Assembly: GCF_006874465.1 (NCBI RefSeq)
Contig: NZ_VIRL01000029.1
Location: 1 to 64,000 of the forward strand
Length of the DNA: 64,000 nt
DNA from: Microbispora bryophytorum
Lineage (GTDB): Bacteria > Actinomycetota > Actinomycetes > Streptosporangiales > Streptosporangiaceae
Direction: 5' to 3'
The translations under genes were made by a program, and so were the position numbers. A model generated the notes under the pieces. That model made no database searches and was not told the DNA's origin. It saw nothing but the letters and a program-made list of their open reading frames with translations. Shown here piece by piece: positions 1 to 64,000 of this stretch; position 1 is the stretch's first letter, and every line of letters begins with the position of its first letter.

Positions 1-166
1 CACCAGACAAGATCTTGATGAGCGTGGACTTCCCGGCACCGTTCTGGCCCAGCAGACAGTGCACCTCGCCGGCCCTGACCTCAAGGTCCACGCCGTCCAG
101 CGCACGCACGCCGGGAAACTGCTTGACGATGCCCCTCATCTGGAGCAGGGGGTGTTCGTCTCCCAT
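1..166 (-). CDS. Sugar ABC transporter ATP-binding protein (N-terminal fragment)
   Basis: This is the first 55 codons of an ATPase that leaves the window. The N-terminus has the layout of RbsA/MglA/XylG-type carbohydrate importers: [20 protein letters not shown], then the Walker A loop GQNGAGKST. The start is ATG at 166, preceded by GGGAGA. It probably energises uptake of a sugar. It is followed upstream by a ROK regulator on the same strand and by a divergent phosphorylase operon, so a di- or oligoglucoside is a reasonable substrate, but that is inferred from neighbours only. The signature and Walker B motifs lie outside the window. Confidence 0.85.
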
Positions 167-185
167 GGAATCTCCCAACGGTGAT

Positions 186-1373
186 TCAGTTGGCGGAGTA
201 GACGTGATCGCTGACGAGGCGGGTGGCGCCGATGACACCCGCGGTGTCGCCGAGTTCGGACAGCACGATCGGGAGGTTTCCGGTGGCGAGCGGCAGCGAC
301 CTGCGGTAGACGACGCTTCTGATCTCCGCGAGCAGCACGTGGCCGAGCTTGGCCACGCCACCCGCGATGATCACGAGGCCGGGGTTGAAGAAGCTGACCA
401 GGCTCGCCAGCACCTGGCCAACCCGGCGCCCGCCGTCGCGGATCAGCCCGATCGCGCCCGCTTCGCCCTGCGCCGCCGCGACGGCGACGTCCTCGGCGGT
501 CAGCGTGCCCACCGCCGCGAGCCGTTCGGCCAGGTACGGCGAGCCGCCCGAGCGGGCCACCGCGACGGCCTCCCGCGCCAGCGCGGCGCCGCCGAAGTAC
601 GCCTCCAGACAGCCCGAGTTGCCGCAGGAGCAGACCGGCCCGAGGTCGTCCACCCGGATGTGGCCGATGTCGCCGGCGCTGCCGGACACCCCGCGGTAGA
701 TCTTGCCGTTCACCACGATGCCGCAGCCGATGCCGGTGCCGATCTTGACGAGCAGGAAGTCGTCGACGTGCCGCGCGAGACCGGCGTGCAGCTCCCCGAG
801 GGCCATGATGTTGACGTCGTTGTCGACCACTGTGGGACAGCCCAGCGCCTGCCCGACCGTCTCCCTGACCGGGTAGCGGTCCCAGCCCGGCATGATCGGC
901 GGCACCACGGGGACGCCTTCGGCGAAGCTCACCGGCCCGGGGACGCCGATGCCGGCGCCGCTGAGCTCGGTGAAGAGCCCCTCTCGGCTCAGTTTGCCGA
1001 GCAGTTCGACGGCCCGGTCGAGCACGACGGCGGGCCCTTGTCTGATGTCGCAGGGCTCGCTCAGGTGACCGAGGACGTGGAGCTCTCCGTCGGTGACCGC
1101 GACGTCGATCGAGGTGGCTCCGATGTCGATCCCGCCGAACCGGATGTGACTGGCCAGCCGTACGCGTCCCGAGCGCCGGCCGCCGCGTGAGGCCGCCAGT
1201 CCGTCGGGCTCGGCGAACCCCAGCTCGATCAGCCGGTCCAGCTCGACGTTGAGCTTCGACCGCGACAGGTCCACCACGTCGCCGAGTTCGGCACGGGAAC
1301 GCCGGCCGTCTCTCAGCAACCGCAGGAGTGCGGCCTGGTGGGCGCTCTCCGGCCTGCTGGTGGTCCTCTTCAC
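186..1373 (-). CDS. ROK-family transcriptional regulator
   Basis: The protein has 395 residues. A winged helix-turn-helix (about residues 13-55) is fused to a ROK sugar-kinase-like domain from about residue 78 ([10 protein letters not shown]). The ROK zinc site is intact (His238, then [14 protein letters not shown] with Cys248, Cys250 and Cys255). This is the NagC/Mlc/XylR architecture, in which sugar binding releases DNA. The start is GTG at 1373 with GGAGG upstream. The ABC transporter gene begins 19 bp downstream on the same strand, and the beta-phosphoglucomutase/GH65 operon is divergent. It most likely represses both, using the AT-rich 1374-1529 gap as control region. Ligand unknown. Confidence 0.9.
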
Positions 1374-1529
1374 GTACGCCTCCGCGTCCCGGTAATTGGC
1401 TGGAAACGTACCCCTTTTCCGCTAACGGGGGAAGGCCTTTTATCGAAGTGATGCAATCTTTCGCTGGAATCAACAAAAGTCAGGTTTCGTGTGCGGGGTA
1501 GGAGAGGATGGAAAACGGTAGGAGGGCAC
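1374..1529. promoter_or_regulatory. Divergent control region between ROK regulator and pgmB-GH65 operon
   Basis: This 156-bp gap between divergent starts is much richer in A and T than its surroundings, particularly around 1435-1490. Only ribosome-binding sites are certain: GGAGG before the regulator's GTG and AGGAGG before the ATG at 1530. I could not fix promoter hexamers or a convincing ROK operator by eye. Confidence 0.4.
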
Positions 1530-2273
1530 ATGCTTGGGTTGCCTGACGAGGTGCGCGGCTGCCTGTTCGACATGGACGGGGTGCTCACGCGCACGGCCCG
1601 GATCCACGCCGCGGCGTGGAAGGAGATGTTCGACGAGTACCTGCGCGCGCGGGCGGTCGCCACCGGCACGCCGTACGTGCCCTTCGACGAGACCGGCGAC
1701 TACGAGCGGTACGTCGACGGCAAGAAGCGCCTGGACGGCACGCGGGGATTCCTGGAGGCCAGGGGCATCGTCCTGCCCGAGGGCGAGCCCGACGACCCGC
1801 CGGGCACGCCCACCGTCAACGGCCTGAGCAACCGCAAGAACGAGCTGGTCCAGGCGATTCTCGACCGGCAGGGCGTGGAGGTCTTCGAGGGCTCGGCCCG
1901 CTACCTGCGCGCCGTCCGCGACGCCGGGCTGCGCCGCGCGGTCGTCTCCAGCAGCGCCAACACCGCGCGCGTGCTCGCCGCGGCCGGTCTTGAGGACATG
2001 TTCGACGCGCGGATCGACGGCGAGGTGGCCAGGGAGCGCGGCCTGGCCGGCAAGCCCGCCCCCGACATGTTCCTCGCCGCCGCCGAGACGCTCGGGCTCG
2101 CACCGGCCGAGGCCGCGGTGTTCGAGGACGCGCTGGCCGGGGTCGCCGCCGGGCGCGCGGGCGGCTTCGCCCTCGTGGTGGGCGTGGACCGCGGGCATCA
2201 GGCCGAAGCCCTGCGCGACAACGGCGCCGACACGGTGGTGACGGACCTCTCCGAACTGCTGGACGACAAATGA
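1530..2273 (+). CDS. pgmB: Beta-phosphoglucomutase family HAD hydrolase
   Basis: The protein has 247 residues and belongs to HAD subfamily IA with a helical cap. Motif I is FDMDGVLT near the N-terminus, with both aspartates of the DxD pair. Motif II is the SSSANT stretch and motif III/IV the FEDALAG stretch. Beta-phosphoglucomutase converts beta-glucose 1-phosphate to glucose 6-phosphate. I chose ATG 1530, which sits behind AGGAGG, over an in-frame GTG at 1491. The stop overlaps the GH65 start by 4 bp (ATGA), so the two are translationally coupled: the GH65 enzyme releases beta-glucose 1-phosphate and this enzyme passes it to glycolysis. The pairing is well established for GH65 loci. Confidence 0.92.
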   Translation: MLGLPDEVRGCLFDMDGVLTRTARIHAAAWKEMFDEYLRARAVATGTPYVPFDETGDYERYVDGKKRLDGTRGFLEARGIVLPEGEPDDPPGTPTVNGLSNRKNELVQAILDRQGVEVFEGSARYLRAVRDAGLRRAVVSSSANTARVLAAAGLEDMFDARIDGEVARERGLAGKPAPDMFLAAAETLGLAPAEAAVFEDALAGVAAGRAGGFALVVGVDRGHQAEALRDNGADTVVTDLSELLDDK

Positions 2274-4672
2274 TCAAACATCCTGCCTTCGTCGTCGAGC
2301 CGTGGTCGGTGCGGGAGTGCCACCTGCACACCGACGTGCTCGCCCAGACCGAGTCGGTGTTCGCGCTGTCCAACGGGCACATCGGGTTGCGCGGCAACCT
2401 CGACGAGGGCGAGCCGTACGGGCTGCCGGGCACCTACCTCAACTCCTTCTACGAGCTGCGCCCGCTGCCGTACGCCGAGGCGGGCTACGGCTACCCCGAG
2501 TCCGGCCAGACGGTCGTCAACGTCACCAACGGCAAACTGATCCGGCTGCTCGTGGACGACGAGCCGTTCGACGTCCGGTACGGCACGCTGCACTCACACG
2601 AGCGCATCCTCGATCTGCGGGCGGGGACGCTCATCCGGAAGGCCTGCTGGAGCTCGCCGACCGGCGCGCAGGTGCGCGTCACCTCGACCCGGCTCGTGTC
2701 CTTCACCCACCGGGCCGTGGCCGCGGTCCGCTACGAGGTGGAGCCGGTGGACCAGCCGCTCAACGTGGTCGTCCAGTCGGAGCTGGTGGCCAACGAGACC
2801 GTGCCGCCGCCGACCGCCGACCCCCGCGCCGCCGCCGCGCTGGAGGCGCCGCTGGTGCTGGAGGAGAACGTCGCCGCGCGCAACAACGTGTGCGTCATGG
2901 TCCACTCCACCAGGGCCAGCAGGCTGCGGCTCGCCGCGGGGATGCGTCACGAGATCGACGGCCCGGACGGCACCCGGGTCGAGTGCGACGGCGGCGGCAA
3001 CGTCAGCCGGGTCACGATCGCCACCCGGCTCGTGCCGGGCGAGCGGCTGCGGCTGGACAAGTTCTTCGCCTACGGCTGGTCGGCCAAACGGTCCAGGCCC
3101 GCGATGCACGACCAGGTCGTGGCGGCGCTGGCGGCGGCCCGGCTCACCGGGTGGGACGGCCTGTGCGTCGAGCAGCGCGCCTTCCTCGACGATTTCTGGG
3201 CGGGCGCCGACGTCGAGGTCGAGGGCGACGCCGAGGTGCAGCAGGCCGTGCGCTTCGGGCTGTTCCACCTGCTCCAGGCGGGGGCCCGGCTGGAGCGGCG
3301 GCCCATCCCCGGCAAGGGACTGACCGGCTCGGGTTACGACGGCCACGCGTTCTGGGACACCGAGAGTTTCGTACTGCCGGTGGCCACCTACACCTACCCC
3401 CGGGCCGCCGCCGACGCCCTGATGTGGCGCGCCTCGATCCTGCCCCTCGCCCAGGCGCGGGCCGAGCAGCTCGGGCTGGCCGGGGCCGCCTTCCCCTGGC
3501 GGACGATCAACGGCGAGGAGTGCTCGGGATACTGGCCGGCGGGCACGGCGGCCTTCCACGTCAACGCCGACATCGCCACCGCGGTCACGCAGTACGTCGA
3601 CGCGACCGAGGACACCGGCTTCGAGCGCGACTTCGGCCTGCCGCTGCTCGTGGCGACCGCTCGGCTGTGGTGCGCGCTCGGCCATCACGACGCCGAGGGC
3701 CGCTACCGCATCGACGGCGTGACCGGGCCGGACGAGTACAGCGCCGTCGCGGACAACAACGTCTACACCAACGTCATGGCCCGGCGGAACCTGCGGGCCG
3801 CCGCCGCGGCGGCCATACGCCACCTCGACCAGGCCGAGCGGCTCGGGGTCACGCTGGAGGAGACAGCCATGTGGCGCGACTGCGCCGCCGCGATCCCCCT
3901 GCCGTACGACGAGCGGCTGGGGGTCCACGAGCAGAACGAGGGGTTCACCCGGCACGCGGTGTGGGACTTCGCGGGCACCGCACCCGAGCGGTATCCGCTG
4001 CTGCTCCACTTCCCCTACTTCGACCTGTACCGCAAGCAGGTCGTCAAGCAGGCCGACCTCGTACTGGCCATGCACCTGTGCGGCGAGGCGTTCACACCCG
4101 AGCAGAAGGCGCGCAACTTCGCCTACTACGAGGCGCTGACCGTGCGGGACTCCTCGCTGTCGTCGTGCACCCAGGCCGTGCTCGCCGCCGAGGTGGGGCA
4201 GCTCGACCTCGCCTACGCCTATCTCGGCGAGGCCGCGCTGATGGACCTGCGCGACCTGGAGCACAACACCCGCGACGGCGTCCACATGGCCTCGCTCGCC
4301 GGGGCGTGGATCGCGCTCGTGGCCGGGTTCGGCGGCATGCGGGCGGAGGGGGGACGGATCCGCTTCGCCCCCCGCCTGCCCTCGGGCATCACCCGGCTCA
4401 CCTTCCGCGTCCGCTACCGGGGCCGCCTGCTGCGGATCGACGTCACCCCGGACGGCACGACGTACCGGCTCCTGCACGGCAAGCCCCTCACACTGTCGCA
4501 CCACGGCGAGGAGTTCACGCTCGGCGCGCAGCCGCAGGCCCGGCGCAACGCGCCGGCGCCCTTCCCGGACCTGCGGGTCAGGCAGCCGCCCGGCCGCGCG
4601 CCCGCGCCCCGGCGGCCCGGGGACCTGTCCCGCGACGTCACCGGCCCGGACGAGCAGGCGCAGGAGCTCTGA
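2270..4672 (+). CDS. Glycoside hydrolase family 65 phosphorylase (maltose/kojibiose/trehalose type)
   Basis: The protein has 800 residues: an N-terminal beta-sandwich, an (alpha/alpha)6 barrel and a C-terminal beta domain. The catalytic acid is the Glu in VTGPDEYS (about residue 488), matching the Glu of characterised maltose phosphorylases. The substrate-binding FWDTESFVLP motif is near residue 363. GH65 inverting phosphorylases split alpha-glucobioses with phosphate into beta-glucose 1-phosphate and glucose. Coupling to a beta-phosphoglucomutase favours phosphorolysis over hydrolysis. The disaccharide (maltose, kojibiose, nigerose or trehalose) cannot be read from sequence. The last 45 residues are Pro/Arg-rich and look disordered. 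There is no signal peptide, so it is cytoplasmic. Confidence 0.92.
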   Translation: MIKHPAFVVEPWSVRECHLHTDVLAQTESVFALSNGHIGLRGNLDEGEPYGLPGTYLNSFYELRPLPYAEAGYGYPESGQTVVNVTNGKLIRLLVDDEPFDVRYGTLHSHERILDLRAGTLIRKACWSSPTGAQVRVTSTRLVSFTHRAVAAVRYEVEPVDQPLNVVVQSELVANETVPPPTADPRAAAALEAPLVLEENVAARNNVCVMVHSTRASRLRLAAGMRHEIDGPDGTRVECDGGGNVSRVTIATRLVPGERLRLDKFFAYGWSAKRSRPAMHDQVVAALAAARLTGWDGLCVEQRAFLDDFWAGADVEVEGDAEVQQAVRFGLFHLLQAGARLERRPIPGKGLTGSGYDGHAFWDTESFVLPVATYTYPRAAADALMWRASILPLAQARAEQLGLAGAAFPWRTINGEECSGYWPAGTAAFHVNADIATAVTQYVDATEDTGFERDFGLPLLVATARLWCALGHHDAEGRYRIDGVTGPDEYSAVADNNVYTNVMARRNLRAAAAAAIRHLDQAERLGVTLEETAMWRDCAAAIPLPYDERLGVHEQNEGFTRHAVWDFAGTAPERYPLLLHFPYFDLYRKQVVKQADLVLAMHLCGEAFTPEQKARNFAYYEALTVRDSSLSSCTQAVLAAEVGQLDLAYAYLGEAALMDLRDLEHNTRDGVHMASLAGAWIALVAGFGGMRAEGGRIRFAPRLPSGITRLTFRVRYRGRLLRIDVTPDGTTYRLLHGKPLTLSHHGEEFTLGAQPQARRNAPAPFPDLRVRQPPGRAPAPRRPGDLSRDVTGPDEQAQEL

Positions 4673-4714
4673 CGGCCCGGCCGGACGCGAGAGGCCAGAT
4701 AAAGCCAGAGGGGT

Positions 4715-5623
4715 TCAGAGCATCGCCTGCAGGGAGGCGGCGGCCTGCTCGCCGAGCTTCGTCGGGAGATGGGGCTGCTCGGCCATGACGGACTCCCAGT
4801 TGTCGCGGATCGCCTCGGCGGTGAGGTCGTCGGTCCGCCAGCCGGGCCCCTCGGCCACGAACACCCGGGCGATCCGCCCGGCGCCGACCGAGAACACCTC
4901 GCCGCTGGTCTCGCAGCTCTCGTGGGCCAGGTAGGCCACCAGCGGGCTGACCCGCTCGGGGGCGAACCGGCTCTCGAACTCCGCGGGCAGCAGCGTCTCG
5001 GTCATCCGCGTCCACGCGACGGGGGCGATCGCGTTGGCCCTGATGTTCGCCCGCGCGCCCTCGATGCCGAGCGTCTTGGTCAGGCCCACCAGGCCCATCT
5101 TGGCCGTCGAGTAGTTGGCCTGGCCGAAGTTGCCGAACAGCCCGGCGGGCGAGGAGGTGTTCACGATCCGTCCGTACGCCTGCTCCTTCATGTGCGGGAA
5201 CGCCGCGCGGCTCACCAGGAACGAGCCACGCACGTGCACGGCGATCACGGCGTCGAACTCCTCGACCGTCATCTTCCCGAACGAGCGGTCGCGGAGGATG
5301 CCGGCGTTGTTGACGACGACGTCGACGCGGCCGAACGCGTCGAGCGCCGTCCGCACGATCGCCTCCGCGCCCTCCGGGGTGGCGACGTCGTCGGTGCTGG
5401 CCACCGCCTCGCCGCCGTTCTTCACGATCAGTTCGGCGACCTCCGCCGCCGGCCCTGAGGACGCGCCGGTGCCGTCGAGCGCGCCGCCGAGGTCGTTGAC
5501 GACGACCTTCGCCCCGCGCCGGCCGAGCAGCAGCGCGTGCGACCGGCCGAGGCCGTGCCCGGCTCCGGTGACGATCGCGACCCTTCCGTCGAACCTCAGC
5601 TCGGACCCCTCAGCAGCCGACAT
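4715..5623 (-). CDS. SDR-family oxidoreductase (3-hydroxyacyl-CoA dehydrogenase-like)
   Basis: The protein has 302 residues. It is a classical short-chain dehydrogenase with dinucleotide motif TGAGHGLG, structural motif NNAG, and catalytic Ser-Tyr-Lys within NTSSPAGLFG and YSTAK. The NDLGGALDGTG stretch and the 50-residue C-terminal extension resemble the (3R)-hydroxyacyl-CoA dehydrogenase domain of MFE-2-type beta-oxidation enzymes, so an acyl-CoA substrate is plausible. ATG 5623 follows a GAAGGGTGG ribosome site; an in-frame TTG at 5650 is less likely. It is not obviously coupled to its neighbours, although the next gene upstream is also on the minus strand. Confidence 0.85.
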   Translation of the reverse strand: MSAAEGSELRFDGRVAIVTGAGHGLGRSHALLLGRRGAKVVVNDLGGALDGTGASSGPAAEVAELIVKNGGEAVASTDDVATPEGAEAIVRTALDAFGRVDVVVNNAGILRDRSFGKMTVEEFDAVIAVHVRGSFLVSRAAFPHMKEQAYGRIVNTSSPAGLFGNFGQANYSTAKMGLVGLTKTLGIEGARANIRANAIAPVAWTRMTETLLPAEFESRFAPERVSPLVAYLAHESCETSGEVFSVGAGRIARVFVAEGPGWRTDDLTAEAIRDNWESVMAEQPHLPTKLGEQAAASLQAML

Positions 5624-5829
5624 GGCGCCACCCTTCGATAAAGAGAACAAGGTTCTGGTAGCACTTTATCCTTCGACGGCGGTGCCGCCAGGAGTAGTCG
5701 GCCGCCCGGTGCGCGGGTGGGCGACGGCGACCCTGACCTCGGTCTCCTGCCGCGGCGGCGGCACGGCCACCCAGCCGGCCGCGAGCGCCGCCTCGGCCAC
5801 GTCCGGCCGGTACGGCCCGCGCGTCCGCG

Positions 5830-6894
5830 TCAGGCGGACGGCGCGTGCCAGAGGTCGGGCTCGCCCGGCACGCGGGTGACCATGTCCCGCTGCTCCAGCC
5901 ACACCAGGTGGGCGAGCGTCTCGTTGTTGGCCGCCCGCCGCATGTGCGCGGGGATCTCCTCCCAGCTGCGCGACCAGGTGAGCCGGGTGGCGATGTCCCA
6001 GCAGGTGGAGCCGTCGCCCTCCGCCACGACCCGCCGCACCTCCGCCAGCCGCTCCTCGTGGTGCCCGATGACGTAGTCCGCCCGCTTCGTCAGCTCCAGG
6101 AAGCGGTACTCGTGCGCGGGCAGCACCTCCTCGACGTCGAGCTTGCCCACCGCCCGCAGCGCGTCGAGGTAGTCGGCGAGCGGGTTGGCCGCCGACTGGG
6201 GGTGCACGGCGACCATCGGCGTGATCCGGGCGAGCACGTGGTCGCCGGAGAACAGCAGGCGACGCTCCTGCTCCACGAAGCACAGGTGACCGGGCGAGTG
6301 GCCGGGCGTCCAGATCGCCCGCAGGTCCCAGCCGGGCAGGTCGAGCCGGTCGCCGTCCTCGATGAGCCGATCGGGCGTCGCCATCGTGACGAACTGGCGC
6401 AGCATCACCGACGCGCCGGCGAGCTCCTGTGCCGTCAGGTCCGGCACCCCGCACCTGACCAGCAGGGCGCGCTCCCGCCGCACGAGCGACTCGATCGCCG
6501 ACTCGTCGTATCGGTCGTGCAGGTTGCGGGCGTCGGCCGGATGCAGCCCGATCCAGGCGCCGGAGACCTCCCGGACCCGTCCGGCCAGTCCGTAGTGGTC
6601 CGGGTGGATGTGCGTGACCAGCACGGCCCTCACGTCGGTGATCTCGTATCCGGCCGTGGCGAGCCCCGCGACGAGCGCGTCGTACGCCTCCTCGGTGTTC
6701 CATCCGGCGTCGATGATCACGACCCCGTCCGGAACCTCCAGGGCGTAGACCAGGACGTAGCGCAGCGGATTGATCGGGATCGGGACGGGAATCGACCACA
6801 GCCCCGGCCGCACCCGTTCGACCTCGGGCAGTTCCCCGCCCAGCCACGCCGCGCGCTGCGCCTCGTTCGCCGCGGTCACGATCACCTTGCGCAT
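5830..6894 (-). CDS. Metallo-beta-lactamase-fold hydrolase
   Basis: The protein has 354 residues. The metal-binding signature THIHPDH (about residues 94-100) is followed by the other expected ligands (TPGHSPGH, SGDHV), giving a binuclear metal site as in the glyoxalase II-like branch. A C-terminal helical domain of about 100 residues (HEERLAEVRR onward) is typical of the actinobacterial MBL-fold proteins with a DNA-binding-like tail, function unknown. The start is ATG 6894 with GGGGAG upstream. It lies between an SDR and an MFS transporter on the same strand; no shared pathway is evident. Confidence 0.85.
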   Translation of the reverse strand: MRKVIVTAANEAQRAAWLGGELPEVERVRPGLWSIPVPIPINPLRYVLVYALEVPDGVVIIDAGWNTEEAYDALVAGLATAGYEITDVRAVLVTHIHPDHYGLAGRVREVSGAWIGLHPADARNLHDRYDESAIESLVRRERALLVRCGVPDLTAQELAGASVMLRQFVTMATPDRLIEDGDRLDLPGWDLRAIWTPGHSPGHLCFVEQERRLLFSGDHVLARITPMVAVHPQSAANPLADYLDALRAVGKLDVEEVLPAHEYRFLELTKRADYVIGHHEERLAEVRRVVAEGDGSTCWDIATRLTWSRSWEEIPAHMRRAANNETLAHLVWLEQRDMVTRVPGEPDLWHAPSA

Positions 6895-6955
6895 CGGCTC
6901 CCCGCCCTTCTCGCAGCCCTGCCCGCCTGATTGTGCCGCCTTACCGAATTTGGTT

Positions 6956-8344
6956 CTACTGGGGGTGCCTCGGAGCGGGACCGGCGGGGAGGCGCACGTA
7001 CAGGAGGGCGGAGGCGAGGACGACCACGGCGGTGAGCACCCAGACGGGGCCGACGCCGGCGATGCCCGACAGCGGCACCAGGCAGAGCGAGGAGAGCATG
7101 CCGCCGAACTGGAGCTGCAGGGAGTCCACCGACATCACGGTGGCCCGCCGATCGGCGGCGACCCGCTGGTGCAGCAGTTCGGACCTGAGCAGGGAGGCGA
7201 CCGCGAGCGCGGTGAACAGCAGCACGTACGTCGCCCCGGTCGCGACCACCCCGGCCGCGCCGCGCAGGACGGTCGAGGCGGCCAGCGCGGCGACCGCCGC
7301 CCCCGTGACGACCGTGGCCGAGGCGGCCGCGCGGACCGAGCCGCGCAGGAGCCGGGCGAGCGGCGGCGCGAGGGAACTGCCGAGCGCGCCGGCGGCGAAG
7401 CCGGCGAAGGTCACGAAGGCGTAGGCCGCGCCGCCCGTCTCGGATCCTCCGGTCAGGGCGGCGAGGCGTCCGGGGGTCAGCAGCTCGATGGTGTTCAGCA
7501 TCACGCCGGCCCCGGCGGCCAGCAGCAGCAATCGTCCGAGGGCGCGGTCGGCCAGGCCGAGCCGGATCCCGGCGACGATCGTGACCGGCACGTCGCGGAC
7601 CACTTCGGCCACCCGTACCGCCGCCCATACCGCCACCCGGGCGGGCGCCCTCCCCGCACGGCTCGGTTCGCGCATGAGCACGAGCACGGCCACGAGGAGG
7701 ACGAGCGCGGCCCCCGCCCCCGCCCAGATCGGCGCGGCGAGCGGGTCCCGGCGTACGGCCAGCGGGAGCAGGCCGCCGGCGAGCGTGCCGAGCGCCAGGG
7801 CGGCCGAGCCCGCGACGTTGCCGGCCGCCAGCCCGGGCTTCAGGTCGGCGGCCGGGCCGTACCGGGCGTGCAGGGTGTCGACGTACCACGCCTGGGCCGG
7901 CCCGCTGGACAGCGCACGCGCGACGCCCTTGAGCACGGAGGCGACCAGGAACGGCCACATCGAGTGCGCCAGGGCCATCACGACCAGCGCGACCACGCTG
8001 ACGACGGCCGACGCGGCGAGCACCGGGCGTCTGCCGAGGACGTCGGCGAGCCCGCCCGTCGGCAGTTCGAGCACGACGATCGTGACCGAGTAGGCCCCGG
8101 TGACCAGGCCGATTTCGGCGATGTCCAGCCCCCTGGCGGACATCAGCAGCACCATCGGCGCCAGCATCAGGCCGGTCGGCAGCCAGGTGAGGAACTCGAT
8201 CGCGGCGTAGCGCCCGTGCTCGCGCAGGCCCGGCCGCGGGGTCTCGGCGAGCGGCTCCCGCTGATGTATCACCGGCTCACCCGTGACCCGCTCATCCGTG
8301 ACCGGCTCACCCGTGACCGGCTCGCCCGTGATCCGCTCATCCAT
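6956..8344 (-). CDS. MFS transporter
   Basis: The protein has 462 residues and is strongly hydrophobic, with about 12 predicted membrane helices. The loop between helices 2 and 3 carries the MFS motif GGLADVLGRRP. The likely role is drug or metabolite export. It overlaps the ArsR-type regulator by 8 bp (the regulator stop lies at 8337-8339), so the two form one transcription and translation unit controlled by the operator at 8936-8967. The first 25 residues are unusual: they are encoded by five near-identical 15-bp units giving TGEPV/TDERV repeats, and a shorter product could start further in. Substrate unknown. Confidence 0.88.
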   Translation of the reverse strand: MDERITGEPVTGEPVTDERVTGEPVIHQREPLAETPRPGLREHGRYAAIEFLTWLPTGLMLAPMVLLMSARGLDIAEIGLVTGAYSVTIVVLELPTGGLADVLGRRPVLAASAVVSVVALVVMALAHSMWPFLVASVLKGVARALSSGPAQAWYVDTLHARYGPAADLKPGLAAGNVAGSAALALGTLAGGLLPLAVRRDPLAAPIWAGAGAALVLLVAVLVLMREPSRAGRAPARVAVWAAVRVAEVVRDVPVTIVAGIRLGLADRALGRLLLLAAGAGVMLNTIELLTPGRLAALTGGSETGGAAYAFVTFAGFAAGALGSSLAPPLARLLRGSVRAAASATVVTGAAVAALAASTVLRGAAGVVATGATYVLLFTALAVASLLRSELLHQRVAADRRATVMSVDSLQLQFGGMLSSLCLVPLSGIAGVGPVWVLTAVVVLASALLYVRLPAGPAPRHPQ

Positions 8345-8345
8345 G
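8271..8345. repeat. Five-copy 15-bp tandem repeat in the MFS 5' end
   Basis: Five consecutive 15-bp units of the form ACCGGCTCACCCGTG, each differing at one to four positions, occupy this stretch. They encode the pentapeptide repeat at the N-terminus of the MFS protein and also reach the end of the preceding regulator gene. Because the unit is a multiple of three, copy changes would not shift the frame. Confidence 0.8.
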
Positions 8346-8918
8346 ACCGGCCGCCGGGTCGCGGCGCGGATGGGCCGCCAGCAGGACCGCGACCGGGCGG
8401 GCGTCCGGGTCGTCCCGGTCCCGCTCCGCGGCCTCCAGGAGCATGGCCGACATCCGCTCGTAGAGGTACGTCACCGTCGCCGGCGACAGCCGCACCACCA
8501 GGTCGGACATGCCGGCGGCCTCGGCCCACGCCTCGCTCCACAGGTCGCGCTCGCGCTCGAAGTTCTCGACGTCGGCGGTGAGCTTTTCGAGCTGGCGCCG
8601 CCGCAGGAACGCCGCGGCCTCCCGGCCCTCGGCGGTCGCGGCCATCTCCACGTCGCTCCACGCGGTGAACCGGTGGATCGCCCGCCACCGCCGCTCGCGC
8701 CGGTCGCGCTGGCCGGGATCGGCCTCCACGAAGCCATACCTGACGAGCTGGCGCAGGTGATAGCTGGTGGAGCCGGAGCTCTCGCCGAGGCGCCCGGCCA
8801 GCTCGGTCGCGGTCGCCGGGCCGTTCGTGCGCAGCTCCCCCAGCAGCAGCACCCGCAGCGGGTGGGCGACCGCCTTCAGCGTGCGGGGATCGTGGACGTG
8901 GAAGACCTCGTGATCCAT
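8337..8918 (-). CDS. ArsR-family winged-helix transcriptional regulator
   Basis: The protein has 193 residues. The N-terminal half is an ArsR/HTH_20 winged helix: HDPRTLKAVAHPLRVLLLGE, then TELAGRLGESSGSTSYHLRQL as recognition helix, then a wing with GQRDRRERRW. There is no metal-binding Cys pair, so it is the drug/metabolite-type rather than a metal sensor. ATG 8918 matches the family N-terminus; the longer reading frame to 9062 would run across its own operator. It is co-transcribed with the MFS exporter it overlaps, so local repression of exporter expression is likely. Confidence 0.9.
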   Translation of the reverse strand: MDHEVFHVHDPRTLKAVAHPLRVLLLGELRTNGPATATELAGRLGESSGSTSYHLRQLVRYGFVEADPGQRDRRERRWRAIHRFTAWSDVEMAATAEGREAAAFLRRRQLEKLTADVENFERERDLWSEAWAEAAGMSDLVVRLSPATVTYLYERMSAMLLEAAERDRDDPDARPVAVLLAAHPRRDPAAGHG

Positions 8919-8935
8919 ACGGGTGACGCTAACAT

Positions 8936-8967
8936 TGCAAAGACATCTTTGCAGAATCCTCTTTGCA
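8936..8967. promoter_or_regulatory. Probable operator of the ArsR-type regulator
   Basis: TGCAAAGA (8936-8943) and TCTTTGCA (8946-8953) form a perfect inverted repeat with a 2-bp centre. A third half-site TCTTTGCA follows at 8960-8967, 14 bp after the second. The site starts 18 bp upstream of the regulator's ATG, where a bound repressor would block its promoter. ArsR-family proteins bind such palindromes. Confidence 0.75.
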
Positions 8968-9060
8968 GAAATGTAAGTTTCAGCCGTGCCCCCTCGCAAT
9001 GGCCGGTCAGGCGCGTCTCGCCGCGGTGATCGTTGACGTCCGCGGAAACCCGGAGGAAGC

Positions 9061-11652
9061 ATGCGAGTCGCTCACCGCTTTGGGAGCGCTCCCACTCCCC
9101 CGAGGACCATTGTGCTCAGACGAATCGGCATTCTCGCCGTGGTGGCACTGGCCACGGCGTGCCTGACCGGCGCACCTCCCGCCACGGCGGAAGAGGGTCC
9201 GGAACAGATCCCCAACGGCACGTTCGACACCACCACCGATCCGTGGTGGCACACCGCGAACCTGAACTTCGAGCTGTCCGACGGCCGGCTCTGCACCGAC
9301 GTCCCCGCGGGCACGACCAACCCCTGGGACGCGATCGTCGGCGTCAACGACATCCCGCTGGTGAAGGACGAGACCTACGCCTTCAGCTTCTTCGCCACCG
9401 CGAACCCCGGGAAGGTCGCCAGGGCGTACGTCCAGCTCCCGATCGACCCCTACACGCAGTACGTGTCGGCCGCCCCCGAGCTGAGCGTCTCGGGCAACAC
9501 CTACAGCTACACGTTCACCTCGCCGGTCGACCTGCCCGACGCGCAGGTCGTCTTCCAGATCGGCGGCAGCGCGACGGCGTGGCGGTTCTGCGTGGACAAC
9601 GTCTCCCTCAAGGGCGGGGCGCCGCCGGAGGTCTACACGCCCGACACCGGCCCCCGGGTCCGGGTGAACCAGGTGGCCTACCTGCCCAAGGGTCCCAAGA
9701 ACGCCACCCTGGTCACCGACGCCGCCGAGGCGCTGCCGTGGCAGCTCAAGAACTCCGCCGGGACCGTCGTCTCGCACGGCACGACCACCCCTCGCGGCGT
9801 CGACGCCAGCTCCGGGCAGAACGTCCACTCGATCGACTTCGGCACGTACACGAAGGCCGGGACCGGCTACACGCTGACCGCCGACGGTGAGACGAGCCGG
9901 CCGTTCGACATCAAGCCCGACGCGTACGCCGGCCTCAAGCTCGACGCGCTGAAGTTCTACTACACCCAGCGCAGCGGAATCGCGATCGACGACGCCCTGC
10001 GTCCCGGGTACGGCAGGCCCGCCGGCCACGCGGGCGTCGCCCCCAACAAGGGCGACACCAACGTGCCCTGCCAGCCGGGCGTCTGCGACTACTCCCTCGA
10101 CGTGTCCGGCGGCTGGTACGACGCGGGCGACCACGGCAAGTACGTCGTCAACGGCGGCATCTCGGTCGCCCAGCTCATGAGCGAGTTCGAGCGCACCAAG
10201 AACGCCGCGACCGCCAAGCCGATCGGGAGCCTGAACATCCCCGAGAGCGGCGACGACGTCCCCGACGTGCTCGACGAGGCCCGCTGGGAGCAGGAGTTCC
10301 TGCTGAAGATGCAGCGGACCGACGGCATGGTCCACCACAAGATCCACGACGAGAACTGGACCGGCCTGCCGCTGCTGCCGCACCTGGACGAGCAGAAGCG
10401 CGAGCTGCACCCGGTCTCCACGGCCGCCACACTCAACCTCGCCGCGACGGCCGCCCAGGCGGCCCGGATCTTCGCGCCGTACGACGCCGCGTTCGCCGCG
10501 AAGAACCTCGCTGCGGCGAAGAAGGCGTGGACGGCGGCCAAGGCGAACCCGAACCTGCTGGCCTCCCCCTCCGACGGCGTCGGCGGCGGCACCTACGACG
10601 ACGCCAACGTCAGCGACGAGTTCTACTGGGCGGCGGCCGAGCTCTACATCACCACGGGTGACAAGGAGTACAAGGACTTCGTCCTCGCCTCCCCGCACCA
10701 CACGGCCGACATCTGGAAGACGGGCGCCATGGACTGGGGCAACGTCGCGGCGCTCGGCCGCCTCGACCTGGCCACCGTGCCCAACGACCTGCCCGGCCGC
10801 GACGCCGTGCGCGCCTCGGTGGTCGCCGGCGCGGACAAGTACCTCGCCGTGCTGAAGGCCCACCCGTACGGCCTGCCGTACGACACGACGGCCTACGACT
10901 GGGGATCGAACAGCATCGTCGTCAACAACCTGGTGGTCATCGCCACGGCCTATGACCTCACCGGCGACGTGAAGTATCGCGACGGCGTGCTGGAGGGCAT
11001 CGACTACATCTTCGGCCGCAACGCGCTCAACCAGTCGTACGTGACCGGTTACGGCGAGGTGGCGTCGAAGAACCAGCACACCAGGTGGTACGCCCACTCG
11101 CTGGACACCTCGCTGCCGAACCCGCCGCGCGGCACGCTCGCGGGCGGCCCCAACTCCGCCATCCAGGACCCGGTGGCCCAGGCGAAGCTCAAGGGCTGCG
11201 TGGCGCAGTTCTGCTACATCGACGACATCGGCTCCTGGGCGACCAACGAGCTGACGATCAACTGGAACTCGCCGCTGTCGTGGATCTCGGCGTTCGTGGC
11301 CGACCAGGGTGACGGTGGCGTCAAGCCTCCCGCCGTGGAGTGCAAGGTCACCTACACCACCCACGGTTCGTGGCCGGCGGGCTTCACCACCCAGGTCACC
11401 GTCGAGAACACCGGCAAGAAGGCGATCGACGGCTGGGCGCTGAAGTGGTCGTTCCTGGGCGGCCAGGAGATCGACCACAGCTGGAGCGCCGAGTTCTCGC
11501 AGGAGGCGGCGACCGTGACCGCCGCGAACGAGACCTGGAACAAGACCATCAAGCCGCACCAGTCGGTCACCTTCGGCTTCAACGGCAAGGCCGCGCCGGG
11601 GGCCAACCCGACGCCCGGCCTGTTCACGCTGAACGGCACCGCCTGCGCCTGA
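9061..11652 (+). CDS. Secreted GH9 endoglucanase with CBM4-like, Ig-like and CBM2 domains
   Basis: The protein has 863 residues. It has a signal peptide (Arg-rich start, hydrophobic [17 protein letters not shown], cleavage after ATA, about residue 43). A CBM4/9-like sandwich (about 45-195) and a CelD_N Ig-like domain (about 195-285) follow, then the GH9 (alpha/alpha)6 domain (about 285-755) and a C-terminal CBM2 from about residue 762 to the end, bounded by cysteines. GH9 signatures are present: [15 protein letters not shown] with the catalytic Asp, and [16 protein letters not shown] near the C-terminal end with the proton-donor Glu. It acts on crystalline cellulose outside the cell. ATG 9061 has GGAGGAAGC upstream; GTG 9112 would also give a signal peptide. 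Confidence 0.94.
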
Positions 11653-11679
11653 CCCGATCCGCACCCGGATCGGAAAGAC

Positions 11680-11712
11680 CCGGCCGCCGCCCCCAGAAGG
11701 GGCGGCGGCCGG
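11680..11712. terminator. Strong hairpin after the GH9 gene
   Basis: A perfect 14-bp G+C-only stem (11680-11693 with 11699-11712) and a 5-nt loop lie 28 bp after the cellulase stop and just beyond the stop of the converging amidotransferase gene. There is no long U run, which is usual in this GC range. It probably serves both strands. Confidence 0.8.
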
Positions 11713-11718
11713 TTCCGC

Positions 11719-12453
11719 TCAGGCCCCGCGCCCAGGCCAGGACCGTCCGTCCCTGACCAGGGCGGCGAAACGGGAGGCCACCTCACGCCAGGCGGCCCGC
11801 GAAAGCGGATCGTCGGCCACGGCGGAGGCGTACAGCTCGTCGAGGTCGAGACCCCGCCTGCGGGTGTGCTCGACGTCCCACCGCCGGATGCGTTCGGGCC
11901 CGGCCTCGGGGTGGAACTGCACGCCCCAGGCGCGCTCGCCCAGCCGGAAGGCCTGGTAGGGGCAGCGTTCGGTCTCGGCGAGCCAGACCGCGTCCGGCGG
12001 CAGGGCCGTGACGGCGTCGATGTGGTTCTCGATCGCCGGCACGGCGGCGGGCAGCCCGCGGAAGACCACGTCGTCAGCCGCCTCGGCCCTCATGGTGATG
12101 GACGTGCTGCCGTGCTCGGGCGCCCCGGCCTCGCCCTGGACCTTCCCACCGCCGACCGAGGCGAGCATCTGCCCGCCCAGGCAGATACCGAAGAACGGCA
12201 CCGACCGGGCGAGGGCCTGCTCGACGAGGGCACGGGCGGACGGCAGCCAGGGCGCCTTGTCGTCGTCGTCCGGCAGGTAACCGCCGCCGAGCACGATCAG
12301 GCCGTCGTGCTCCAGCCGCGTCGGGAGGGGCGACCCGTCGAAGGCGGTGACCACGTCGACCGCGACCCCGGCGGCGTCCAGCCATTCCCCGAACCGCCCG
12401 GGGCCCCCGTTCGCGCCGTTCTGCACGGCGAGCACACGTGGCGATTCCGGCAT
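11719..12453 (-). CDS. Class I glutamine amidotransferase-like protein
   Basis: The protein has 244 residues. The catalytic nucleophile is the Cys of FFGICLGGQM (about residue 98), and the His-Glu pair is in GVQFHPEAG. It resembles GMP-synthase-type GATase domains that stand alone, some of which are gamma-glutamyl hydrolases acting on GABA or polyamine conjugates. No synthetase partner lies nearby, so the acceptor is unknown. It is convergent with the cellulase and separated from it by a shared terminator. Confidence 0.82.
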   Translation of the reverse strand: MPESPRVLAVQNGANGGPGRFGEWLDAAGVAVDVVTAFDGSPLPTRLEHDGLIVLGGGYLPDDDDKAPWLPSARALVEQALARSVPFFGICLGGQMLASVGGGKVQGEAGAPEHGSTSITMRAEAADDVVFRGLPAAVPAIENHIDAVTALPPDAVWLAETERCPYQAFRLGERAWGVQFHPEAGPERIRRWDVEHTRRRGLDLDELYASAVADDPLSRAAWREVASRFAALVRDGRSWPGRGA

Positions 12454-12566
12454 GAGGCCGGACTCTACGCCCCCCGCCCGGCCGGCGACCGCGTGACCCG
12501 GCCCTGACCGGGCTCGACGCGGTGGCGACGCGGTGGCGACGCGCGCCTGCCCATAAAGTGAACGGC

Positions 12567-13208
12567 GTGATCGACGACATCTGGGTGGACGACGCCGTCA
12601 CGGCGCTGCGTCCGGACTTCGCCGTCCTGGTGGTCTGCGCGTACGGCCTGCGCAACGGGCCGTCCGACGATCGTTCGCGGGCCTGGCTCGCCGACGCGGC
12701 GGTTCACGCCGTGCCGCAGGACGACGAGAGGATCGAGGCCTGGCGGACGGCCTACCGCGCCTTCGGCGCCAAGCCCCAGCGCACCCGGCCGTCGGTCGAC
12801 GCGCTGGTGCGCCGGATGCCGCTCCCGGAGATCAACCTGGTGGTGGACGCCTACAACAGCGTGTCCGTACGGCACGGCCTGCCGATCGGCGGTGAGGACC
12901 TGCGCCGCTACCAGGGCGTCGCCCGGCTGGTGCGGGCCGCGGGCGACGAGCCCTCGGAGGAGGCGCTGGGCGACCCGGGGATCGGCGAGGTGGTGTGGCG
13001 CGACGACGCGGGCGTCACCTGCCGGCGGTGGAACTGGCGGCAGTGCGTCAGGACGAGGATCACCGAGGACACGGTGGACGCGCTCTTCCTTCTGGAGCGC
13101 CTCGAACCGCTCTCTCTGGACGCGTTGCGTGCCGCGGGCGACGACCTCGCGGGTATGCTGTCCGATATAGATCCCAATATCCGGATCGGGTCGCGGCTCA
13201 TCGGCTGA
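12567..13208 (+). CDS. B3/B4 domain protein (PheRS beta B3/B4-like)
   Basis: The protein has 213 residues and is built from the B3/B4 domain of phenylalanyl-tRNA synthetase beta chains, standing alone (COG3382-type). Recognisable parts are RRMPLPEINLVVDAYNSVSV and EVVWRDDAGVTCRRWNWRQC. Free-standing B3/B4 proteins are suspected of tRNA editing or RNA binding, not proven. No good ribosome site precedes any start; GTG 12567 lies about 10 bp after a CATAAA stretch, so a leaderless message is possible. GTG 12558 is an alternative. Confidence 0.75.
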   Translation: MIDDIWVDDAVTALRPDFAVLVVCAYGLRNGPSDDRSRAWLADAAVHAVPQDDERIEAWRTAYRAFGAKPQRTRPSVDALVRRMPLPEINLVVDAYNSVSVRHGLPIGGEDLRRYQGVARLVRAAGDEPSEEALGDPGIGEVVWRDDAGVTCRRWNWRQCVRTRITEDTVDALFLLERLEPLSLDALRAAGDDLAGMLSDIDPNIRIGSRLIG

Positions 13209-13403
13209 CCAGTTGATGTGACCAGAGGGTAAGAGGCACCTCACCACCCAGACGGGCTATCCGCGCGTGACCTGTTTTATCGATCCTGGGAGGATGGGCC
13301 GGGACCTGCGACCCGCCGGGGCGCACGTCGGTGTGCGAGGCGAGTAGCCTTGGACAGGTTCATCAACATCAACGCCGATCTGCGGAAGAGGGCGATTTCC
13401 GCC

Positions 13404-17087
<3,684 letters not shown>

Positions 17088-17110
17088 GCGGGGATCCCGC
17101 ACCGCTGAGG

Positions 17111-17136
17111 AGGTCCCCCACGCCCGTGGGGGACCT
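17111..17136 (+). terminator. Rho-independent-type hairpin after kgd
   Basis: A perfect 11-bp stem (17111-17121 with 17126-17136), a GCCC loop and a following CTCTCT lie 23 bp after the kgd stop. Confidence 0.85.
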
Positions 17137-17170
17137 CTCTCCATGATCAGGACATTCACTGGAGCGAGGT

Positions 17171-17344
17171 ATGTACTTCACCGACCGGGGGATCGAGGAG
17201 CTCGTCGAGCGCCGCGGCGAGGAGGAGATCAGCGTGGGCTGGCTCGCGGAGCGGCTGCGCGAGTTCGTGGACCTCAACCCCGAGTTCGAGGTGCCCGTCG
17301 AGCGGCTGGCCACCTGGCTCGCGCGCCTGGACGAGGACGACTGA
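17171..17344 (+). CDS. DUF6104-family small acidic protein
   Basis: The protein has 57 residues and begins MYFTDRGIEELVERRGEEEI. It is acidic and helical, with no cysteine and no membrane segment. The family is a short conserved actinobacterial protein commonly found just after kgd; its function is not known. The ATG at 17171 follows GGAGCGAGGT. It lies beyond the kgd terminator and so probably has its own promoter. Family assignment is from memory of the N-terminal pattern. Confidence 0.75.
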   Translation: MYFTDRGIEELVERRGEEEISVGWLAERLREFVDLNPEFEVPVERLATWLARLDEDD

Positions 17345-17390
17345 CCGGGACGAACCGGGACGACTGACGGGGACGACCGACGCGGCCGGA

Positions 17391-17432
17391 AACGCGATAC
17401 ATCTTGACTTCGCACAAACGCGATATATCTTG
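17391..17432 (+). promoter_or_regulatory. PadR-type operator overlapping a promoter
   Basis: A 16-bp unit, AACGCGATACATCTTG at 17391 and AACGCGATATATCTTG at 17417, is repeated directly with a 26-bp period (one mismatch). A promoter fits inside it: -35 TTGACT at 17404-17409 and -10 TATCTT at 17426-17431, spacing 16. ATATCTTG-type boxes are typical of actinobacterial PadR operators, and a padR gene is the second gene downstream. Autoregulation of the DUF4097-padR operon is the simplest reading. Confidence 0.65.
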
Positions 17433-17503
17433 TTTGTGGATGGTTCGTCCGCGCGGCCGCCGACCCGCGCGGGCGCAGGACTACGCGTGGAAGGGCCCGA
17501 GCG

Positions 17504-18328
17504 ATGCCCCAATGGACGATCGACTCTCCCGGACGGCTGACGTTCGGAGAGGTCACCGCGCTCAACGTGCGCGTCGTGGCCGGTCGGCTGGCCGTGCTGG
17601 CCAGTGACGGCCCACCGACCCTTGAGGTGACGGAGGTGGACGGCTCGCCGCTGGTCGTGACCCACAACGACGACGACGGCCGCCTGACCGTCGCGTACAA
17701 GGACCTGACGTGGGACGGGATTTTGGGCTGGTTACGCCCGGGCCCGCGCAGGACCACGCTGACGCTGACCGTGCCGAAGACGTGCGCCGTGCAGGCCGGG
17801 GTCGTCTCCGCCTCCGCCGTGGTGGCGGGCATGGAGGGGAGCACCGGCGTGAAGGGCGTGTCAGGGGAGATCGTCCTCGACAACGTCACCGGCGAGGTGC
17901 AGGCCGAGACGGTCTCGGGCTCGGTGGAAAGCCGTGGACTGGCCGGCGATCTGTCCTTCTCCACCATCTCCGGCGACCTCACCGTGGCCGAAGGCCGGCC
18001 GAGGCGGCTGCGCACGAACACGGTGTCCGGCCGCGTCACCGCCGACCTCGAACTGGAGCCCACCGGTCACGTCACCATGCACAGCGTGTCGGGCTCGATC
18101 GTCGTACGGCTCCCGCACGACGTGGACACCGACGTGTCCGTCCACACGACCTCGGGCAGGGTCGAGTCGGCCTTCCCCGAGTTGCACATCACCTCGGCGC
18201 CGGGGACCCGCTCGCTCAGGGGCCGGCTGGGCGGCGGCATGGCGTCCCTCACGGCGACCACCATGTCCGGCGCCGTCACCCTGCTCAGCGGCCCGCCCGC
18301 CGGCAGGCGAGAAGAGGAGAGAGCATGA
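17504..18328 (+). CDS. DUF4097-family beta-strand repeat protein
   Basis: The protein has 274 residues. From about residue 100 it is a run of short beta-strand repeats (GVSGEIVLDNVTGEVQAETVSGSVESRGLAG and similar), each with a VSG/ISG/TSG turn, as in DUF4097/DUF4098 (YvlB-type) proteins. It has no signal peptide or membrane helix, so it is probably a cytoplasmic beta-solenoid-like protein, possibly an adaptor. It is first in an operon with padR; the two are joined by a 16-codon mini-ORF with ATGA overlaps at both ends. Function unknown. Confidence 0.82.
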   Translation: MPQWTIDSPGRLTFGEVTALNVRVVAGRLAVLASDGPPTLEVTEVDGSPLVVTHNDDDGRLTVAYKDLTWDGILGWLRPGPRRTTLTLTVPKTCAVQAGVVSASAVVAGMEGSTGVKGVSGEIVLDNVTGEVQAETVSGSVESRGLAGDLSFSTISGDLTVAEGRPRRLRTNTVSGRVTADLELEPTGHVTMHSVSGSIVVRLPHDVDTDVSVHTTSGRVESAFPELHITSAPGTRSLRGRLGGGMASLTATTMSGAVTLLSGPPAGRREEERA

Positions 18329-18375
18329 GCGAGCGCAGCGAGCGAACGAGGGAACACGGCGAGGAGAGAGCATGA
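18325..18375 (+). other. 16-residue linker mini-ORF (MSERSER-type element)
   Basis: ATG at 18325 overlaps the DUF4097 stop by 4 bp (ATGA), and this frame ends in a TGA that overlaps the padR ATG by 4 bp. It encodes MSERSERTREHGEERA. It is flanked by a 17-bp exact direct repeat (18314-18330 and 18361-18377) that contains the ribosome site and start. A related insert occurs at 55935-56009. Probably a dispersed repeat rather than a functional peptide. Confidence 0.6.
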
Positions 18376-19112
18376 GCCCCGTGTTCGGGCACGGCCGGTT
18401 GCGGCTGTACCTGCTGAAGCTGCTGGAGGAGAGTCCGCGGCACGGCTACGAGGTCATCCGGCTCCTGCAGGACCGTTTCCTCGGCGTCTACTCCCCCTCC
18501 CCCGGCACGATCTATCCCCGGCTGGCCCGGCTGGAGGACGAGGGCCTGGTCACCCACGAGGTCGTGGACGGCAAGAAGGTCTTCACGCTGACCGACAAGG
18601 GGCGGGCCGAGCTGCACGACCGGATGGACGAGCTCGCCGACCTGGAGCAGGAGATCACCGCCTCGGTCCAGGACATCGCGCGCGAGGTGAAGGAGGATGT
18701 GCGGCAGACCGTGCGTTCCCTGCGCGAGGAGCTCACCCAGATGGCCAAGGACATCGGCCACGACGGCCGTGACGCGCGGCGTGAGCAGAAGGAGGAGTGG
18801 CGGCGGCAGCGCGACCACGCCAGGGAGGAATGGAGCAGGCAGAAGGAGGAGTGGCGCCGCCACAAGCGCCAGTGGCAGGAGGAGAGCGAGCGCTGGCAGC
18901 ACGAGTGGCGGCGGATCTGGGAGGAGTCCTGGGGGTTCGGCGGCGGCCGGCAGGGCGGTCACGACGCCGCGCTCAGCCGGATGCTGGCCGACTTCGTCGC
19001 CGACGTCCACCGGTCCTCCGCCGCGGGCGTGCCCGACGAACGGGCCCTGGCCGAGTGCCGGGCCGCCCTCGACGAGGCCGCCGAGCGGATCCGCCGGGCG
19101 CTGCACCCCTGA
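18372..19112 (+). CDS. PadR-family transcriptional regulator with tryptophan-rich coiled coil
   Basis: The protein has 246 residues. The PadR winged helix is at residues 1-80 (LRLYLLKLLEESPRHGYEVI, then PGTIYPRLARLEDEGLV). Instead of the usual short dimerisation helix there is a long charged coiled coil (about 85-187), very rich in Glu, Arg and Trp, with Trp at 154, 161, 168 and 175 in heptad spacing. A helical tail follows. The ATG at 18372 has GAGGAGAGAGC upstream. It probably represses its own operon through the repeats at 17391-17432. The effector is unknown; PadR proteins often sense small aromatic or antibiotic ligands. Confidence 0.88.
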   Translation: MSPVFGHGRLRLYLLKLLEESPRHGYEVIRLLQDRFLGVYSPSPGTIYPRLARLEDEGLVTHEVVDGKKVFTLTDKGRAELHDRMDELADLEQEITASVQDIAREVKEDVRQTVRSLREELTQMAKDIGHDGRDARREQKEEWRRQRDHAREEWSRQKEEWRRHKRQWQEESERWQHEWRRIWEESWGFGGGRQGGHDAALSRMLADFVADVHRSSAAGVPDERALAECRAALDEAAERIRRALHP

Positions 19113-19154
19113 CCGGCGTGACCGGTGACCGGCGCGACCGGCAGGGAGAGGCCG

Positions 19155-20120
19155 TCAGATCGTGAAGACCACCTTGCCGAAGACCTCGCCCCGGTGCATG
19201 GCGGCGAAGCCCTCCTCCGCCGCGGCCAGGGGCAGCACCCGGTCGATCGCCGGCCGGACACCCGTCTGCTCAAGGAACACCGCGAGCCGCGCGAGCTGCT
19301 CGCGCGTCCCCATGGTGGATCCGATGATCGACTTCTGCAGGAAGTAGACCTGGGCGAGCTGCGTCGGGGCGACCATGCCGCTCGTCGCGCCGCAGGTGAC
19401 GATCCGGCCACCCGGGCGCAGGGAGCTGAGCGAGTGCTTCCAGGTGGCCTCGCCGACCGTCTCCATGACGGCGTCCACCCGCTCGGGCAGCCGCGCGCCC
19501 GTCTCGAAGACCCGGTCGGCGCCGAGCGCGAGGGCCCGTTCCCGCTTGTCCTGGGAACGGCTGGTCGCCCAGACGCGGAAGCCGCCGGCCCGGCCGAGCG
19601 CGATCAGCGCGGTCGCCACGCCGCCACCGGCGCCCTGGACGAGGATGGTCGAGCCCGGTTCCAGCCCCGCCTTGTCGAAGATCATTCGGTACGCCGTCAG
19701 CCAGGCCGTGGGCAGGCAGGCGGCCTCCTCGAAGGAGATCGCCGCGGGTTTGGGCACCAGGTTGCGGCGGGGCACCGCGACCTTCTCCGCGAACGTCCCG
19801 TCGTACTTCTCCGACAGCAGCGAACGTGCCGGGTCGAGGGTCTCGTCCCCGTCGACCGGCGTGCCGATGACGGAGTGGACGATCACCTCGTCGCCGTCCT
19901 CGTCCACCCCCGCCGCGTCGCAGCCGAGCACGATCGGCAGCCGCTCCCGGCTGATCCCCACGCCCTTGAGGGTCCACAGGTCGTGGTGGTTGAGCGCGGC
20001 GGCCCGGACCGTGACGGTCGTCCATGCCTCCGGAACGGCGACGGGTTCGGGGTGCTCCCCGAGCGTCAGGCCCTTGATCGGGTCGTCCGGATCGGTCTGT
20101 GTGGCGGTGACGGCGAACAT
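19155..20120 (-). CDS. Zinc-type/quinone-oxidoreductase-like MDR dehydrogenase
   Basis: The protein has 321 residues. The N-terminal GroES-like domain (ALNHHDLWTLKGVG, VLGCDAAGV) is followed by a Rossmann domain with the nucleotide loop VQGAGGGVATALIALGRA. The structural four-Cys zinc loop is absent, so it is a quinone oxidoreductase/acyl-CoA reductase-like NADPH-dependent MDR member rather than a typical alcohol dehydrogenase. The start is ATG 20120. It stands alone between the padR operon (convergent) and the protease inhibitor gene. Substrate unknown. Confidence 0.85.
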   Translation of the reverse strand: MFAVTATQTDPDDPIKGLTLGEHPEPVAVPEAWTTVTVRAAALNHHDLWTLKGVGISRERLPIVLGCDAAGVDEDGDEVIVHSVIGTPVDGDETLDPARSLLSEKYDGTFAEKVAVPRRNLVPKPAAISFEEAACLPTAWLTAYRMIFDKAGLEPGSTILVQGAGGGVATALIALGRAGGFRVWATSRSQDKRERALALGADRVFETGARLPERVDAVMETVGEATWKHSLSSLRPGGRIVTCGATSGMVAPTQLAQVYFLQKSIIGSTMGTREQLARLAVFLEQTGVRPAIDRVLPLAAAEEGFAAMHRGEVFGKVVFTI

Positions 20121-20205
20121 ACCAGAACGTTACTCCGGCCGTCCCGCCGGACCCGCACCGACACAGTGACCGCGGACGTGTGACGCACGGCCATCCGGTC
20201 GGGCG

Positions 20206-20235
20206 GGGGCCCGGCGGGACGTCCCGCCGGGCTCC
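20206..20235. terminator. Palindromic terminator downstream of the inhibitor gene
   Basis: It contains a 22-bp perfect palindrome (20210-20231) of G+C-rich sequence, extended by further pairs on each side. It lies after the stop of the minus-strand inhibitor gene and before the MDR gene start. Confidence 0.6.
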
Positions 20236-20300
20236 TCGTGTCCCGGCTCCCCCAATCACCTTTACGTTCGCTGTACGCCGTGTACGGTCGACTGTCTCCG

Positions 20301-20792
20301 TTAGAAGTCGAACAGCACCCCGGCGGCCGACCGCATCTCACAGTCGTTGCCGAAGGTGCGCCGGAACTGGAAGTACTTCCCGTCCCATATGCCGCTGGCG
20401 GTGACCGTGACAGGTGCGTAGATCATCGTGCAGGGCTGGGCCGCGTTCACCCGCAGGGCGCTCGGGTCGGGACCCGTCCTGTTCAGCCACGCGCACGCCT
20501 TCTGCGCCGACGGGTGTGAACCGCCCACCGGTGCGCAGTTCAGGAAGGCCGACCGCTTCGGCGGCTCCGCCTGTTCGCCGTCCGCGACGGTCAGGATCAC
20601 CGCCCGCACTCCGGAGGCGGCCGGCCGGGACGCCCGCAGGGCGACCTCGGGCGGCGGTGGAGCCGGCAAGGTGTCCGCCCGCGCCGGGACGGCCGTCCCG
20701 GCGTCGCCGGAGGCCCCCGGCTGGGCCCAGGCATGGGCAGAGGGGCCGGCGGCCAGTGCCGCACCGGCCAGTAGGACAAGCAGCGGTTTCAT
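20301..20792 (-). CDS. Subtilisin inhibitor-like (SSI family, I16) secreted protein
   Basis: The protein has 163 residues with a signal peptide (cleavage after AWA, about residue 23) and a Pro/Ala-rich spacer to residue 58. The SSI domain then has its four conserved cysteines (86, 100, 121, 151), the CAPVGGSHPSAQKAC block and CTMIYAPVTVTASGIWDG. Alignment with Streptomyces subtilisin inhibitor puts the reactive bond at Met123-Ile124, so P1 is Met and subtilisin/chymotrypsin-like enzymes are the expected targets. It is transcribed divergently from the first of three secreted trypsin-fold proteases. SSI proteins are tight-binding homodimers in the medium. Confidence 0.9.
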   Translation of the reverse strand: MKPLLVLLAGAALAAGPSAHAWAQPGASGDAGTAVPARADTLPAPPPPEVALRASRPAASGVRAVILTVADGEQAEPPKRSAFLNCAPVGGSHPSAQKACAWLNRTGPDPSALRVNAAQPCTMIYAPVTVTASGIWDGKYFQFRRTFGNDCEMRSAAGVLFDF

Positions 20793-20875
20793 GCGATCCC
20801 CCCGTTTCCGCTGGTGACCAGCGTTCTCACAGGAGACCTCCAGGGCAAGCGTCCACTCCGGACCTCACCGGAAAC

Positions 20876-20887
20876 GTGGCGTACCAC
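20876..20887. promoter_or_regulatory. Shared 12-bp motif, copy 1 (GTGGCGTACCAC)
   Basis: GTGGCGTACCAC lies in the inhibitor/protease divergent region, and an identical copy sits at 22390-22401 before the second protease. The outer four bases form an inverted repeat (GTGG/CCAC). It may be a common regulator site; no other copy was seen in the window. Confidence 0.4.
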
Positions 20888-21003
20888 AGAACACACCAGT
20901 TCCGCTCGATTCATAACGAGCTGGACAAGAAGGTGTGCCACAACCGTATGGATCTGGAAAAATCACCCCTTACAGTCCATATCTCCGCCCCGAGAGGCTC
21001 ACG

Positions 21004-22131
21004 GTGACCAGGAAGCTCACACTCGCCGCCGGTGGCGTCGTCGCCGCCGCGAGTGCGGTCGCCGTGCTGTGGAGTCATGGACCGGCCGTTCCCGCGACCG
21101 CCGCGTCCCGCGTGGCCACGACTCCGGTCTCCGCCGTGACCGGCGTCAACAAGAACGGGGTCAGCGCCTTCCCCCTCGCCCCCACCCAGGCGGACGAGCG
21201 GCGGGTGGCGGCCTACTGGAGCCCGGAGCGGCTCAAGCAGGCGAGCAGCTACGTGCCGAGCACGAAGCCGTCGCGCTCGACCAGGAGCACGACCTCCGCG
21301 GCGGAGGTGGGCCCGGGAGACGCGAAGACCCGCGCGAGGGCCCCGCGTACCGCGGCGCCTCCACCCGTGGCCTCCCCGCCGATGGTGGGCAAGGTGTTCT
21401 TCAAGGTCGGCGACAAGGAGTACTGGTGCTCCGCCTCCGCGGTGCACTCCGCCCACCGCAACCTCGTCGCCACCGCCGGGCACTGCGCGTACGCGCTGTC
21501 GCAGGACAAGCCGGTGCAGAACTGGGTCTTCATCCCCGGCTACCACGACGGCGTCGCCCCTTCCGGCATCTTCGTCGGCCACACGCTCTACATGCAGGAG
21601 GACTTCGCCGGCCAGGGCGACTTCGACCGCGACTACGCCTTCGTGACCGTGCACCGGGGCTTCTCCTGGCAGCCGTACGTGGAGAACGGAAGGCTCAAGT
21701 ACCGGTCCGTCGACGCGGGCCGGCTGGAGGACAAGGCCGGCGCCTTCAAATTCGCCTCCGGCAAGCCGCTCGGACGATCGACCTACGTCTTCGGCTATCC
21801 CGCGGGGGCCAATCCCGACGGCAGCCGCCCGTACACCGGCCAGACGGTGACGTCGTGCAACGGCACCACCGAGAAGAAGTTCGTCAGCGCGCCGACCTGG
21901 CAGCTCGAACACGGGGTGCGGCTGCCGGGGTGCCCGTTCACCGCCGGCGCGAGCGGCGGCCCGTGGGTGATCGGCTACAACGCCACCACGAGGACCGGCT
22001 ACCTCACCGGGATCACCAGCCTGACCTGGAACCTCAGCGGCGGTGGACGGCTCGACGCCGTCTCGACGCCCTACTTCAACCAGTTGACCCAGCGGGTGTA
22101 CGCCCAGGCGAGCAAGCAGGCCACCGACTGA
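21004..22131 (+). CDS. Secreted trypsin-like serine protease (S1 fold), paralogue 1
   Basis: The protein has 375 residues from GTG 21004, which follows GAGAGG and gives a clean signal peptide (MTRKLTLAAGGVV, cleavage near residue 35). A prodomain of about 85 residues carries RRVAAYWSPERLKQAS. The catalytic domain starts near GKVFFKVG (130). The triad is His160 (ATAGHC), Asp210 (DRDYAFVTV) and Ser318 (GASGGPW). Two disulfides are likely (142-161 and 285-310). It resembles actinomycete extracellular glutamyl-endopeptidase-like proteases. A subtilisin-inhibitor gene is divergent. An alternative start at 20935 is out of keeping with a signal peptide. Confidence 0.9.
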   Translation: MTRKLTLAAGGVVAAASAVAVLWSHGPAVPATAASRVATTPVSAVTGVNKNGVSAFPLAPTQADERRVAAYWSPERLKQASSYVPSTKPSRSTRSTTSAAEVGPGDAKTRARAPRTAAPPPVASPPMVGKVFFKVGDKEYWCSASAVHSAHRNLVATAGHCAYALSQDKPVQNWVFIPGYHDGVAPSGIFVGHTLYMQEDFAGQGDFDRDYAFVTVHRGFSWQPYVENGRLKYRSVDAGRLEDKAGAFKFASGKPLGRSTYVFGYPAGANPDGSRPYTGQTVTSCNGTTEKKFVSAPTWQLEHGVRLPGCPFTAGASGGPWVIGYNATTRTGYLTGITSLTWNLSGGGRLDAVSTPYFNQLTQRVYAQASKQATD

Positions 22132-22158
22132 CCTCTCCCTGGGACGAGCCCCTCTGAA

Positions 22159-22174
22159 TGTGATCTGCATCACA
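22159..22174. promoter_or_regulatory. CRP/GlxR-type binding site
   Basis: TGTGATCTGCATCACA is a perfect TGTGA-N6-TCACA palindrome, the CRP/GlxR consensus. It lies 28 bp after the protease 1 stop and 245 bp before the protease 2 start, suggesting cAMP-dependent control of the downstream protease. Confidence 0.6.
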
Positions 22175-22389
22175 CCGCCTCCCCCTCCCCGGCTGCGCCG
22201 AGTGCTCGACTTGACACGGAAGTCGTTCGAGTGGACCTGCACTGATCGCCCGGCGCGCCTTCGACCTTGACAAGCGGTGTCGAGAATCACGGAAAAGTCA
22301 CGTGCGTGACGTTCCTGAAAGCACGTAAAACACGGATAAAGGCGAGAGGTAATGTCTTTACTAGCCCTTTACTGACGGGTGGGACGCAT

Positions 22390-22401
22390 GTGGCGTACCA
22401 C
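22390..22401. promoter_or_regulatory. Shared 12-bp motif, copy 2 (GTGGCGTACCAC)
   Basis: The copy is identical to that at 20876-20887 and lies 18 bp before the start codon of protease 2, inside its probable 5' leader. Confidence 0.4.
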
Positions 22402-22419
22402 GACAGCACCTGGAGATTC

Positions 22420-23601
22420 ATGAACACGCGAGTCAAGCGCCTGATCCTCCCCATCGGGGGCGTGGCCGTCGCCGGCCTCGTCGGGGCCACGATGGCGGTC
22501 CCCGCTCAGGCCGCCGGTGACACGGCCCACGACACTCTGGCCGGCAGCGGCCTCGCCGCGAAGAACGTCATCGCCTACTGGCTCAACCAGAAGGCCTCCA
22601 ACCTGGTCCACGCCACCCCGTACGGGTACGAGAGCCAGGTCAGCGCCAAGCACATCTCGACCGGCGGGCCGTCCGCCGACAGCAAGCCCGGCACCGTCTC
22701 CGCCACCGGCGGCGGAAAGTCCGCCGGCAGCCTGAAGAACGTGAACCTGCCGCGCACCACCGGCAAGGTCTTCTTCCGCGGCGGCGACGGCAGGCCGCAC
22801 TGGTGCAGCGCGACCTCCGTGCACTCGAAGTACGGCAACCTGGTCGCCACGGCCGGGCACTGCGTCTACGACACCAAGACGAACCGGGCCACCATGGACC
22901 GCTGGGTCTTCATCCCCGGCTACTACCAGGGCAAGGCGCCGTGGGGCATCTACGTCGGCAAGACGGCCTACACCCACTACGACTTCGACGTCTACGAGGA
23001 CGGCGACCGCGACTACGCCTTCGTGACGGTCTACAACGGCATCAAGGCGGGACGCGGCGGCGACCTGCGCAACGTCGCCGAGTGGAGCTGGAAGCAGGTC
23101 GACAAGAAGACCTACACCGGCCACGACCGCTTCCTGCGCAAGAGCAAGGGCGGCAAGTACTACGTCGTCAAGTTCACCGACGCCGGCCGGCTCGAGAGCA
23201 ACGTCGGCGCCCAGGGCCTGGCCTACAACCAGAAGGTCGGCAGCTCGGTCTACGTGTTCGGCTACCCGAGCGGCTCGCACCCGGACGGCAACCACGCCTT
23301 CACCGGCCAGACCCTCAAGTGGTCGTACGGCAAGACCTTCGCCGCCAAGGCCCCCGCGGTCAAGGGCGAGGAGCTCGTGGGCGTCAAGTCGTCCTTCACC
23401 GGGGAGGGCTCCTCGGGCTCGTCGTGGCTCCTGCGGTACAGCAGCGCCAAGCGGCTCGGCTACCTCAACGGCGTCACCAGCGGTGTCTCGGACACCGACG
23501 GCAACAAGCGGATCGACACCAGCGTCTCCCCGTACTTCGACGGCGAGACCTACGGCGTCTACAAGGCCGCCGCCGGCAACTGGTCCGGCTCCATCGCCTG
23601 A
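22420..23601 (+). CDS. Secreted trypsin-like serine protease, paralogue 2
   Basis: The protein has 393 residues. ATG 22420 follows TGGAG; the signal peptide ends after AQA (about residue 31). The prodomain shows NVIAYWLNQKASNLVHATP, then NVNLPRTTGKVFF marks the start of the catalytic domain. The triad is His147, Asp198 and Ser332. The serine motif is GSSGSSW instead of GxSGGPW, so the second Gly and the Pro are replaced. The only cysteines I can see, 129 and 148, probably form the disulfide next to the catalytic His. It shares the IPGY, GxxYVFGYP and PYFDGE blocks with paralogues 1 and 3, showing local duplication. Confidence 0.87.
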   Translation: MNTRVKRLILPIGGVAVAGLVGATMAVPAQAAGDTAHDTLAGSGLAAKNVIAYWLNQKASNLVHATPYGYESQVSAKHISTGGPSADSKPGTVSATGGGKSAGSLKNVNLPRTTGKVFFRGGDGRPHWCSATSVHSKYGNLVATAGHCVYDTKTNRATMDRWVFIPGYYQGKAPWGIYVGKTAYTHYDFDVYEDGDRDYAFVTVYNGIKAGRGGDLRNVAEWSWKQVDKKTYTGHDRFLRKSKGGKYYVVKFTDAGRLESNVGAQGLAYNQKVGSSVYVFGYPSGSHPDGNHAFTGQTLKWSYGKTFAAKAPAVKGEELVGVKSSFTGEGSSGSSWLLRYSSAKRLGYLNGVTSGVSDTDGNKRIDTSVSPYFDGETYGVYKAAAGNWSGSIA

Positions 23602-23670
23602 ATCGCGGGCGCCACGGAACGGGTTCCCTCGTGGCATGCTGAGTGAACGGCGATCACGAGGAGACCAGCG

Positions 23671-23955
23671 ATGACCCACCCTGCCGACACACAGCCCGCC
23701 CTTCGGCGCACCCCTCTGGACGCGGAGGAAAGGGCGCGTGCCGAGATGGCCTTCTCGCAGCTCGTGGCCGGACACCTCGTCGCGCAGGGCCGGTTCAGGA
23801 TCACCGCCGACAGCCCGGAAATGGTGGATCTGTGGCAGACGGTCGCCCGCAGGGTGGGTGAGGCGCTGCACCGGCCGGTGGTCAGCTACGCCAACGGCCG
23901 GGACATCGTCATCACCTTCGCCCAGGAGGCCCCGACTCTCACCACACAGGCCTGA
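23671..23955 (+). CDS. Small conserved-looking hypothetical protein
   Basis: The protein has 94 residues. ATG 23671 is preceded by GAGGAGACC. The first 15 residues are polar; the rest is a compact mixed alpha/beta sequence with AEMAFSQLVAGHLVAQGRFRI and RDIVITFAQE. It has no cysteine, signal peptide or membrane segment. A strong terminator follows. It lies between protease paralogues 2 and 3 on the same strand but lacks a secretion signal, so a role inside the cell is more likely. I do not recognise the family. Confidence 0.7.
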   Translation: MTHPADTQPALRRTPLDAEERARAEMAFSQLVAGHLVAQGRFRITADSPEMVDLWQTVARRVGEALHRPVVSYANGRDIVITFAQEAPTLTTQA

Positions 23956-23964
23956 GCACCCCCG

Positions 23965-23999
23965 GGAAGTGCCCCGTCGCGCCGCGGCGGGGCACTTCC
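23965..23999 (+). terminator. Hairpin terminator after the small protein gene
   Basis: A perfect 12-bp stem (23965-23976 with 23988-23999) encloses an 11-nt G+C-rich loop, 9 bp after the stop. Confidence 0.8.
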
Positions 24000-24122
24000 G
24001 CGTCCCGGGGACAACCACGTCCCGTCCGCGTTGTTTTCCCGACTTGATCCCCGTCGCTGTATGTTCCTCGCAGCCCATTCACGTGTGGGGCGCTGGAGAC
24101 GTTCCTCAGCAAGGAGACCCGG

Positions 24123-25253
24123 TTGAAGCGCATCCTCCTCCCCCCGCTGTGGGGTGCGGCGGCGACGGCCGCGTTGCTCGTCGGCGGAACGGCGGTGCCC
24201 GCTCACGCCTACGAGATCACCGTGACGACACCCCTCGTCTCCAGCGCGAAGGCGGCGGGGGTGATCGCCTACTGGCTCGGGGACGGCGGACGCCCGCTCG
24301 CGGAGGCCACTCCCGTCTCCGCGACGGCCGGGATCGACGCGACTCGCGTCACGACGAGAGACACAACTCCCGGTGGCGTACGGGGCGTGGTGCCGGCCTC
24401 CGCCGGGGTCAGACGGGCAGCGGGCCCGTCAAGGAACGTCAACCTGCCGAGGACGACGGGCAAGGTCTTCTTCGTCGGCTCGGACGGCCGCCCCCACTGG
24501 TGCGCGGGCACGTCCGTGCAGTCCGATCACCGCAATCTCGTGGCGACGGCCGGGCACTGTGTGTACGCCACACGGCCGGCCGAAGCCGCAGCGGGAGCCA
24601 CCGAAGAGGCCACCGCGACGCCCTACCGCTACTGGATCTTCATTCCGGGGTTCGCCGGCGGAGGCACGCCCTGGGGCGTCTACGCCGGCGACCGGGCCTT
24701 CGCCCACAGCGACTTCACCAGGTACGGCGACCTGGACCGCGACTACGCGTTCGTCACCGTCCACGCCGGCGTGCTGCCCAAGCGCGTCACGCTGCGAAAC
24801 GCGGCGCAGTACGCTACGTTCTCCGCCGGGCCGAAGTACCGCACGGCCACCGGCTACACCGGCGTCACGCTGCTTCCCACGGGGCGTCTCGGCGACAAGG
24901 TCGGCGGGCAGGGCCTCGCCTACAACCTGCCGGTCGACCGGCCGCTCGCCATCTTCGGCTACCCGATGCGGACCGCCGCGGGCCCCGCGAGCGGGCGCAC
25001 CCGGCTCACCCGTGCGTACGGCAAGCCCTTCCTCGCCCAGGACCTGTCCAGGAGGGCCAACGAACTGGTCGCCGTGCGCTCGGCTTTCACCGCCGCCTCC
25101 GGGTCGCCGTGGCTGGCCGCCTACCGCGGCGTACGCGGCCTGGGGTACCTGAACGGCCTGACGATCGGCCTGTCCGGCTCGGCGACCGGCCTGTCGCCGT
25201 ACTTCGACGGAGAGCTGTTCCAGGTCTACGACACGGCCCGGCGCGTCGGCTGA
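24123..25253 (+). CDS. Secreted trypsin-like serine protease, paralogue 3
   Basis: The protein has 376 residues from TTG 24123, behind AAGGAGACC. The signal peptide ends after AHA (about residue 29). The prodomain carries VIAYWLGDGGRPLAEATPVS and the catalytic domain begins at NVNLPRTTGKVFF. The triad is His145, Asp207 and Ser326 in TAASGSPW; as in paralogue 2, Gly after SG is changed to Ser. Only the His-loop cysteine pair (127, 146) is kept. It is closer to paralogue 2 than to paralogue 1. It converges on the NsdA-like gene with a 16-bp gap. Confidence 0.87.
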   Translation: MKRILLPPLWGAAATAALLVGGTAVPAHAYEITVTTPLVSSAKAAGVIAYWLGDGGRPLAEATPVSATAGIDATRVTTRDTTPGGVRGVVPASAGVRRAAGPSRNVNLPRTTGKVFFVGSDGRPHWCAGTSVQSDHRNLVATAGHCVYATRPAEAAAGATEEATATPYRYWIFIPGFAGGGTPWGVYAGDRAFAHSDFTRYGDLDRDYAFVTVHAGVLPKRVTLRNAAQYATFSAGPKYRTATGYTGVTLLPTGRLGDKVGGQGLAYNLPVDRPLAIFGYPMRTAAGPASGRTRLTRAYGKPFLAQDLSRRANELVAVRSAFTAASGSPWLAAYRGVRGLGYLNGLTIGLSGSATGLSPYFDGELFQVYDTARRVG

Positions 25254-25269
25254 GGTGGCCGGCGCCTGT

Positions 25270-26682
25270 TCAGACGCCGACCGCCTCTCTGCCCGCGCTC
25301 TCCCTGCCCGCGCTCTCCCTGTTCTCTGAGCGGCCCCGTCCCCGGCCGCGCTCCAGCAGCTCCGCCACCCGCGGCTCCGCGGCGTACGGCGCGAGCCGGC
25401 GGCACATGTCCGCCGCGTACGTCCGGGTGCGCGCCGACTGGATGCCGTCGGCCAGATCGAGTGCCGACGACGCCGCCTGGCACGCCTCCTCCAGTTCGCC
25501 CTCCTGGATGAGCGCCGTGGCGAGCAGCGAGAGGTTGAACATCTTGCCGCGCACATAGCGCCCGTCCATCACCAGCGAGCGCCGGGCGTGCCGCACGGCC
25601 CGCGCCCCGTCGCCGAGGTCGCGCAGGCAGTGAGCCGACTTCGCGGCCAGGTAGGCCTCGTCGAAGTAGCCGATCCAGCCGGGCTCGTTCTGGGGTGTGC
25701 GCCGGTCGAAGGCGATCTCCGCCTCGTGCAGCGCCCCGCCGCACGCCGTGCGCTCCCCGAGCAGGGCCAGGGCGTGCGCCTCCAGCACCCGGGCCTCGGC
25801 CAGCAGCGTGCCGACCCCCGAGCGCCGGGCCGCCGCGACGGCCGCCCTGGCCAGCTCCAGCGCGTGCCGGGGATGCCCGATGTACACGGCCTGGTGGCTC
25901 ATCCCGGCCAGGATCTCGCCGCACAGGGCGTGGTCGCCCGCACCGCGCGCCAGGCCGAGCGCCTGGATCAGATAACGCTGGGCCAGCCCGTGCTGCTCCA
26001 GGTCGTAGGCCATCCATCCGGCCAGCCGGGTCAGCTCGGCCGCCGCGGTCGCCAGCGAACGCCCGGTGGCCTCGCCGTAGGCGCCCTCGCGCAGCAGCGG
26101 CGTCACGGCGGTGTGCAGGTAGCGCACGACCGGGCCCCGGATGCTGCCGCCGCCGAACCGGTTGTCCAGCTCACCGAACGACCGGGTGACCTCGCGAATC
26201 GCGGCCACGTCGGAGGGCCCGACCCGGCGCGGCCCGTTCGCGGAGAGCCCCTCCCCGTCGGGCGCCGCCAGCCAGCGGAACATGCCCGCCGAGCCCGCTC
26301 CCAGGGCGAAGGTGGAGTCGAGCAGGAACCTGCGCCGCTCGACGTCGGCCCTCCACAGTGCTGTCACGCTTGCCACACCCTCCTCCCACGAATGGGGGAA
26401 CTCCTGTCCCAGATCGGCGGGGACCGTTCCGCGTGGCATGCCGATGTCCTCCCTGGACACCTGCCGCCCCAGCCGCAGCGAGAAGATCTCGGCCAGCAGG
26501 CCGGGAACCGGTTCGCGCGGGCGGCGTCCGCCGATCCAGCGCAGCACGGAACCGTGGTCGTACCGCATCCCCCGCAGCCCTCGGGCCGAGCCGAGACCGT
26601 TGAGCCGCCGGGCCAGGCCCTTGCGGGACAGTCCGGCTTCGGTGAGGTGCTGCTGGAGCAGGCGGTTGGAATCAGGTCGCAT
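25270..26682 (-). CDS. NsdA-like XRE/TPR transcriptional regulator
   Basis: The protein has 470 residues. An XRE-type helix-turn-helix lies at the N-terminus (LLQQHLTEAGLSRKGLARRLN, then SVLRWIGGRRPREPVPGLLAEIFS), followed by a TPR-like helical array (LAGWMAYDLEQHGLAQRYLIQALGLA and so on). Layout and motifs match NsdA of Streptomyces coelicolor, a negative regulator of sporulation and antibiotic production; equivalent function here is an inference. ATG 26682 follows GGAGAG. The C-terminal SAGRESAGRE repeat comes from a 15-bp tandem duplication in the DNA. Confidence 0.82.
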   Translation of the reverse strand: MRPDSNRLLQQHLTEAGLSRKGLARRLNGLGSARGLRGMRYDHGSVLRWIGGRRPREPVPGLLAEIFSLRLGRQVSREDIGMPRGTVPADLGQEFPHSWEEGVASVTALWRADVERRRFLLDSTFALGAGSAGMFRWLAAPDGEGLSANGPRRVGPSDVAAIREVTRSFGELDNRFGGGSIRGPVVRYLHTAVTPLLREGAYGEATGRSLATAAAELTRLAGWMAYDLEQHGLAQRYLIQALGLARGAGDHALCGEILAGMSHQAVYIGHPRHALELARAAVAAARRSGVGTLLAEARVLEAHALALLGERTACGGALHEAEIAFDRRTPQNEPGWIGYFDEAYLAAKSAHCLRDLGDGARAVRHARRSLVMDGRYVRGKMFNLSLLATALIQEGELEEACQAASSALDLADGIQSARTRTYAADMCRRLAPYAAEPRVAELLERGRGRGRSENRESAGRESAGREAVGV

Positions 26683-26986
26683 CGCTCTCCAACCGGGACA
26701 GGCAATAGCCGAGTTGGTTACGGAGAGCTTTCTTTATAGCACTAACCGTAAGGACCTAAAGGGATTCCCAAACTTTGACGGCCCCGGCAAGGGGAGGCTG
26801 ACGAGGAAGGACGAAGGGCCGCACCCCGCGCGTTCGCGCGGTGCGCGGCCCTTCGGGGTCCGTGCCTACGTCCTGTCCAACCTGCGTCCGGCCCGTGCCC
26901 GCACCGGTCTGTGCCCGCGCCGGTCCGTGCCTTCCGGCCTGTGCCCGCACCGGTCCGTGCCTGCGTCCGGTCCTGCCGGAGGACGG
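26683..26986. other. Intergenic region with promoter, terminator and degenerate tandem repeat
   Basis: In this 304-bp gap the NsdA-like promoter lies near 26733-26738 (TATAAA on the minus strand). A strong hairpin, the malic enzyme terminator, occupies 26814-26853. From about 26872 to 26985 the plus strand holds a degenerate tandem array of CCGGTCCGTGCC-like units of irregular length. I see no gene here. Confidence 0.6.
26814..26853 (-). terminator. Hairpin terminator downstream of malic enzyme
   Basis: The outer 9-bp stem AAGGGCCGC/GCGGCCCTT and an inner 7-bp stem share one axis at 26833.5. It lies 134 bp beyond the malic enzyme stop, with a C/T-rich tail on the minus strand. Confidence 0.65.
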
Positions 26987-28171
26987 CTACTTGCGGGCGA
27001 CGCCGTCCTCACGGGCCTGCCGCGCCACGGCGGCGATCACCGCGGACGCGACCCGGGTGTCGAACGGCGAGGGGATGACGTAGCTCTCGGCGAGGTCGTT
27101 CCCGACCACGGCCGCCAGCGCGTCCGCCGCCGCGACCTTCATGTTCTCCGTGATCGTCGTAGCGCGGACGTCGAGCGCGCCGCGGAAGACCCCGGGGAAG
27201 GCCAGCACGTTGTTGATCTGGTTGGGGTAGTCGGACCGGCCGGTGGCGACCACGCGGGCGTGCCGGCCCGCCACCACGGGGTCCACCTCGGGGGTGGGGT
27301 TGGACAGCGCGAACACGATCGAGTCCGGCGCCATCGCCGCGATGGCCTGCTCCGAGACCGTCGACCCGGACAGGCCGACGAACACGTCGGCGCCGGCGAG
27401 CGCCTGCTCGGTCGGCCCGGACAGGCCCGCCTTGTTCGTGTCGCGGGCCAGCGCCCACTTGACCGCGTTCAGGTCCTCGCGGCCGGTGTGGATGACGCCC
27501 TTGGAGTCGGAGACCGCGATGTCGCCGATCCCGGCGTTCAGCAGCATCCGCGACACGGCGACGCCGGAGGCCCCGGCGCCGGCCACCACCGCGCGCAGGT
27601 CGCCGAGGGACCGCCCCGTGAGGCGGGCCGCGTTGCGCAGCGCGGCGAGGACCACGATCGCGGTGCCGTGCTGGTCGTCGTGGAAGACGGGGATGTCGAG
27701 AAGCGCGCGCAGGCGCTCCTCCACCTCGAAGCAGCGGGGAGCGCTGATGTCCTCCAGGTTGATGCCGCCGAACGACGGCGCGAGCCTGACCACGGTCTCG
27801 ACGATCGCGTCCACGTCGGTGCAGTCGATGCAGATGGGCACCGCGTCGACGCCGCCGAACTGCTTGAACAGCAGGGCCTTGCCCTCCATCACGGGCATGG
27901 CCGCGGCCGGCCCGATGTCGCCCAGCCCCAGGACGGCGGTGCCGTCGGAGACCACGGCCACGACGTTGGAGACCCAGGTGTAGTCGTTGACCAGGTCCGG
28001 GTTGCCGGCGATGGCGGTGCAGACGCGGGCCACCCCCGGTGTGTACGCGAGCGACAGGTCGTCGGCGTCGTGGACCGGAACGGTGGAGCGGACCTCCAGC
28101 TTGCCGCCGCGGTGCAGCGCGAAAGCGGGATCCAGGTCGAGCGATTGCAAGGAAACAGGTGTGATGGTCAC
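26987..28171 (-). CDS. NAD(P)-dependent malic enzyme
   Basis: The protein has 394 residues from GTG 28171; an open frame continues upstream to 28300 but has no family similarity there. Malic-enzyme signatures are present: SLAYTPGVARVC with the catalytic Tyr, EGKALLFKQFGGVDAVPIC with the general-base Lys, FHDDQHGTAIV as metal site, and a Rossmann loop VAGAGASGVAVSRM. It decarboxylates malate to pyruvate, linking the TCA cycle with gluconeogenesis or NADPH supply. It is the short bacterial form without a phosphotransacetylase domain. Single gene, divergent from a CGNR regulator. Confidence 0.93.
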   Translation of the reverse strand: MTITPVSLQSLDLDPAFALHRGGKLEVRSTVPVHDADDLSLAYTPGVARVCTAIAGNPDLVNDYTWVSNVVAVVSDGTAVLGLGDIGPAAAMPVMEGKALLFKQFGGVDAVPICIDCTDVDAIVETVVRLAPSFGGINLEDISAPRCFEVEERLRALLDIPVFHDDQHGTAIVVLAALRNAARLTGRSLGDLRAVVAGAGASGVAVSRMLLNAGIGDIAVSDSKGVIHTGREDLNAVKWALARDTNKAGLSGPTEQALAGADVFVGLSGSTVSEQAIAAMAPDSIVFALSNPTPEVDPVVAGRHARVVATGRSDYPNQINNVLAFPGVFRGALDVRATTITENMKVAAADALAAVVGNDLAESYVIPSPFDTRVASAVIAAVARQAREDGVARK

Positions 28172-28444
28172 AGCGACCCCAGTGTCGAAAGGACGAATTC
28201 CTTCGGTAGACGCCGTCAAGAGAACGAGAGCCCAGGCTTCGGTAGCCGCCGGAGGCCGTCGTCGTTGACGGTCGTCTCTTGAGGGGGTTACGGGGGTCAC
28301 CCGTTCCCTGATTGTGCCACACGAAATGACAAGCGCCCCTTCCCGATCGGGTCATATATCGGTCCACACCCAGGTGTTCCCCCAGGCCACCGGGCGTGTA
28401 ATACTCGGCTTTGCCAGTGATCTCTTACATACTTGGGCGCCCCA

Positions 28445-28972
28445 GTGGACTTGACGTCTTACGCCGAGCTGGCCGTTCAGCTGGTCAACATGGGCAACGA
28501 GCTCAAAGATCCCTTCTCCCTGCGAGCCCTGCTGGAGGAGACGGGCCGCACGGAGGCGGCCGCCCGCCTCACCCGCCGTGACATCGACGCGCTGTGCGAG
28601 CTGCGCGACGAGCTCGCGGGGGTCTTCGCGTCCGCCGCCGACGGCGACGACGTCGACGCGGTCGAGCGGCTCAACGGGCTGCTGGTCCGCCATCCGGTGC
28701 ATCCGCAGATCTCCGGGCACGACGGGCAGCCCTGGCACCTGCACCTGACCGAGGGCGGCCGGGTCGCCGACGCCCTCGCGGTCGGGTCCGTCATGGGCCT
28801 GGCCAGCGTCGTGACCCGGCTAGGCGTGGACCGGCTCGGCATCTGCCAGGCGTCGCCGTGCCGCAACGCCTACCTCGACACCTCCTCCAACCGGTCGCGC
28901 CGCTACTGCTCGGAGCGGTGTGCCAGCCGGGCCAACGTGGCCGCCTATCGGGCGCGCAAGCGGGGCGCCTGA
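28445..28972 (+). CDS. CGNR zinc-finger protein (putative RNA/DNA-binding regulator)
   Basis: The protein has 175 residues: an N-terminal ABATE-like stress-response domain (LTSYAELAVQLVNMGNELKD onward) and a C-terminal CGNR treble-clef-type zinc finger. The finger is CQASPCRNAYLDTSSNRSRR then YCSERCASRANVAAYRAR, with four Cys ligands. The family is widespread in actinobacteria and presumed to regulate transcription. GTG 28445 matches family N-termini; a TTG at 28433 is possible. TACATACT just upstream could be a -10 of a nearly leaderless message. Confidence 0.85.
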   Translation: MDLTSYAELAVQLVNMGNELKDPFSLRALLEETGRTEAAARLTRRDIDALCELRDELAGVFASAADGDDVDAVERLNGLLVRHPVHPQISGHDGQPWHLHLTEGGRVADALAVGSVMGLASVVTRLGVDRLGICQASPCRNAYLDTSSNRSRRYCSERCASRANVAAYRARKRGA

Positions 28973-29055
28973 ACCCCGCTTCTGAACCCCGCTTCCGACC
29001 CCTGCACCAGACCCCTGCACCGGCCCCCCACGAGGGGCGGCCTCCGGGGGCGCGG

Positions 29056-29370
29056 TCAGGCGGCCGGTGCGGGAAAGCGCAGCGCGGGCCGTGGCCAGTA
29101 ACGCAGCACGACCCTGCCGACGACGTCCTCCTCGGGCACGGCGCCGAAGTCCCAGCTGTCGCGTCGCCCGGGGGCCGACTGGTTGTCGCTCTCCAACCAC
29201 CAGCCGTCGCCGGTGAGCCGGAAGGCCCGCTTGACGATCAGCCCGTGCGGCCGCCTGGCGACCACCACGTCGCCCGGGCGGACGGGGACGCCGAGCCGTA
29301 CCAGCAGTAGGTCTCCCGGCCGCAACACGGGCAGCATCGAGTCGCCGGAGACACACACGGCGGTGAGCAC
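29056..29370 (-). CDS. sodX: Nickel-type superoxide dismutase maturation protease
   Basis: The protein has 104 residues and belongs to the S24/S26 (signal-peptidase-like) family. The Ser-Lys dyad is Ser11 in VSGDSMLPVLRPGD and Lys47 in LIVKRAF, and the box DNQSAPGRRDSW matches the signal-peptidase motif E region. It lacks a membrane anchor, as expected for SodX. GTG 29370 is preceded by GGAGGGGGAT; the longer frame to 29925 is antisense shadow. It is divergent from sodN by 84 bp. It removes the SodN N-terminal leader so that nickel can bind at the new His1. Confidence 0.92.
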   Translation of the reverse strand: MLTAVCVSGDSMLPVLRPGDLLLVRLGVPVRPGDVVVARRPHGLIVKRAFRLTGDGWWLESDNQSAPGRRDSWDFGAVPEEDVVGRVVLRYWPRPALRFPAPAA

Positions 29371-29454
29371 ATCCCCCTCCGCACAGTGATTTCGAGACGA
29401 GTAAGGTCGGTCGTGGAACAGTGCTGTCACCAGCATTCCTAAGGAAGGATTCCG

Positions 29455-29856
29455 ATGCTCGCACGACTGCTGCGTCCCCGGCACGAGGTGTCCGCCCACT
29501 GCGACCTGCCGTGCGGGGTCTACGACCCGGCGCAGGCCCGCATCGAAGCCGAGTCGGTGAAGGCGATCATCAAGAAGTACGCCGACAACGACGACCCGGT
29601 CTTCAGGACCCGCGCGCTGATCATCAAGGAACAGCGGGCCGAGCTGGTCAAGCACCACCTGTGGGTGCTGTGGACCGACTACTTCAAGCCCCCGCACCTG
29701 GAGCAGTACCCGCAGCTCCACCAGCTCTTCTGGGACGCCACGAAGCTCGCCGGCGCCGCCGGTGCCAAGGGCACCGTCGACCCCGGACTGGCCGACGACC
29801 TCCTCGCGAAGATCGACGAGATCGCGAAGATCTTCTGGGAGACCAAGGCCGCCTGA
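29455..29856 (+). CDS. sodN: Nickel-containing superoxide dismutase
   Basis: The protein has 133 residues. A 14-residue leader (MLARLLRPRHEVSA) precedes the nickel hook HCDLPCGVYDP; after cleavage His1, Cys2 and Cys6 bind nickel. The remainder is the four-helix bundle typical of NiSOD hexamers. ATG 29455 has AAGGAAGG upstream. The partner protease gene is divergent. In Streptomyces this pair responds to nickel through Nur; I did not find a convincing Nur box in the 84-bp gap. Confidence 0.97.
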   Translation: MLARLLRPRHEVSAHCDLPCGVYDPAQARIEAESVKAIIKKYADNDDPVFRTRALIIKEQRAELVKHHLWVLWTDYFKPPHLEQYPQLHQLFWDATKLAGAAGAKGTVDPGLADDLLAKIDEIAKIFWETKAA

Positions 29857-29869
29857 GCCCCGGATCTCG

Positions 29870-29902
29870 GGCCCCGCACGGCCTCCACGGTCGCGCGGGG
29901 CC
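29870..29902 (+). terminator. Terminator after sodN
   Basis: The stem GGCCCCGC (29870-29877) / GCGGGGCC (29895-29902) has a 17-nt loop and starts 14 bp after the sodN stop. Confidence 0.65.
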
Positions 29903-30068
29903 AGATCATCCCAAGACCTATACAAACTCCATAGTCGGTAGTACGGAATTTACGTGCAGTTACCTCCAAGGAACGCCACAATCAGCGCGTCCAGCCGGGG
30001 CAGCACCGCGCGAGTGGCGGTAAGTTGCAGTCAGCGGCACTCAGCCGGCTGAAAGGGCGAGGAGGAAC

Positions 30069-30494
30069 GTGACCGAGGAAACCGAGACGCCTGCGGTGGA
30101 TCTTGCCGGGATTCGCGATGCTGTGAGTGTCCGGCTGCCCGCCGTGAGCGCCTATTTGTCCGTGCTGCGCACGGCAACCGCCGGGCTCGCCGCACGGCTC
30201 GACTTCACCCTCGACCAGATCGAGGACCTGCGCATCGCCGTCGACGAGGCGTGCGCCATGTTGCTGCGGCACGCCGTGCCCGGAACTGACCTCCTCGCGG
30301 AGTTCGAACTCACGGGCCAGGAGATGACCGTTCGTGTCGAGGTCAACACGCTCGGCGTCACCTCACCTAACCGGGAGGACTTCGCCTGGATGGTGCTGAC
30401 CGCGCTGGCCGACGACGTGGACGCCATCTCCGATCACGCCGACCACCTGGCGATCGTGCTGCGTAAGCGCCGAAGCACGGCGAGGCCGTCGTGA
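30069..30494 (+). CDS. RsbW-type anti-sigma factor (GHKL ATPase)
   Basis: The protein has 141 residues with a HATPase_c_2 domain. The N box DQIEDLRIAVDEACAMLLRHA is clear; the glycine-rich G boxes are weak, as in many RsbW/UsfX relatives. Such proteins bind an alternative sigma factor and phosphorylate an anti-anti-sigma partner. No anti-anti-sigma gene is adjacent. The start is GTG 30069. The stop overlaps the start of the sigma factor gene, so the two are coupled and almost certainly partners. Confidence 0.88.
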   Translation: MTEETETPAVDLAGIRDAVSVRLPAVSAYLSVLRTATAGLAARLDFTLDQIEDLRIAVDEACAMLLRHAVPGTDLLAEFELTGQEMTVRVEVNTLGVTSPNREDFAWMVLTALADDVDAISDHADHLAIVLRKRRSTARPS

Positions 30495-31294
30495 TGACGG
30501 AAAGGACGAGTGCGATGACCTCCGGCGACTCGGCGGTGCCGGACCGCGTACGCGCGCGCACACTCTTCGCCGAGCTGTCGGAGCTCCCGCCGGACGACCC
30601 GAGGCGCCAGCGCATCCGCGACGAGCTGGTCGAGCTGCACCTGCCACTGGTGGAGTACCTGGCCCGCCGCTTCCGCAACCGGGGCGAATGGCTCGACGAC
30701 CTCACGCAGGTCGCCACGATCGGGCTGATCAAGTCGATCGACCGTTTCGACCTCGGACGCGGCGTGGAGTTCTCCACGTACGCCACCCCGACCATCGTCG
30801 GCGAGATCAAGCGGCACTTCCGCGACAAGGGCTGGGCGGTCCGCGTGCCGCGCCGGCTGCAGGAGCTGAAGCTCTCGCTCACCAAGGCGATAAGCGAGCT
30901 GTCGCAGCGGGAGAGCCGGGCGCCCACGGTCGCCGAGCTCGCCCTCCACCTGGGCATGAGCGAGGAGGAGGTCCTGGAGGGCCTGGAGTCGGCCAACGCC
31001 TACTCCACCGTGTCGCTCGACGCGCCGGACTCCGGCGACGACGACGCTCCCGCCGTTTCCGACTCACTCGGCATCGTGGACGAGTCGCTGGAGGGCGTGG
31101 AGTATCGCGAGTCGCTCAAGCCGCTGCTCGAGCGCCTGCCTCCGCGTGAGAAGCGAATCCTGCTGCTGCGTTTCTTCGGCAACATGACGCAGTCGCAGAT
31201 CGCCACCGAGCTGGGAATCTCGCAGATGCACGTGTCCCGGCTGCTCGCCCGGACCCTGGCCCAGCTCCGCGAGGGCCTCACCGCCGAGGACTGA
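30491..31294 (+). CDS. SigF/SigB-family RNA polymerase sigma factor
   Basis: The protein has 267 residues. Region 2 (YLARRFRNRGEWLDDLTQVATIGLIKSIDRFDLGRG, then FSTYATPTIVGEIKRHFRD), region 3 and region 4 (LPPREKRILLLRFFGNMTQSQIATELGISQMHVSRLL) are complete. This is the group 3 (SigF/SigB) type that serves general stress and spore development in actinomycetes. It starts at GTG 30491 or ATG 30494, both overlapping the anti-sigma stop. I did not find a SigB-type promoter (GTTT-N14-16-GGGTAT) upstream of the pair. Confidence 0.92.
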   Translation: MMTERTSAMTSGDSAVPDRVRARTLFAELSELPPDDPRRQRIRDELVELHLPLVEYLARRFRNRGEWLDDLTQVATIGLIKSIDRFDLGRGVEFSTYATPTIVGEIKRHFRDKGWAVRVPRRLQELKLSLTKAISELSQRESRAPTVAELALHLGMSEEEVLEGLESANAYSTVSLDAPDSGDDDAPAVSDSLGIVDESLEGVEYRESLKPLLERLPPREKRILLLRFFGNMTQSQIATELGISQMHVSRLLARTLAQLREGLTAED

Positions 31295-31401
31295 TCGTCC
31301 GGCACGGACGGCACACGCCGATCTGTGACGGACGACCGCGACGCCGCGCTCCCCCCGGCGGCGCCCGGCCGGCGGCCGGTGAGCGCTCCGGCGCCTTCTG
31401 C

Positions 31402-31812
31402 TCAGCGCGCGCCGTCCTCGCCCATGAGGGCGCGGGTGGAGGCCGGCGCGAGCAGCACGACCAGGGCGACCGCCGCCGCGGCGATGAGCGGGATGCCGAA
31501 CGCGTACTGCGCGGACTGGATGAGGCTGATCGCCACCGGAAGCGCGAATATCTGCGTCACCACGGCCGGGCCCCGGCTCCAGCGCAGCACCTGCCACACG
31601 CCCCAGGCCACCCAGAGCAGCAGGGCGCCGCCGAGCACGCCGAACCCGGCCACCGCGATGCTGGTGACCAAGTCGGTCGGTTGGCCGATCACGGTCTCGA
31701 CGCCGACATAACCGCCCAAGACGAGGGCGAGCAGGCCCTCCGCGGCCAGGACGGCGGCGGCCGCGGTCAGTGTGCCGGGGCGGCCGACGGAACTGCTGAT
31801 CACATCGCCCAA
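31402..31812 (-). CDS. Four-helix integral membrane protein
   Basis: The protein has 136 residues and is almost wholly hydrophobic, with four predicted transmembrane helices (about 16-38, 50-75, 82-105 and 106-126). A conserved-looking Trp-rich stretch LLWVAWGVWQVLRWSRGPA joins helices 2 and 3. ATG 31812 or GTG 31800 could start it. It converges with the sigma factor gene and diverges from a lipid kinase gene. No function can be assigned. Confidence 0.72.
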   Translation of the reverse strand: MGDVISSSVGRPGTLTAAAAVLAAEGLLALVLGGYVGVETVIGQPTDLVTSIAVAGFGVLGGALLLWVAWGVWQVLRWSRGPAVVTQIFALPVAISLIQSAQYAFGIPLIAAAAVALVVLLAPASTRALMGEDGAR

Positions 31813-31890
31813 CCCTACCCGCAGACATATGCGCCTCTCCGAGGAGGCGTCACCCGGCGCGAGCGGTAAACCGTTCGTTAACCTTCAGGC

Positions 31891-32883
31891 ATGCGGGCAC
31901 TCCTCCTCGTCAATCCCAAGGCGACCTCGACGCACCGGCGTACCCGGGACGTGCTGATCCGGGCGCTGGGCGCCGCCGTCGACCTGTCGGTCGAGGAGAC
32001 CGCCTACCGCGGACACGCGACCGCGCTCGCGGCGACCGCGCACGCCAAGGGCTTCGACGCGGTCGCGGTCCTCGGCGGGGACGGCACGATCAACGAGACC
32101 GTCAACGGCCTGCTGGACGCCCGGCCCGCCGGAGGCGCGAGCGAGCGGCCCGCGCTCATCGTGATCCCCGGGGGCAGCGCCAACGTCTTCGCCCGCGCCC
32201 TCGGACTGCCCAACAACCCGGTCGAGGCGACCGGCGCCGTCCTGGAGGCGCTACGCGAAGGACGCCGCCGGACCATCGGTTTGGGACAGGCGATTTGGCA
32301 CGACGAGGTTTCGGGCCCGGACCCGGGGGCAGATGCGCCACCAGACCAGCAAAGGTCCAGATATTTCACATTTTGCGCTGGGCTGGGATACGACGCCGAG
32401 GTCATCCGGGCCGTGGAGGGCCTGCGGAGCGCGGGACATCGCGCGCTGCCCGCTCTCTACGTGAACACGACGGTCCGCCACTTCTTCGTGACGGACCGCC
32501 GGCGGCCGGCACTCCGGCTGACGCGTCCCGGCCGGCCGACAGAGGATGGGATCTTCATGGCGATCGTGTCAAACACGTCGCCGTGGACGTACGCCGGGAC
32601 ACGTCCGATCAACCCGACGCCGTGGGCCGGGTTCGAGACGGGGCTCGACATGCTGGGACTTCGGAAGATGAGCCTGCCGGTGGTGCTCTCGTTCGTCCGG
32701 CAGATCACCGGCGAACACCGGGGATTGCCACGCGGTAAACACCTTGTTCAGATCCATGACGAGGCCGCTTTCACCCTCCACGCCTCCCGCCCGGTCGCCT
32801 TCCAACTCGACGGCGACTACCTGGGAGAACACGAGTGGGTGATCTTCCGTGCTATCCCGGACGCGTTACAAGTGTTCGTCTAG
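31891..32883 (+). CDS. Diacylglycerol/sphingosine kinase-like lipid kinase
   Basis: The protein has 330 residues. It has the DAGK catalytic fold with the nucleotide loop AVLGGDGTINETVNGLL and a second GGSANVFARALGLP loop, followed by the beta-rich C-terminal domain, as in YegS/DgkB. It phosphorylates a lipid alcohol such as diacylglycerol, returning it to phospholipid or glycolipid synthesis. The start is ATG 31891. Single gene. Confidence 0.88.
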   Translation: MRALLLVNPKATSTHRRTRDVLIRALGAAVDLSVEETAYRGHATALAATAHAKGFDAVAVLGGDGTINETVNGLLDARPAGGASERPALIVIPGGSANVFARALGLPNNPVEATGAVLEALREGRRRTIGLGQAIWHDEVSGPDPGADAPPDQQRSRYFTFCAGLGYDAEVIRAVEGLRSAGHRALPALYVNTTVRHFFVTDRRRPALRLTRPGRPTEDGIFMAIVSNTSPWTYAGTRPINPTPWAGFETGLDMLGLRKMSLPVVLSFVRQITGEHRGLPRGKHLVQIHDEAAFTLHASRPVAFQLDGDYLGEHEWVIFRAIPDALQVFV

Positions 32884-33170
32884 CGTGTCACATGTAGTCA
32901 TAGTGTGACGCATCCGACAGCCACGGCGGGCAAAACCTTGTTCCAAACCTCTTGTGTGGTGTTGGAACGGCTGAAAAGCTGAACGCGACGTCGGAACGTA
33001 GGACCTTTACGGAGACCACCGCTTCCGTAAGGAGCCCCCGGCGATCGCGCGGACGAGCCCGACCCCCCACCCAGGATTCGGGTGATTGTTCGCATCAGCT
33101 AGTGAAAGAGTTCACAAAGTTGACGGCCAGAGGAGCCGCGGAGGCTCCTCTTGACGAAGGAGTGGAACGC
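32884..33170 (+). promoter_or_regulatory. Structured leader/promoter region of whiB1
   Basis: This 287-bp gap holds four inverted repeats in series: GTCACA/TGTGAC (32887-32909), GTTCCAA/TTGGAAC (32940-32968), TTACGGA/TCCGTAA (33007-33030) and AGAGGAGCC/GGCTCCTCT (33129-33151). The last is a perfect 9-bp hairpin 19 bp before the start codon. The ribosome site GAAGGAG (33156-33162) lies outside it. In M. tuberculosis the whiB1 promoter is controlled by the CRP protein Rv3676; the first repeat is CRP-like only in part. Confidence 0.5.
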
Positions 33171-33425
33171 ATGGACTGGCGCCACCGCGCTGCCTGCCGT
33201 GACGTGGACCCCGAACTGTTCTTCCCGATCGGGAACACTGGTCCGGCGCTCATGCAGATCGAAGAGGCCAAGCAGGTATGCCGGCGATGCACGGTCGTCG
33301 AGTCCTGTCTCAAGTGGGCCCTCGAGTCGGGCCAGGATGCCGGAGTCTGGGGCGGGCTCAGCGAAGACGAGCGTCGCGCCCTCAAGCGCCGTACGGCTCG
33401 CGCCCGCGCCCGCGCCGCCGTCTGA
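33171..33425 (+). CDS. whiB1: WhiB1-type transcriptional regulator (Wbl protein, [4Fe-4S])
   Basis: The protein has 84 residues, starting MDWRHRAACR. Its four cluster-binding cysteines are 9, 37, 40 and 46, followed by the GVWGGLSEDERR turn and a basic ALKRRTARARARA tail for DNA contact. The sequence matches WhiB1/WblE closely. WhiB1 binds the housekeeping sigma factor and its cluster reacts with nitric oxide. I used ATG 33171 (GAAGGAG upstream), not the longer open frame. Convergent with pdtaS, as in mycobacteria. Confidence 0.95.
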   Translation: MDWRHRAACRDVDPELFFPIGNTGPALMQIEEAKQVCRRCTVVESCLKWALESGQDAGVWGGLSEDERRALKRRTARARARAAV

Positions 33426-33581
33426 CTCCCCCGCCGCCCGCGAACGCCTTCGGTGGGTGCCTGTGACGGCATTCACCGAATCGTGGGCCATCGGAGCCCG
33501 GCCGGGACGGCCGCACAACCTCCCGCCCATAGGGCCGTCTGTCCACGAACGCATCGCGTCCACTATGGCATCCCCCACACT

Positions 33582-33600
33582 GGTCCCGCACAGCGGGACC
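33582..33600. terminator. Hairpin between whiB1 and pdtaS
   Basis: A perfect 8-bp stem GGTCCCGC/GCGGGACC with a 3-nt loop lies in the convergent gap (33426-33670). The rest of the gap shows an inverted TTCGGTG/CACCGAA pair near 33449-33480 and no gene. Confidence 0.55.
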
Positions 33601-33670
33601 CCCTGTGGGGCCTCCCGCGATGCCTGCGGGGTTCGCGCTCCCGACGGGAGACCGAGGCCCCGGCGGGAGA

Positions 33671-35185
33671 TCAGCCCGACTGCATCGGGATGCTGAGGCT
33701 GACCTCGGTGCCCCCGCTGTCCCTCCCGGCCACACCCAGGCGGCCCGACAGTTCGCCGACGACCAGCGTACGGACGATCTGAAGACCGAGGCTTCCCGTG
33801 ACTTCCAGGTCGAAGTCCTCGGGCAGGCCCTTGCCGTCGTCGGCCACCGTGAACTCCAGCCGGTCGGCGTCCCGGGACACGAAGATCTGGACGTTCCCCG
33901 AGGAGTGGGCGAACCCGTGCTCGACGGCGTTCTGCAGCAACTCGGTCAGCACCATGGCGATGGGCGTCGCGACCGCGGCGGGCAGCACGCCGAAGCTGCC
34001 GAGCCGCTTGATCGCCACCTGCGCGACCGCCACCTCCGCCGTCATCGCGATGACCCGGTCGGCGATGTCGTCGAACTCGACCATCTCCTCCGGCATCTGG
34101 GCGAGGATCTCGTGGACGATCGCGATCGAGCCGACCCGCCGTACGGCCTCGTTCAGCGCCTCCTGGCCCTCAGGGTTGTTCAGCCGGCGCGCCTGGAGCC
34201 GCAGCAGTGCGGCCACCGTCTGCAGGTTGTTCTTGACCCGGTGGTGGATCTCGCGGATCGTCGCGTCCTTGGTGAGCAGTTCCCGCTCGCGCCGCCGCAG
34301 CTCGGTCACGTCGCGGATCAGCACCAGCGCACCGATGCGGCCGCCACCGACGATCAGCGGGATCGCCCGTAGCTGCACGACCGTGCCGCCGTTCTCCACC
34401 TCGGTCTCCCGGGGTTCACGCCCGCTCGCGACGATCATCAGATCCTCGTTGATCGGCTCGTCCGAGTAGCACAGGGTGGCGGTCGTCTTCCCGAGGTCCG
34501 CGCCCACGAGGTCGGCGTGCAGACCGAGCCTGCGGTAGGCCGACAGCGCGTTGGGCGAGGCGTAGGTGACCCGGCCGGCCTTGTCCAGGCGGAGCAGGCC
34601 GTCGCCCACCCGGGGCGATCTGACCAGGATCGGCTCCTCCTCCGCGAAGGGGAACCTGCCCTCGGCCACCATCTGCGCCAGGTCGGACGCGCTCTGCAGG
34701 TAGGTCAGCTCCAGGCGGGACGGAGTGCGCGCCGACGACAGGTTGGTCGAGCGCTGGATGATCCCGATGATCGAGCCCTCCCGGCCCCGCCGCACCGGAA
34801 TCGTCTCCTCGCGCACCGGAACGCCGCTGGACCAGTCGGGGTCGCCCTCCCGGCAGATGCGGTGCTCGGCCCAGGCCACGTCGATCAGCGGCCGCTCCCC
34901 GGTGGCGATGGACATGCCCACGACGTCGTCGTGGTAGACGGTGGGGCCGGTCGTGGGCCGCATCTGGGCCACCGCCACCCACCTCGTGCCGCCCTGGCCG
35001 GGAACCCACAGTATGAGGTCGGCGAACGACAGATCCGCGAGCAGCTGCCAGTCCGAGACCAGCGAGTGGATCCAGTCGACGTCGGCGGAGTCGAGTGCGG
35101 TGTGGCGCGACACCAGGTCGCTGAGAGTCGGCACGAGTGCATGATGCGCCGCCGTCCGGGTCGAAAGCGAATCGACCACCGTCAC
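33671..35185 (-). CDS. pdtaS: PdtaS-type cytosolic sensor histidine kinase
   Basis: The protein has 504 residues: an N-terminal GAF-like domain (about 30-170), a PAS-like domain (about 185-300), a HisKA_2 dimerisation/phosphoacceptor helix with REIHHRVKNNLQTVAALLRL (His near residue 316), and a HATPase domain (ELLQNAVEHG, DDGKGLPEDFD). No membrane helix. PdtaS signals to the RNA-binding antiterminator PdtaR, which is not in the window. The start is GTG 35185. The whiB1 neighbour reproduces the Rv3219-Rv3220c order. Its start lies only 17 bp from the divergent bioF start. Confidence 0.93.
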   Translation of the reverse strand: MTVVDSLSTRTAAHHALVPTLSDLVSRHTALDSADVDWIHSLVSDWQLLADLSFADLILWVPGQGGTRWVAVAQMRPTTGPTVYHDDVVGMSIATGERPLIDVAWAEHRICREGDPDWSSGVPVREETIPVRRGREGSIIGIIQRSTNLSSARTPSRLELTYLQSASDLAQMVAEGRFPFAEEEPILVRSPRVGDGLLRLDKAGRVTYASPNALSAYRRLGLHADLVGADLGKTTATLCYSDEPINEDLMIVASGREPRETEVENGGTVVQLRAIPLIVGGGRIGALVLIRDVTELRRRERELLTKDATIREIHHRVKNNLQTVAALLRLQARRLNNPEGQEALNEAVRRVGSIAIVHEILAQMPEEMVEFDDIADRVIAMTAEVAVAQVAIKRLGSFGVLPAAVATPIAMVLTELLQNAVEHGFAHSSGNVQIFVSRDADRLEFTVADDGKGLPEDFDLEVTGSLGLQIVRTLVVGELSGRLGVAGRDSGGTEVSLSIPMQSG

Positions 35186-35202
35186 CTGGCAGGATGCACC
35201 TC

Positions 35203-36390
35203 ATGACAAGGCCGTTGGACAGACTGCGCGCGGCCGCCGCGGAGCGGGAGTCGGCGGGCCTGCGCCGCGCCCTCCGTCCGCGCACGCCCGACCACGACGG
35301 CCTGCTCGACCTGGCCTCCAACGACTACCTGGGACTCTCGCGGGACGAGCGGCTCGTCGAGGCGGCCGTACGGGCCGTCCGGGAGTGGGGGGCGGGCTCG
35401 ACGGGCTCGCGTCTGGTCACCGGCTCCACCCGGCTCCACGCCGAGCTGGAGGACCGGCTCGCGGCGTTCACCGGAGCGGCCGGGGCCCTGGTGTTCTCCT
35501 CGGGCTACCTCGCCAACCTCGCCGCGGTCGCCGCTCTCGGGCGGGGCGGCCTGATCGTCTCGGACGCGGGCAACCACGCCTCGATCGTGGACGCCTGCCG
35601 GCTGTCGCGGGCGCGGGTCGTGGTCACGCCGCACGGAGACGTGGAGGCGGTGGACGAGGCCCTCGCCGAGCGTGCCGAGGAGCACGCCCTCGTGGTCACC
35701 GACGCCGTCTTCTCCGTCGACGGCGACCTGGCGCCGCTGCGCGCCCTGCACGAGACGGCCGTACGGCACGGCGCGCTGCTGGTGGTGGACGAGGCGCACG
35801 CGCTCGGCGTGGTCGGCGACCACGGCAGGGGCGCGGTGCACGCGGCGGGTCTCGCCGGATATACGGACATTGTGAGAACCATCACGTTGTCGAAGTCCCT
35901 GGGCTCCCAGGGCGGCGCCGTCCTCGGAGCCCCCGAGGTGATCGGCACGCTCGTGGACACCGGCCGGTCGTTCATCTTCGACACCGGCCTCGCACCGGCC
36001 TGCGCCGGTGCCGCCCTGGCCGCTCTGGAGATCCTGGAAACCACCGCCGACCTGCCCGGACGTGCGCGGCTCAGAGCCGGTGAGCTGGCCGCGCTGGCTC
36101 GCGAGCTCGGCCTTCCGACGGCCGATCCGGCGGCCGCCGTGGTGCCGGTCGTGCTCGGCTCGCCCGGGCTCGCCCTGTCGGCGGGAGCCCTGTGTGCGGA
36201 ACTCGGGGTCCGCGTGGGATGCTTCCGGCCACCATCGGTGCCTCGGGGCCGGTCCTGTTTGCGGTTGACCGCGAGGGCGGATTTGGGGTCCGATGATCTC
36301 GCGGTGGTCCGGGGTGCGCTCACCGCTGTGGCCGAGTTGACGATGTTGCCTGAGTTGGGCGATGTGGCCGAATTGAGGGTGGACAGGTGA
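35203..36390 (+). CDS. bioF: 8-amino-7-oxononanoate synthase
   Basis: The protein has 395 residues and is an alpha-oxoamine synthase of PLP fold type I. The PLP lysine is in [26 protein letters not shown] holds the Asp and His that contact the cofactor; NDYLGLS and STGSRLVTG mark the N-terminal part. It condenses pimeloyl-ACP or -CoA with alanine in biotin synthesis. ATG 35203 has AGGA 9 bp upstream; ATG 35194 is possible. The stop overlaps the GntR start by 4 bp (GTGA). bioA is not in the window. Confidence 0.93.
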
Positions 36391-37115
36391 CGGAGCACAG
36401 CGAGGACTCTCCCCGGGTTCCGAAGTACTACGACGTGAAGCGCAGTCTTCTGGAGCTCACCAAAAGCCTGCCCGCGGGCAGCGCGCTCCCGCCCGAGCGC
36501 ACCCTGGCGGTGCGCTTCGAGACCTCCCGGACGACGGTCCGGCAGGCGCTGTCGGAGCTCGTGGTCGAGGGAAGGCTGCTGCGCATCCAGGGCAAGGGCA
36601 CGTTCGTCGCCCAGCCCAAGGTCGCCCAGGTCCTCCAGCTCACCTCCTATACGGGCGACCTGCGCATGGTCGGCCTGGAGCCGGACACCAAGATCCTTGA
36701 CATCAGCTACATCACGGCCGACGAGGCGCTCGGGCGGCGGCTGGCCATCAACCCCGGCGGCCGGGTCCTGCGGATCCATCGCCTGCGCCTGGCCAACGGC
36801 GAGCCGATGTCCATCGACACCACGCACCTGTCCGCCCGCCGGTTCCCACGCCTGCGGCGCGAGATGGAGGTGCACTCCTCTCTGTACGAGACGCTGCACA
36901 ACGCCTACAACGTGCGGCTGACCGACGCCGAGGAGGTCATAGAGACCGTGCTCGCCACGCCGTACGACGCGCAGGTGCTGGGCGTGGACGTCGGCCTGCC
37001 CATGCTGCTGCTGACCCGGCACGCCTTCGACGCCGACGGCAACCCCGTCGAGTACGCCCAGTCGCTCTACCGCGGCGACCGCTACAAGTTCGTCACCCGC
37101 CTCCGCCGCCCCTGA
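36387..37115 (+). CDS. DasR-like GntR/HutC-family regulator with UTRA domain
   Basis: The protein has 242 residues: a GntR winged helix ([30 protein letters not shown], then GKGTFVA) and a UTRA ligand domain to the end. The stretch [16 protein letters not shown], the [23 protein letters not shown] block and the final [15 protein letters not shown] are nearly those of Streptomyces DasR, the GlcN6P-responsive master regulator of chitin/GlcNAc use. It is translationally coupled to bioF, an unexpected place for a DasR-type regulator. Whether it is the cell's main DasR or a paralogue cannot be told from this window. Confidence 0.88.
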
Positions 37116-37121
37116 CCCCCA

Positions 37122-37369
37122 CCCCCCGTGATCATGTAATTTGTCGCAGCACCCACATGTGACCTGCGAATTCACCATTTGTGATCTTGCAAAACAACGC
37201 TGGCCGCACGCCCGACCAGGCCATACACAGCTCGTGATCACGCAATTGCGTGATCACGAACGATGAACCGGCAGGCAGGCGGGATTTTCGGCCGATCTGT
37301 GCAAGATCACGAAAGGTGTCCGCACAGGCCAGCGGCACCACATGTAACAAATTACAAGATCACGGGGGG
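37122..37369. repeat. 248-bp nested inverted-repeat element (MITE-like or operator array)
   Basis: It lies between the DasR-like gene and bioD. The ends are 23-bp inverted repeats (37122-37144 and 37347-37369) that match at 22 of 23 positions. Inner inverted blocks (about 37160-37190 and 37301-37331) match at most positions and include TGTGATCTTGC/GCAAGATCAC. The centre is a perfect 26-bp palindrome (37233-37258). All pairs share one axis at 37245.5 without any length difference, although the spacers between them have diverged. GTGATC occurs in every block. No ORF or target duplication is evident. Confidence 0.8.
37233..37258. repeat. Perfect 26-bp palindrome at the centre of the element
   Basis: The half-sequence is CGTGATCACGCAA, followed by its exact reverse complement. 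Each half itself contains the smaller palindrome CGTGATCACG. It could act as a hairpin, a protein-binding site, or the core of a mobile element. Confidence 0.85.
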
Positions 37370-37413
37370 GTGTCGGGTGGTTCGGTGAGCGGGGGCGTTC
37401 TACTCTGCGGGGC

Positions 37414-38136
37414 GTGAGCATTCTGGTGGTGACCGGGACGGACACCGGAGTCGGCAAGACGGTGGTGACGGCCGCGCTCGCCGTTCTGGCCAGGGAGCGA
37501 GGCGCGACGGTCGCGGCCGTGAAGCCGGCGCAGACCGGGGTGGCGGCCGGGGAGCCCGGAGACCTCGACGAGGTGATCCGCCTGTCGGGGGTGACGACGA
37601 CCTTCGAGATGACGCGGTATCCCGATCCGCTCTCCCCCGCCGCGGCCGCCCGCGTCTCGGGCATGCCACCGCTGTCGCTCGCGTCTGCGGCGGCGCGCGT
37701 CGAGGAGCTGGCCGAGTCGCATCGGCTGGTGCTCGTCGAGGGCGCAGGGGGCCTGCTGGTCCGCTACGACGAGGAGGGCGGCACGCTCGCGGACCTGGCG
37801 CGGCGGCTGCGCGCCCCCGTCCTCGTGGTGGCGCGCGCCGCGCTCGGCACGCTCAACCACACGGCGCTGACACTGGAGGCCGTGGCGGGCCGGGGCCTCG
37901 ACCTGGCGGGCGTGGTGATCGGGTCCTGGCCGGCCGATCCGGGGCTCGCCGAGCGGTCGAACGTACCCGACCTGGAGATGCTCGCCGCCCGGCCGCTGTC
38001 GGGCGCGCTGCCGGAGGGCGCGGCCGCGCTCGGCCGAGAGGCGTTCGCCCGTGCCGCCCGCGCCGGACTCGCTCCCGCCCTCGGCGGCATGTTCGACCCG
38101 GCCGGCTTCCGTTCGACCCTTAGGCTGCCCCTGTGA
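37414..38136 (+). CDS. bioD: Dethiobiotin synthetase
   Basis: The protein has 240 residues. The P-loop GTDTGVGKT is at about 8-16, followed by the VKPAQTG substrate loop and the [24 protein letters not shown] region. It makes the ureido ring of dethiobiotin from DAPA, CO2 and ATP. The start is GTG 37414. It is separated from the upstream bioF-gntR unit by the 248-bp inverted-repeat element, so it may need its own promoter. bioB follows 34 bp downstream. Confidence 0.94.
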
Positions 38137-38170
38137 CAGGAGTGCCGCCGAGGACCGACGGGAGTGCCGC

Positions 38171-39169
38171 GTGAAGACCGACATCCTGGAGATCGCCCGC
38201 GTACAGGTCCTGGACGAGGGCAGAGGCCTCGACGCGGCCCAGGCGCTCGAATGCCTGACGCTGCCGGACGAGCGGCTGCCCGACCTGCTCGCGCTGGCGC
38301 ACGAGGTGCGGATGAAGTGGTGCGGCCCCGAGGTCGAGGTGGAGGGCATCGTCTCGCTCAAGACCGGAGGCTGCCCGGAGGACTGCCACTTCTGCTCGCA
38401 GTCCGGCCAGTTCTCCTCCCCGGTGCGCGCGGCCTGGCTCGACATCCCCTCGCTGGTCCGTGCGGCCGTCGAGACGGCCGCGACCGGGGCGACGGAGTTC
38501 TGCATCGTCGCGGCCGTACGCGGGCCCGACCGGCGGCTGATGGACCAGGTCCGCGAGGGCGTGAAGGCGATCCGCGACGCGGTCGACATCAACGTGGCCT
38601 GCTCGCTCGGCATGCTCACCCAGGCGCAGGTGGACGAACTGGCCGGGATGGGGGTCCACCGCTACAACCACAACCTGGAGACCGCCCGGTCGCACTTCTC
38701 CCACGTGGTCACCACGCACACCTGGGAGGAGCGTTGGGACACCTGCCTCATGATCCGGGAGGCGGGCATGGAGCTGTGCTGCGGCGGCATCGTCGGCATG
38801 GGAGAGACCCTGGAGCAGCGGGCCGAGTTCGCCGCCCAGCTGGGCGAGCTGGAGCCCGACGAGGTGCCGCTCAACTTCCTCAATCCCCGTCCGGGCACGC
38901 CGTTCGCCGACCAGCCCCTCGTCGGGGGCGCCGAGGCGCTGAAGACGATCGGCACGTTCCGCCTGGCCCTGCCGCGCACGATCCTGCGGTACGCCGGGGG
39001 TCGCGAGCTGACCCTTGGCGACCTCGGCACGAGGGACGGCATGCTGGGCGGCGTCAACGCCGTCATCGTCGGCAACTACCTGACGACCCTGGGCCGCGCG
39101 CCCGAGCGCGATCTGGAGCTGCTCGCCGACCTCAAGATGCCCATCAAGGCGCTCTCCCAGACCCTCTGA
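38171..39169 (+). CDS. bioB: Biotin synthase (radical SAM)
   Basis: The protein has 332 residues. The radical-SAM cluster motif is CPEDCHFC (Cys68, Cys72, Cys75); YNHNLET and the later [11 protein letters not shown] block are typical of BioB. The auxiliary cluster Cys/Arg ligands are as in the family (Cys in EFCIVAA, Cys in INVACSLG, Arg near [11 protein letters not shown]). It inserts sulfur into dethiobiotin. GTG 38171 is preceded by GGGAG; the longer frame reads through bioD. Actinobacterial BioB may depend on the auxiliary protein BsaP, found here at 42990-43172. Confidence 0.95.
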
Positions 39170-39381
39170 CGCCGTCGGCCGGCGATCGGCTGGAATTCCA
39201 GTGCGCGGGGGCGGAGTAGCCCCGGCCACACCGGGCATCAGCGGGAGTGACCGAGGTTCTCCTGTGGCTGGAGGGCATTGGCCGTCCCTCTGTTCCGAAG
39301 GGAGTGTCGACGAAGCGCTGCCCGTAGCAGGGCGTGACTTTTGAAACACGACCAAAGTGACCGACTGGTAGGTTTCACCCT

Positions 39382-41028
39382 ATGGAGTCCCCCAAACACG
39401 CAGGCGACATCGCCGTCTCCGTCTCCCAGGCCTACGGCGTGAACACGATGTTCACGCTGTCCGGTGGGCACGTCTTCCCCCTGTACGACGGGGCCGTCCA
39501 TCAGAACATGCGCATCCTGGACGTGCGCCACGAGCAGAGTGCGGTGTTCGCGGCCGAGGCGACGGCCCGGCTGACCCGGCAGCCCGGCCTCGCCGTGCTC
39601 ACGGCCGGCCCCGGTGTCACGAACGGCGTCTCGGGGGTCGCCACCGCCCACTTCAACGGCTCCCCGGTCGTCGTGCTCGGCGGGCGCGCCCCGCGCTCAC
39701 GCTGGGGTTCCGGGGCCCTTCAGGAGATCGACCATCCGCCGCTGTTCGAGCCCATCACCAAGCTCGCCTTCACCGGGTCGGGCGCGGACTCCATCGGGCA
39801 GGACGTCGAGATGGCCTTCCGCACCGCCCTGGCCCCACATCGCGGCCCGGTGTTCCTGGACCTCTACATGGACGACGTGTTCTCCCCGTCCCCCGAGTAC
39901 GTCTCGGAGACGCTGACCCCGTCGCCGCTGGAGCCCGACCCCGAGGCGCTCGCCGGCATCGCGCGGCTGCTCGCCGAGGCCGAGCGCCCGTTGCTGGTGC
40001 TCGGCTCGGACGTGTGGATGGAGCGCGCCGAGGAGGCCGCACGGGACTTCGCCGAGGAGTGGCGCCTGCCCGTCGTTCCCAACGGCCAGGGGCGGGGCAT
40101 CCTGCCCTCCGGGCACGAGCTGCTGGTCACCCGCGCCCGGGGCGCCGCCTTCGGGCAGGCCGACCTCGTCATCGTGGTCGGCACCCCGCTCGACTTCCGC
40201 CTCGCGTACGGCTGGTTCGGCGGCAAGGAGGGCGCGCCGCTCGCCAGGGTCGTCCACATCGCCGACGCGCCTTCCCAGCTCGCGACGCACACCGGCCTGT
40301 CCGCGTCGGCCGCCGGCGACCTGTCGGTCATCTTCTGGGGGCTGTCGGCGGCCTGCGGGAGCGCCGGGGTGAACCCCAAGGCGTACGAGCCGTGGGTGAG
40401 CAGGCTGAGCGAGGCCGCGACGGCGGCGGCCGCCGGGGACGCGGCCCTGCTGCGGTCCGACGCCGACCCGATCCACCCGATGCGCATCTACGGCGAGCTG
40501 AACAAGGTGCTCGCCGACGACGCGGTCGTCATCGGCGACGGCGGCGACTTCGTCTCCTACGCCGGCAAGTACGTCGAGCCGCGCAGGCCCGGCAACTGGC
40601 TCGACCCCGGCCCGTACGGCTGTCTCGGCACCGGGCTCGGCTACGCCATCGCGGCGCGTCTGGCGAGGCCGTCGTCGCAGGTCGTGCTGCTGCTCGGCGA
40701 CGGCGCGGCGGGTTTTTCGCTGATGGACGTCGACACGCTGGTGCGCCACCGCCTGCCCGTCGTCATGATCTGCGGCAACAACGGCATGTGGGGCCTGGAG
40801 AAGCACCCCATGCAGATGCTGTACGGCTACGACGTGGCGGCCGAGCTCCAGCCGCAGTGCCGCTACGACCAGGTCGTCACCGCGCTCGGCGGCGGCGGGG
40901 AGCTCGTCACGTCGCCGGACGAGATCGGCCCGGCGCTGCGCCGCGCCTTCGACTCCGGCGTGCCCTATCTGGTGAACATCGCCACCGACCCGGCGATCGC
41001 CTACCCGCGCAACACGACCGGAGTGTGA
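39382..41028 (+). CDS. Acetolactate synthase-like ThDP-dependent enzyme (IlvG-like)
   Basis: The protein has 548 residues with the three ThDP-enzyme domains. The activating Glu is in VRHEQSAVFAAEA; the ThDP/Mg site is GDGAAGFSLMDVDTLVRHRLPVVMICGNN (about 438-466). It resembles mycobacterial IlvG and oxalyl-CoA decarboxylase/acetolactate synthase-like proteins more than the true large subunit IlvB, and no regulatory subunit (ilvN) or ilvC is adjacent. The substrate is therefore open: a 2-oxo acid or an acyl-CoA. Start ATG 39382; the 212-bp gap upstream has no clear promoter by eye. Confidence 0.82.
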   Translation: MESPKHAGDIAVSVSQAYGVNTMFTLSGGHVFPLYDGAVHQNMRILDVRHEQSAVFAAEATARLTRQPGLAVLTAGPGVTNGVSGVATAHFNGSPVVVLGGRAPRSRWGSGALQEIDHPPLFEPITKLAFTGSGADSIGQDVEMAFRTALAPHRGPVFLDLYMDDVFSPSPEYVSETLTPSPLEPDPEALAGIARLLAEAERPLLVLGSDVWMERAEEAARDFAEEWRLPVVPNGQGRGILPSGHELLVTRARGAAFGQADLVIVVGTPLDFRLAYGWFGGKEGAPLARVVHIADAPSQLATHTGLSASAAGDLSVIFWGLSAACGSAGVNPKAYEPWVSRLSEAATAAAAGDAALLRSDADPIHPMRIYGELNKVLADDAVVIGDGGDFVSYAGKYVEPRRPGNWLDPGPYGCLGTGLGYAIAARLARPSSQVVLLLGDGAAGFSLMDVDTLVRHRLPVVMICGNNGMWGLEKHPMQMLYGYDVAAELQPQCRYDQVVTALGGGGELVTSPDEIGPALRRAFDSGVPYLVNIATDPAIAYPRNTTGV

Positions 41029-41036
41029 CCCCCGGC

Positions 41037-41069
41037 GGAGCCCCGCGTACGTCCGTCGCGCGGGGCTCC
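41037..41069. terminator. Bidirectional terminator between IlvG-like and kinase genes
   Basis: A perfect 11-bp stem GGAGCCCCGCG/CGCGGGGCTCC (41037-41047 with 41059-41069) with an 11-nt loop lies between convergent genes. Confidence 0.85.
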
Positions 41070-41082
41070 CATCAGGGCGGCC

Positions 41083-42846
41083 TCAGGACGTCGCGGGAGA
41101 GCGGCTCCCGGCCGCGCTGGGCGACGGGCTGGGCGAGGGGGGCGGGCAGTCCTTCTTCACGGTGAACGTGACCGCCGTGCCCTCCTTGACGAGCGTGTTC
41201 GCCGTCGGCTTCTGGCCGACGACCGACCCCTTGCACTCCCCCTCGCCCTCGTAGACGGGTTTCGGGGTGAGACCCAGCATGTTGAGCCGCGCCAGTGCGG
41301 AGCTCTCGGGCAGGTTCTTGAGGTCGGGCACCTTGACCAGGCCCTTGGTCGGGCTCGGCGAGGGCGTCGGGGAGGCGGTGGGGCTCGGCGACGGGCTGGG
41401 AGTCGGACTCGGCGTGGGGCTCGGCTTCCTCGTCTTGATCTGGCTCGGCCGCGTCACAGGGACCGCCTGAGACGGCCTCGTGGAGGGCCGCGCGTTGATC
41501 CGCGTCGGCGACGGGGTCGGCGGGTCGGCGCTGGCCACCGTCAGGGCTGGCGCGGGCGACGTGGGGGTGCCCGACCCGGCCGAGGCCATGTTGATGCCGA
41601 GGACGGCCAGGCCGCCGACGACGGCGAATCCCGCCACCCCGGCCGCGACGGGCATTCCCTTGCCCTTCCTGGACCGCTGCGCCGCGCGCCGCGCCGTACG
41701 GGAGCCCTGCGGCGAGGAGGCGACGGTCGCCGGCGGCACGGCCGGGGCGTCGTTCCAGGACTCTCGCGTGACACGGTAGGTGGCGCCGGTGGCCGGAACG
41801 GCCTCGGCCCCACCCTGGTAGGGGCCTGCCTGGGTGGCCGGGCCCGTCGGCGGAGGCGGGGACCCCATGCCCGTGGCGGCCGGGGCCCCGGTGACGCCCT
41901 GCGGGCCGTATCCCCCTCCGGTAAGGCCCTGCGCGCCGAACCCTGCTCCTGTCAGGCCCTCCGCGCCGTAGCCGGGCGCGGGGTCCGGGACCACGCCGCC
42001 GGGCATCCCGGAACCAGGGGCCAGCACCGACTGCCGGGCGGCCTGGCTCATCGCGGCGGCGGACGGCCAGCGGCGTGCCGGGTCCTTAGACATCGCCCGT
42101 TCCACGATGGCCCGGACGGCGGGCGGCACGTACGGCGGCAGCGGCGGCGGCTCCTCACGGATGTGCTTGAGCGCGATCGTCACCGGAGAGTCGCCGTCGA
42201 AGGGACGCTGCCCGGCCAGGCACTCGTACGCCACCACGCCCAGCGCGTAGATGTCGACGGCGGGCGTGACCGGAGCGCCCTCGGCCTGCTCCGGCGCGCA
42301 GTAGGCGGCGGTGCCGAGCACCATTCCGGCGTCGGTGAGGCGGCTGCCCTGGTCGGCGCGGGCGATCCCGAAGTCGGTCAGCACCAGCGTGCCATCGGAC
42401 CGCACCAGCAGGTTGCCCGGCTTGACGTCCCGGTGCACGATTCCCCGCTCGTGCACGGCCTGGAGGGCGGAGGCCGCCTGCGCGATGAGCTCCATCGCGG
42501 GCTCGGCGCCGATGCGGCCGAGGCGCATCAGCAGGCGGTCGAGAGGCTCGCCGTCGACGAACCGCATGACCAGGTACGCGGTGGAGCCGTCGCCGGGCAC
42601 CTCGGTGACCCCGTAGTCGTAGACGTCGACGACACCGGGGTGGTTGACGGTCGCCATCGCCCGGGCCTCGCCCTGGAAGCGGACGGCGAATCCGGGGTCG
42701 TCGAGACGACCGGGGAGAAGCACCTTGACGGCGACGGTGCGCGCGAGGACGGTGTCCTCGCCGCGCCATACCTCGCCCATGCCCCCGGCGCCAAGCCGGA
42801 CGTCCAACCGGTAACGCCCAGCCAGGGTCATACCTTGGGCCACCAT
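41083..42846 (-). CDS. Membrane Ser/Thr protein kinase with one PASTA domain
   Basis: The protein has 587 residues from ATG 42846. The PknB-type kinase domain (about 10-265) has GAGGMGEVW, VAVKVL, HRDVKPGNL, TDFGIA and APEQ, so it looks active. A Gly-rich juxtamembrane part with three near-identical 10-residue repeats (GLTGAGFGAQ-like) follows. Then come a basic patch, one membrane helix (GVAGFAVVGGLAVLGIN), a long Pro/Ser/Thr spacer and a single C-terminal PASTA domain. PASTA domains sense muropeptides or lipid II. A single PASTA unit is fewer than the four of PknB, so this is probably an accessory kinase. The start could also be ATG 42831. Confidence 0.9.
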   Translation of the reverse strand: MVAQGMTLAGRYRLDVRLGAGGMGEVWRGEDTVLARTVAVKVLLPGRLDDPGFAVRFQGEARAMATVNHPGVVDVYDYGVTEVPGDGSTAYLVMRFVDGEPLDRLLMRLGRIGAEPAMELIAQAASALQAVHERGIVHRDVKPGNLLVRSDGTLVLTDFGIARADQGSRLTDAGMVLGTAAYCAPEQAEGAPVTPAVDIYALGVVAYECLAGQRPFDGDSPVTIALKHIREEPPPLPPYVPPAVRAIVERAMSKDPARRWPSAAAMSQAARQSVLAPGSGMPGGVVPDPAPGYGAEGLTGAGFGAQGLTGGGYGPQGVTGAPAATGMGSPPPPTGPATQAGPYQGGAEAVPATGATYRVTRESWNDAPAVPPATVASSPQGSRTARRAAQRSRKGKGMPVAAGVAGFAVVGGLAVLGINMASAGSGTPTSPAPALTVASADPPTPSPTRINARPSTRPSQAVPVTRPSQIKTRKPSPTPSPTPSPSPSPTASPTPSPSPTKGLVKVPDLKNLPESSALARLNMLGLTPKPVYEGEGECKGSVVGQKPTANTLVKEGTAVTFTVKKDCPPPSPSPSPSAAGSRSPATS

Positions 42847-42989
42847 TTGCGCCCCGTACCCCCTAAGTGAATCGACCCCCGAAGGTGTCCAACAAAGCAG
42901 GTTCGTGTCGCGGGCAGATAACGACAAGTTCACGGAACCCTGTACGCGGAGGGATCCAGGCTCGGGGGATCGAAGGTCGAGCCTACCTG

Positions 42990-43172
42990 TTACCCGCCCG
43001 TACTACCGTGCACCGAGCACCGTGCCGTCCAGTCCCTGGGCGTCACCTGGACGACCATCCGGCGGCGGCAGTGCGGGCAGTAACGCGGTGGCTCCATCGT
43101 CCTGGCGGCCAGGCAGGCCGCGTGATCACCGTGCGCGGCCGAACGGCCGCAGTGATCGCAGTAGAGGTCCAC
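42990..43172 (-). CDS. bsaP: Biotin synthase auxiliary protein (BsaP-like, small Cys-rich Fe-S protein)
   Basis: The protein has 60 residues. Cysteines at 5, 8, 20, 32, 35 and 52 form CDHC and CPHC pairs. The core [19 protein letters not shown] and WTARCSVHG are the family signature, as in the Rv1590-like proteins next to bioB in mycobacteria. BsaP is reported to carry an iron-sulfur cluster and to be needed for biotin synthase activity in mycobacteria/corynebacteria. GTG 43172 is the only sensible start. It is 3.8 kb from bioB rather than adjacent, on the opposite strand. Assignment is by recognition of the pattern. Confidence 0.82.
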
Positions 43173-43319
43173 AGTGCACCACCCTAACCGCTGCCCGCCT
43201 CCGCCGCCTGGAAAGCATCATGGAGTCCCCGCTGCCGTCTAAGACGCTTCAGGGCCTCTTCTGGTTGCCTCGCGGCCTTCACCCGTGCCGGGGAATGACG
43301 ACCCAATAGGCTGACCCGC

Positions 43320-43697
43320 ATGAGTGTTGCTCCAGGCCTGCGCGCCGAAGTCCTCATCATGGTGGAGCGCGGGGACACGGCGATCCGGGTGGGCAGCGGC
43401 GACGTGCCGGTGCTGGGCACGCCGCGGCTGCTGTCGTTCGCCGAGGGAGCCACGGTCAAGGCCGTCCAGCATCACCTGGAGCCGGGGCAGACCACGGTGG
43501 GGACCAGGGTGCTCATCGAGCACCGTCTGCCCAGCCCGGTGGGGATGCACGTCGAGATCGGCGTCGAGCTCACGGAGGTGGACGGCAGACGGCTCCTCTT
43601 CTCCGTCAGGGCCGTCGACAAGACCGGAGCCCTGGTCGCCACGGGCACGATCGAGCGGATCGTGGTCGACCGCGAGCGGTTCCTGTCCCGCCTGTGA
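43320..43697 (+). CDS. Hotdog-fold thioesterase (FlK-like)
   Basis: The protein has 125 residues with a single hotdog domain: GTPRLLSFAEGATVKAVQHHL on the central helix, then GTRVLIEHRLPSPVGMHVEIGVEL. This is the layout of the fluoroacetyl-CoA thioesterase-like group (COG5496), whose general members hydrolyse small acyl-CoAs; the Thr/Glu/His catalytic set has plausible counterparts. Start ATG 43320. It converges on the biotinyl carrier gene. Substrate unknown. Confidence 0.8.
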   Translation: MSVAPGLRAEVLIMVERGDTAIRVGSGDVPVLGTPRLLSFAEGATVKAVQHHLEPGQTTVGTRVLIEHRLPSPVGMHVEIGVELTEVDGRRLLFSVRAVDKTGALVATGTIERIVVDRERFLSRL

Positions 43698-43749
43698 ACG
43701 TCCTGTCCCGTCGGTGAAGTCCGGCCCCTTCGGTGAACGCCGGCCCGCC

Positions 43750-43962
43750 CTACTCGACGACGGCGATGAGGTCTCCCTCCTGGACGACGTCGCCCTCCTT
43801 CACGTGGAGCTTCGAGATGGTCCCGCCGTCCTCGGCGAGGACGGGGATCTCCATCTTCATCGACTCCAGGATCACAAGGGTGTCGCCCTCCTCGACGACC
43901 TCACCCTCGCTCACAACGATCTTCCAGACGTTCGCCACCATCTCGGCGCGCACCTCGGCCAC
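43750..43962 (-). CDS. Biotinyl/lipoyl carrier protein (TB7.3-like)
   Basis: The protein has 70 residues and is a stand-alone biotinyl domain. The biotinylation site is Lys36 in ESMKMEIPV, the exact biotin (not lipoyl) motif. It is nearly the same size and sequence as M. tuberculosis TB7.3 (Rv3221c). It lies 30 bp after accC, making a carboxylase module, and beside pdtaS-region genes as in mycobacteria. No carboxyltransferase gene is nearby, so the carboxylated product is unknown. Confidence 0.93.
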   Translation of the reverse strand: MAEVRAEMVANVWKIVVSEGEVVEEGDTLVILESMKMEIPVLAEDGGTISKLHVKEGDVVQEGDLIAVVE

Positions 43963-43992
43963 CCGAAAACTCCCCTCACATAGTTCAGCAAA

Positions 43993-45327
43993 TCAGGCGT
44001 TTCTCATCCGGGAGACCAGCCCGGTGTCGTAGTCCCCGCTCACGAACTCGGGGTGGTCGAGCAGCTCGGCACAGAACGGCAGGTTGTGCTTCGGGCCTTC
44101 GATGCGGAACCCGGCGACGGCCTGCCTGCCCCGCTCCAGCGCCTCCTCGCGGGTGGCGCCGACGACGCAGAGCTTGGCCGTCAACGGATCGTAGAACGGC
44201 GTGACGGTGTTGCCCGCCGCGTATCCCGAATCGACGCGCACTCCCTCGCCCTCCGGCTCCTCCCACACACCGATCTTGCCAGGGCCGGGCAGGAACCTGC
44301 GGGGGTCCTCGGCGTAAACGCGGAACTCGATCGCGTGGCCGCTCACCCGCGGCTCGACGGAGTAGACCTCGCCGGCCGCGACCCGGATCTGGTGCTCCAC
44401 GAGGTCGAGGCCGGTGACCAGCTCGGTGACGGGGTGCTCCACCTGGAGCCGGGTGTTCATCTCCAGGAAGACGAAGTCCTGGGCGTCCGCGTCCACCAGG
44501 CACTCGACCGTGCCCGCGCCGCGATAGGACACGGCCTCCCCCGCCCGTACGGCCGCCGCGAGCATCCGCTCGCGCAGCTCCGGGGACACGCCGGGGGACG
44601 GGCTCTCCTCCACGACCTTCTGGTGGCGCCGCTGGACCGAGCAGTCGCGCTCGCCCAGGGCGACCACGGTGCCGTCGGCGAGGCCGAGGATCTGCACCTC
44701 GACGTGCCTGGCCCGCTCGATGTAGCGCTCAAGCAGGATGGCCGGCTCGCCGCCGAAGCGGGCGGCCGCGCGGCAGGCCTGCTCGAACGCCTTGGTCAGC
44801 GACTCGTCGTCGCGCGCCACGCCCATGCCGATGCCGCCGCCCCCGCCGGCCGCCTTCACCATCACGGGGAACCCGATCTCCTCGGCGGCCCGCCGGGCCT
44901 GCTCGAGGTCGGAGACCGGCTCCCTGGTCCCGGCGGCGACCGGCACGCCCGCGGCCTCCATCAGGTTGCGGGCGTTGATCTTGTCACCCATCTGCTCGAT
45001 GGCCTTGGGGTCCGGGCCGATCCAGACGAGCCCGGCCTCGATCACCGCACGGGCGAACGCGGCGTTCTCCGCGAGGAACCCGTATCCGGGGTGGACCGCC
45101 CGCGCTCCCGTCGCGCGGGCGGCCTGGAGGACCTTGTCGATGTCGAGGTAGCTCTGGGCCGGGTTCGCGGGGCCGAGGAGCACGGCGTCGTCGGCCTCAC
45201 GCACGAACGGCAGGTCGGCGTCCGCCTCGGAGTAGACCGCGACGGCGCGAAGCCCCATGCCCCGCACAGTACGAATGATCCGGCGGGCGATTTCACCACG
45301 GTTGGCGACGAGAACTGAGTCGAACAC
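43993..45327 (-). CDS. accC: Biotin carboxylase (AccC-type)
   Basis: The protein has 444 residues with a full biotin carboxylase fold: the N-terminal domain VANRGEIARRIIRT, the ATP-grasp with glycine-rich loop VMVKAAGGGGGIGMGVA, GERDCSVQRRHQKVVEE and EMNTRLQVEHPVTE (catalytic Glu, Arg), and the C-terminal domain. It carboxylates biotin on its carrier protein. It is co-transcribed with the 70-residue carrier, not fused to it as in the AccA3-type proteins of actinobacteria. Start GTG 45327. Confidence 0.94.
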   Translation of the reverse strand: MFDSVLVANRGEIARRIIRTVRGMGLRAVAVYSEADADLPFVREADDAVLLGPANPAQSYLDIDKVLQAARATGARAVHPGYGFLAENAAFARAVIEAGLVWIGPDPKAIEQMGDKINARNLMEAAGVPVAAGTREPVSDLEQARRAAEEIGFPVMVKAAGGGGGIGMGVARDDESLTKAFEQACRAAARFGGEPAILLERYIERARHVEVQILGLADGTVVALGERDCSVQRRHQKVVEESPSPGVSPELRERMLAAAVRAGEAVSYRGAGTVECLVDADAQDFVFLEMNTRLQVEHPVTELVTGLDLVEHQIRVAAGEVYSVEPRVSGHAIEFRVYAEDPRRFLPGPGKIGVWEEPEGEGVRVDSGYAAGNTVTPFYDPLTAKLCVVGATREEALERGRQAVAGFRIEGPKHNLPFCAELLDHPEFVSGDYDTGLVSRMRNA

Positions 45328-45460
45328 GCACCCAACTCTAGGGTGATCCCTCGTTCCGCCGCCCCGCCCGTTCCGACTGAACGCGGGGGCCGAATCTGTA
45401 GGGTCGCCACAACAACGAGGGGCCCGGCGTGCCGTCGGAGACGTTCGGATACTACGTCTG

Positions 45461-46750
45461 CTACAAGCGTGTGACGAGCACGAGTCGATCGACGACGCGC
45501 GTCATCGCCTCCACCACTCCGGGGTCGTAGGCCGACCCGCCGTCGAGGCGCAGCCGCTCCAGGGCCGCCGCCGCGCGGTCCCTGTCGGTCGATCCGCTCA
45601 CGAGGTCGTCGTAGGCGTTGGCGGCCTTGATGACGCGGCTGGCCATCGGCGGGGACTCGCCGAGCGTGTCGCACTGCCGGCGGACGATCTCCGCGACGCC
45701 GTGGAGGACACCGGTCTTCCTGATCACCTCGGCGCCCAGCTCGGCGATCCGCCGCGCCTGCGCGGGGTCGGCCAGCACGGTCGCGCCGCCCGGGATCGGG
45801 TCGCGCAGCGAGAGCTGGCCGATGTCGTGCATGAGCGCGGCGTACTCCAGCTCCAGCAGCTGCGGCTCCGCCATGCCCAGCTCCCGGCCGATGGCGACCG
45901 ACAACTGGCTGACGCGGCGGGAGTGGCCCGGCTCGACGTACCCGCCGACCTCGGTGACCCGGCTCAGCGCACGCACGGTCTGCAGGTAGGTCGCCCGGAT
46001 GCCGGCGTACTTGCGGAACGCCACCTGCGTGACGAGCAGCGGCGCGGCGAACGCGGGCAGCGCGGTCATGTCCATGCTGTGCGAGGCGAGCGCGAGCAGG
46101 ATGCCCGACGCCCCGACGGCGGCGCCGAGCGGCGCGGCCATCCTGATCTCGTCCCGTACGGCGACGCCGAACGCGGTCCTGACCTGGCCGGCCCGGTGCA
46201 TGGCGGCGATCACCACGTCGGCCGCGAGCATGACCGTGACGAGCACGGCCATCACGCCGAGCGCAGGCCACCAGTTCCCGTGCCGGTCGGCCGTGTCCCG
46301 CGCGAGCTCCCCCAGCGGGCCGGTGAGCGGCCGGTAGGCGAAGGCGAGCAGGGACCCGGCGAGCAGCCGCCGCGCCAACGCGTCGAGACGCGGCGGCCGG
46401 CCGACCGCCAGGTGCGGCAGCCCTCCCGCGATCATGCCGACCGACATCACCGCCACGACCTGCAGGGCCGAATGCTGCGCCGGCCGTCCGCCCACGTCGA
46501 GCAGCAGGGCGTATCCGAGGGAGGCGGCGGTGGAGATCGGGGCGACCTCGCGGTTGCCGGGCATCGTGAGCCGGGCCAGCTCTCCGGCGGCGATGAGCAC
46601 GCCGAACCCGATGGCGACCCGCGGATCGGTCAGGCCCTCCGCCGCGGTGTGGGCGATCCCCGCCACGGTCAGCATCCCCGCGGCGCAGATGAGCAGGAGC
46701 TGGCCCGAGTCGAGCCCCACCGGCCTGGCCGTCAGCCGACGCTCCCTCAC
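45461..46750 (-). CDS. Membrane protein with degenerate HD-GYP domain
   Basis: The protein has 429 residues from GTG 46750. The N-terminal half holds about seven hydrophobic helices. The C-terminal HD domain keeps GHSRRVSQLSVAIGRELGM and LMHDIGQLSL, but the Lys of HDxGK is Gln and the HHExxDGxGYP segment is replaced by RRQCDTLGESPP. It is probably inactive on cyclic di-GMP and may be regulatory. It overlaps the intact HD-GYP gene by 4 bp (GTGA), so the two are made together and may form a complex. Confidence 0.8.
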   Translation of the reverse strand: MRERRLTARPVGLDSGQLLLICAAGMLTVAGIAHTAAEGLTDPRVAIGFGVLIAAGELARLTMPGNREVAPISTAASLGYALLLDVGGRPAQHSALQVVAVMSVGMIAGGLPHLAVGRPPRLDALARRLLAGSLLAFAYRPLTGPLGELARDTADRHGNWWPALGVMAVLVTVMLAADVVIAAMHRAGQVRTAFGVAVRDEIRMAAPLGAAVGASGILLALASHSMDMTALPAFAAPLLVTQVAFRKYAGIRATYLQTVRALSRVTEVGGYVEPGHSRRVSQLSVAIGRELGMAEPQLLELEYAALMHDIGQLSLRDPIPGGATVLADPAQARRIAELGAEVIRKTGVLHGVAEIVRRQCDTLGESPPMASRVIKAANAYDDLVSGSTDRDRAAAALERLRLDGGSAYDPGVVEAMTRVVDRLVLVTRL

Positions 46751-48102
46751 CGCTCCGACACCACCTGGATGGGCGTCGTCGGGTCGTCGTGGTCCTTCAC
46801 GGTGGTCTCCACGGCGGAGTCGTCCGGCGGCACGGGCACCGGCTGCGCCAGGTCCCAGCCGTACCGGTCGAGCGCCTTGACGAACGCGCACACCATGTCG
46901 GGGGCGAACTGGGTTCCGGCGTTCTTGCGCAGCTCGGCCACCGCGAACTCGATCGACTTGGCCTTGCGGTAGGAGCGGTCGGAGGTCATGGAGTCGAACG
47001 CGTCGGCCACCGCGATGATCCGGGCGAACTCGGGGATCTCCGAGCCGGCCAGGCCCATCGGGTAGCCCTTCCCGTCATGTCGTTCGTGGTGGTGCATGAT
47101 CCCGGCGAACGCCTCGTCGAGGAAGTCGATGCCCCGCACGATCTCCAGCCCCCGCATCGGGTGGAGCTGGATCGCGGCGTACTCCTCCTCGGTCAGGCGC
47201 CCGTCCTTCTGCAGCACCTTGGTCGGCACGCCGAGTTTGCCAACGTCGTGGAGCATCCCCGCGTATCGGATCGCGCGCAGCCGCTCGGTTCCCATCCCGA
47301 TCTCCTCGGCGATCATCGAGGATGCCGCGGAGACTCGCGTGCAGTGCCCGCGCGTGTAGTAGTCCTTCGTCTCCACCGCCTGGCACAGCGCCGCGATCGT
47401 CGCGTCGTACGCCCGCTGCTCGGCGTGGTAGTGCCCCAAGGCCCACCGGGCCACGAACAGCGGCAACAGCACGAGCAGGGCCGAGATCGACTGCACCGTC
47501 GACCACAGGGCCGCGATCAGCAGGCCGAAGGTGGCGAATCCGACGTAGGAGCTCAGGAACTGCACCATCGCGCGGAGCGAGACCTGGTCCTTGTGCACCG
47601 CGGAGGCCAGTCGCAGGATGACCGCGGTCAGCGCGAAGTTGACGGCCACGAAGACCACCGTCGCCGCGGCGTACGGCACGAGGATGCCAGGGAAGTCGGC
47701 CGGCTCGGGCAGGTCGGCCCGTCCTCCCGCGCTCTCGTAGGCCCATCCGGCCGCGTAGCCGCACAGGGCGTACTGCGCGCCGTTGAACAGCCGTTTCACC
47801 ATCGGCAGGCCGGGCCGCACGCTCACGACCGCGGCCAGCCCGACCAGGGCCGCGCCCTCCGGGCCGACGAGCACCACGGCGGCCAGCGCGGCGGAGAAGC
47901 TCACCGACACCGCCACGTGCGGCACGTTGAGCAGCGTCGGCACCGACTCGCAGAGCAGGAAGAGCAGCGCCAGGACGAGAAGCGCCGACCAGTCCTCCGC
48001 CACGAGCCCCTGATGCACGAGGAGACCGCGCGCGATCACGAGACCGGCGGTTCCGACGAGCGCGACGAAGTAGACCCTGGCGGGCCACGGAAGTTCCCGC
48101 AT
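46747..48102 (-). CDS. Membrane HD-GYP phosphodiesterase
   Basis: The protein has 451 residues from ATG 48102. It has about eight N-terminal membrane helices, then an HD-GYP domain with all main ligands: GHCTRVSAAS, MLHDVGKLGVP, HHHERHDGKGYPMGL and VADAFDSMTSDRSYRKAKS. It is predicted to hydrolyse a cyclic dinucleotide, commonly c-di-GMP. It lies between a tiny membrane peptide gene upstream and the degenerate paralogue downstream. The two proteins share layout, so they arose by tandem duplication. Confidence 0.9.
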   Translation of the reverse strand: MRELPWPARVYFVALVGTAGLVIARGLLVHQGLVAEDWSALLVLALLFLLCESVPTLLNVPHVAVSVSFSAALAAVVLVGPEGAALVGLAAVVSVRPGLPMVKRLFNGAQYALCGYAAGWAYESAGGRADLPEPADFPGILVPYAAATVVFVAVNFALTAVILRLASAVHKDQVSLRAMVQFLSSYVGFATFGLLIAALWSTVQSISALLVLLPLFVARWALGHYHAEQRAYDATIAALCQAVETKDYYTRGHCTRVSAASSMIAEEIGMGTERLRAIRYAGMLHDVGKLGVPTKVLQKDGRLTEEEYAAIQLHPMRGLEIVRGIDFLDEAFAGIMHHHERHDGKGYPMGLAGSEIPEFARIIAVADAFDSMTSDRSYRKAKSIEFAVAELRKNAGTQFAPDMVCAFVKALDRYGWDLAQPVPVPPDDSAVETTVKDHDDPTTPIQVVSER

Positions 48103-48168
48103 GGCGGCCACCTTGAATGCGGATCGGACCCGTGAGCCGGCCCTGTCGGACCGGCCCACGGGCAGTGA

Positions 48169-48276
48169 CTACGTCCAGGAGATCCCCGGGGTGCCGGCCG
48201 CGAGACCGACCAGAGCCACCACCGGAGTAAGCAGCGCCAGCGCCACTATGAGCCTGACGACGGTCTTCCCAAGCAT
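48169..48276 (-). CDS. 35-residue single-helix membrane peptide
   Basis: ATG 48276 is preceded by GGAGGCGGCGC, a strong ribosome site. The peptide has a basic start (MLGKTVVR), a hydrophobic stretch (LIVALALLTPVVALVGLAA) and a short tail GTPGISWT. It lies 66 bp before the HD-GYP start on the same strand. It is too short to have been tracked automatically; the good ribosome site and the clear basic-hydrophobic layout support it. It could be a small subunit or a regulator of the HD-GYP pair. Unrecognised. Confidence 0.5.
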   Translation of the reverse strand: MLGKTVVRLIVALALLTPVVALVGLAAGTPGISWT

Positions 48277-48543
48277 TGCGCCGCCTCCACGTCGATGTCG
48301 CCACTCAGGCTACAGAAGGGCCGACCGCCGGTCCGGGATGTCGCGACCATCGCAGCCAAACCGTAACCAAGCCATCACACCGCGTGCAATTGCACCGGTT
48401 TGTCAGCGCCGTTTCGCGGGGCCGGCCCGGGGAGTTCGTCGTCGGACCGCCCAGCCGGTCGCCGCCCCGCCTCCACGCCGGCGCGGGACGGGCGCGGGAC
48501 GGGCGTGGACCGGCGTCCGGACCGGCGAGCCGGGCGCACGCGA
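48277..48543. promoter_or_regulatory. Upstream region of the HD-GYP operon
   Basis: The 267-bp gap contains the perfect 12-bp palindrome GTGCAATTGCAC at 48384-48395, flanked by CAAACCG (48357) and CGGTTTG (48396) in inverted orientation. The remainder to 48543 is very G+C-rich and shows no gene. Confidence 0.4.
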
Positions 48544-49461
48544 TCAGACCAGCGCCTGACGGGCCCATGCGACGGTGGCCTCGAGGCCGGTCGGCAGATC
48601 GTGCCGGGGACGCCAGCCCAGGGCCTCGTACGCCGGGGCGGGATCGACGGCCATCGCGGGGAGGTCGCCCATGCGCGGGGGTTCGAAGCGCGGCTCGTCC
48701 GGCGCTCCGGCCGCCGCGGCGATCAGGGCGTGCAGCTCACGGTCGGTGGTCTGGACGCCGGTGCCGAGGTTGACCCGGCGGCCGTCCCCCTGGGGTCCGC
48801 ATGCGCGGGCGAAGCCGTCCACCACGTCCTCCACGAAGACGTAGTCGCGCGTCTGGGAGCCGTCGCCGTACACGACCGTGGGCTTCCCCGCCAGCAGGGC
48901 GTCGGTGAAGATGGCGACCACCCCGGCCTCGCCCTCGGGCGACTGGCGCGGCCCGTAGACGTTCGACAGCACGAGCGTGGTGTATTCGAGCCCGTGCAGC
49001 GCCCGGTAGGTGGCGAGGTACAGCTCACCGCCGAGCTTGGAGGCGGCGTACGGCGAGCGGGGATCGGTGGGGGCGTCGCCCGGGACCGGAATCACGGTCG
49101 GCCTGCCGTAGACGGCGACGGAGGAGGCGTAGACGACCTTACGGGCCCCGGCGCGGCGGGCGGCCTCCAGGACGTTCACCGTGCCCTCGACGTTGATTTG
49201 GGCGTCGGTCACCGGGTCCGCCACGCTCCTGCGCACGCTGATCTGCGCGGCGAGGTGACAGACGACCTCCGGCCGCCAGCGTTCGGCGAGCTCCGCGAGC
49301 GCGGGGTCGCGCACGTCCATGACATGGAGGGGGACGCCGGGGTTGCGCACGTGGCCGGACGACAGGTCGTCCACCACCGCGACCTCGTGACCGTCCGCCA
49401 ACAGCCGATCGACGAGGGTCGACCCGATGAAGCCCGCCCCGCCCGTGACCAGTGCCCGCAT
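48544..49461 (-). CDS. NAD-dependent epimerase/dehydratase (UDP-glucose 4-epimerase-like)
   Basis: The protein has 305 residues, an extended SDR. The nucleotide loop is TGGAGFIGSTLVD, the active site is Ser-Ser with YAASK (Tyr, Lys), and SNVYGPRQ and GSQTRDYVFVEDVVDG are the usual sugar-nucleotide blocks. GalE or a related UDP-sugar epimerase is the best guess. Start ATG 49461. It is not coupled with the sigR operon that begins to its right on the same strand. Confidence 0.87.
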   Translation of the reverse strand: MRALVTGGAGFIGSTLVDRLLADGHEVAVVDDLSSGHVRNPGVPLHVMDVRDPALAELAERWRPEVVCHLAAQISVRRSVADPVTDAQINVEGTVNVLEAARRAGARKVVYASSVAVYGRPTVIPVPGDAPTDPRSPYAASKLGGELYLATYRALHGLEYTTLVLSNVYGPRQSPEGEAGVVAIFTDALLAGKPTVVYGDGSQTRDYVFVEDVVDGFARACGPQGDGRRVNLGTGVQTTDRELHALIAAAAGAPDEPRFEPPRMGDLPAMAVDPAPAYEALGWRPRHDLPTGLEATVAWARQALV

Positions 49462-49612
49462 GTCCCCGCCCTTCCCGGCCTGTACCGGAAGATCCTAACG
49501 AGCATTGCCCCGGCACTGCCCGATCAGGCCCCCGCGATGCCGGCACGGCCCGCGGGGCAGGACGCGGCGAGGGGCCGTACCACCCGGCCGTCGCCCCTCG
49601 GAAACCGCCGGA

Positions 49613-49879
49613 CTATTCGGCCATCTCGGCGCGTGCCTGCTCGATCCGGCTGAGCACCTTGCTGCGCAGGTCCTGCGGAACGGGGTCGCATCCGCAGTGT
49701 TTGGCCACGAGCCGCTTGACGGCCTCCTCGAGGCCGTACTCCTCCAGGCAGGGAGAGCACTCGTCGAGGTGCTTCCTTATCTCGGCGATGCGGTTGCTGT
49801 CCAGCTCACCGTCCAGGTAGGTGTACACCCGGTCGAGCACCTCGCTACACGGGGTGTCGTGGTGGTTCCCGCAGCTCAT
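49613..49879 (-). CDS. rsrA: RsrA/RshA-type zinc-binding anti-sigma factor
   Basis: The protein has 88 residues. The zinc/redox motif is His37-x3-Cys41-x2-Cys44 (KHLDECSPC) with Cys11 further upstream, as in RsrA. Extra cysteines 62 and 64 occur in HCGCD. Thiol oxidation forms a disulfide, expels zinc and frees the sigma factor. The ATG overlaps the sigR stop by 4 bp (ATGA), with GAGGAGGAG as ribosome site, ensuring balanced synthesis with SigR. Confidence 0.93.
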
Positions 49880-50604
49880 CGCTCCTCCTCGCCAAGCGTC
49901 CCGCCGAGACCCGCACCGCGGGAGTCCGACCGCACGAGGCCGCGCTCCCGCGCGTAGTCCTCGAGCTGGTTGCGCAGCTGCCGGCGACCCCGGTGGAGGC
50001 GCGACATCACGGTCCCGATGGGCGTGCCCATGATCTCGGCGATCTCCTTGTACGGGAAGCCCTCAACGTCCGCCAGATAGACGGCGATGCGGAAATCCTC
50101 GGGGAGCGTGGCGAGTGCGTCCTTCACATCGCTGTCGGGAAGGTGCTCAAGCGCCTCGATCTCGGCCGACTTCAGGCCGCTGGACGTGTGCGACTCCGCC
50201 CGGGCGAGCTGCCAGTCCTCGATCTCCTCGGTGCCCGCCTGCTTGGGCTCCCGTTGCTTCTTCCGGTAGCTGTTGATGAAGGTGTTGGTGAGGATGCGGT
50301 AGAGCCAGGCCTTGAGGTTCGTCCCCTCCTGGAACTGGTGGAAGGAGGCGAACGCCTTTGCGAAGGTCTCCTGCAGGAGGTCCTCCGCATCCGCTGCGTT
50401 TCGGGTCATCCGGAGTGCGGCCGAGTACAGTTGGTCGAGAAACGGCATGACGTCGCGCTCGAACCGCTCACTGCGCTGCTCCAGAGTCTCCTCCGCTGTC
50501 TTGGAGACCGGACCCACCCCCTTAAGGACACCGTACCCAGCCGAGGATACCGGCCCGGCAAGGTCGAGCCCGTCGAGGCCTTCTGGCAGCACCAACGTCT
50601 TCAT
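49876..50604 (-). CDS. sigR: ECF sigma factor SigR/SigH (thiol-oxidative stress)
   Basis: From ATG 50604 the protein has 242 residues; from GTG 50517 it has 213, and the latter matches the start of Streptomyces SigR (MGPV). Region 2 ([49 protein letters not shown]) and region 4 ([33 protein letters not shown]) are those of the SigR/SigH group. The partner anti-sigma factor follows with a 4-bp overlap. A SigR-type promoter (50612-50641) lies immediately before ATG 50604. An N-terminally extended, unstable SigR' isoform is known in Streptomyces; this arrangement would allow the same. I list the longer frame. Confidence 0.9.
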
Positions 50605-50611
50605 GCCCAAC

Positions 50612-50641
50612 TGCAACAGGGCAGGCGTAGAGTCTGTTCCC
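50612..50641 (-). promoter_or_regulatory. SigR-type autoregulatory promoter
   Basis: GGGAAC (-35, 50641-50636) and GTTG (-10, from 50617) are spaced by exactly 18 bp, matching the SigR/SigH consensus GGGAAT-N18-GTT. Transcription would be expected to begin about 7 bp beyond GTTGCA, at or next to the ATG at 50604. Confidence 0.75.
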
Positions 50642-50766
50642 GGTGCAGATTGAGGTGACGAACGACCCGGTGCGGGGAAAAAAGCTAGCACCGGCTTGGT
50701 AGCCCGGAAACCGAGTTTCGCTGCCACACGCCCATGCGGGGGGCAGCCAGAGTCCAGGAGCCGCTC

Positions 50767-51507
50767 GTGCTGCCTATACCGGCCAACGAACTCAACGGCC
50801 CGGGCACACTCGGGCCGTACTGGACCTTTTATCACGCGGTCGTGGCCGAACAGCTGCGCCAGTGGCTGCCCGGCCGCCCCTCTCTGCTGCTGGACCTGTC
50901 CGGCGGACGGGGACGGTGGCCGGCCCAGGCGGCGCGCGCCGGTCACCGGGTGATCGAGGTCATGGACTTCCGCAGGTCGGCCGAGCCGTGGCTGCGCGAC
51001 GCGTCCGACCGCATACAGAAGGTGCGCGCCGACAACCTCGGCTTCCTGCCCGACGGCTGCGTGGACGGCGTGATCGCCGAGGAGCGCGTGTTGTCGGTCG
51101 AGATCATGGCCGAGTCCGTCATCGAGGACGTGGCCCGGGTGCTGCGGCCCGGCGGGCGCGCGCTGCTGTGCGTCGACTCGCTGGTCCTCGGGATGGCGAT
51201 CCTGGCCGAGCAGAACTACTGGGCGCATCTGTGCCAGACGGGCGAGGTCATGCTCATCCCCTGGCCCGACGGCAGCATCACCCGCTGCTTCACCAGCCAG
51301 CAGATCCGCGAGCTGATCACCGGCGCCGGCCTTGAGGTGGAGTGGGTGCGCCCGCGCACCGTGCTGTCCCCCTCCACCGTCGACCACGTGCTGAGCGCGG
51401 AGAGCAAGTCACTGTCCTGGCTGGTCCGCACCGAGCTCGAGACCGAGGCCGACGGCGACGACACCGTCGGCATCCACCTGGTGGCCAGCGCCCGCAAGCC
51501 GATGTGA
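50767..51507 (+). CDS. SAM-dependent methyltransferase-like protein
   Basis: The protein has 246 residues. It has a class I methyltransferase fold with [29 protein letters not shown] as the SAM-binding part (the usual GxGxG is GGRGR) and [22 protein letters not shown] as motif post-II/III. GTG 50767 has CAGGAG upstream; ATG 50734 is an alternative. It is divergent from sigR, separated by 162 bp. Target unknown. It could belong to the thiol-stress regulon by position, but no SigR promoter faces it. Confidence 0.8.
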
Positions 51508-51600
51508 ACGCCCTCCCGGGCGGGTCACCGGCAGGCGCCCGGGCACGGCGGTCAGGCACGCGGGCAGACCGACAGGCGCTCGGTCGGGTGCACGCGCGGG

Positions 51601-51933
51601 TCACCGGCGGCGCTCGGTCCTCGACTGGCATCCCACGCAGCGGGCCGCCTCGGGGCGGGCCTCCAGCCTGCCCTCGGGCACGAGCGTGCCGCAGTCGACG
51701 CAGCGGCCGTAACCGCCGTCGTCCAGCCGCCGCAGCGCGGCCAGCACCGCCGTACGCTGCCGGGACGCGGCGTCGAGCATGGCCCTGGTCCGGTCGGCGT
51801 CGGTGAGGTCGGCTCCCGCGTCGGGGAGGGATCTGTCGCGCCCGGCGGCCGGATCCCCGCGCAGCACGTTGATCGACCGGTCCAGCTCGGCGAGCATGCT
51901 TTCCAGGCGCATACGCGCGGTCGCGGCGTCCAC
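51601..51933 (-). CDS. DksA/TraR-family zinc-finger protein
   Basis: The protein has 110 residues. An N-terminal helical part (RMRLESMLAELDRSINVL) precedes a C4 zinc finger (CVDCGTLVPEGRLEARPEAARCVGCQ). Such proteins can enter the RNA polymerase secondary channel; actinobacterial relatives of this type (often RbpA-independent) are little studied. The acidic DxxDxA tip of true DksA is not obvious. Start GTG 51933. It is convergent with the methyltransferase gene. Confidence 0.85.
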   Translation of the reverse strand: MDAATARMRLESMLAELDRSINVLRGDPAAGRDRSLPDAGADLTDADRTRAMLDAASRQRTAVLAALRRLDDGGYGRCVDCGTLVPEGRLEARPEAARCVGCQSRTERRR

Positions 51934-52133
51934 GGATCCGCACCTCCGGGAGTGGGGGAATCACCCGTCCAGGAGCCCCCGGTCTCCTGGACGTTCAGCG
52001 GCCGGTCACCTTCCGTGCGACCGCTTTCTCGAACGGATGCCCACTTCGCGGCCCGTTTACACCCCTGACCTGCTCGGCAGCCGTCCCCGGTGCGGGCTCA
52101 CCGGTCCAGGCTCATTGGGGGGTCGCAGGGGGC

Positions 52134-53537
52134 TCACTGGCGCGGGGGCAAACCGATGAGGTGCGTCGCGCCGAGGAAGAAGGCCGCGCGGACGTTGTCG
52201 TCGCCGACAAGGTCACGGATCGCCACCGCCGAGGCCCCCGCCTCGCCGTAGCCGACCTTGAGGAACGACGGGTCCGGCTGCTTGGTCACGTCGAGTCCCT
52301 TGAGCAGGACCTGCGCACCCCTGCCCGACTTGGACACCGCGTCCCAGAGCTGGGTGTAGACGTCCACGGTCAGCAGGTCGACGAAGCCCTCGCCGATGAT
52401 CTGGCTGTGCCGGATCCCCTCCGCCGTCTCCCTGAACCGGGGGTGGGCGAGCCGGTGCATCAACTCGTGCACGAGCGTTCTGATCACCCGCCAGCGCCAG
52501 TCGGACTTCGTCCCCCACGCGGGGCTCGGGAAGATCGGCTGAACGGAGATGTTGCCCTCGCCTCCGCTGTGCGCCGCGGTCAGCTTGACCATGGCCCCGA
52601 CCCTCCTGCTCAGGGTCAGGTCCGTCGACAGGCGCTCCTGCAGCAGGGCGCGCAGCGTCTCCCGGTCCTCGGCGCGGGTGGCGTCGTAGTTCGCCTTGAC
52701 GAGCAGCGCCCCTCGTTGCTTGTCCCAGCCGACCGCCTGCGCCCTGTTCATCATCCAGTTCAGCCGCTGGGCGGGCCCGGCGGGCAGCTCCGCGGTGCTC
52801 TGCAGGCGCTCGCTGTAACGGAAGCCGTCGAAGTACGGCCCTTCCTCCCAGGAGTCGGCGTACGGCCGCAGTCCGACGGCGACGAACGTCTGGAGGAAGT
52901 CGGCGATGCGCCTGAGGTGATCGAGCGACTCCGGCTCGGACTTTGTACCCGTGGGCGGCGCCCAGTGCCGGAGCTGCTCGTCCACCACCTGCGCCAGCAG
53001 ATCGGGCAGCTCCTTGAGCACGTTCTCCTGCAGCGGCCCGACCTTCGTCTCTCCCTTGCCGTCCTGGTCGGACCCGGGAGGGTTGTAGATGAGGTTCAGC
53101 TTCGCCGTCACCGCCGTGTCGGGCGGGGCGAGCTTCCGGACGACCGCCCCCCTCACCCAGCCGCTCGTCCGCAGCACCTCCCGTTCGAACGCGTCGTTCT
53201 CGGCGCCCGGCATGGCCGTACGCAGGGTCGCCCGGCCTACCAGGCGAGACACCGCCGCGGTGTGGTCGAAGTCATCGGGGAGAGCGTCCCGGTTGGCGCC
53301 GTACAGGTAGAGGGCGTGGGCCAGCCAGAGCTGGTCCTCGCCCTGGTACTGCGCGATCTGGGACCACAGGTCGATCTCGAGCCCGGTGAACAGCTGGTGG
53401 ACGCGGTTGAAGTAGTCGGGGTACTTGTTCGCGGGAAGCGCGCGCAGCTTCGTGTAGTCGACCGTCGCCGTCAGCGGCCCGAAGCCGACCGATCTCGGCT
53501 CGGCCGGTGTGCCCGTGATGTCGTTCGTCAGGGACAT
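52134..53537 (-). CDS. Orphan protein with gluzincin-like HExxH motif
   Basis: The protein has 467 residues from ATG 53537, with GGAGC upstream. I do not recognise the family. Near residue 355 is LVHELMHRLAHPRF, an HExxH zinc-peptidase motif. About 20-25 residues later IIGEGFVDLLTVDVY supplies a Glu in the ExxxD setting expected for the third ligand of gluzincins. The N-terminal 330 residues are helical and acidic with no known motif. No signal peptide or membrane helix. It stands alone between a DksA-like gene and the SRAP gene, where mycobacteria have no equivalent. A metallopeptidase or toxin role is a guess. Confidence 0.65.
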   Translation of the reverse strand: MSLTNDITGTPAEPRSVGFGPLTATVDYTKLRALPANKYPDYFNRVHQLFTGLEIDLWSQIAQYQGEDQLWLAHALYLYGANRDALPDDFDHTAAVSRLVGRATLRTAMPGAENDAFEREVLRTSGWVRGAVVRKLAPPDTAVTAKLNLIYNPPGSDQDGKGETKVGPLQENVLKELPDLLAQVVDEQLRHWAPPTGTKSEPESLDHLRRIADFLQTFVAVGLRPYADSWEEGPYFDGFRYSERLQSTAELPAGPAQRLNWMMNRAQAVGWDKQRGALLVKANYDATRAEDRETLRALLQERLSTDLTLSRRVGAMVKLTAAHSGGEGNISVQPIFPSPAWGTKSDWRWRVIRTLVHELMHRLAHPRFRETAEGIRHSQIIGEGFVDLLTVDVYTQLWDAVSKSGRGAQVLLKGLDVTKQPDPSFLKVGYGEAGASAVAIRDLVGDDNVRAAFFLGATHLIGLPPRQ

Positions 53538-53579
53538 GTAACGCTCCAAATAACTGAGAGTGGCGAGTTACGTACATGT
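53528..53579 (-). promoter_or_regulatory. Potential start-sequestering hairpin of the orphan metallopeptidase
   Basis: On the minus-strand RNA, GACAU and GUAAC (separated by GUAC) lie 29 bases before GUUACAUGUC, which contains the start codon. They can pair as a 10-bp stem with a 4-nt bulge. The ribosome site UGGAGC would be in the loop. The same bases could be a DNA operator instead. Confidence 0.45.
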
Positions 53580-53737
53580 CGTGCAAGCGCCACCGGAGCG
53601 TACGTCCGGCCCTGACTCCGATCAACGGGTTGTCCGCCATAGGACAGGTGAGCGCGCTCCGCCCGTGCCCGGGCCCGGAACGTCCCGCCGGAGGACCGAC
53701 CGGAGGGACCGACCAGCCGGATCAACCGGAGGGACCG

Positions 53738-54499
53738 TCAGAACAGGCGCGGGACGTCGTCGCCTTCCAGAGGCTCGACGAGCTCGGGGCCGTTGTGGCG
53801 GACGCTGTTGACGACGTCCGACACGGCGTACGCCTCCAGCCGGTCCGGGCCGGCCGGGACGAGCAGGCCGGTGGGGTCGGTCACGCGCGGGTCGAGCCAC
53901 TCCGTCCAGCGGTCGCGCTCGACCATCATCGGCATCCGGTCGTGGATGCGGCCCAGCTTGTCCGTCGCCGTGGTGGTGATCACCGTGCAGGTGCACAGCC
54001 ACTTCAGCGGGTCGTCGTCCGGTCGGGTGGGGTCCTTCCAGAACTCGTACAGGCCGGCCATCGCCAGCACGCCGCCGTCGGCGGGATGGATGAAGAACGG
54101 CTGCTTCTTCCTGCCCTCCAGCGGCATCCACTCGTAGTAGCCGTCCGCCGGGATCAGGCAGCGCCGCGACTTCAGCGCCCTGCGGTAGGACGGCTTCTCC
54201 GCCACGGTCTCCACCCTGGCGTTGATCATGCGCGAGCCCACCGACGGGTCCTTGGCCCAGCTTGGCACCAGCCCCCACCGGACCACCCGCAGCTGCCTGA
54301 CGGGCTCGTCGCCCGGGCTCTCGCCGCCGTCGTCCTTCGGCACGCGGCACATCACCGCGTAGACGTTCTTCGTGGGCGCGACGTTGTAGTCGGGCCGGAG
54401 CTCGCCACCGGGCACCTGGTCGGGCACCCCGTCCAGCTCGACCTGGAACTCCTCCAGCAACTCCTGCTTCTTGCGCGCAGACGCGTACCTCCCGCACAT
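53738..54499 (-). CDS. SOS response-associated peptidase (SRAP, HMCES/YedK family)
   Basis: The protein has 253 residues. The N-terminus MCGRYAS places the catalytic Cys at position 2, exposed after Met removal. The other active-site parts are RPDYNVAPT (Asn), DGYYEW (Glu) and GRIHDRMP (His). The family forms a covalent thiazolidine link to abasic sites in single-stranded DNA and protects forks. ATG 54499 is fixed by the need for Cys2; the open frame to 54661 is spurious. Divergent from aroA by 80 bp, the same order as M. tuberculosis Rv3226c-Rv3227. Confidence 0.95.
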   Translation of the reverse strand: MCGRYASARKKQELLEEFQVELDGVPDQVPGGELRPDYNVAPTKNVYAVMCRVPKDDGGESPGDEPVRQLRVVRWGLVPSWAKDPSVGSRMINARVETVAEKPSYRRALKSRRCLIPADGYYEWMPLEGRKKQPFFIHPADGGVLAMAGLYEFWKDPTRPDDDPLKWLCTCTVITTTATDKLGRIHDRMPMMVERDRWTEWLDPRVTDPTGLLVPAGPDRLEAYAVSDVVNSVRHNGPELVEPLEGDDVPRLF

Positions 54500-54579
54500 G
54501 CCCCCAAGACTGCCACTCGCGCGGGCCGCACGCGCTCTCACGACAGTGCGGGCGAGTGCGCGCGGACTAAGCTTGCGCC

Positions 54580-55938
54580 ATGGCCTCTCCGCAGTCCGCG
54601 TCCGGCGGCGCCGTGCCGCACGGCATCGATCGAAACGGCGTCGAGAAGAACGCCGCCGCACCGCTCTGGCGCGCCCCGCCGGCCGCCGGGCCGGTCCGCG
54701 CGACGGTCCGCCTGCCCGGCTCGAAGTCGGTGACCAACCGCGCGCTGCTGCTCGCCGCGCTGGCCGACGCCCCCGGCACCGTACGGCTCGCGCTGCGCAG
54801 CCGCGACGCCGACCTGATGGCGGCCGCGCTGCGCTCGCTCGGCGCCGAGATGGCGCCGTCCAACGAGAGCGCCGACAGCGTGGACTGGGCGGTGACCCCG
54901 CATCCCGTACGCGGCGGGGCGTCGGTCGACGTCGGACTGGCCGGGACCGTCATGCGGTTCGTGCCCCCGGTCGCCGCGCTGGCCGACGGGCCGGTCTTCT
55001 TCGACGGCGACGCGCACGCGCGCAAGCGGCCGATGGGCCCGATCCTGGGCGCGCTGCGGGCGCTCGGCGCGTCGGTGGACAACGACGCGCTGCCGTTCAC
55101 GATCCGCGGTCCGATTCCGGGCGGCGAGGTCGCCCTCGACGCCTCGGTCTCCTCGCAGATGGTCTCCGGCCTGCTGCTGGCCGCCGCACGCTTCGAGAAG
55201 GGCGTGACGGTGCGGCACAGCGGCCCGCCCGTCCCGTCGATGCCGCACATCCAGATGACCGTGCAGATGCTGCGCCAGGCGGGGGTCGAGGTGGACGACT
55301 CCGAGCGTGACGTGTGGCGGGTGCAGCCCGGCCCGATCCGGGCCAGGGACGTCACGGTCGAGCCCGACCTGTCCAACGCCGCTCCCTTCCTCGCGGCGGC
55401 CCTGGTCACCGGAGGCTCCGTCGTGGTGCCGGACTGGCCGGAGGAGACCACGCAGGGCGGCGACGCGCTTCGCGGGCTGCTCGCCGAGATGGGCGCGCGG
55501 GTCGAGCGGGTGCCGGAGGGCCTGCGGGTGACCGGCGAGGGCACGGTGCGCGGCATCGACGCCGACCTGCACGACGTCAGCGAGCTCACTCCCACGATCG
55601 CGGCGCTGGCCGCGCTGGCCGACGGACCGTCCCGCATCCGGGGCGTGGCGCACATTCGGGGGCACGAGACCGACCGGATCACCGCCCTCGCCACGGAGGT
55701 CAACCGGCTGGGCGGCGACGCCCGGGAGACCGACGACGGCCTGGAGATCCACCCCCGGCCGCTGACCGGCGGCGTCTTCCACTCGTACGCCGACCACCGC
55801 ATGGCCACGGCGGGCGCGGTCATCGGCCTGGCCGTGCCGGGCGTCGAGGTAGAGGACATCGCGACGACCGCCAAGACGCTGCCCGAGTTCCCTCGCATGT
55901 GGGCCGCGATGCTGGGCAGCGAGGAACACCGGGCATGA
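54580..55938 (+). CDS. aroA: 3-phosphoshikimate 1-carboxyvinyltransferase (EPSP synthase)
   Basis: The protein has 452 residues. Typical blocks are [18 protein letters not shown] (PEP/S3P-binding Lys), [44 protein letters not shown], and DYxDHRM-equivalent [13 protein letters not shown]. The GLAGT loop is an actinobacterial variant of the usual GNAGT. It makes EPSP in the shikimate pathway. ATG 54580. The stop forms an ATGA overlap with a 24-codon mini-ORF leading to rsgA. Confidence 0.96.
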
Positions 55939-56009
55939 GCGAGCGGATCAGGAAGCGCAGCGCGATTCGCTCATGCGACTCCGAGCCGCCGGGCGAGGAG
56001 ACGACATGA
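55935..56009 (+). other. 24-residue linker mini-ORF (MSER-type element) between aroA and rsgA
   Basis: The ATG overlaps the aroA stop (ATGA), and the frame ends in a TGA overlapping another ATG at 56006, whose 15-codon frame ends at 56053 on the CTG from which rsgA seems to start. The insert starts ATGAGCGAGCG and ends with GGCGAGGAGA near the next ATGAG, as does the insert at 18325. It also contains the inverted pair ATGAGCGA/TCGCTCAT (about 55935-55974). Probably a dispersed repeat. Confidence 0.6.
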
Positions 56010-56049
56010 GCGGCCGGCCGGTCCTCGTCGCACGATCGGGGCGCGGACA

Positions 56050-57078
56050 CTGAGTAAGCGGCAGTACGACGAGGACGACGTCAGGGTCAGGCCGGGCAAG
56101 GGCTCGCGGCCCCGGACGCGGATCAGGCCTGCCCACAGCGAGGCGGTCGAGGGCTTCGTGGTGGCCGTCGACCGCGGGCGCTACACCTGCCTGGTCGGCG
56201 AGGGCGTCCCCCACTCCACGACACCGAAGAAGCGGAGGGGCGAGCGTGCGCTCATCATGGCGATGAAGGCCCGCGAGCTCGGCCGCAAGGGCATCGTCGT
56301 CGGCGACCGCGTGGCGCTGGTCGGCGACGTCACCGGGCAGCCCGACACGCTGGCGCGCATCGTCCGCGTGGAGGAGCGCACCTCGATGCTGCGCCGCAGC
56401 GCCGACGACGTGGACGACATCGAGCGCCCCATCGTCGCCAACGCCGACCAGTTGGTCATCGTCACCGCGCTCACCGATCCCCCGCCGCGTCCCCGGATGA
56501 TCGACCGGATGCTCGTCGCGGCCTACGACGCCGACATCGAGCCGCTGCTGTGCCTCACCAAGGCCGACCTGGCCCCCGCCGAGGACCTGGTGGCGCTGTA
56601 CGAGCCCCTCGGCGTGCCGTACGTGGTGGTCCGCAAGGGCGGCCCGGTCGACGACCTGGGCGAGGCGCTCGCGAATCGCATCAGCGTGCTCGTCGGCCAC
56701 TCCGGGGTCGGCAAGTCGACTCTGGTCAACGCGCTGGTGCCGCACGCCCACCGGGCCGTGTCCCACGTGAACGCCGTGACCGGCAGGGGCAGGCACACCT
56801 CCACCTCCGCGGTCGCCCTGGAGCTGCCGGAGGGCGGCTGGATCATCGACACCCCCGGCGTACGCAGCTTCGGGCTCGCCCACATCTCTGTGGAGACCGT
56901 GCTCGCCGCCTTCCCCGACCTGGTGGACGCCACCACCGAATGCCCCAAGGGCTGCACCCACCTCGGCGACGACTGCGCCCTCGACCGGTACGTCGCCGAG
57001 GGGCACGCGGATCCGGCGCGCCTGGAGTCGCTGCGCCGGCTGCTCGCCAGCCGCGAGGGCTCCCCCGACGAGGACTAG
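56050..57078 (+). CDS. rsgA: Ribosome small-subunit-dependent GTPase A
   Basis: The protein has 342 residues counted from CTG 56050. The sequence SKRQYDEDDVRVRPGKGSRP directly after that CTG is the conserved N-terminal end of actinobacterial RsgA, yet no ATG, GTG or TTG lies before it in frame; GTG 56158 would remove it and part of the OB fold. The circularly permuted GTPase has LTKAD (G4), GHSGVGKST (G1) and DTPGV (G3), then the zinc finger CPKGCTHLGDDCALD. It acts in 30S subunit maturation. The CTG overlaps a mini-ORF stop (CTGA). Confidence 0.85.
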   Translation: MSKRQYDEDDVRVRPGKGSRPRTRIRPAHSEAVEGFVVAVDRGRYTCLVGEGVPHSTTPKKRRGERALIMAMKARELGRKGIVVGDRVALVGDVTGQPDTLARIVRVEERTSMLRRSADDVDDIERPIVANADQLVIVTALTDPPPRPRMIDRMLVAAYDADIEPLLCLTKADLAPAEDLVALYEPLGVPYVVVRKGGPVDDLGEALANRISVLVGHSGVGKSTLVNALVPHAHRAVSHVNAVTGRGRHTSTSAVALELPEGGWIIDTPGVRSFGLAHISVETVLAAFPDLVDATTECPKGCTHLGDDCALDRYVAEGHADPARLESLRRLLASREGSPDED

Positions 57079-57160
57079 AACGACCGAAGACTGGAACGAC
57101 CAGGGCTGGAACTGCCAGGCTTGGAACTGCCAGGGCTGGAACGACGGGGGCTAGAAGGAC
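57074..57160. repeat. Short tandem repeat in the rsgA-lysE gap
   Basis: About five imperfect copies of a 14-18-bp unit (core CTGGAACTGCCAG) run from the rsgA stop into the lysE-like stop. It codes for nothing evident. Confidence 0.6.
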
Positions 57161-57789
57161 GCGCTCCGGCTGAAAGCGAGCATTAGGGCGAGCGCTCCGA
57201 GCATGCTCCCCATGGCGATCCGCTGGGCTCGCAACCACGCCGGCCGGTGCGCCAGGAAACCCGCGACGCTTCCCGCGGCCAGCACGATCGACAGGTTCAC
57301 CGTCGCGGCCACCGCGATCTGGAAAAGGCCGAGGACGACGCCCTGGAAAAGCACGTTGCCCGCCTGGATATCGACGAACTGCGGAATGACAGATATATAC
57401 AGAATGGCGATCTTCGGGTTGAGCAGATTCGTCATCAGTCCCATGGCGAAGAGCCGGGGCGGCGGGTCGTGCGGCACGTCCCGCACGGTGAACACCGAAG
57501 CGCCGCCGGGCCTGATCGTCTTCCAGGCGAGCCAGAGCAGGTAACCCGCTCCTACCAGCCGTATCGCGGTGAGAACCTGCGGAAACGCGGAGAACAGCGC
57601 CGCCAGGCCGAGATTCGTCGCCGTCAGATAGACGAGGAAACCCGCGACGACTCCGCTCAACGAGATGATTCCGGCGCGGCGTCCCTGGCTGATGCTGCGC
57701 GAAACGAGATACATCATGTTCGGGCCCGGTGAAAGCACCATTCCGAGTGCCACGGACACGACCCCCAGCACGGCGTTCGGTTCGACCAT
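57151..57789 (-). CDS. LysE/RhtB-family amino acid exporter
   Basis: The protein has 212 residues with about six membrane helices. The N-terminal block LSPGPNMMYLVSRSISQGRRAGI is the family signature, and GLMTNLLNPKIAILYISVIPQF the second. It exports amino acids or related metabolites. ATG 57789 follows AAAGGGCGG. It is divergent from a MocR regulator, with an operator between, so it is probably the MocR target. Confidence 0.9.
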   Translation of the reverse strand: MVEPNAVLGVVSVALGMVLSPGPNMMYLVSRSISQGRRAGIISLSGVVAGFLVYLTATNLGLAALFSAFPQVLTAIRLVGAGYLLWLAWKTIRPGGASVFTVRDVPHDPPPRLFAMGLMTNLLNPKIAILYISVIPQFVDIQAGNVLFQGVVLGLFQIAVAATVNLSIVLAAGSVAGFLAHRPAWLRAQRIAMGSMLGALALMLAFSRSASF

Positions 57790-57866
57790 GATGCCGCCCT
57801 TTCCTCTCATGTCGTCAGTGCCGGTCCGGACGGCTTTCTCAGGCTATTGCACCACTCAGAAAGAAT

Positions 57867-57899
57867 GCAATATTCAATATTGCTCTCGGAGCAATATTG
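57867..57899. promoter_or_regulatory. MocR operator
   Basis: Two overlapping perfect inverted repeats are present: GCAATATT-C-AATATTGC (57867-57883), and CAATATTGCTC-TCG-GAGCAATATTG (57875-57899, 11-bp arms). The result is an array of GCAATATT half-sites in an otherwise G+C-rich region, 57-89 bp before the MocR start. Confidence 0.75.
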
Positions 57900-57955
57900 T
57901 GTTTGAATGCGTTCACCGTGGCACTGCGAACCATGCGCGCGGTGAGGAGGCGGCG

Positions 57956-59293
57956 GTGGAGGACTACCGGAAGCTGGCCGACGAGGTGGCCGCGGACATC
58001 ACCGCCGGGCGGCTCAGGCCGGGAGACCGGCTGCCTCCGCAGCGGGACTTCGCCCGGCGGCGCGGCATCGCCGGCTCCACGGCGGCGCGCGTCTACGCGG
58101 AGCTGACCCGCCGCGGCCTGACGGTCGGCGAGGTCGGCCGCGGCACCTTCGTCCGCGCCTCCTCCCGGCGTCCCGGAACCGCCCTGGCCGAACCGAGCGG
58201 CACCAGGATCGACCTCGAACTTAACTATCCCGTCATCCCCGAGCAGGTCCGCCTGCTCGGGGACGGCATCAGGCCGCTGCTGCGCCCCGATGTGCTGGAG
58301 GCGTCCATGCGCCCGGTGGGCGCGGCGGGCACCCCCCACGCCCGCGAGGCCGTCGCGGACCTGCTCGCCCGCGCCGGCTGGCGCCCCGACCCGGCGCGGC
58401 TGCTGTTCGCCGGCAACGGACGCCAGGCGATCGCGGCCGTCATCGCCGCACTGGTCCCGCCCGGTGCGCGGCTGGGAGTCGAGGAGCTCACCTACCCCGT
58501 GGTGAAGACGATCGCCGCCCGGCTCGGGGTGGCCCTCGTGCCCCTGCCGATCGACGAGGCGGGCCTGGTGCCCGAAGCGGTGGAGGCCGCCGCCCGCAAG
58601 GCTCCGCTGCGAGCGGTCTACCTCCAGCCCACGCTGCACAACCCGTTGTCGCTCACCATGCCGGTCGAGCGCCGCGCCGAGCTCGCGGCCGTGCTCGCGC
58701 GGCTGGACGTGCCCGCCGTCGAGGACGGCGTCTGGTCGTTCCTCCGGGACGAGCTGCCCCCGCTGGCCGCCGTGGCGCCCGAGCGCACGATCCTCGTCGA
58801 CAGCCTCTCCAAGCGGCTCGCCCCCGGGCTGACCGTCGGATTCGCCGTCGTGCCGGAGGCCGTCGCCCCCAAGGTGACCGCGGCGCTACATTCGGGAGGC
58901 TCCGCGCCGCCGCGGTTCGCGCTGGAGGCGGCGGCCCGGCTGGCCGGCGACGGCGTCGTGGAGGCGCTGAGCCGGGGCAAGCGGCGGGACGCCGAGGCCC
59001 GGCAGGAGATCGTGACACGCCACCTGGGCGAGTTCGCCGTCCGCGGCGATCCGCGGTCCTACTACTGCTGGTGGGAGCTGCCGCCTCCGTGGCGGGCCGA
59101 CACGTTCGTGGCCGCCGCCGCGCGGCACGGCATCGCCGTCACTCCGGCGGCGGCCTTCGCCGTCGGCGACAACCGCACGCCGAACGCCGTCCGCCTCGGC
59201 CTGGCCTCACCCCCGGCCGCGACGCTGGCACGCGCCCTGGCCACCCTCGCCGGGCTCGCCCGTTCCTCACCGGACGACCTGCCGGCCGAGTGA
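57956..59293 (+). CDS. MocR-family regulator (GntR HTH fused to aminotransferase-like domain)
   Basis: The protein has 445 residues. A GntR winged helix (RLRPGDRLPPQRDFARRRGIAGSTAARVYAELTRRGL) is at 1-80, followed by a fold type I aminotransferase domain. That domain keeps QPTLHNPLS and the PLP-lysine region VDSLSKRLAPGLTVGF. MocR proteins use PLP and an amino compound as effectors. GTG 57956 has GAGGAGG upstream. It is divergent from the LysE-type exporter, which it likely activates, and may control itself through the GCAATATT sites. Confidence 0.9.
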   Translation: MEDYRKLADEVAADITAGRLRPGDRLPPQRDFARRRGIAGSTAARVYAELTRRGLTVGEVGRGTFVRASSRRPGTALAEPSGTRIDLELNYPVIPEQVRLLGDGIRPLLRPDVLEASMRPVGAAGTPHAREAVADLLARAGWRPDPARLLFAGNGRQAIAAVIAALVPPGARLGVEELTYPVVKTIAARLGVALVPLPIDEAGLVPEAVEAAARKAPLRAVYLQPTLHNPLSLTMPVERRAELAAVLARLDVPAVEDGVWSFLRDELPPLAAVAPERTILVDSLSKRLAPGLTVGFAVVPEAVAPKVTAALHSGGSAPPRFALEAAARLAGDGVVEALSRGKRRDAEARQEIVTRHLGEFAVRGDPRSYYCWWELPPPWRADTFVAAAARHGIAVTPAAAFAVGDNRTPNAVRLGLASPPAATLARALATLAGLARSSPDDLPAE

Positions 59294-59295
59294 GG

Positions 59296-59739
59296 TCACC
59301 CCGTGCGGTTGGGGCGCAGCGTCCAGGAGACGGTCATCTCCGAGACGACGACGTCGCCGGCGTCGCGGATCTCGACGGCGACGTCGAACTCGGGCCGCTC
59401 CCCCGCGTCCAGCCGGGCGACGACCGCCTCCCGCTCGGCCCGCAAGGTGGCGGCGGCGGTGACCTCGCCCATGGCGAGCTTGCGGTAGGCGATCCTCGCC
59501 TCGGTCGCCAGCGGCACGGCCCGGGAGAGCTGGTCGCCGAAGGCCGACAGCATGGCCGCGCCCGAGGCGGTCTCGGCCAGCGTGAACAGGGCGCCCGCGT
59601 GCGGGCCGCCCACGTGGTTGTGCAGGTCTCCCCGGTCGGCCAGGCGGGCGACCGCCGCACCGCCGCCGATCGCGTCGAACGTGATGCCGAGCAGCCGCGC
59701 GAACGGGACGCTGTCGAGCATGAAGGCGCCGATGTCCAT
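59296..59739 (-). CDS. Hotdog-fold thioesterase (DUF4442-type)
   Basis: The protein has 147 residues. It is a PaaI/YiiD-C-like hotdog: GDLHNHVGGPHAGALFTLAETASGAAM on the central helix, then beta strands with ARIAYRKLAMGEVTAAATL. It probably hydrolyses an acyl-CoA. ATG 59739 starts MDIGAFMLDS; the upstream open frame to 60849 is antisense shadow of hisN. Divergent from hisN by 81 bp. Confidence 0.82.
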   Translation of the reverse strand: MDIGAFMLDSVPFARLLGITFDAIGGGAAVARLADRGDLHNHVGGPHAGALFTLAETASGAAMLSAFGDQLSRAVPLATEARIAYRKLAMGEVTAAATLRAEREAVVARLDAGERPEFDVAVEIRDAGDVVVSEMTVSWTLRPNRTG

Positions 59740-59820
59740 GGCCGGGATGTTACCGGCAGGTACGGTTCGGGGTGATCCTTCCTCTGATGTCAGCAGGTCG
59801 CGGCACGGTACGTTGGGCCT

Positions 59821-60606
59821 GTGACGGAGTACCGCGACGACTTGCACCTCGCGCATCTGCTGGCGGACGCCGCCGACGACATCACGATGCGCCGTTTCAA
59901 GGCCGTGGACCTCAAGGTCGACACCAAGCCCGACCTCACCCCGGTCAGCGACGCCGACCGGGCCGTGGAGGAGGCGATCCGCGGCACGCTGCGCCGTGCC
60001 CGGCCCCGCGACGCCGTCGTGGGCGAGGAGTTCGGCATGACCGGCTACGGCATGCGTTCCTGGATCATCGATCCGATCGACGGCACCAAGAACTACGTAC
60101 GCGGAGTCCCCGTGTGGGCCACGCTGATCGCGCTGATGGAGCACGGCAAGGTCGTCGTGGGCGTGGTCTCGGCGCCGGCGCTCTCCCGCCGCTGGTGGGC
60201 CGCCAAGGAGGCCGGCGCGTGGACCGGGCGGAGTATGAGCAAGGCCACGCGCTGCGAGGTGTCCTCGGTCGGCCGCCTCGACGACGCCTCCTTCTCCTTC
60301 TCCGACCTGGAGGAGTGGGAGAAGGCCGGACGGCTCGACCCGTTCCTCGACCTCACGAGGGACTGCTGGCGCACCCGCGGCTACGGCGACTTCTGGTCGC
60401 ACATGATGGTCGCCGAGGGCTCGGCGGACATCTCCGCAGAGCCCGAGCTGTCCCCCTGGGACATGGCGGCGCTCACGATCATCGTGGAGGAGGCCGGCGG
60501 CTCCTGCACCGCGCTCGACGGCACCCCGCCCCTCGACGGCGGCAACCTCGTCTGCACCAACGGCCTGCTCCACAACGAGGTCCTCAAGCGCCTGTCCCCG
60601 CGCTGA
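59821..60606 (+). CDS. hisN: Histidinol-phosphatase (inositol-monophosphatase family)
   Basis: The protein has 261 residues. The metal-binding motifs are GEEFGMTG and WIIDPIDGTKNYVRGVPVWATLI, and the C-terminal one is PWDMAALTIIVEEAGG. This sequence is typical of the actinobacterial HisN that completes histidine synthesis, although inositol phosphatase activity cannot be excluded. Start GTG 59821. No other his gene is near. Confidence 0.87.
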   Translation: MTEYRDDLHLAHLLADAADDITMRRFKAVDLKVDTKPDLTPVSDADRAVEEAIRGTLRRARPRDAVVGEEFGMTGYGMRSWIIDPIDGTKNYVRGVPVWATLIALMEHGKVVVGVVSAPALSRRWWAAKEAGAWTGRSMSKATRCEVSSVGRLDDASFSFSDLEEWEKAGRLDPFLDLTRDCWRTRGYGDFWSHMMVAEGSADISAEPELSPWDMAALTIIVEEAGGSCTALDGTPPLDGGNLVCTNGLLHNEVLKRLSPR

Positions 60607-60782
60607 CATTTCCCTCCATGTCCGGATAAATCGTCGAATTTCCGTTGGCGGCGTTATCGATCCGGCGGCATTCGTGCCTTGTCCGTGACAACCGGCTGCC
60701 AACCGGCTCGTCGCCGCGCACGTCCAAAAACGGGACGCGTAAGCGGACCGCCTCAGACCACTGCGACGAGCCGGAATTCGAT

Positions 60783-61532
60783 ATGAGCGCACCAGCGAAG
60801 CCGCGAAGGACAGCCGACGACGACGGAAAGGAAGAGCGGAAGAACGCACGCAGAATCGCCGTCATCACTGGCGTCTGGGCCTGCGTGGGGACGCTGATCA
60901 CCGCCGCGTCGGCGGTGACGATCGCCGTGATCAACGCCCCCGACGCCGTGCGGAACGTGGTCGGAGAGAACATCGCCGTGACGCATACGGCGACGGCGAC
61001 GGTCACCGCCACCGTGACCGCCACGGTGACCGCCGGCGCGGAGGCCACCTCCACCCCCGCCGGCTCCACCCCGGCCGACCCCGGGACGGCCACGCCTCTG
61101 GCCAGGAGGGACGCCGTCGGCGTCGCGGGCTGCAGAACGCCGGACGGCTACGGCAACGACTGGGGCGACCGCTCGGTCGCCGTCGCGGGCTCGGACGAGC
61201 AACTCACCGCCGTCACCTGCCGGGTGAACGAGGCCGGCGCCGTGACGGGCCATCTCGACTACGTGGTTCCCCAGAACGCGACCAGGTTCACGGCGCGCGT
61301 CGGAATCGACCGCGTTTCTCCAAACACGTCGGCACAGGTGCGTTTTTCCGTTCTCGACCTGAGCGACCATGTCCTCGCACAGCAGGTGGCGACGTACACG
61401 AATGCGCCGGAAATCACGGTCCCGGTATCTGGAATTCAGCGGATCCGCCTGAGAATGACCGTCATCAAGAGCAGCGGGGTCACCTCGGCGAACTACTTCC
61501 GGGTCGCGTGGATGAACGCCTCCTATCGGTGA
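60783..61532 (+). CDS. Membrane-anchored protein with NPCBM-like C-terminal domain
   Basis: The protein has 249 residues. A charged cytoplasmic segment (1-22) precedes one membrane helix (RIAVITGVWACVGTLITAASAVTIAVI). A low-complexity TATATVTATVTATV stalk and a Pro/Ser/Thr spacer follow. The outer domain (about 115-249) has RFTARVGIDRV, QVRFSVLD and VPVSGIQRIRLRMTVI, the pattern of NPCBM/DUF1080-like sugar-binding domains. It may bind a surface polysaccharide. ATG 60783 lacks a strong ribosome site. Single gene. Confidence 0.72.
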   Translation: MSAPAKPRRTADDDGKEERKNARRIAVITGVWACVGTLITAASAVTIAVINAPDAVRNVVGENIAVTHTATATVTATVTATVTAGAEATSTPAGSTPADPGTATPLARRDAVGVAGCRTPDGYGNDWGDRSVAVAGSDEQLTAVTCRVNEAGAVTGHLDYVVPQNATRFTARVGIDRVSPNTSAQVRFSVLDLSDHVLAQQVATYTNAPEITVPVSGIQRIRLRMTVIKSSGVTSANYFRVAWMNASYR

Positions 61533-61658
61533 GGGCGGCGCGCCTCGCCTCCTGCGCGCCACCCGCAGAGACCAGGCGCCTTGTCGTCCTGGTACTCGAA
61601 GGGCCGCCTGCCGCGAGATGTACGCCAGGAGCTCGCTGATCCCCGGGCCCGGGATCGC

Positions 61659-61997
61659 TCACACGGGGAGGGTGTCTCCGGGGAAGCCGTGGCACGGGTG
61701 AACCTCGCAACGCATCATCCCGGCTCGAACGCAGGGGTCCCCGGCCATGATCTCCGTGGCTTCTTCGGCCGGCACGGTCATGATCGCGACGCCGGCCACG
61801 GTGTCGGAGGCGACCGGGCACAGGATCGCGATCACCCCCTCGGCGCGCAGCGACACCATGCGTCGCTGGTGTTCGAGTTCGATCGCGTCCGCGCCGTCCA
61901 TGGTCCGCTCCGGTCCCCACTGAAGGAGCGCCAGGCTGTAGGGCTTCGCGGTCGCGGCCAGAGCCCGAATCTGTTCGTCGGTCACGGTCGCGCTCAT
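61659..61997 (-). CDS. YciI-like protein
   Basis: The protein has 112 residues with a YCII-related dimeric alpha-beta barrel: KPYSLALLQWGPERT, HQRRMVSLRAEGVIAILCPV and GVAIMTVPAEEATEIMAGDPCVRAGMM. The central His is the presumed active site. ATG 61997 with GGGAGAC upstream, 9 bp after the VOC gene, so they form an operon. The substrate may be the product or a by-product of the VOC enzyme reaction. Function not known. Confidence 0.8.
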   Translation of the reverse strand: MSATVTDEQIRALAATAKPYSLALLQWGPERTMDGADAIELEHQRRMVSLRAEGVIAILCPVASDTVAGVAIMTVPAEEATEIMAGDPCVRAGMMRCEVHPCHGFPGDTLPV

Positions 61998-62006
61998 GAT
62001 GTCTCC

Positions 62007-62447
62007 CTACTTCTCGAGGCGCTCGGCCAGCGAGACGATGATTCCTTCGGGCCCGCGGACGTAGGCCATCCGCCACACGCCTTCGTATTCGCCGATGCCT
62101 CCCACCAGGCCGTAACCGTCGGCTGCGGCGTGGTCGACCGCGGCGTGGAGGTCGTGCACCTCGAAGGCGACGTTGCGCAGGCCCAGCGCGTTGGCCGGCG
62201 CGGGCGAACTGGGGAGGTGGTCCGGCCGCGTGAAGCTTGAGAGCTCCAGCGTCGTACCTCCGCCCGGCGCTCGCAGCATGACGATCTCGGTGCGGGCGCC
62301 GGTCATGCCGATCACCGTGTCCAGGAACTCGCCTTCGACGGCCATCTTCCGATCGGCCTCCAGACCGAGGCTGACGAAGAACGCCGTCGCGGCGTCGAGG
62401 TCGGCGACGGTGATGCCGACATGGTCGAAGCGTTTGATGAATGTCAT
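62007..62447 (-). CDS. VOC-family (glyoxalase/dioxygenase-like) protein
   Basis: The protein has 146 residues and two betaalphabetabetabeta modules. Likely metal ligands are His9 (FDHVGI), and the His and Glu in NVAFEVHDL and EGIIVSLAERLE. It is close to methylmalonyl-CoA epimerase/lactoylglutathione lyase-like proteins. ATG 62447. It forms an operon with the YciI gene and is divergent from an HxlR regulator, which suggests a response to reactive aldehydes, a common HxlR context. Confidence 0.85.
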   Translation of the reverse strand: MTFIKRFDHVGITVADLDAATAFFVSLGLEADRKMAVEGEFLDTVIGMTGARTEIVMLRAPGGGTTLELSSFTRPDHLPSSPAPANALGLRNVAFEVHDLHAAVDHAAADGYGLVGGIGEYEGVWRMAYVRGPEGIIVSLAERLEK

Positions 62448-62458
62448 CGGATCCCTTT

Positions 62459-62514
62459 CGAGGTTTCTTTAAGAGACGCTAGAAAGGTAGCACCCGAGGT
62501 TTCGTAAGGGAACC
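62459..62514. promoter_or_regulatory. HxlR operator repeats
   Basis: CGAGGTTTC occurs at 62459-62467 and 62495-62503 (36-bp period), each followed by a TAAG-containing stretch. The second belongs to a near-perfect inverted repeat GGTTTC-GTAAG-GGAACC (62498-62514). They lie between divergent starts at 62447 and 62535. Confidence 0.6.
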
Positions 62515-62534
62515 CCACTTGCTAGATTGCTGTC

Positions 62535-62984
62535 ATGCAGCGAACGCGGTTCGGGGAGATGGCGTGTTCCATCGCGCGCACCTTGGACGTGATCGGCGAG
62601 CCCTGGTCGCCGCTGATCCTGCGCGACGTGTGGGCCGGGGTGCGCCGCTTCGACCACATCCAGGCTGATTTGGGGATCTCCCGCAAGGTGCTCACCGAGC
62701 GGCTCAACCACCTGGTCGAACAGGGTGTGCTCGAGCGGCTGCCCTACGACGGCCGCCCCCGCTACGAGTACCACCTCACCGCCAAGGGCACCGATCTCGT
62801 AGAGATGCTCATGGTGATGGCCCGGTGGGGTGACCGCTGGCTCGCCGGCGAGGCCGGGCCTCCCGTCCTCTACCGCCACCATGCCTGCGGGCAGATCGGC
62901 CAGGTCGAGCCACGCTGCAGCCACTGCGGAGAGCCGATGCACGCCGACGACGTCGACCTCCTCCCAGGCCCGGGCGCGGCCTGA
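62535..62984 (+). CDS. HxlR-family transcriptional regulator
   Basis: The protein has 149 residues. It has an HxlR winged helix: CSIARTLDVIGEPWSPLILRDVWAGVRRFDHIQADLGISRKVLTERLNHLVEQGVLERLPYDGRPRYEYHLTAKG pattern (residues 10-85). A C-terminal part with a four-Cys-like set (HHACGQ, PRCSHCGEP) might bind zinc. ATG 62535. Divergent from the VOC-YciI operon and probably its regulator. HxlR proteins commonly respond to aldehydes or thiol reagents through cysteines; Cys10 here is a candidate. Confidence 0.9.
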   Translation: MQRTRFGEMACSIARTLDVIGEPWSPLILRDVWAGVRRFDHIQADLGISRKVLTERLNHLVEQGVLERLPYDGRPRYEYHLTAKGTDLVEMLMVMARWGDRWLAGEAGPPVLYRHHACGQIGQVEPRCSHCGEPMHADDVDLLPGPGAA

Positions 62985-63034
62985 CGGCCGATGCTTCGGC
63001 CCTCGCCGGTGAGGGTCACAAAGCTCGGTGAGGG

Positions 63035-63886
63035 TTACAGCGCGAGGACGTCACCCGCGGCGGTGAGGAGGCTGCCGCGGTACGCCTCGCCGAACAGGCA
63101 GACGTGGACGGCGAGCGGGTGGAGCTGGTGCAGCGGCACGCGCTCGCGCCAGCCGTCCGCGAGGGGCGCCGCCTCGCGGTAGGCGGCGAGGATCGTGTTG
63201 AGGTGCGGCGCCCCGAACAGCGTCAGCATCGCGAGGTCGGTCTCCCTGTGGCCGCCGTGGGCGGCCGGATCGACCAGCACGACCCCGTCCGCCGACCACA
63301 GCAGGTTCCCGCTCCACAGGTCGCCGTGGATCCGGCTCGGCGGCTCGGCCGGCCCGGCGACCTCCGTCACCCGGTCACACGCCTCCTCGACCAGCTCCAC
63401 ATCGGCGGCCGACAGCGCGCCGCGGTCACGCGCGAGCCGTACGAACGGGAGCACGCGGCGGGACGCGTAGAACGACGGCCAGTCCGGCGCGGGCTCGTTG
63501 CTCATCGGCAGCTCGGCGATGTAGCCGGGCCAGGGGGCGCCGAAGTCCGCGGCCCCGGCGGCGTGCAGAGCGGCCAGCTCACGCCCGAACCGCTCGGCGG
63601 CCCCGGCCGTCGCGGGCACGGTGTCGACCCACTCCAGCACCAGCGCGCCGCCGTCCGCGGCGACCACCTCGGGGACGGCGACCGCGCCCGGCTCGGCCAG
63701 CCAGCGCAGCCCCGCCGCCTCGCTGCCGAAGACGGCGGACGCGTCCGCGCCCTTCCCGGCGGCGCCCTTCTCGGCGGCCCCCTCCTTGATTGCGCTCTTC
63801 TTGACGAACACCCTGCGGCCGTCGCCGAGCACGCCCTCGTGCAGCGTCCAGGCGTGCCCGCCGCCGAGATCCCTAGTGATCCTCAA
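63035..63886 (-). CDS. Fructosamine kinase family protein
   Basis: The protein has 283 residues with a protein-kinase-like fold. The catalytic loop is IHGDLWSGNLLW and the metal-binding Asp is in VLVDPAAHGGHRETDLAML, both exact family signatures. It phosphorylates ketoamine adducts on glycated proteins so that they break down. Start TTG 63886, overlapping the LMW-PTP stop by 14 bp. An Ala/Gly/Lys-rich insert (about 30-50) sits between the first strands. Bacterial members mainly act on ribulosamines and erythrulosamines. Confidence 0.88.
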   Translation of the reverse strand: MRITRDLGGGHAWTLHEGVLGDGRRVFVKKSAIKEGAAEKGAAGKGADASAVFGSEAAGLRWLAEPGAVAVPEVVAADGGALVLEWVDTVPATAGAAERFGRELAALHAAGAADFGAPWPGYIAELPMSNEPAPDWPSFYASRRVLPFVRLARDRGALSAADVELVEEACDRVTEVAGPAEPPSRIHGDLWSGNLLWSADGVVLVDPAAHGGHRETDLAMLTLFGAPHLNTILAAYREAAPLADGWRERVPLHQLHPLAVHVCLFGEAYRGSLLTAAGDVLAL

Positions 63887-64000
63887 GGTGCTTCGCCACC
63901 CCCTCGCAGGCGGCCTCGACCATCCGCAGCACCTCGACGAAACCCTCGCGTCCGCCGTAGTAGGGGTCGGGCACCTCGGCGCCCTCGGGAGCCGCCGGGT
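63873..64000 (-). CDS. Low-molecular-weight protein-tyrosine phosphatase family (C-terminal fragment)
   Basis: The last 42 codons of a gene that enters from beyond the window. The C-terminus EVPDPYYGGREGFVEVLRMV then EAACEGVAKHLEDH is the LMW-PTP ending, with the general-acid Asp in VPDPYYG. The catalytic CxxxxxR loop is not in the window. It overlaps the fructosamine kinase gene. The LMW-PTP family includes ribulosamine 5-phosphate phosphatase, so the pair makes metabolic sense. Confidence 0.85.
   Translation of the reverse strand, partial: PAAPEGAEVPDPYYGGREGFVEVLRMVEAACEGVAKHLEDH

Follow-up and report, generated by a model that had tools for sequence, protein, structure and literature searches.

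The nuclease-plus-dispersed-repeat lifestyle is known from RAYT/REPIN, in which the RAYT is a Y1 (HuH) transposase and the REP is a palindromic repeat of 20-40 nt with a hairpin and a GTAG/CGTC tag. MITEs are short gene-less copies with inverted arms, and the ends of Mu/Tn7-type transposons carry several spaced protein sites per end. REP/REPIN with RAYT (PMC8049555) combines a nuclease-type gene flanked by repeats with dozens of solo inverted extragenic copies; further papers on these repeats are PMC3116915, PMC2817692 and PMC3733652. For the protein side, PMC3985639 reports that the streptococcal AbiEi binds inverted repeats and that repression depends on its wHTH, while Vsr endonucleases and the MTES_1575 REase are treated in PMC3710099.

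We analysed a window of 64,000 nucleotides of Microbispora bryophytorum (the window being the whole stretch of DNA under study), in which a 248-bp element lies between a gntR gene and a gene that we take to be bioD-like. G and L numbers are genome and locus labels of this analysis, G000 being the genome that holds the window. The features are the following.

36387..37115, + strand: GntR-family regulator gene; stop codon 11 nt ahead of the first unit
37116..37126, + strand: C-rich outer flank, directly 3' of the gntR stop codon; similar flanks in most copies
37122..37369, no strand: entire solo array element; inverted arms with three units per arm, centre spacing 14
37127..37148, + strand: left outer unit, extended motif CGTGATCATGTAATTTGTCGCA
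37161..37166, + strand: GACCTG box, 19 bp ahead of unit 2; box positions conserved between orthologs
37180..37192, + strand: left middle unit TGTGATCTTGCAA
37214..37219, + strand: GACCAG box, 19 bp ahead of unit 3
37233..37245, + strand: left inner unit CGTGATCACGCAA, which makes up one half of the palindrome at the centre
37246..37258, - strand: right inner unit, the mirrored other half of that palindrome
37272..37277, - strand: TGCCTG box (GACCTG-like), 19 bp ahead of the right inner unit
37299..37311, - strand: right middle unit CGTGATCTTGCAC
37325..37330, - strand: GGCCTG box, 19 bp ahead of the right middle unit
37343..37364, - strand: right outer unit CGTGATCTTGTAATTTGTTACA
37365..37380, - strand: flank that is G-rich on the + strand (C-rich outward-in), mirroring the left flank
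37414..38136, + strand: presumed bioD-like gene; start 49 nt past the last unit

The three nested pairs of inverted blocks around a common axis at 37245.5, as described in the original prediction, are indeed present. The outer pair (37122-37144 and 37347-37369, 23 nt) is 96% identical and the middle pair (37160-37191 and 37300-37331, 32 nt) 75% identical. The perfect central palindrome also exists, its size being 28 bp (37232-37259) and not the 26 bp first given. The whole 248 bp are 63% identical to their own reverse complement. A closer description of these blocks is that direct repeats with the core CGTGATCWTGYA and a 53-bp period are arranged in two inverted arms. Three units with the consensus CGTGATC(A/T)TG(C/T)A make up each arm, starting at 37127, 37180 and 37233 on the + strand and, in mirror order, at 37364, 37311 and 37258 on the - strand. 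A GACCTG-like box stands 19 bp ahead of each following unit, the outermost unit is a 22-bp extended motif, and C-rich/G-rich flanks accompany the element in most copies. In contrast to REP/REPIN, these are arrays of non-palindromic units at fixed steps, with no conserved hairpin and no GTAG/CGTC tag.

A BLASTn search of the element against its own genome and related genera, proposed at the outset as a check, returned many copies. In G000 there were 81 matches, the element itself included, and CGTGATCTTGCAA occurred at 203 sites with up to 2 mismatches, compared to 24 for the reversed control. Since the element recurs many times in its own genome, a chance pattern is excluded. Of 25 further G000 stretches that were fetched, one (L032) carried no array, and with the window this gives 25 array loci. 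Arms have mostly three units; some elements are one-armed (L009, L012, L029), and in a few (L015, L020) the arms stand 1.2-2.7 kb apart and enclose genes. Of 219 intervals between units, taken from G006 and from three G000 loci, 212 measured 52-54 bp. A sequence-only profile of two outer units (R1, from alignment A1) detected 44 half-arrays at E <= 1e-9 in G000, from whose loci it was built, and, at the same threshold, 37 in G005, 123 in G006, 44 in G008, 10 in G003, 28 in G064 and 80 in G113. At E <= 0.001, R1 matched 16/297 family genomes, in 6/68 genera. A pattern of two phased core units was found in 4/394 class genomes (G000, G329, G388, G447), with no control match among the rows listed. 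In a scan of viral contigs for two phased units, the 600-700 bases around each of the 2 matches showed internal repeats and no array, and both were taken as chance.

Within the genus the arrays are patchy, 10/15 congeners being without clear arrays. One array place is shared across genera: behind a gene that we take to be sucD-like, Microbispora (L023, L181) and genus g37 (L161, L162) both have an array, with a genus-specific motif extension. Mismatches per 22-nt motif averaged 1.63 at the fetched G005 loci, 1.80 in G000 and 2.5 at 4 G003 sites; motif quality is thus not visibly worse in G005 than in G000, and is worse at the G003 sites. A second dispersed, GC-rich repeat (GGCGCGCCTCCGGCACGAC-like) was observed in the gntR-bioD gap of M. 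catharanthi (L034, ~3726-4000) and beside a one-armed array in G000 (L012, ~2845-2950).

The position between gntR and bioD could suggest an operator array for a local biotin regulator, either the adjacent GntR or a repressor of the BirA type. However, copies follow dozens of unrelated genes, and two named Microbispora records (L033, L034) have a GntR 99% identical to that of the window and yet no array. A biotin-specific operator was accordingly set aside, as next to negligible in probability, and the biotin cluster is incidental because copies follow so many unrelated genes. The original prediction had held that array-less bioD upstream regions in relatives, together with no second copy in any genome, would argue for chance or a degenerate remnant. 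None of 80 related gntR loci carries an array, but the many further copies remove that argument. Without an array the gntR-bioD distance is 7-25 nt in 6/8 relatives shown, ~130 nt in L036 and ~290 nt in L034.

A structured RNA between the two genes, also among the readings first offered, or an intrinsic terminator, would be favoured by the predicted folding of the window transcript (z -8.1) and by one terminator-like stem with a T-rich tail on the minus strand (37219-37200), located in a spacer (1 compared to a shuffle mean of 0.3). The strong predicted fold of the window copy is, though, explained by arms that are inverted and repeated. Spacers of the two arms are not complementary beyond chance: those of the same element match at 0.360, against 0.383 between elements (52 elements; 1924/2000 permutations as high). 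Covariation, which was to be sought among copies, did not appear, no pair having changes on both sides. There was no Rfam match in the window at gathering scores, and a scan of the window copy gave no terminator on the plus strand behind gntR. Since the spacers of the two arms do not pair, this is a DNA-level element and not a hairpin RNA, and an RNA function seems very improbable.

The arms of L015 give access to a candidate partner. In G000 they enclose a gene present in a single copy (G000:C137:244597-245565), between two inverted arms of the same repeats, and its product, like that of the gene between arms in G388 (L271), matches both AbiEi and REase_MTES_1575 models. Pfam AbiEi_1 was over the cut-off in L015 and L271, and AbiEi_4 in L271; PF18741 was over the cut-off in G000, G006 and G008 and below it in G388 (L271) and G329. 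In all five genomes the gene is an open frame of 324-333 codons, each located between inverted arrays. No gene of that size was found by PF18741 in G010 or G001, and in G005 PF18741 matched only within a 1825-codon frame. The PF18741 match in G113 is an unrelated 368-aa protein and not the partner homolog. Between arrays in the same genome (L357 2987-3600) we observed ~113 N-terminal residues, 72-73% identical to the Microbispora proteins, which look from their sequence like a truncated N-terminal piece, as if the nuclease part had been lost.

The structure predicted for the protein (mean pLDDT 87.3, pTM 0.84) had as its top Foldseek match, on this model, the AbiEi antitoxin 6y8q (E 4.5e-5). 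The C-terminal part matched Vsr (1cw0, 1vsr) and the homing endonuclease I-Bth0305I (3r3p), with E 0.08-0.44 and probability 0.96-0.99, and residues E193, D225, E236 and D238 are invariant in 10 alignment rows. Judged by sequence and model, the C-terminal domain has a Vsr/MTES_1575-type fold with conserved acidic residues and is a putative nuclease. The protein therefore resembles the type IV toxin-antitoxin AbiE by its predicted AbiEi fold and by the inverted-repeat binding of AbiEi, and Vsr, the MTES_1575 REase and I-Bth0305I (PDB 3r3p) by its predicted C-terminal nuclease fold and invariant acidic residues. Unlike in AbiE, the AbiEi part is fused to a nuclease domain, no AbiEii toxin was found beside it between the arms of L015, where the ORF list shows a single likely gene, and there are tens of arrays instead of one operator. 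Unlike a Vsr-like homing endonuclease, the gene is not inside an intron or a coding target and is linked with repeat arrays. It differs from RAYT as well, no Y1/HuH transposase match being found between the arms (L015, L271), nor a match to any transposase family.

Another reading of this gene is a defence or addiction device. The arrays would then serve as a mark of self or as a sink for the nuclease, which would be set free when arrays are lost or foreign DNA enters. The head of the protein matches PADLOC AbiEi models and the nuclease domain weakly resembles the ends of giant anti-phage proteins (in 3/4 proteins scanned). But the AbiEii partner is missing between the arms of L015, two congeners have arrays without the gene, and no phage homologs of the G329 protein were found, so that we regard such a device as unlikely. 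When a plasmid collection was searched with the G000 protein, two records matched. One, from Nonomuraea (46% identity over 79%, E 1e-50), is probably a chromosome, given its size of 11.85 Mb; the other is a plasmid of Tsukamurella (36% over 64%, E 6e-11). Elsewhere in G000, a 2355-codon frame (L297, G000:C49:456015-456308) contains a strong MTES_1575 domain (112 bits) with no array units beside it, and is perhaps a giant anti-phage protein.

Association of gene and arrays was counted in the genus, with a profile from a five-protein alignment and the threshold also applied to the family (E <= 1e-20). Among the 15 genus genomes the gene was found only in G000, G006 and G008, all of which have arrays; two have arrays without the gene (G003, G005), one a weak trace without the gene (G004), nine have neither, and none has the gene without arrays. 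That the three gene carriers all fall among the five array carriers has a chance of 0.022 if relatedness is ignored. The gene-less array genomes, G005 with 37 half-arrays and G003 with 10, were counted against a nuclease-array reading; arrays without the gene in G005 may reflect recent loss, a missing piece of the draft or a gene-independent function. Also counted against it was G132 (g37), which has arrays and is absent from the homolog-matching genomes. In the family, a homolog occurs in 184/297 genomes and R1-type arrays in only 16/297. The next-ranked homologs, those of four g37 genomes (L312-L315), have arrays of the g37 motif on both sides, and the g65 homologs L317 and L318 have motif copies on both sides, mainly in direct order (the proteins of L313 and L318 were left out of alignment A3). 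At one further homolog, L316 (G055), a single flank carries two GATC-core units that point in opposite directions, and this may be a reduced array.

At the level of the class, a homolog at E <= 1e-30 was found in 178/394 sampled genomes. The flanks of 29 of the 30 best class loci (our own gene was left out; G329 and G388 were already known) and of 30 family loci were tested for shared repeats. Inverted flanks scored z > 4 at 32/59 loci, 22/29 in the class, where the loci are the best-scoring and not a random draw, and 10/30 in the family, the genes of G126, G096 and G067 being counted twice among the 59. Direct-orientation flanks scored z > 4 at 9/59 loci. Two of these nine, L329 and L378, are truncated by the end of the contig, and their high scores look like artefacts that arise where the flanks overlap. 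At least four shared inverted 10-mers were present at 16/30 class and 6/30 family loci, compared to 2/222 control windows (gntR loci). Among 20 lower-ranked family loci (L319-L338), only L338 passed z > 4, with another type of flank repeat. Other flank repeats were also seen at the homolog of L372 (G060), where they are strongly inverted, and those of L338 (G139) are mixed direct and inverted.

The motifs vary by lineage, from GATC-core types to unrelated ones (e.g. L373, L374, L383, L386). In most arrays read the spacing is 21-22, 31-35, 44, 53 or 62-63 bp, near whole helical turns; this is not so everywhere, since the arrays at the G329 gene have steps of 35-38 bp and those at the G388 gene varied steps of 32-54 bp. 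Array labels, assigned by hand, cluster on the protein tree, where L365, L372, L377, L379, L381 and L387 are marked 'none' yet pass z > 4 in the flank test. Divergence of motif and protein correlate weakly (Mantel, seven lineages, motifs typed by hand; 412/5040 permutations reach the observed value). Solo arrays of the own motif of G642 were not found in a 400-kb sample, a tenth of its contig, and dispersal is therefore seen only for GATC-core lineages.

Taken together, we think it fairly probable that this is a class-wide actinobacterial system, in which each AbiEi-Vsr nuclease has a private motif, repeated mostly at whole helical turns within the inverted arms that flank the gene, and in which some lineages seed gene-less arrays behind stop codons that are kept by selection. 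It would be a RAYT/REPIN counterpart made of unrelated parts.

The dispersed arrays sit at gene 3' ends. With genes predicted by a simple codon-bias script, the 25 array loci of G000 comprise 12 convergent, 10 tandem, 3 split and 0 divergent cases, and the 61 of G006 comprise 27 convergent, 27 tandem, 1 divergent, 3 split and 3 incomplete. Divergent neighbours (0/22 in G000 and 1/55 in G006) are thus rare compared to adjacent gene pairs in the same fetched loci (20/117 and 13/131, respectively). A co-directional stop codon lies within 70 bp of 36/48 half-arrays in G000 and 79/110 in G006, and for 12 and 28 of these stop-proximal half-arrays, respectively, the motif itself supplies the stop as its TGA; the half-array list behind these and the ortholog counts includes one chance site pair in L011 (1855, 1906). 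In G329, G388 and G447 this preference is looser, the 16 distinct loci comprising 6 convergent, 7 tandem and 3 divergent arrangements. TAA stops were enriched at arrays (48/115 co-directional stops, compared to 82/425 predicted genes, these included), and were often followed by C-rich stretches.

Selection on blocks and spacing rather than on spacers, as suggested originally from the symmetry, was borne out by comparison of orthologous elements. In the congener G006, an array stands at the same place for 22/25 G000 elements, the exceptions being L010, L016 and L027; for the window element only the gntR side is common, bioD not adjoining there. Between the two genomes, motif identity is 0.964 for outer units (42 comparisons) and 0.932 for inner units (81 comparisons), spacer identity 0.711 and 0.734, respectively, and identity at fourfold-degenerate sites of flanking genes 0.804 (6662/8289, 56 gene comparisons). 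Spacing is identical in 26/42 arms, and the others are off by 1-2 bp or by one unit gained or lost; the 42 include one pair of sites that arose by chance. Since motifs are more alike than fourfold sites, and these more than spacers, the spacers are free while motifs and spacing are held. Element spans also tend to be phased to the DNA helix. For the total spans of 48 elements, R was 0.67 at 10.5 bp. The commonest class alone, however, also raises R at other periods (0.38-0.55), and the fair figure is therefore that of the 24/48 spans outside this class: R 0.44 at 10.3-10.5 bp (p about 0.009), the highest among 16 periods tried from 7 to 15.

Gain and loss were followed at the 39 loci with an array in G006 only. 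Queries with 24 of them located 19 sites in G000, and 20 sites were fetched from G010; both flanks align at 15/19 and 14/20 sites, respectively, the others resting on the left flank. No intact array was found at these counterparts. The best profile score at an empty site was 15 bits (L228, G000), and the corresponding site of G010 (L247) shows a weaker trace; these are one decayed remnant common to both genomes, and a clear remnant is present at 1/19 G000 sites. At several sites the element replaces the stop codon and a short intergenic stretch.

The inverted arms, the many copies and the patchy presence in the genus would fit an ordinary MITE of an unknown transposon. Of this reading, which was also among those first proposed, one part stands: the element is a dispersed copy without the gene that is found between arms elsewhere. 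Its other marks are lacking. There was no target-site duplication signal, the longest word shared by the two flanks averaging 4.40, against 4.48 with flanks swapped (48 elements, 45-bp outer flanks). Among the 141/158 G006 half-arrays compared, only one pair of elements appears to be a recent copy (L180/L198, 0.86 and 0.81 in the two arms; all-pairs mean 0.63), and no recent copying is visible in G006 because, except for this pair, the copies are mutually unlike. Motifs are conserved at fixed places with free spacers, and the gene between the arms gave no match to a transposase family; we consider an ordinary MITE improbable. The Mu/Tn7 type differs likewise, as no such transposase was found between the arms and the arms are nearly the entire solo element.

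A domesticated regulator deserves more weight, although we hold it to be doubtful. Here the AbiEi-nuclease, or some other protein, would bind the arrays and block traffic from both sides where genes end, and the arrays would define transcript ends between convergent genes, as host-serving sites and not as a spreading element. The stop-codon proximity of half-arrays and the rarity of divergent neighbours agree with this, as do motifs conserved at fixed places while spacers drift, the one place kept across genera, and the C-rich stretch behind the stop codon. On the other hand, the element of the window locus (L001) parts genes that are 7-25 nt apart in six of the eight relatives shown, and that of L201 parts genes for which only 5 bp separate the aligned flanks in G000; at such places, termination would be expected to damage the gene that follows. 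In addition, the ten congeners without clear arrays manage without them, three of the 16 loci in G329, G388 and G447 lie between divergent predicted genes, and termination alone leaves the array-flanked nuclease gene unexplained.

An array of sites for one DNA-binding protein, among the possibilities raised originally, is the best-supported reading. More precisely, we propose, with a probability of about two in three, that an AbiEi + Vsr-like endonuclease has a two-armed array as its cognate DNA, and that the window element is a solo copy of such an array, lacking the gene. The analysis shows the array family itself, the spacing and position of its members, selection on the motifs and a link between gene and arrays that extends to distant lineages. 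As to binding, cutting, copying or movement and any benefit, we infer the following course. The winged-helix AbiEi part would bind each 53-bp-phased unit on one helix face; since the units are phased, several proteins could bind one face of the DNA. Each arm would load a row of proteins, and the two arms would face each other around the gene or the centre. The nuclease part may then introduce a cut or nick at the arms or next to them. Through repair or gene conversion, new places would thereby receive copies of the arms, either alone or together with the gene. New copies would be tolerated mainly just behind stop codons, where sites and spacing would then be kept by selection, probably since a bound array is useful or harmless at gene ends.

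Such a system works like RAYT/REPIN: one nuclease-type gene is flanked by repeats, dozens of solo inverted copies are dispersed outside genes in the gene's own genome (G000, G006), and persistence is vertical with a patchy presence. It is not a member, as it shares neither the protein nor the repeat type. Among the papers listed in literature searches, there was no description of such a nuclease-repeat system, no paper with both DUF559 and AbiEi, and no assigned role for AbiEi-headed Vsr-like nucleases.

The reading explains dozens of intergenic elements in these genomes, and suggests that nuclease and repeats form a so far undescribed system, one that may spread or may act where genes end. 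The private arrays give each AbiEi-Vsr protein a predicted DNA target, which makes its role directly testable. If true, this would be a second, independent origin of the nuclease-plus-dispersed-repeat lifestyle known from RAYT/REPIN.
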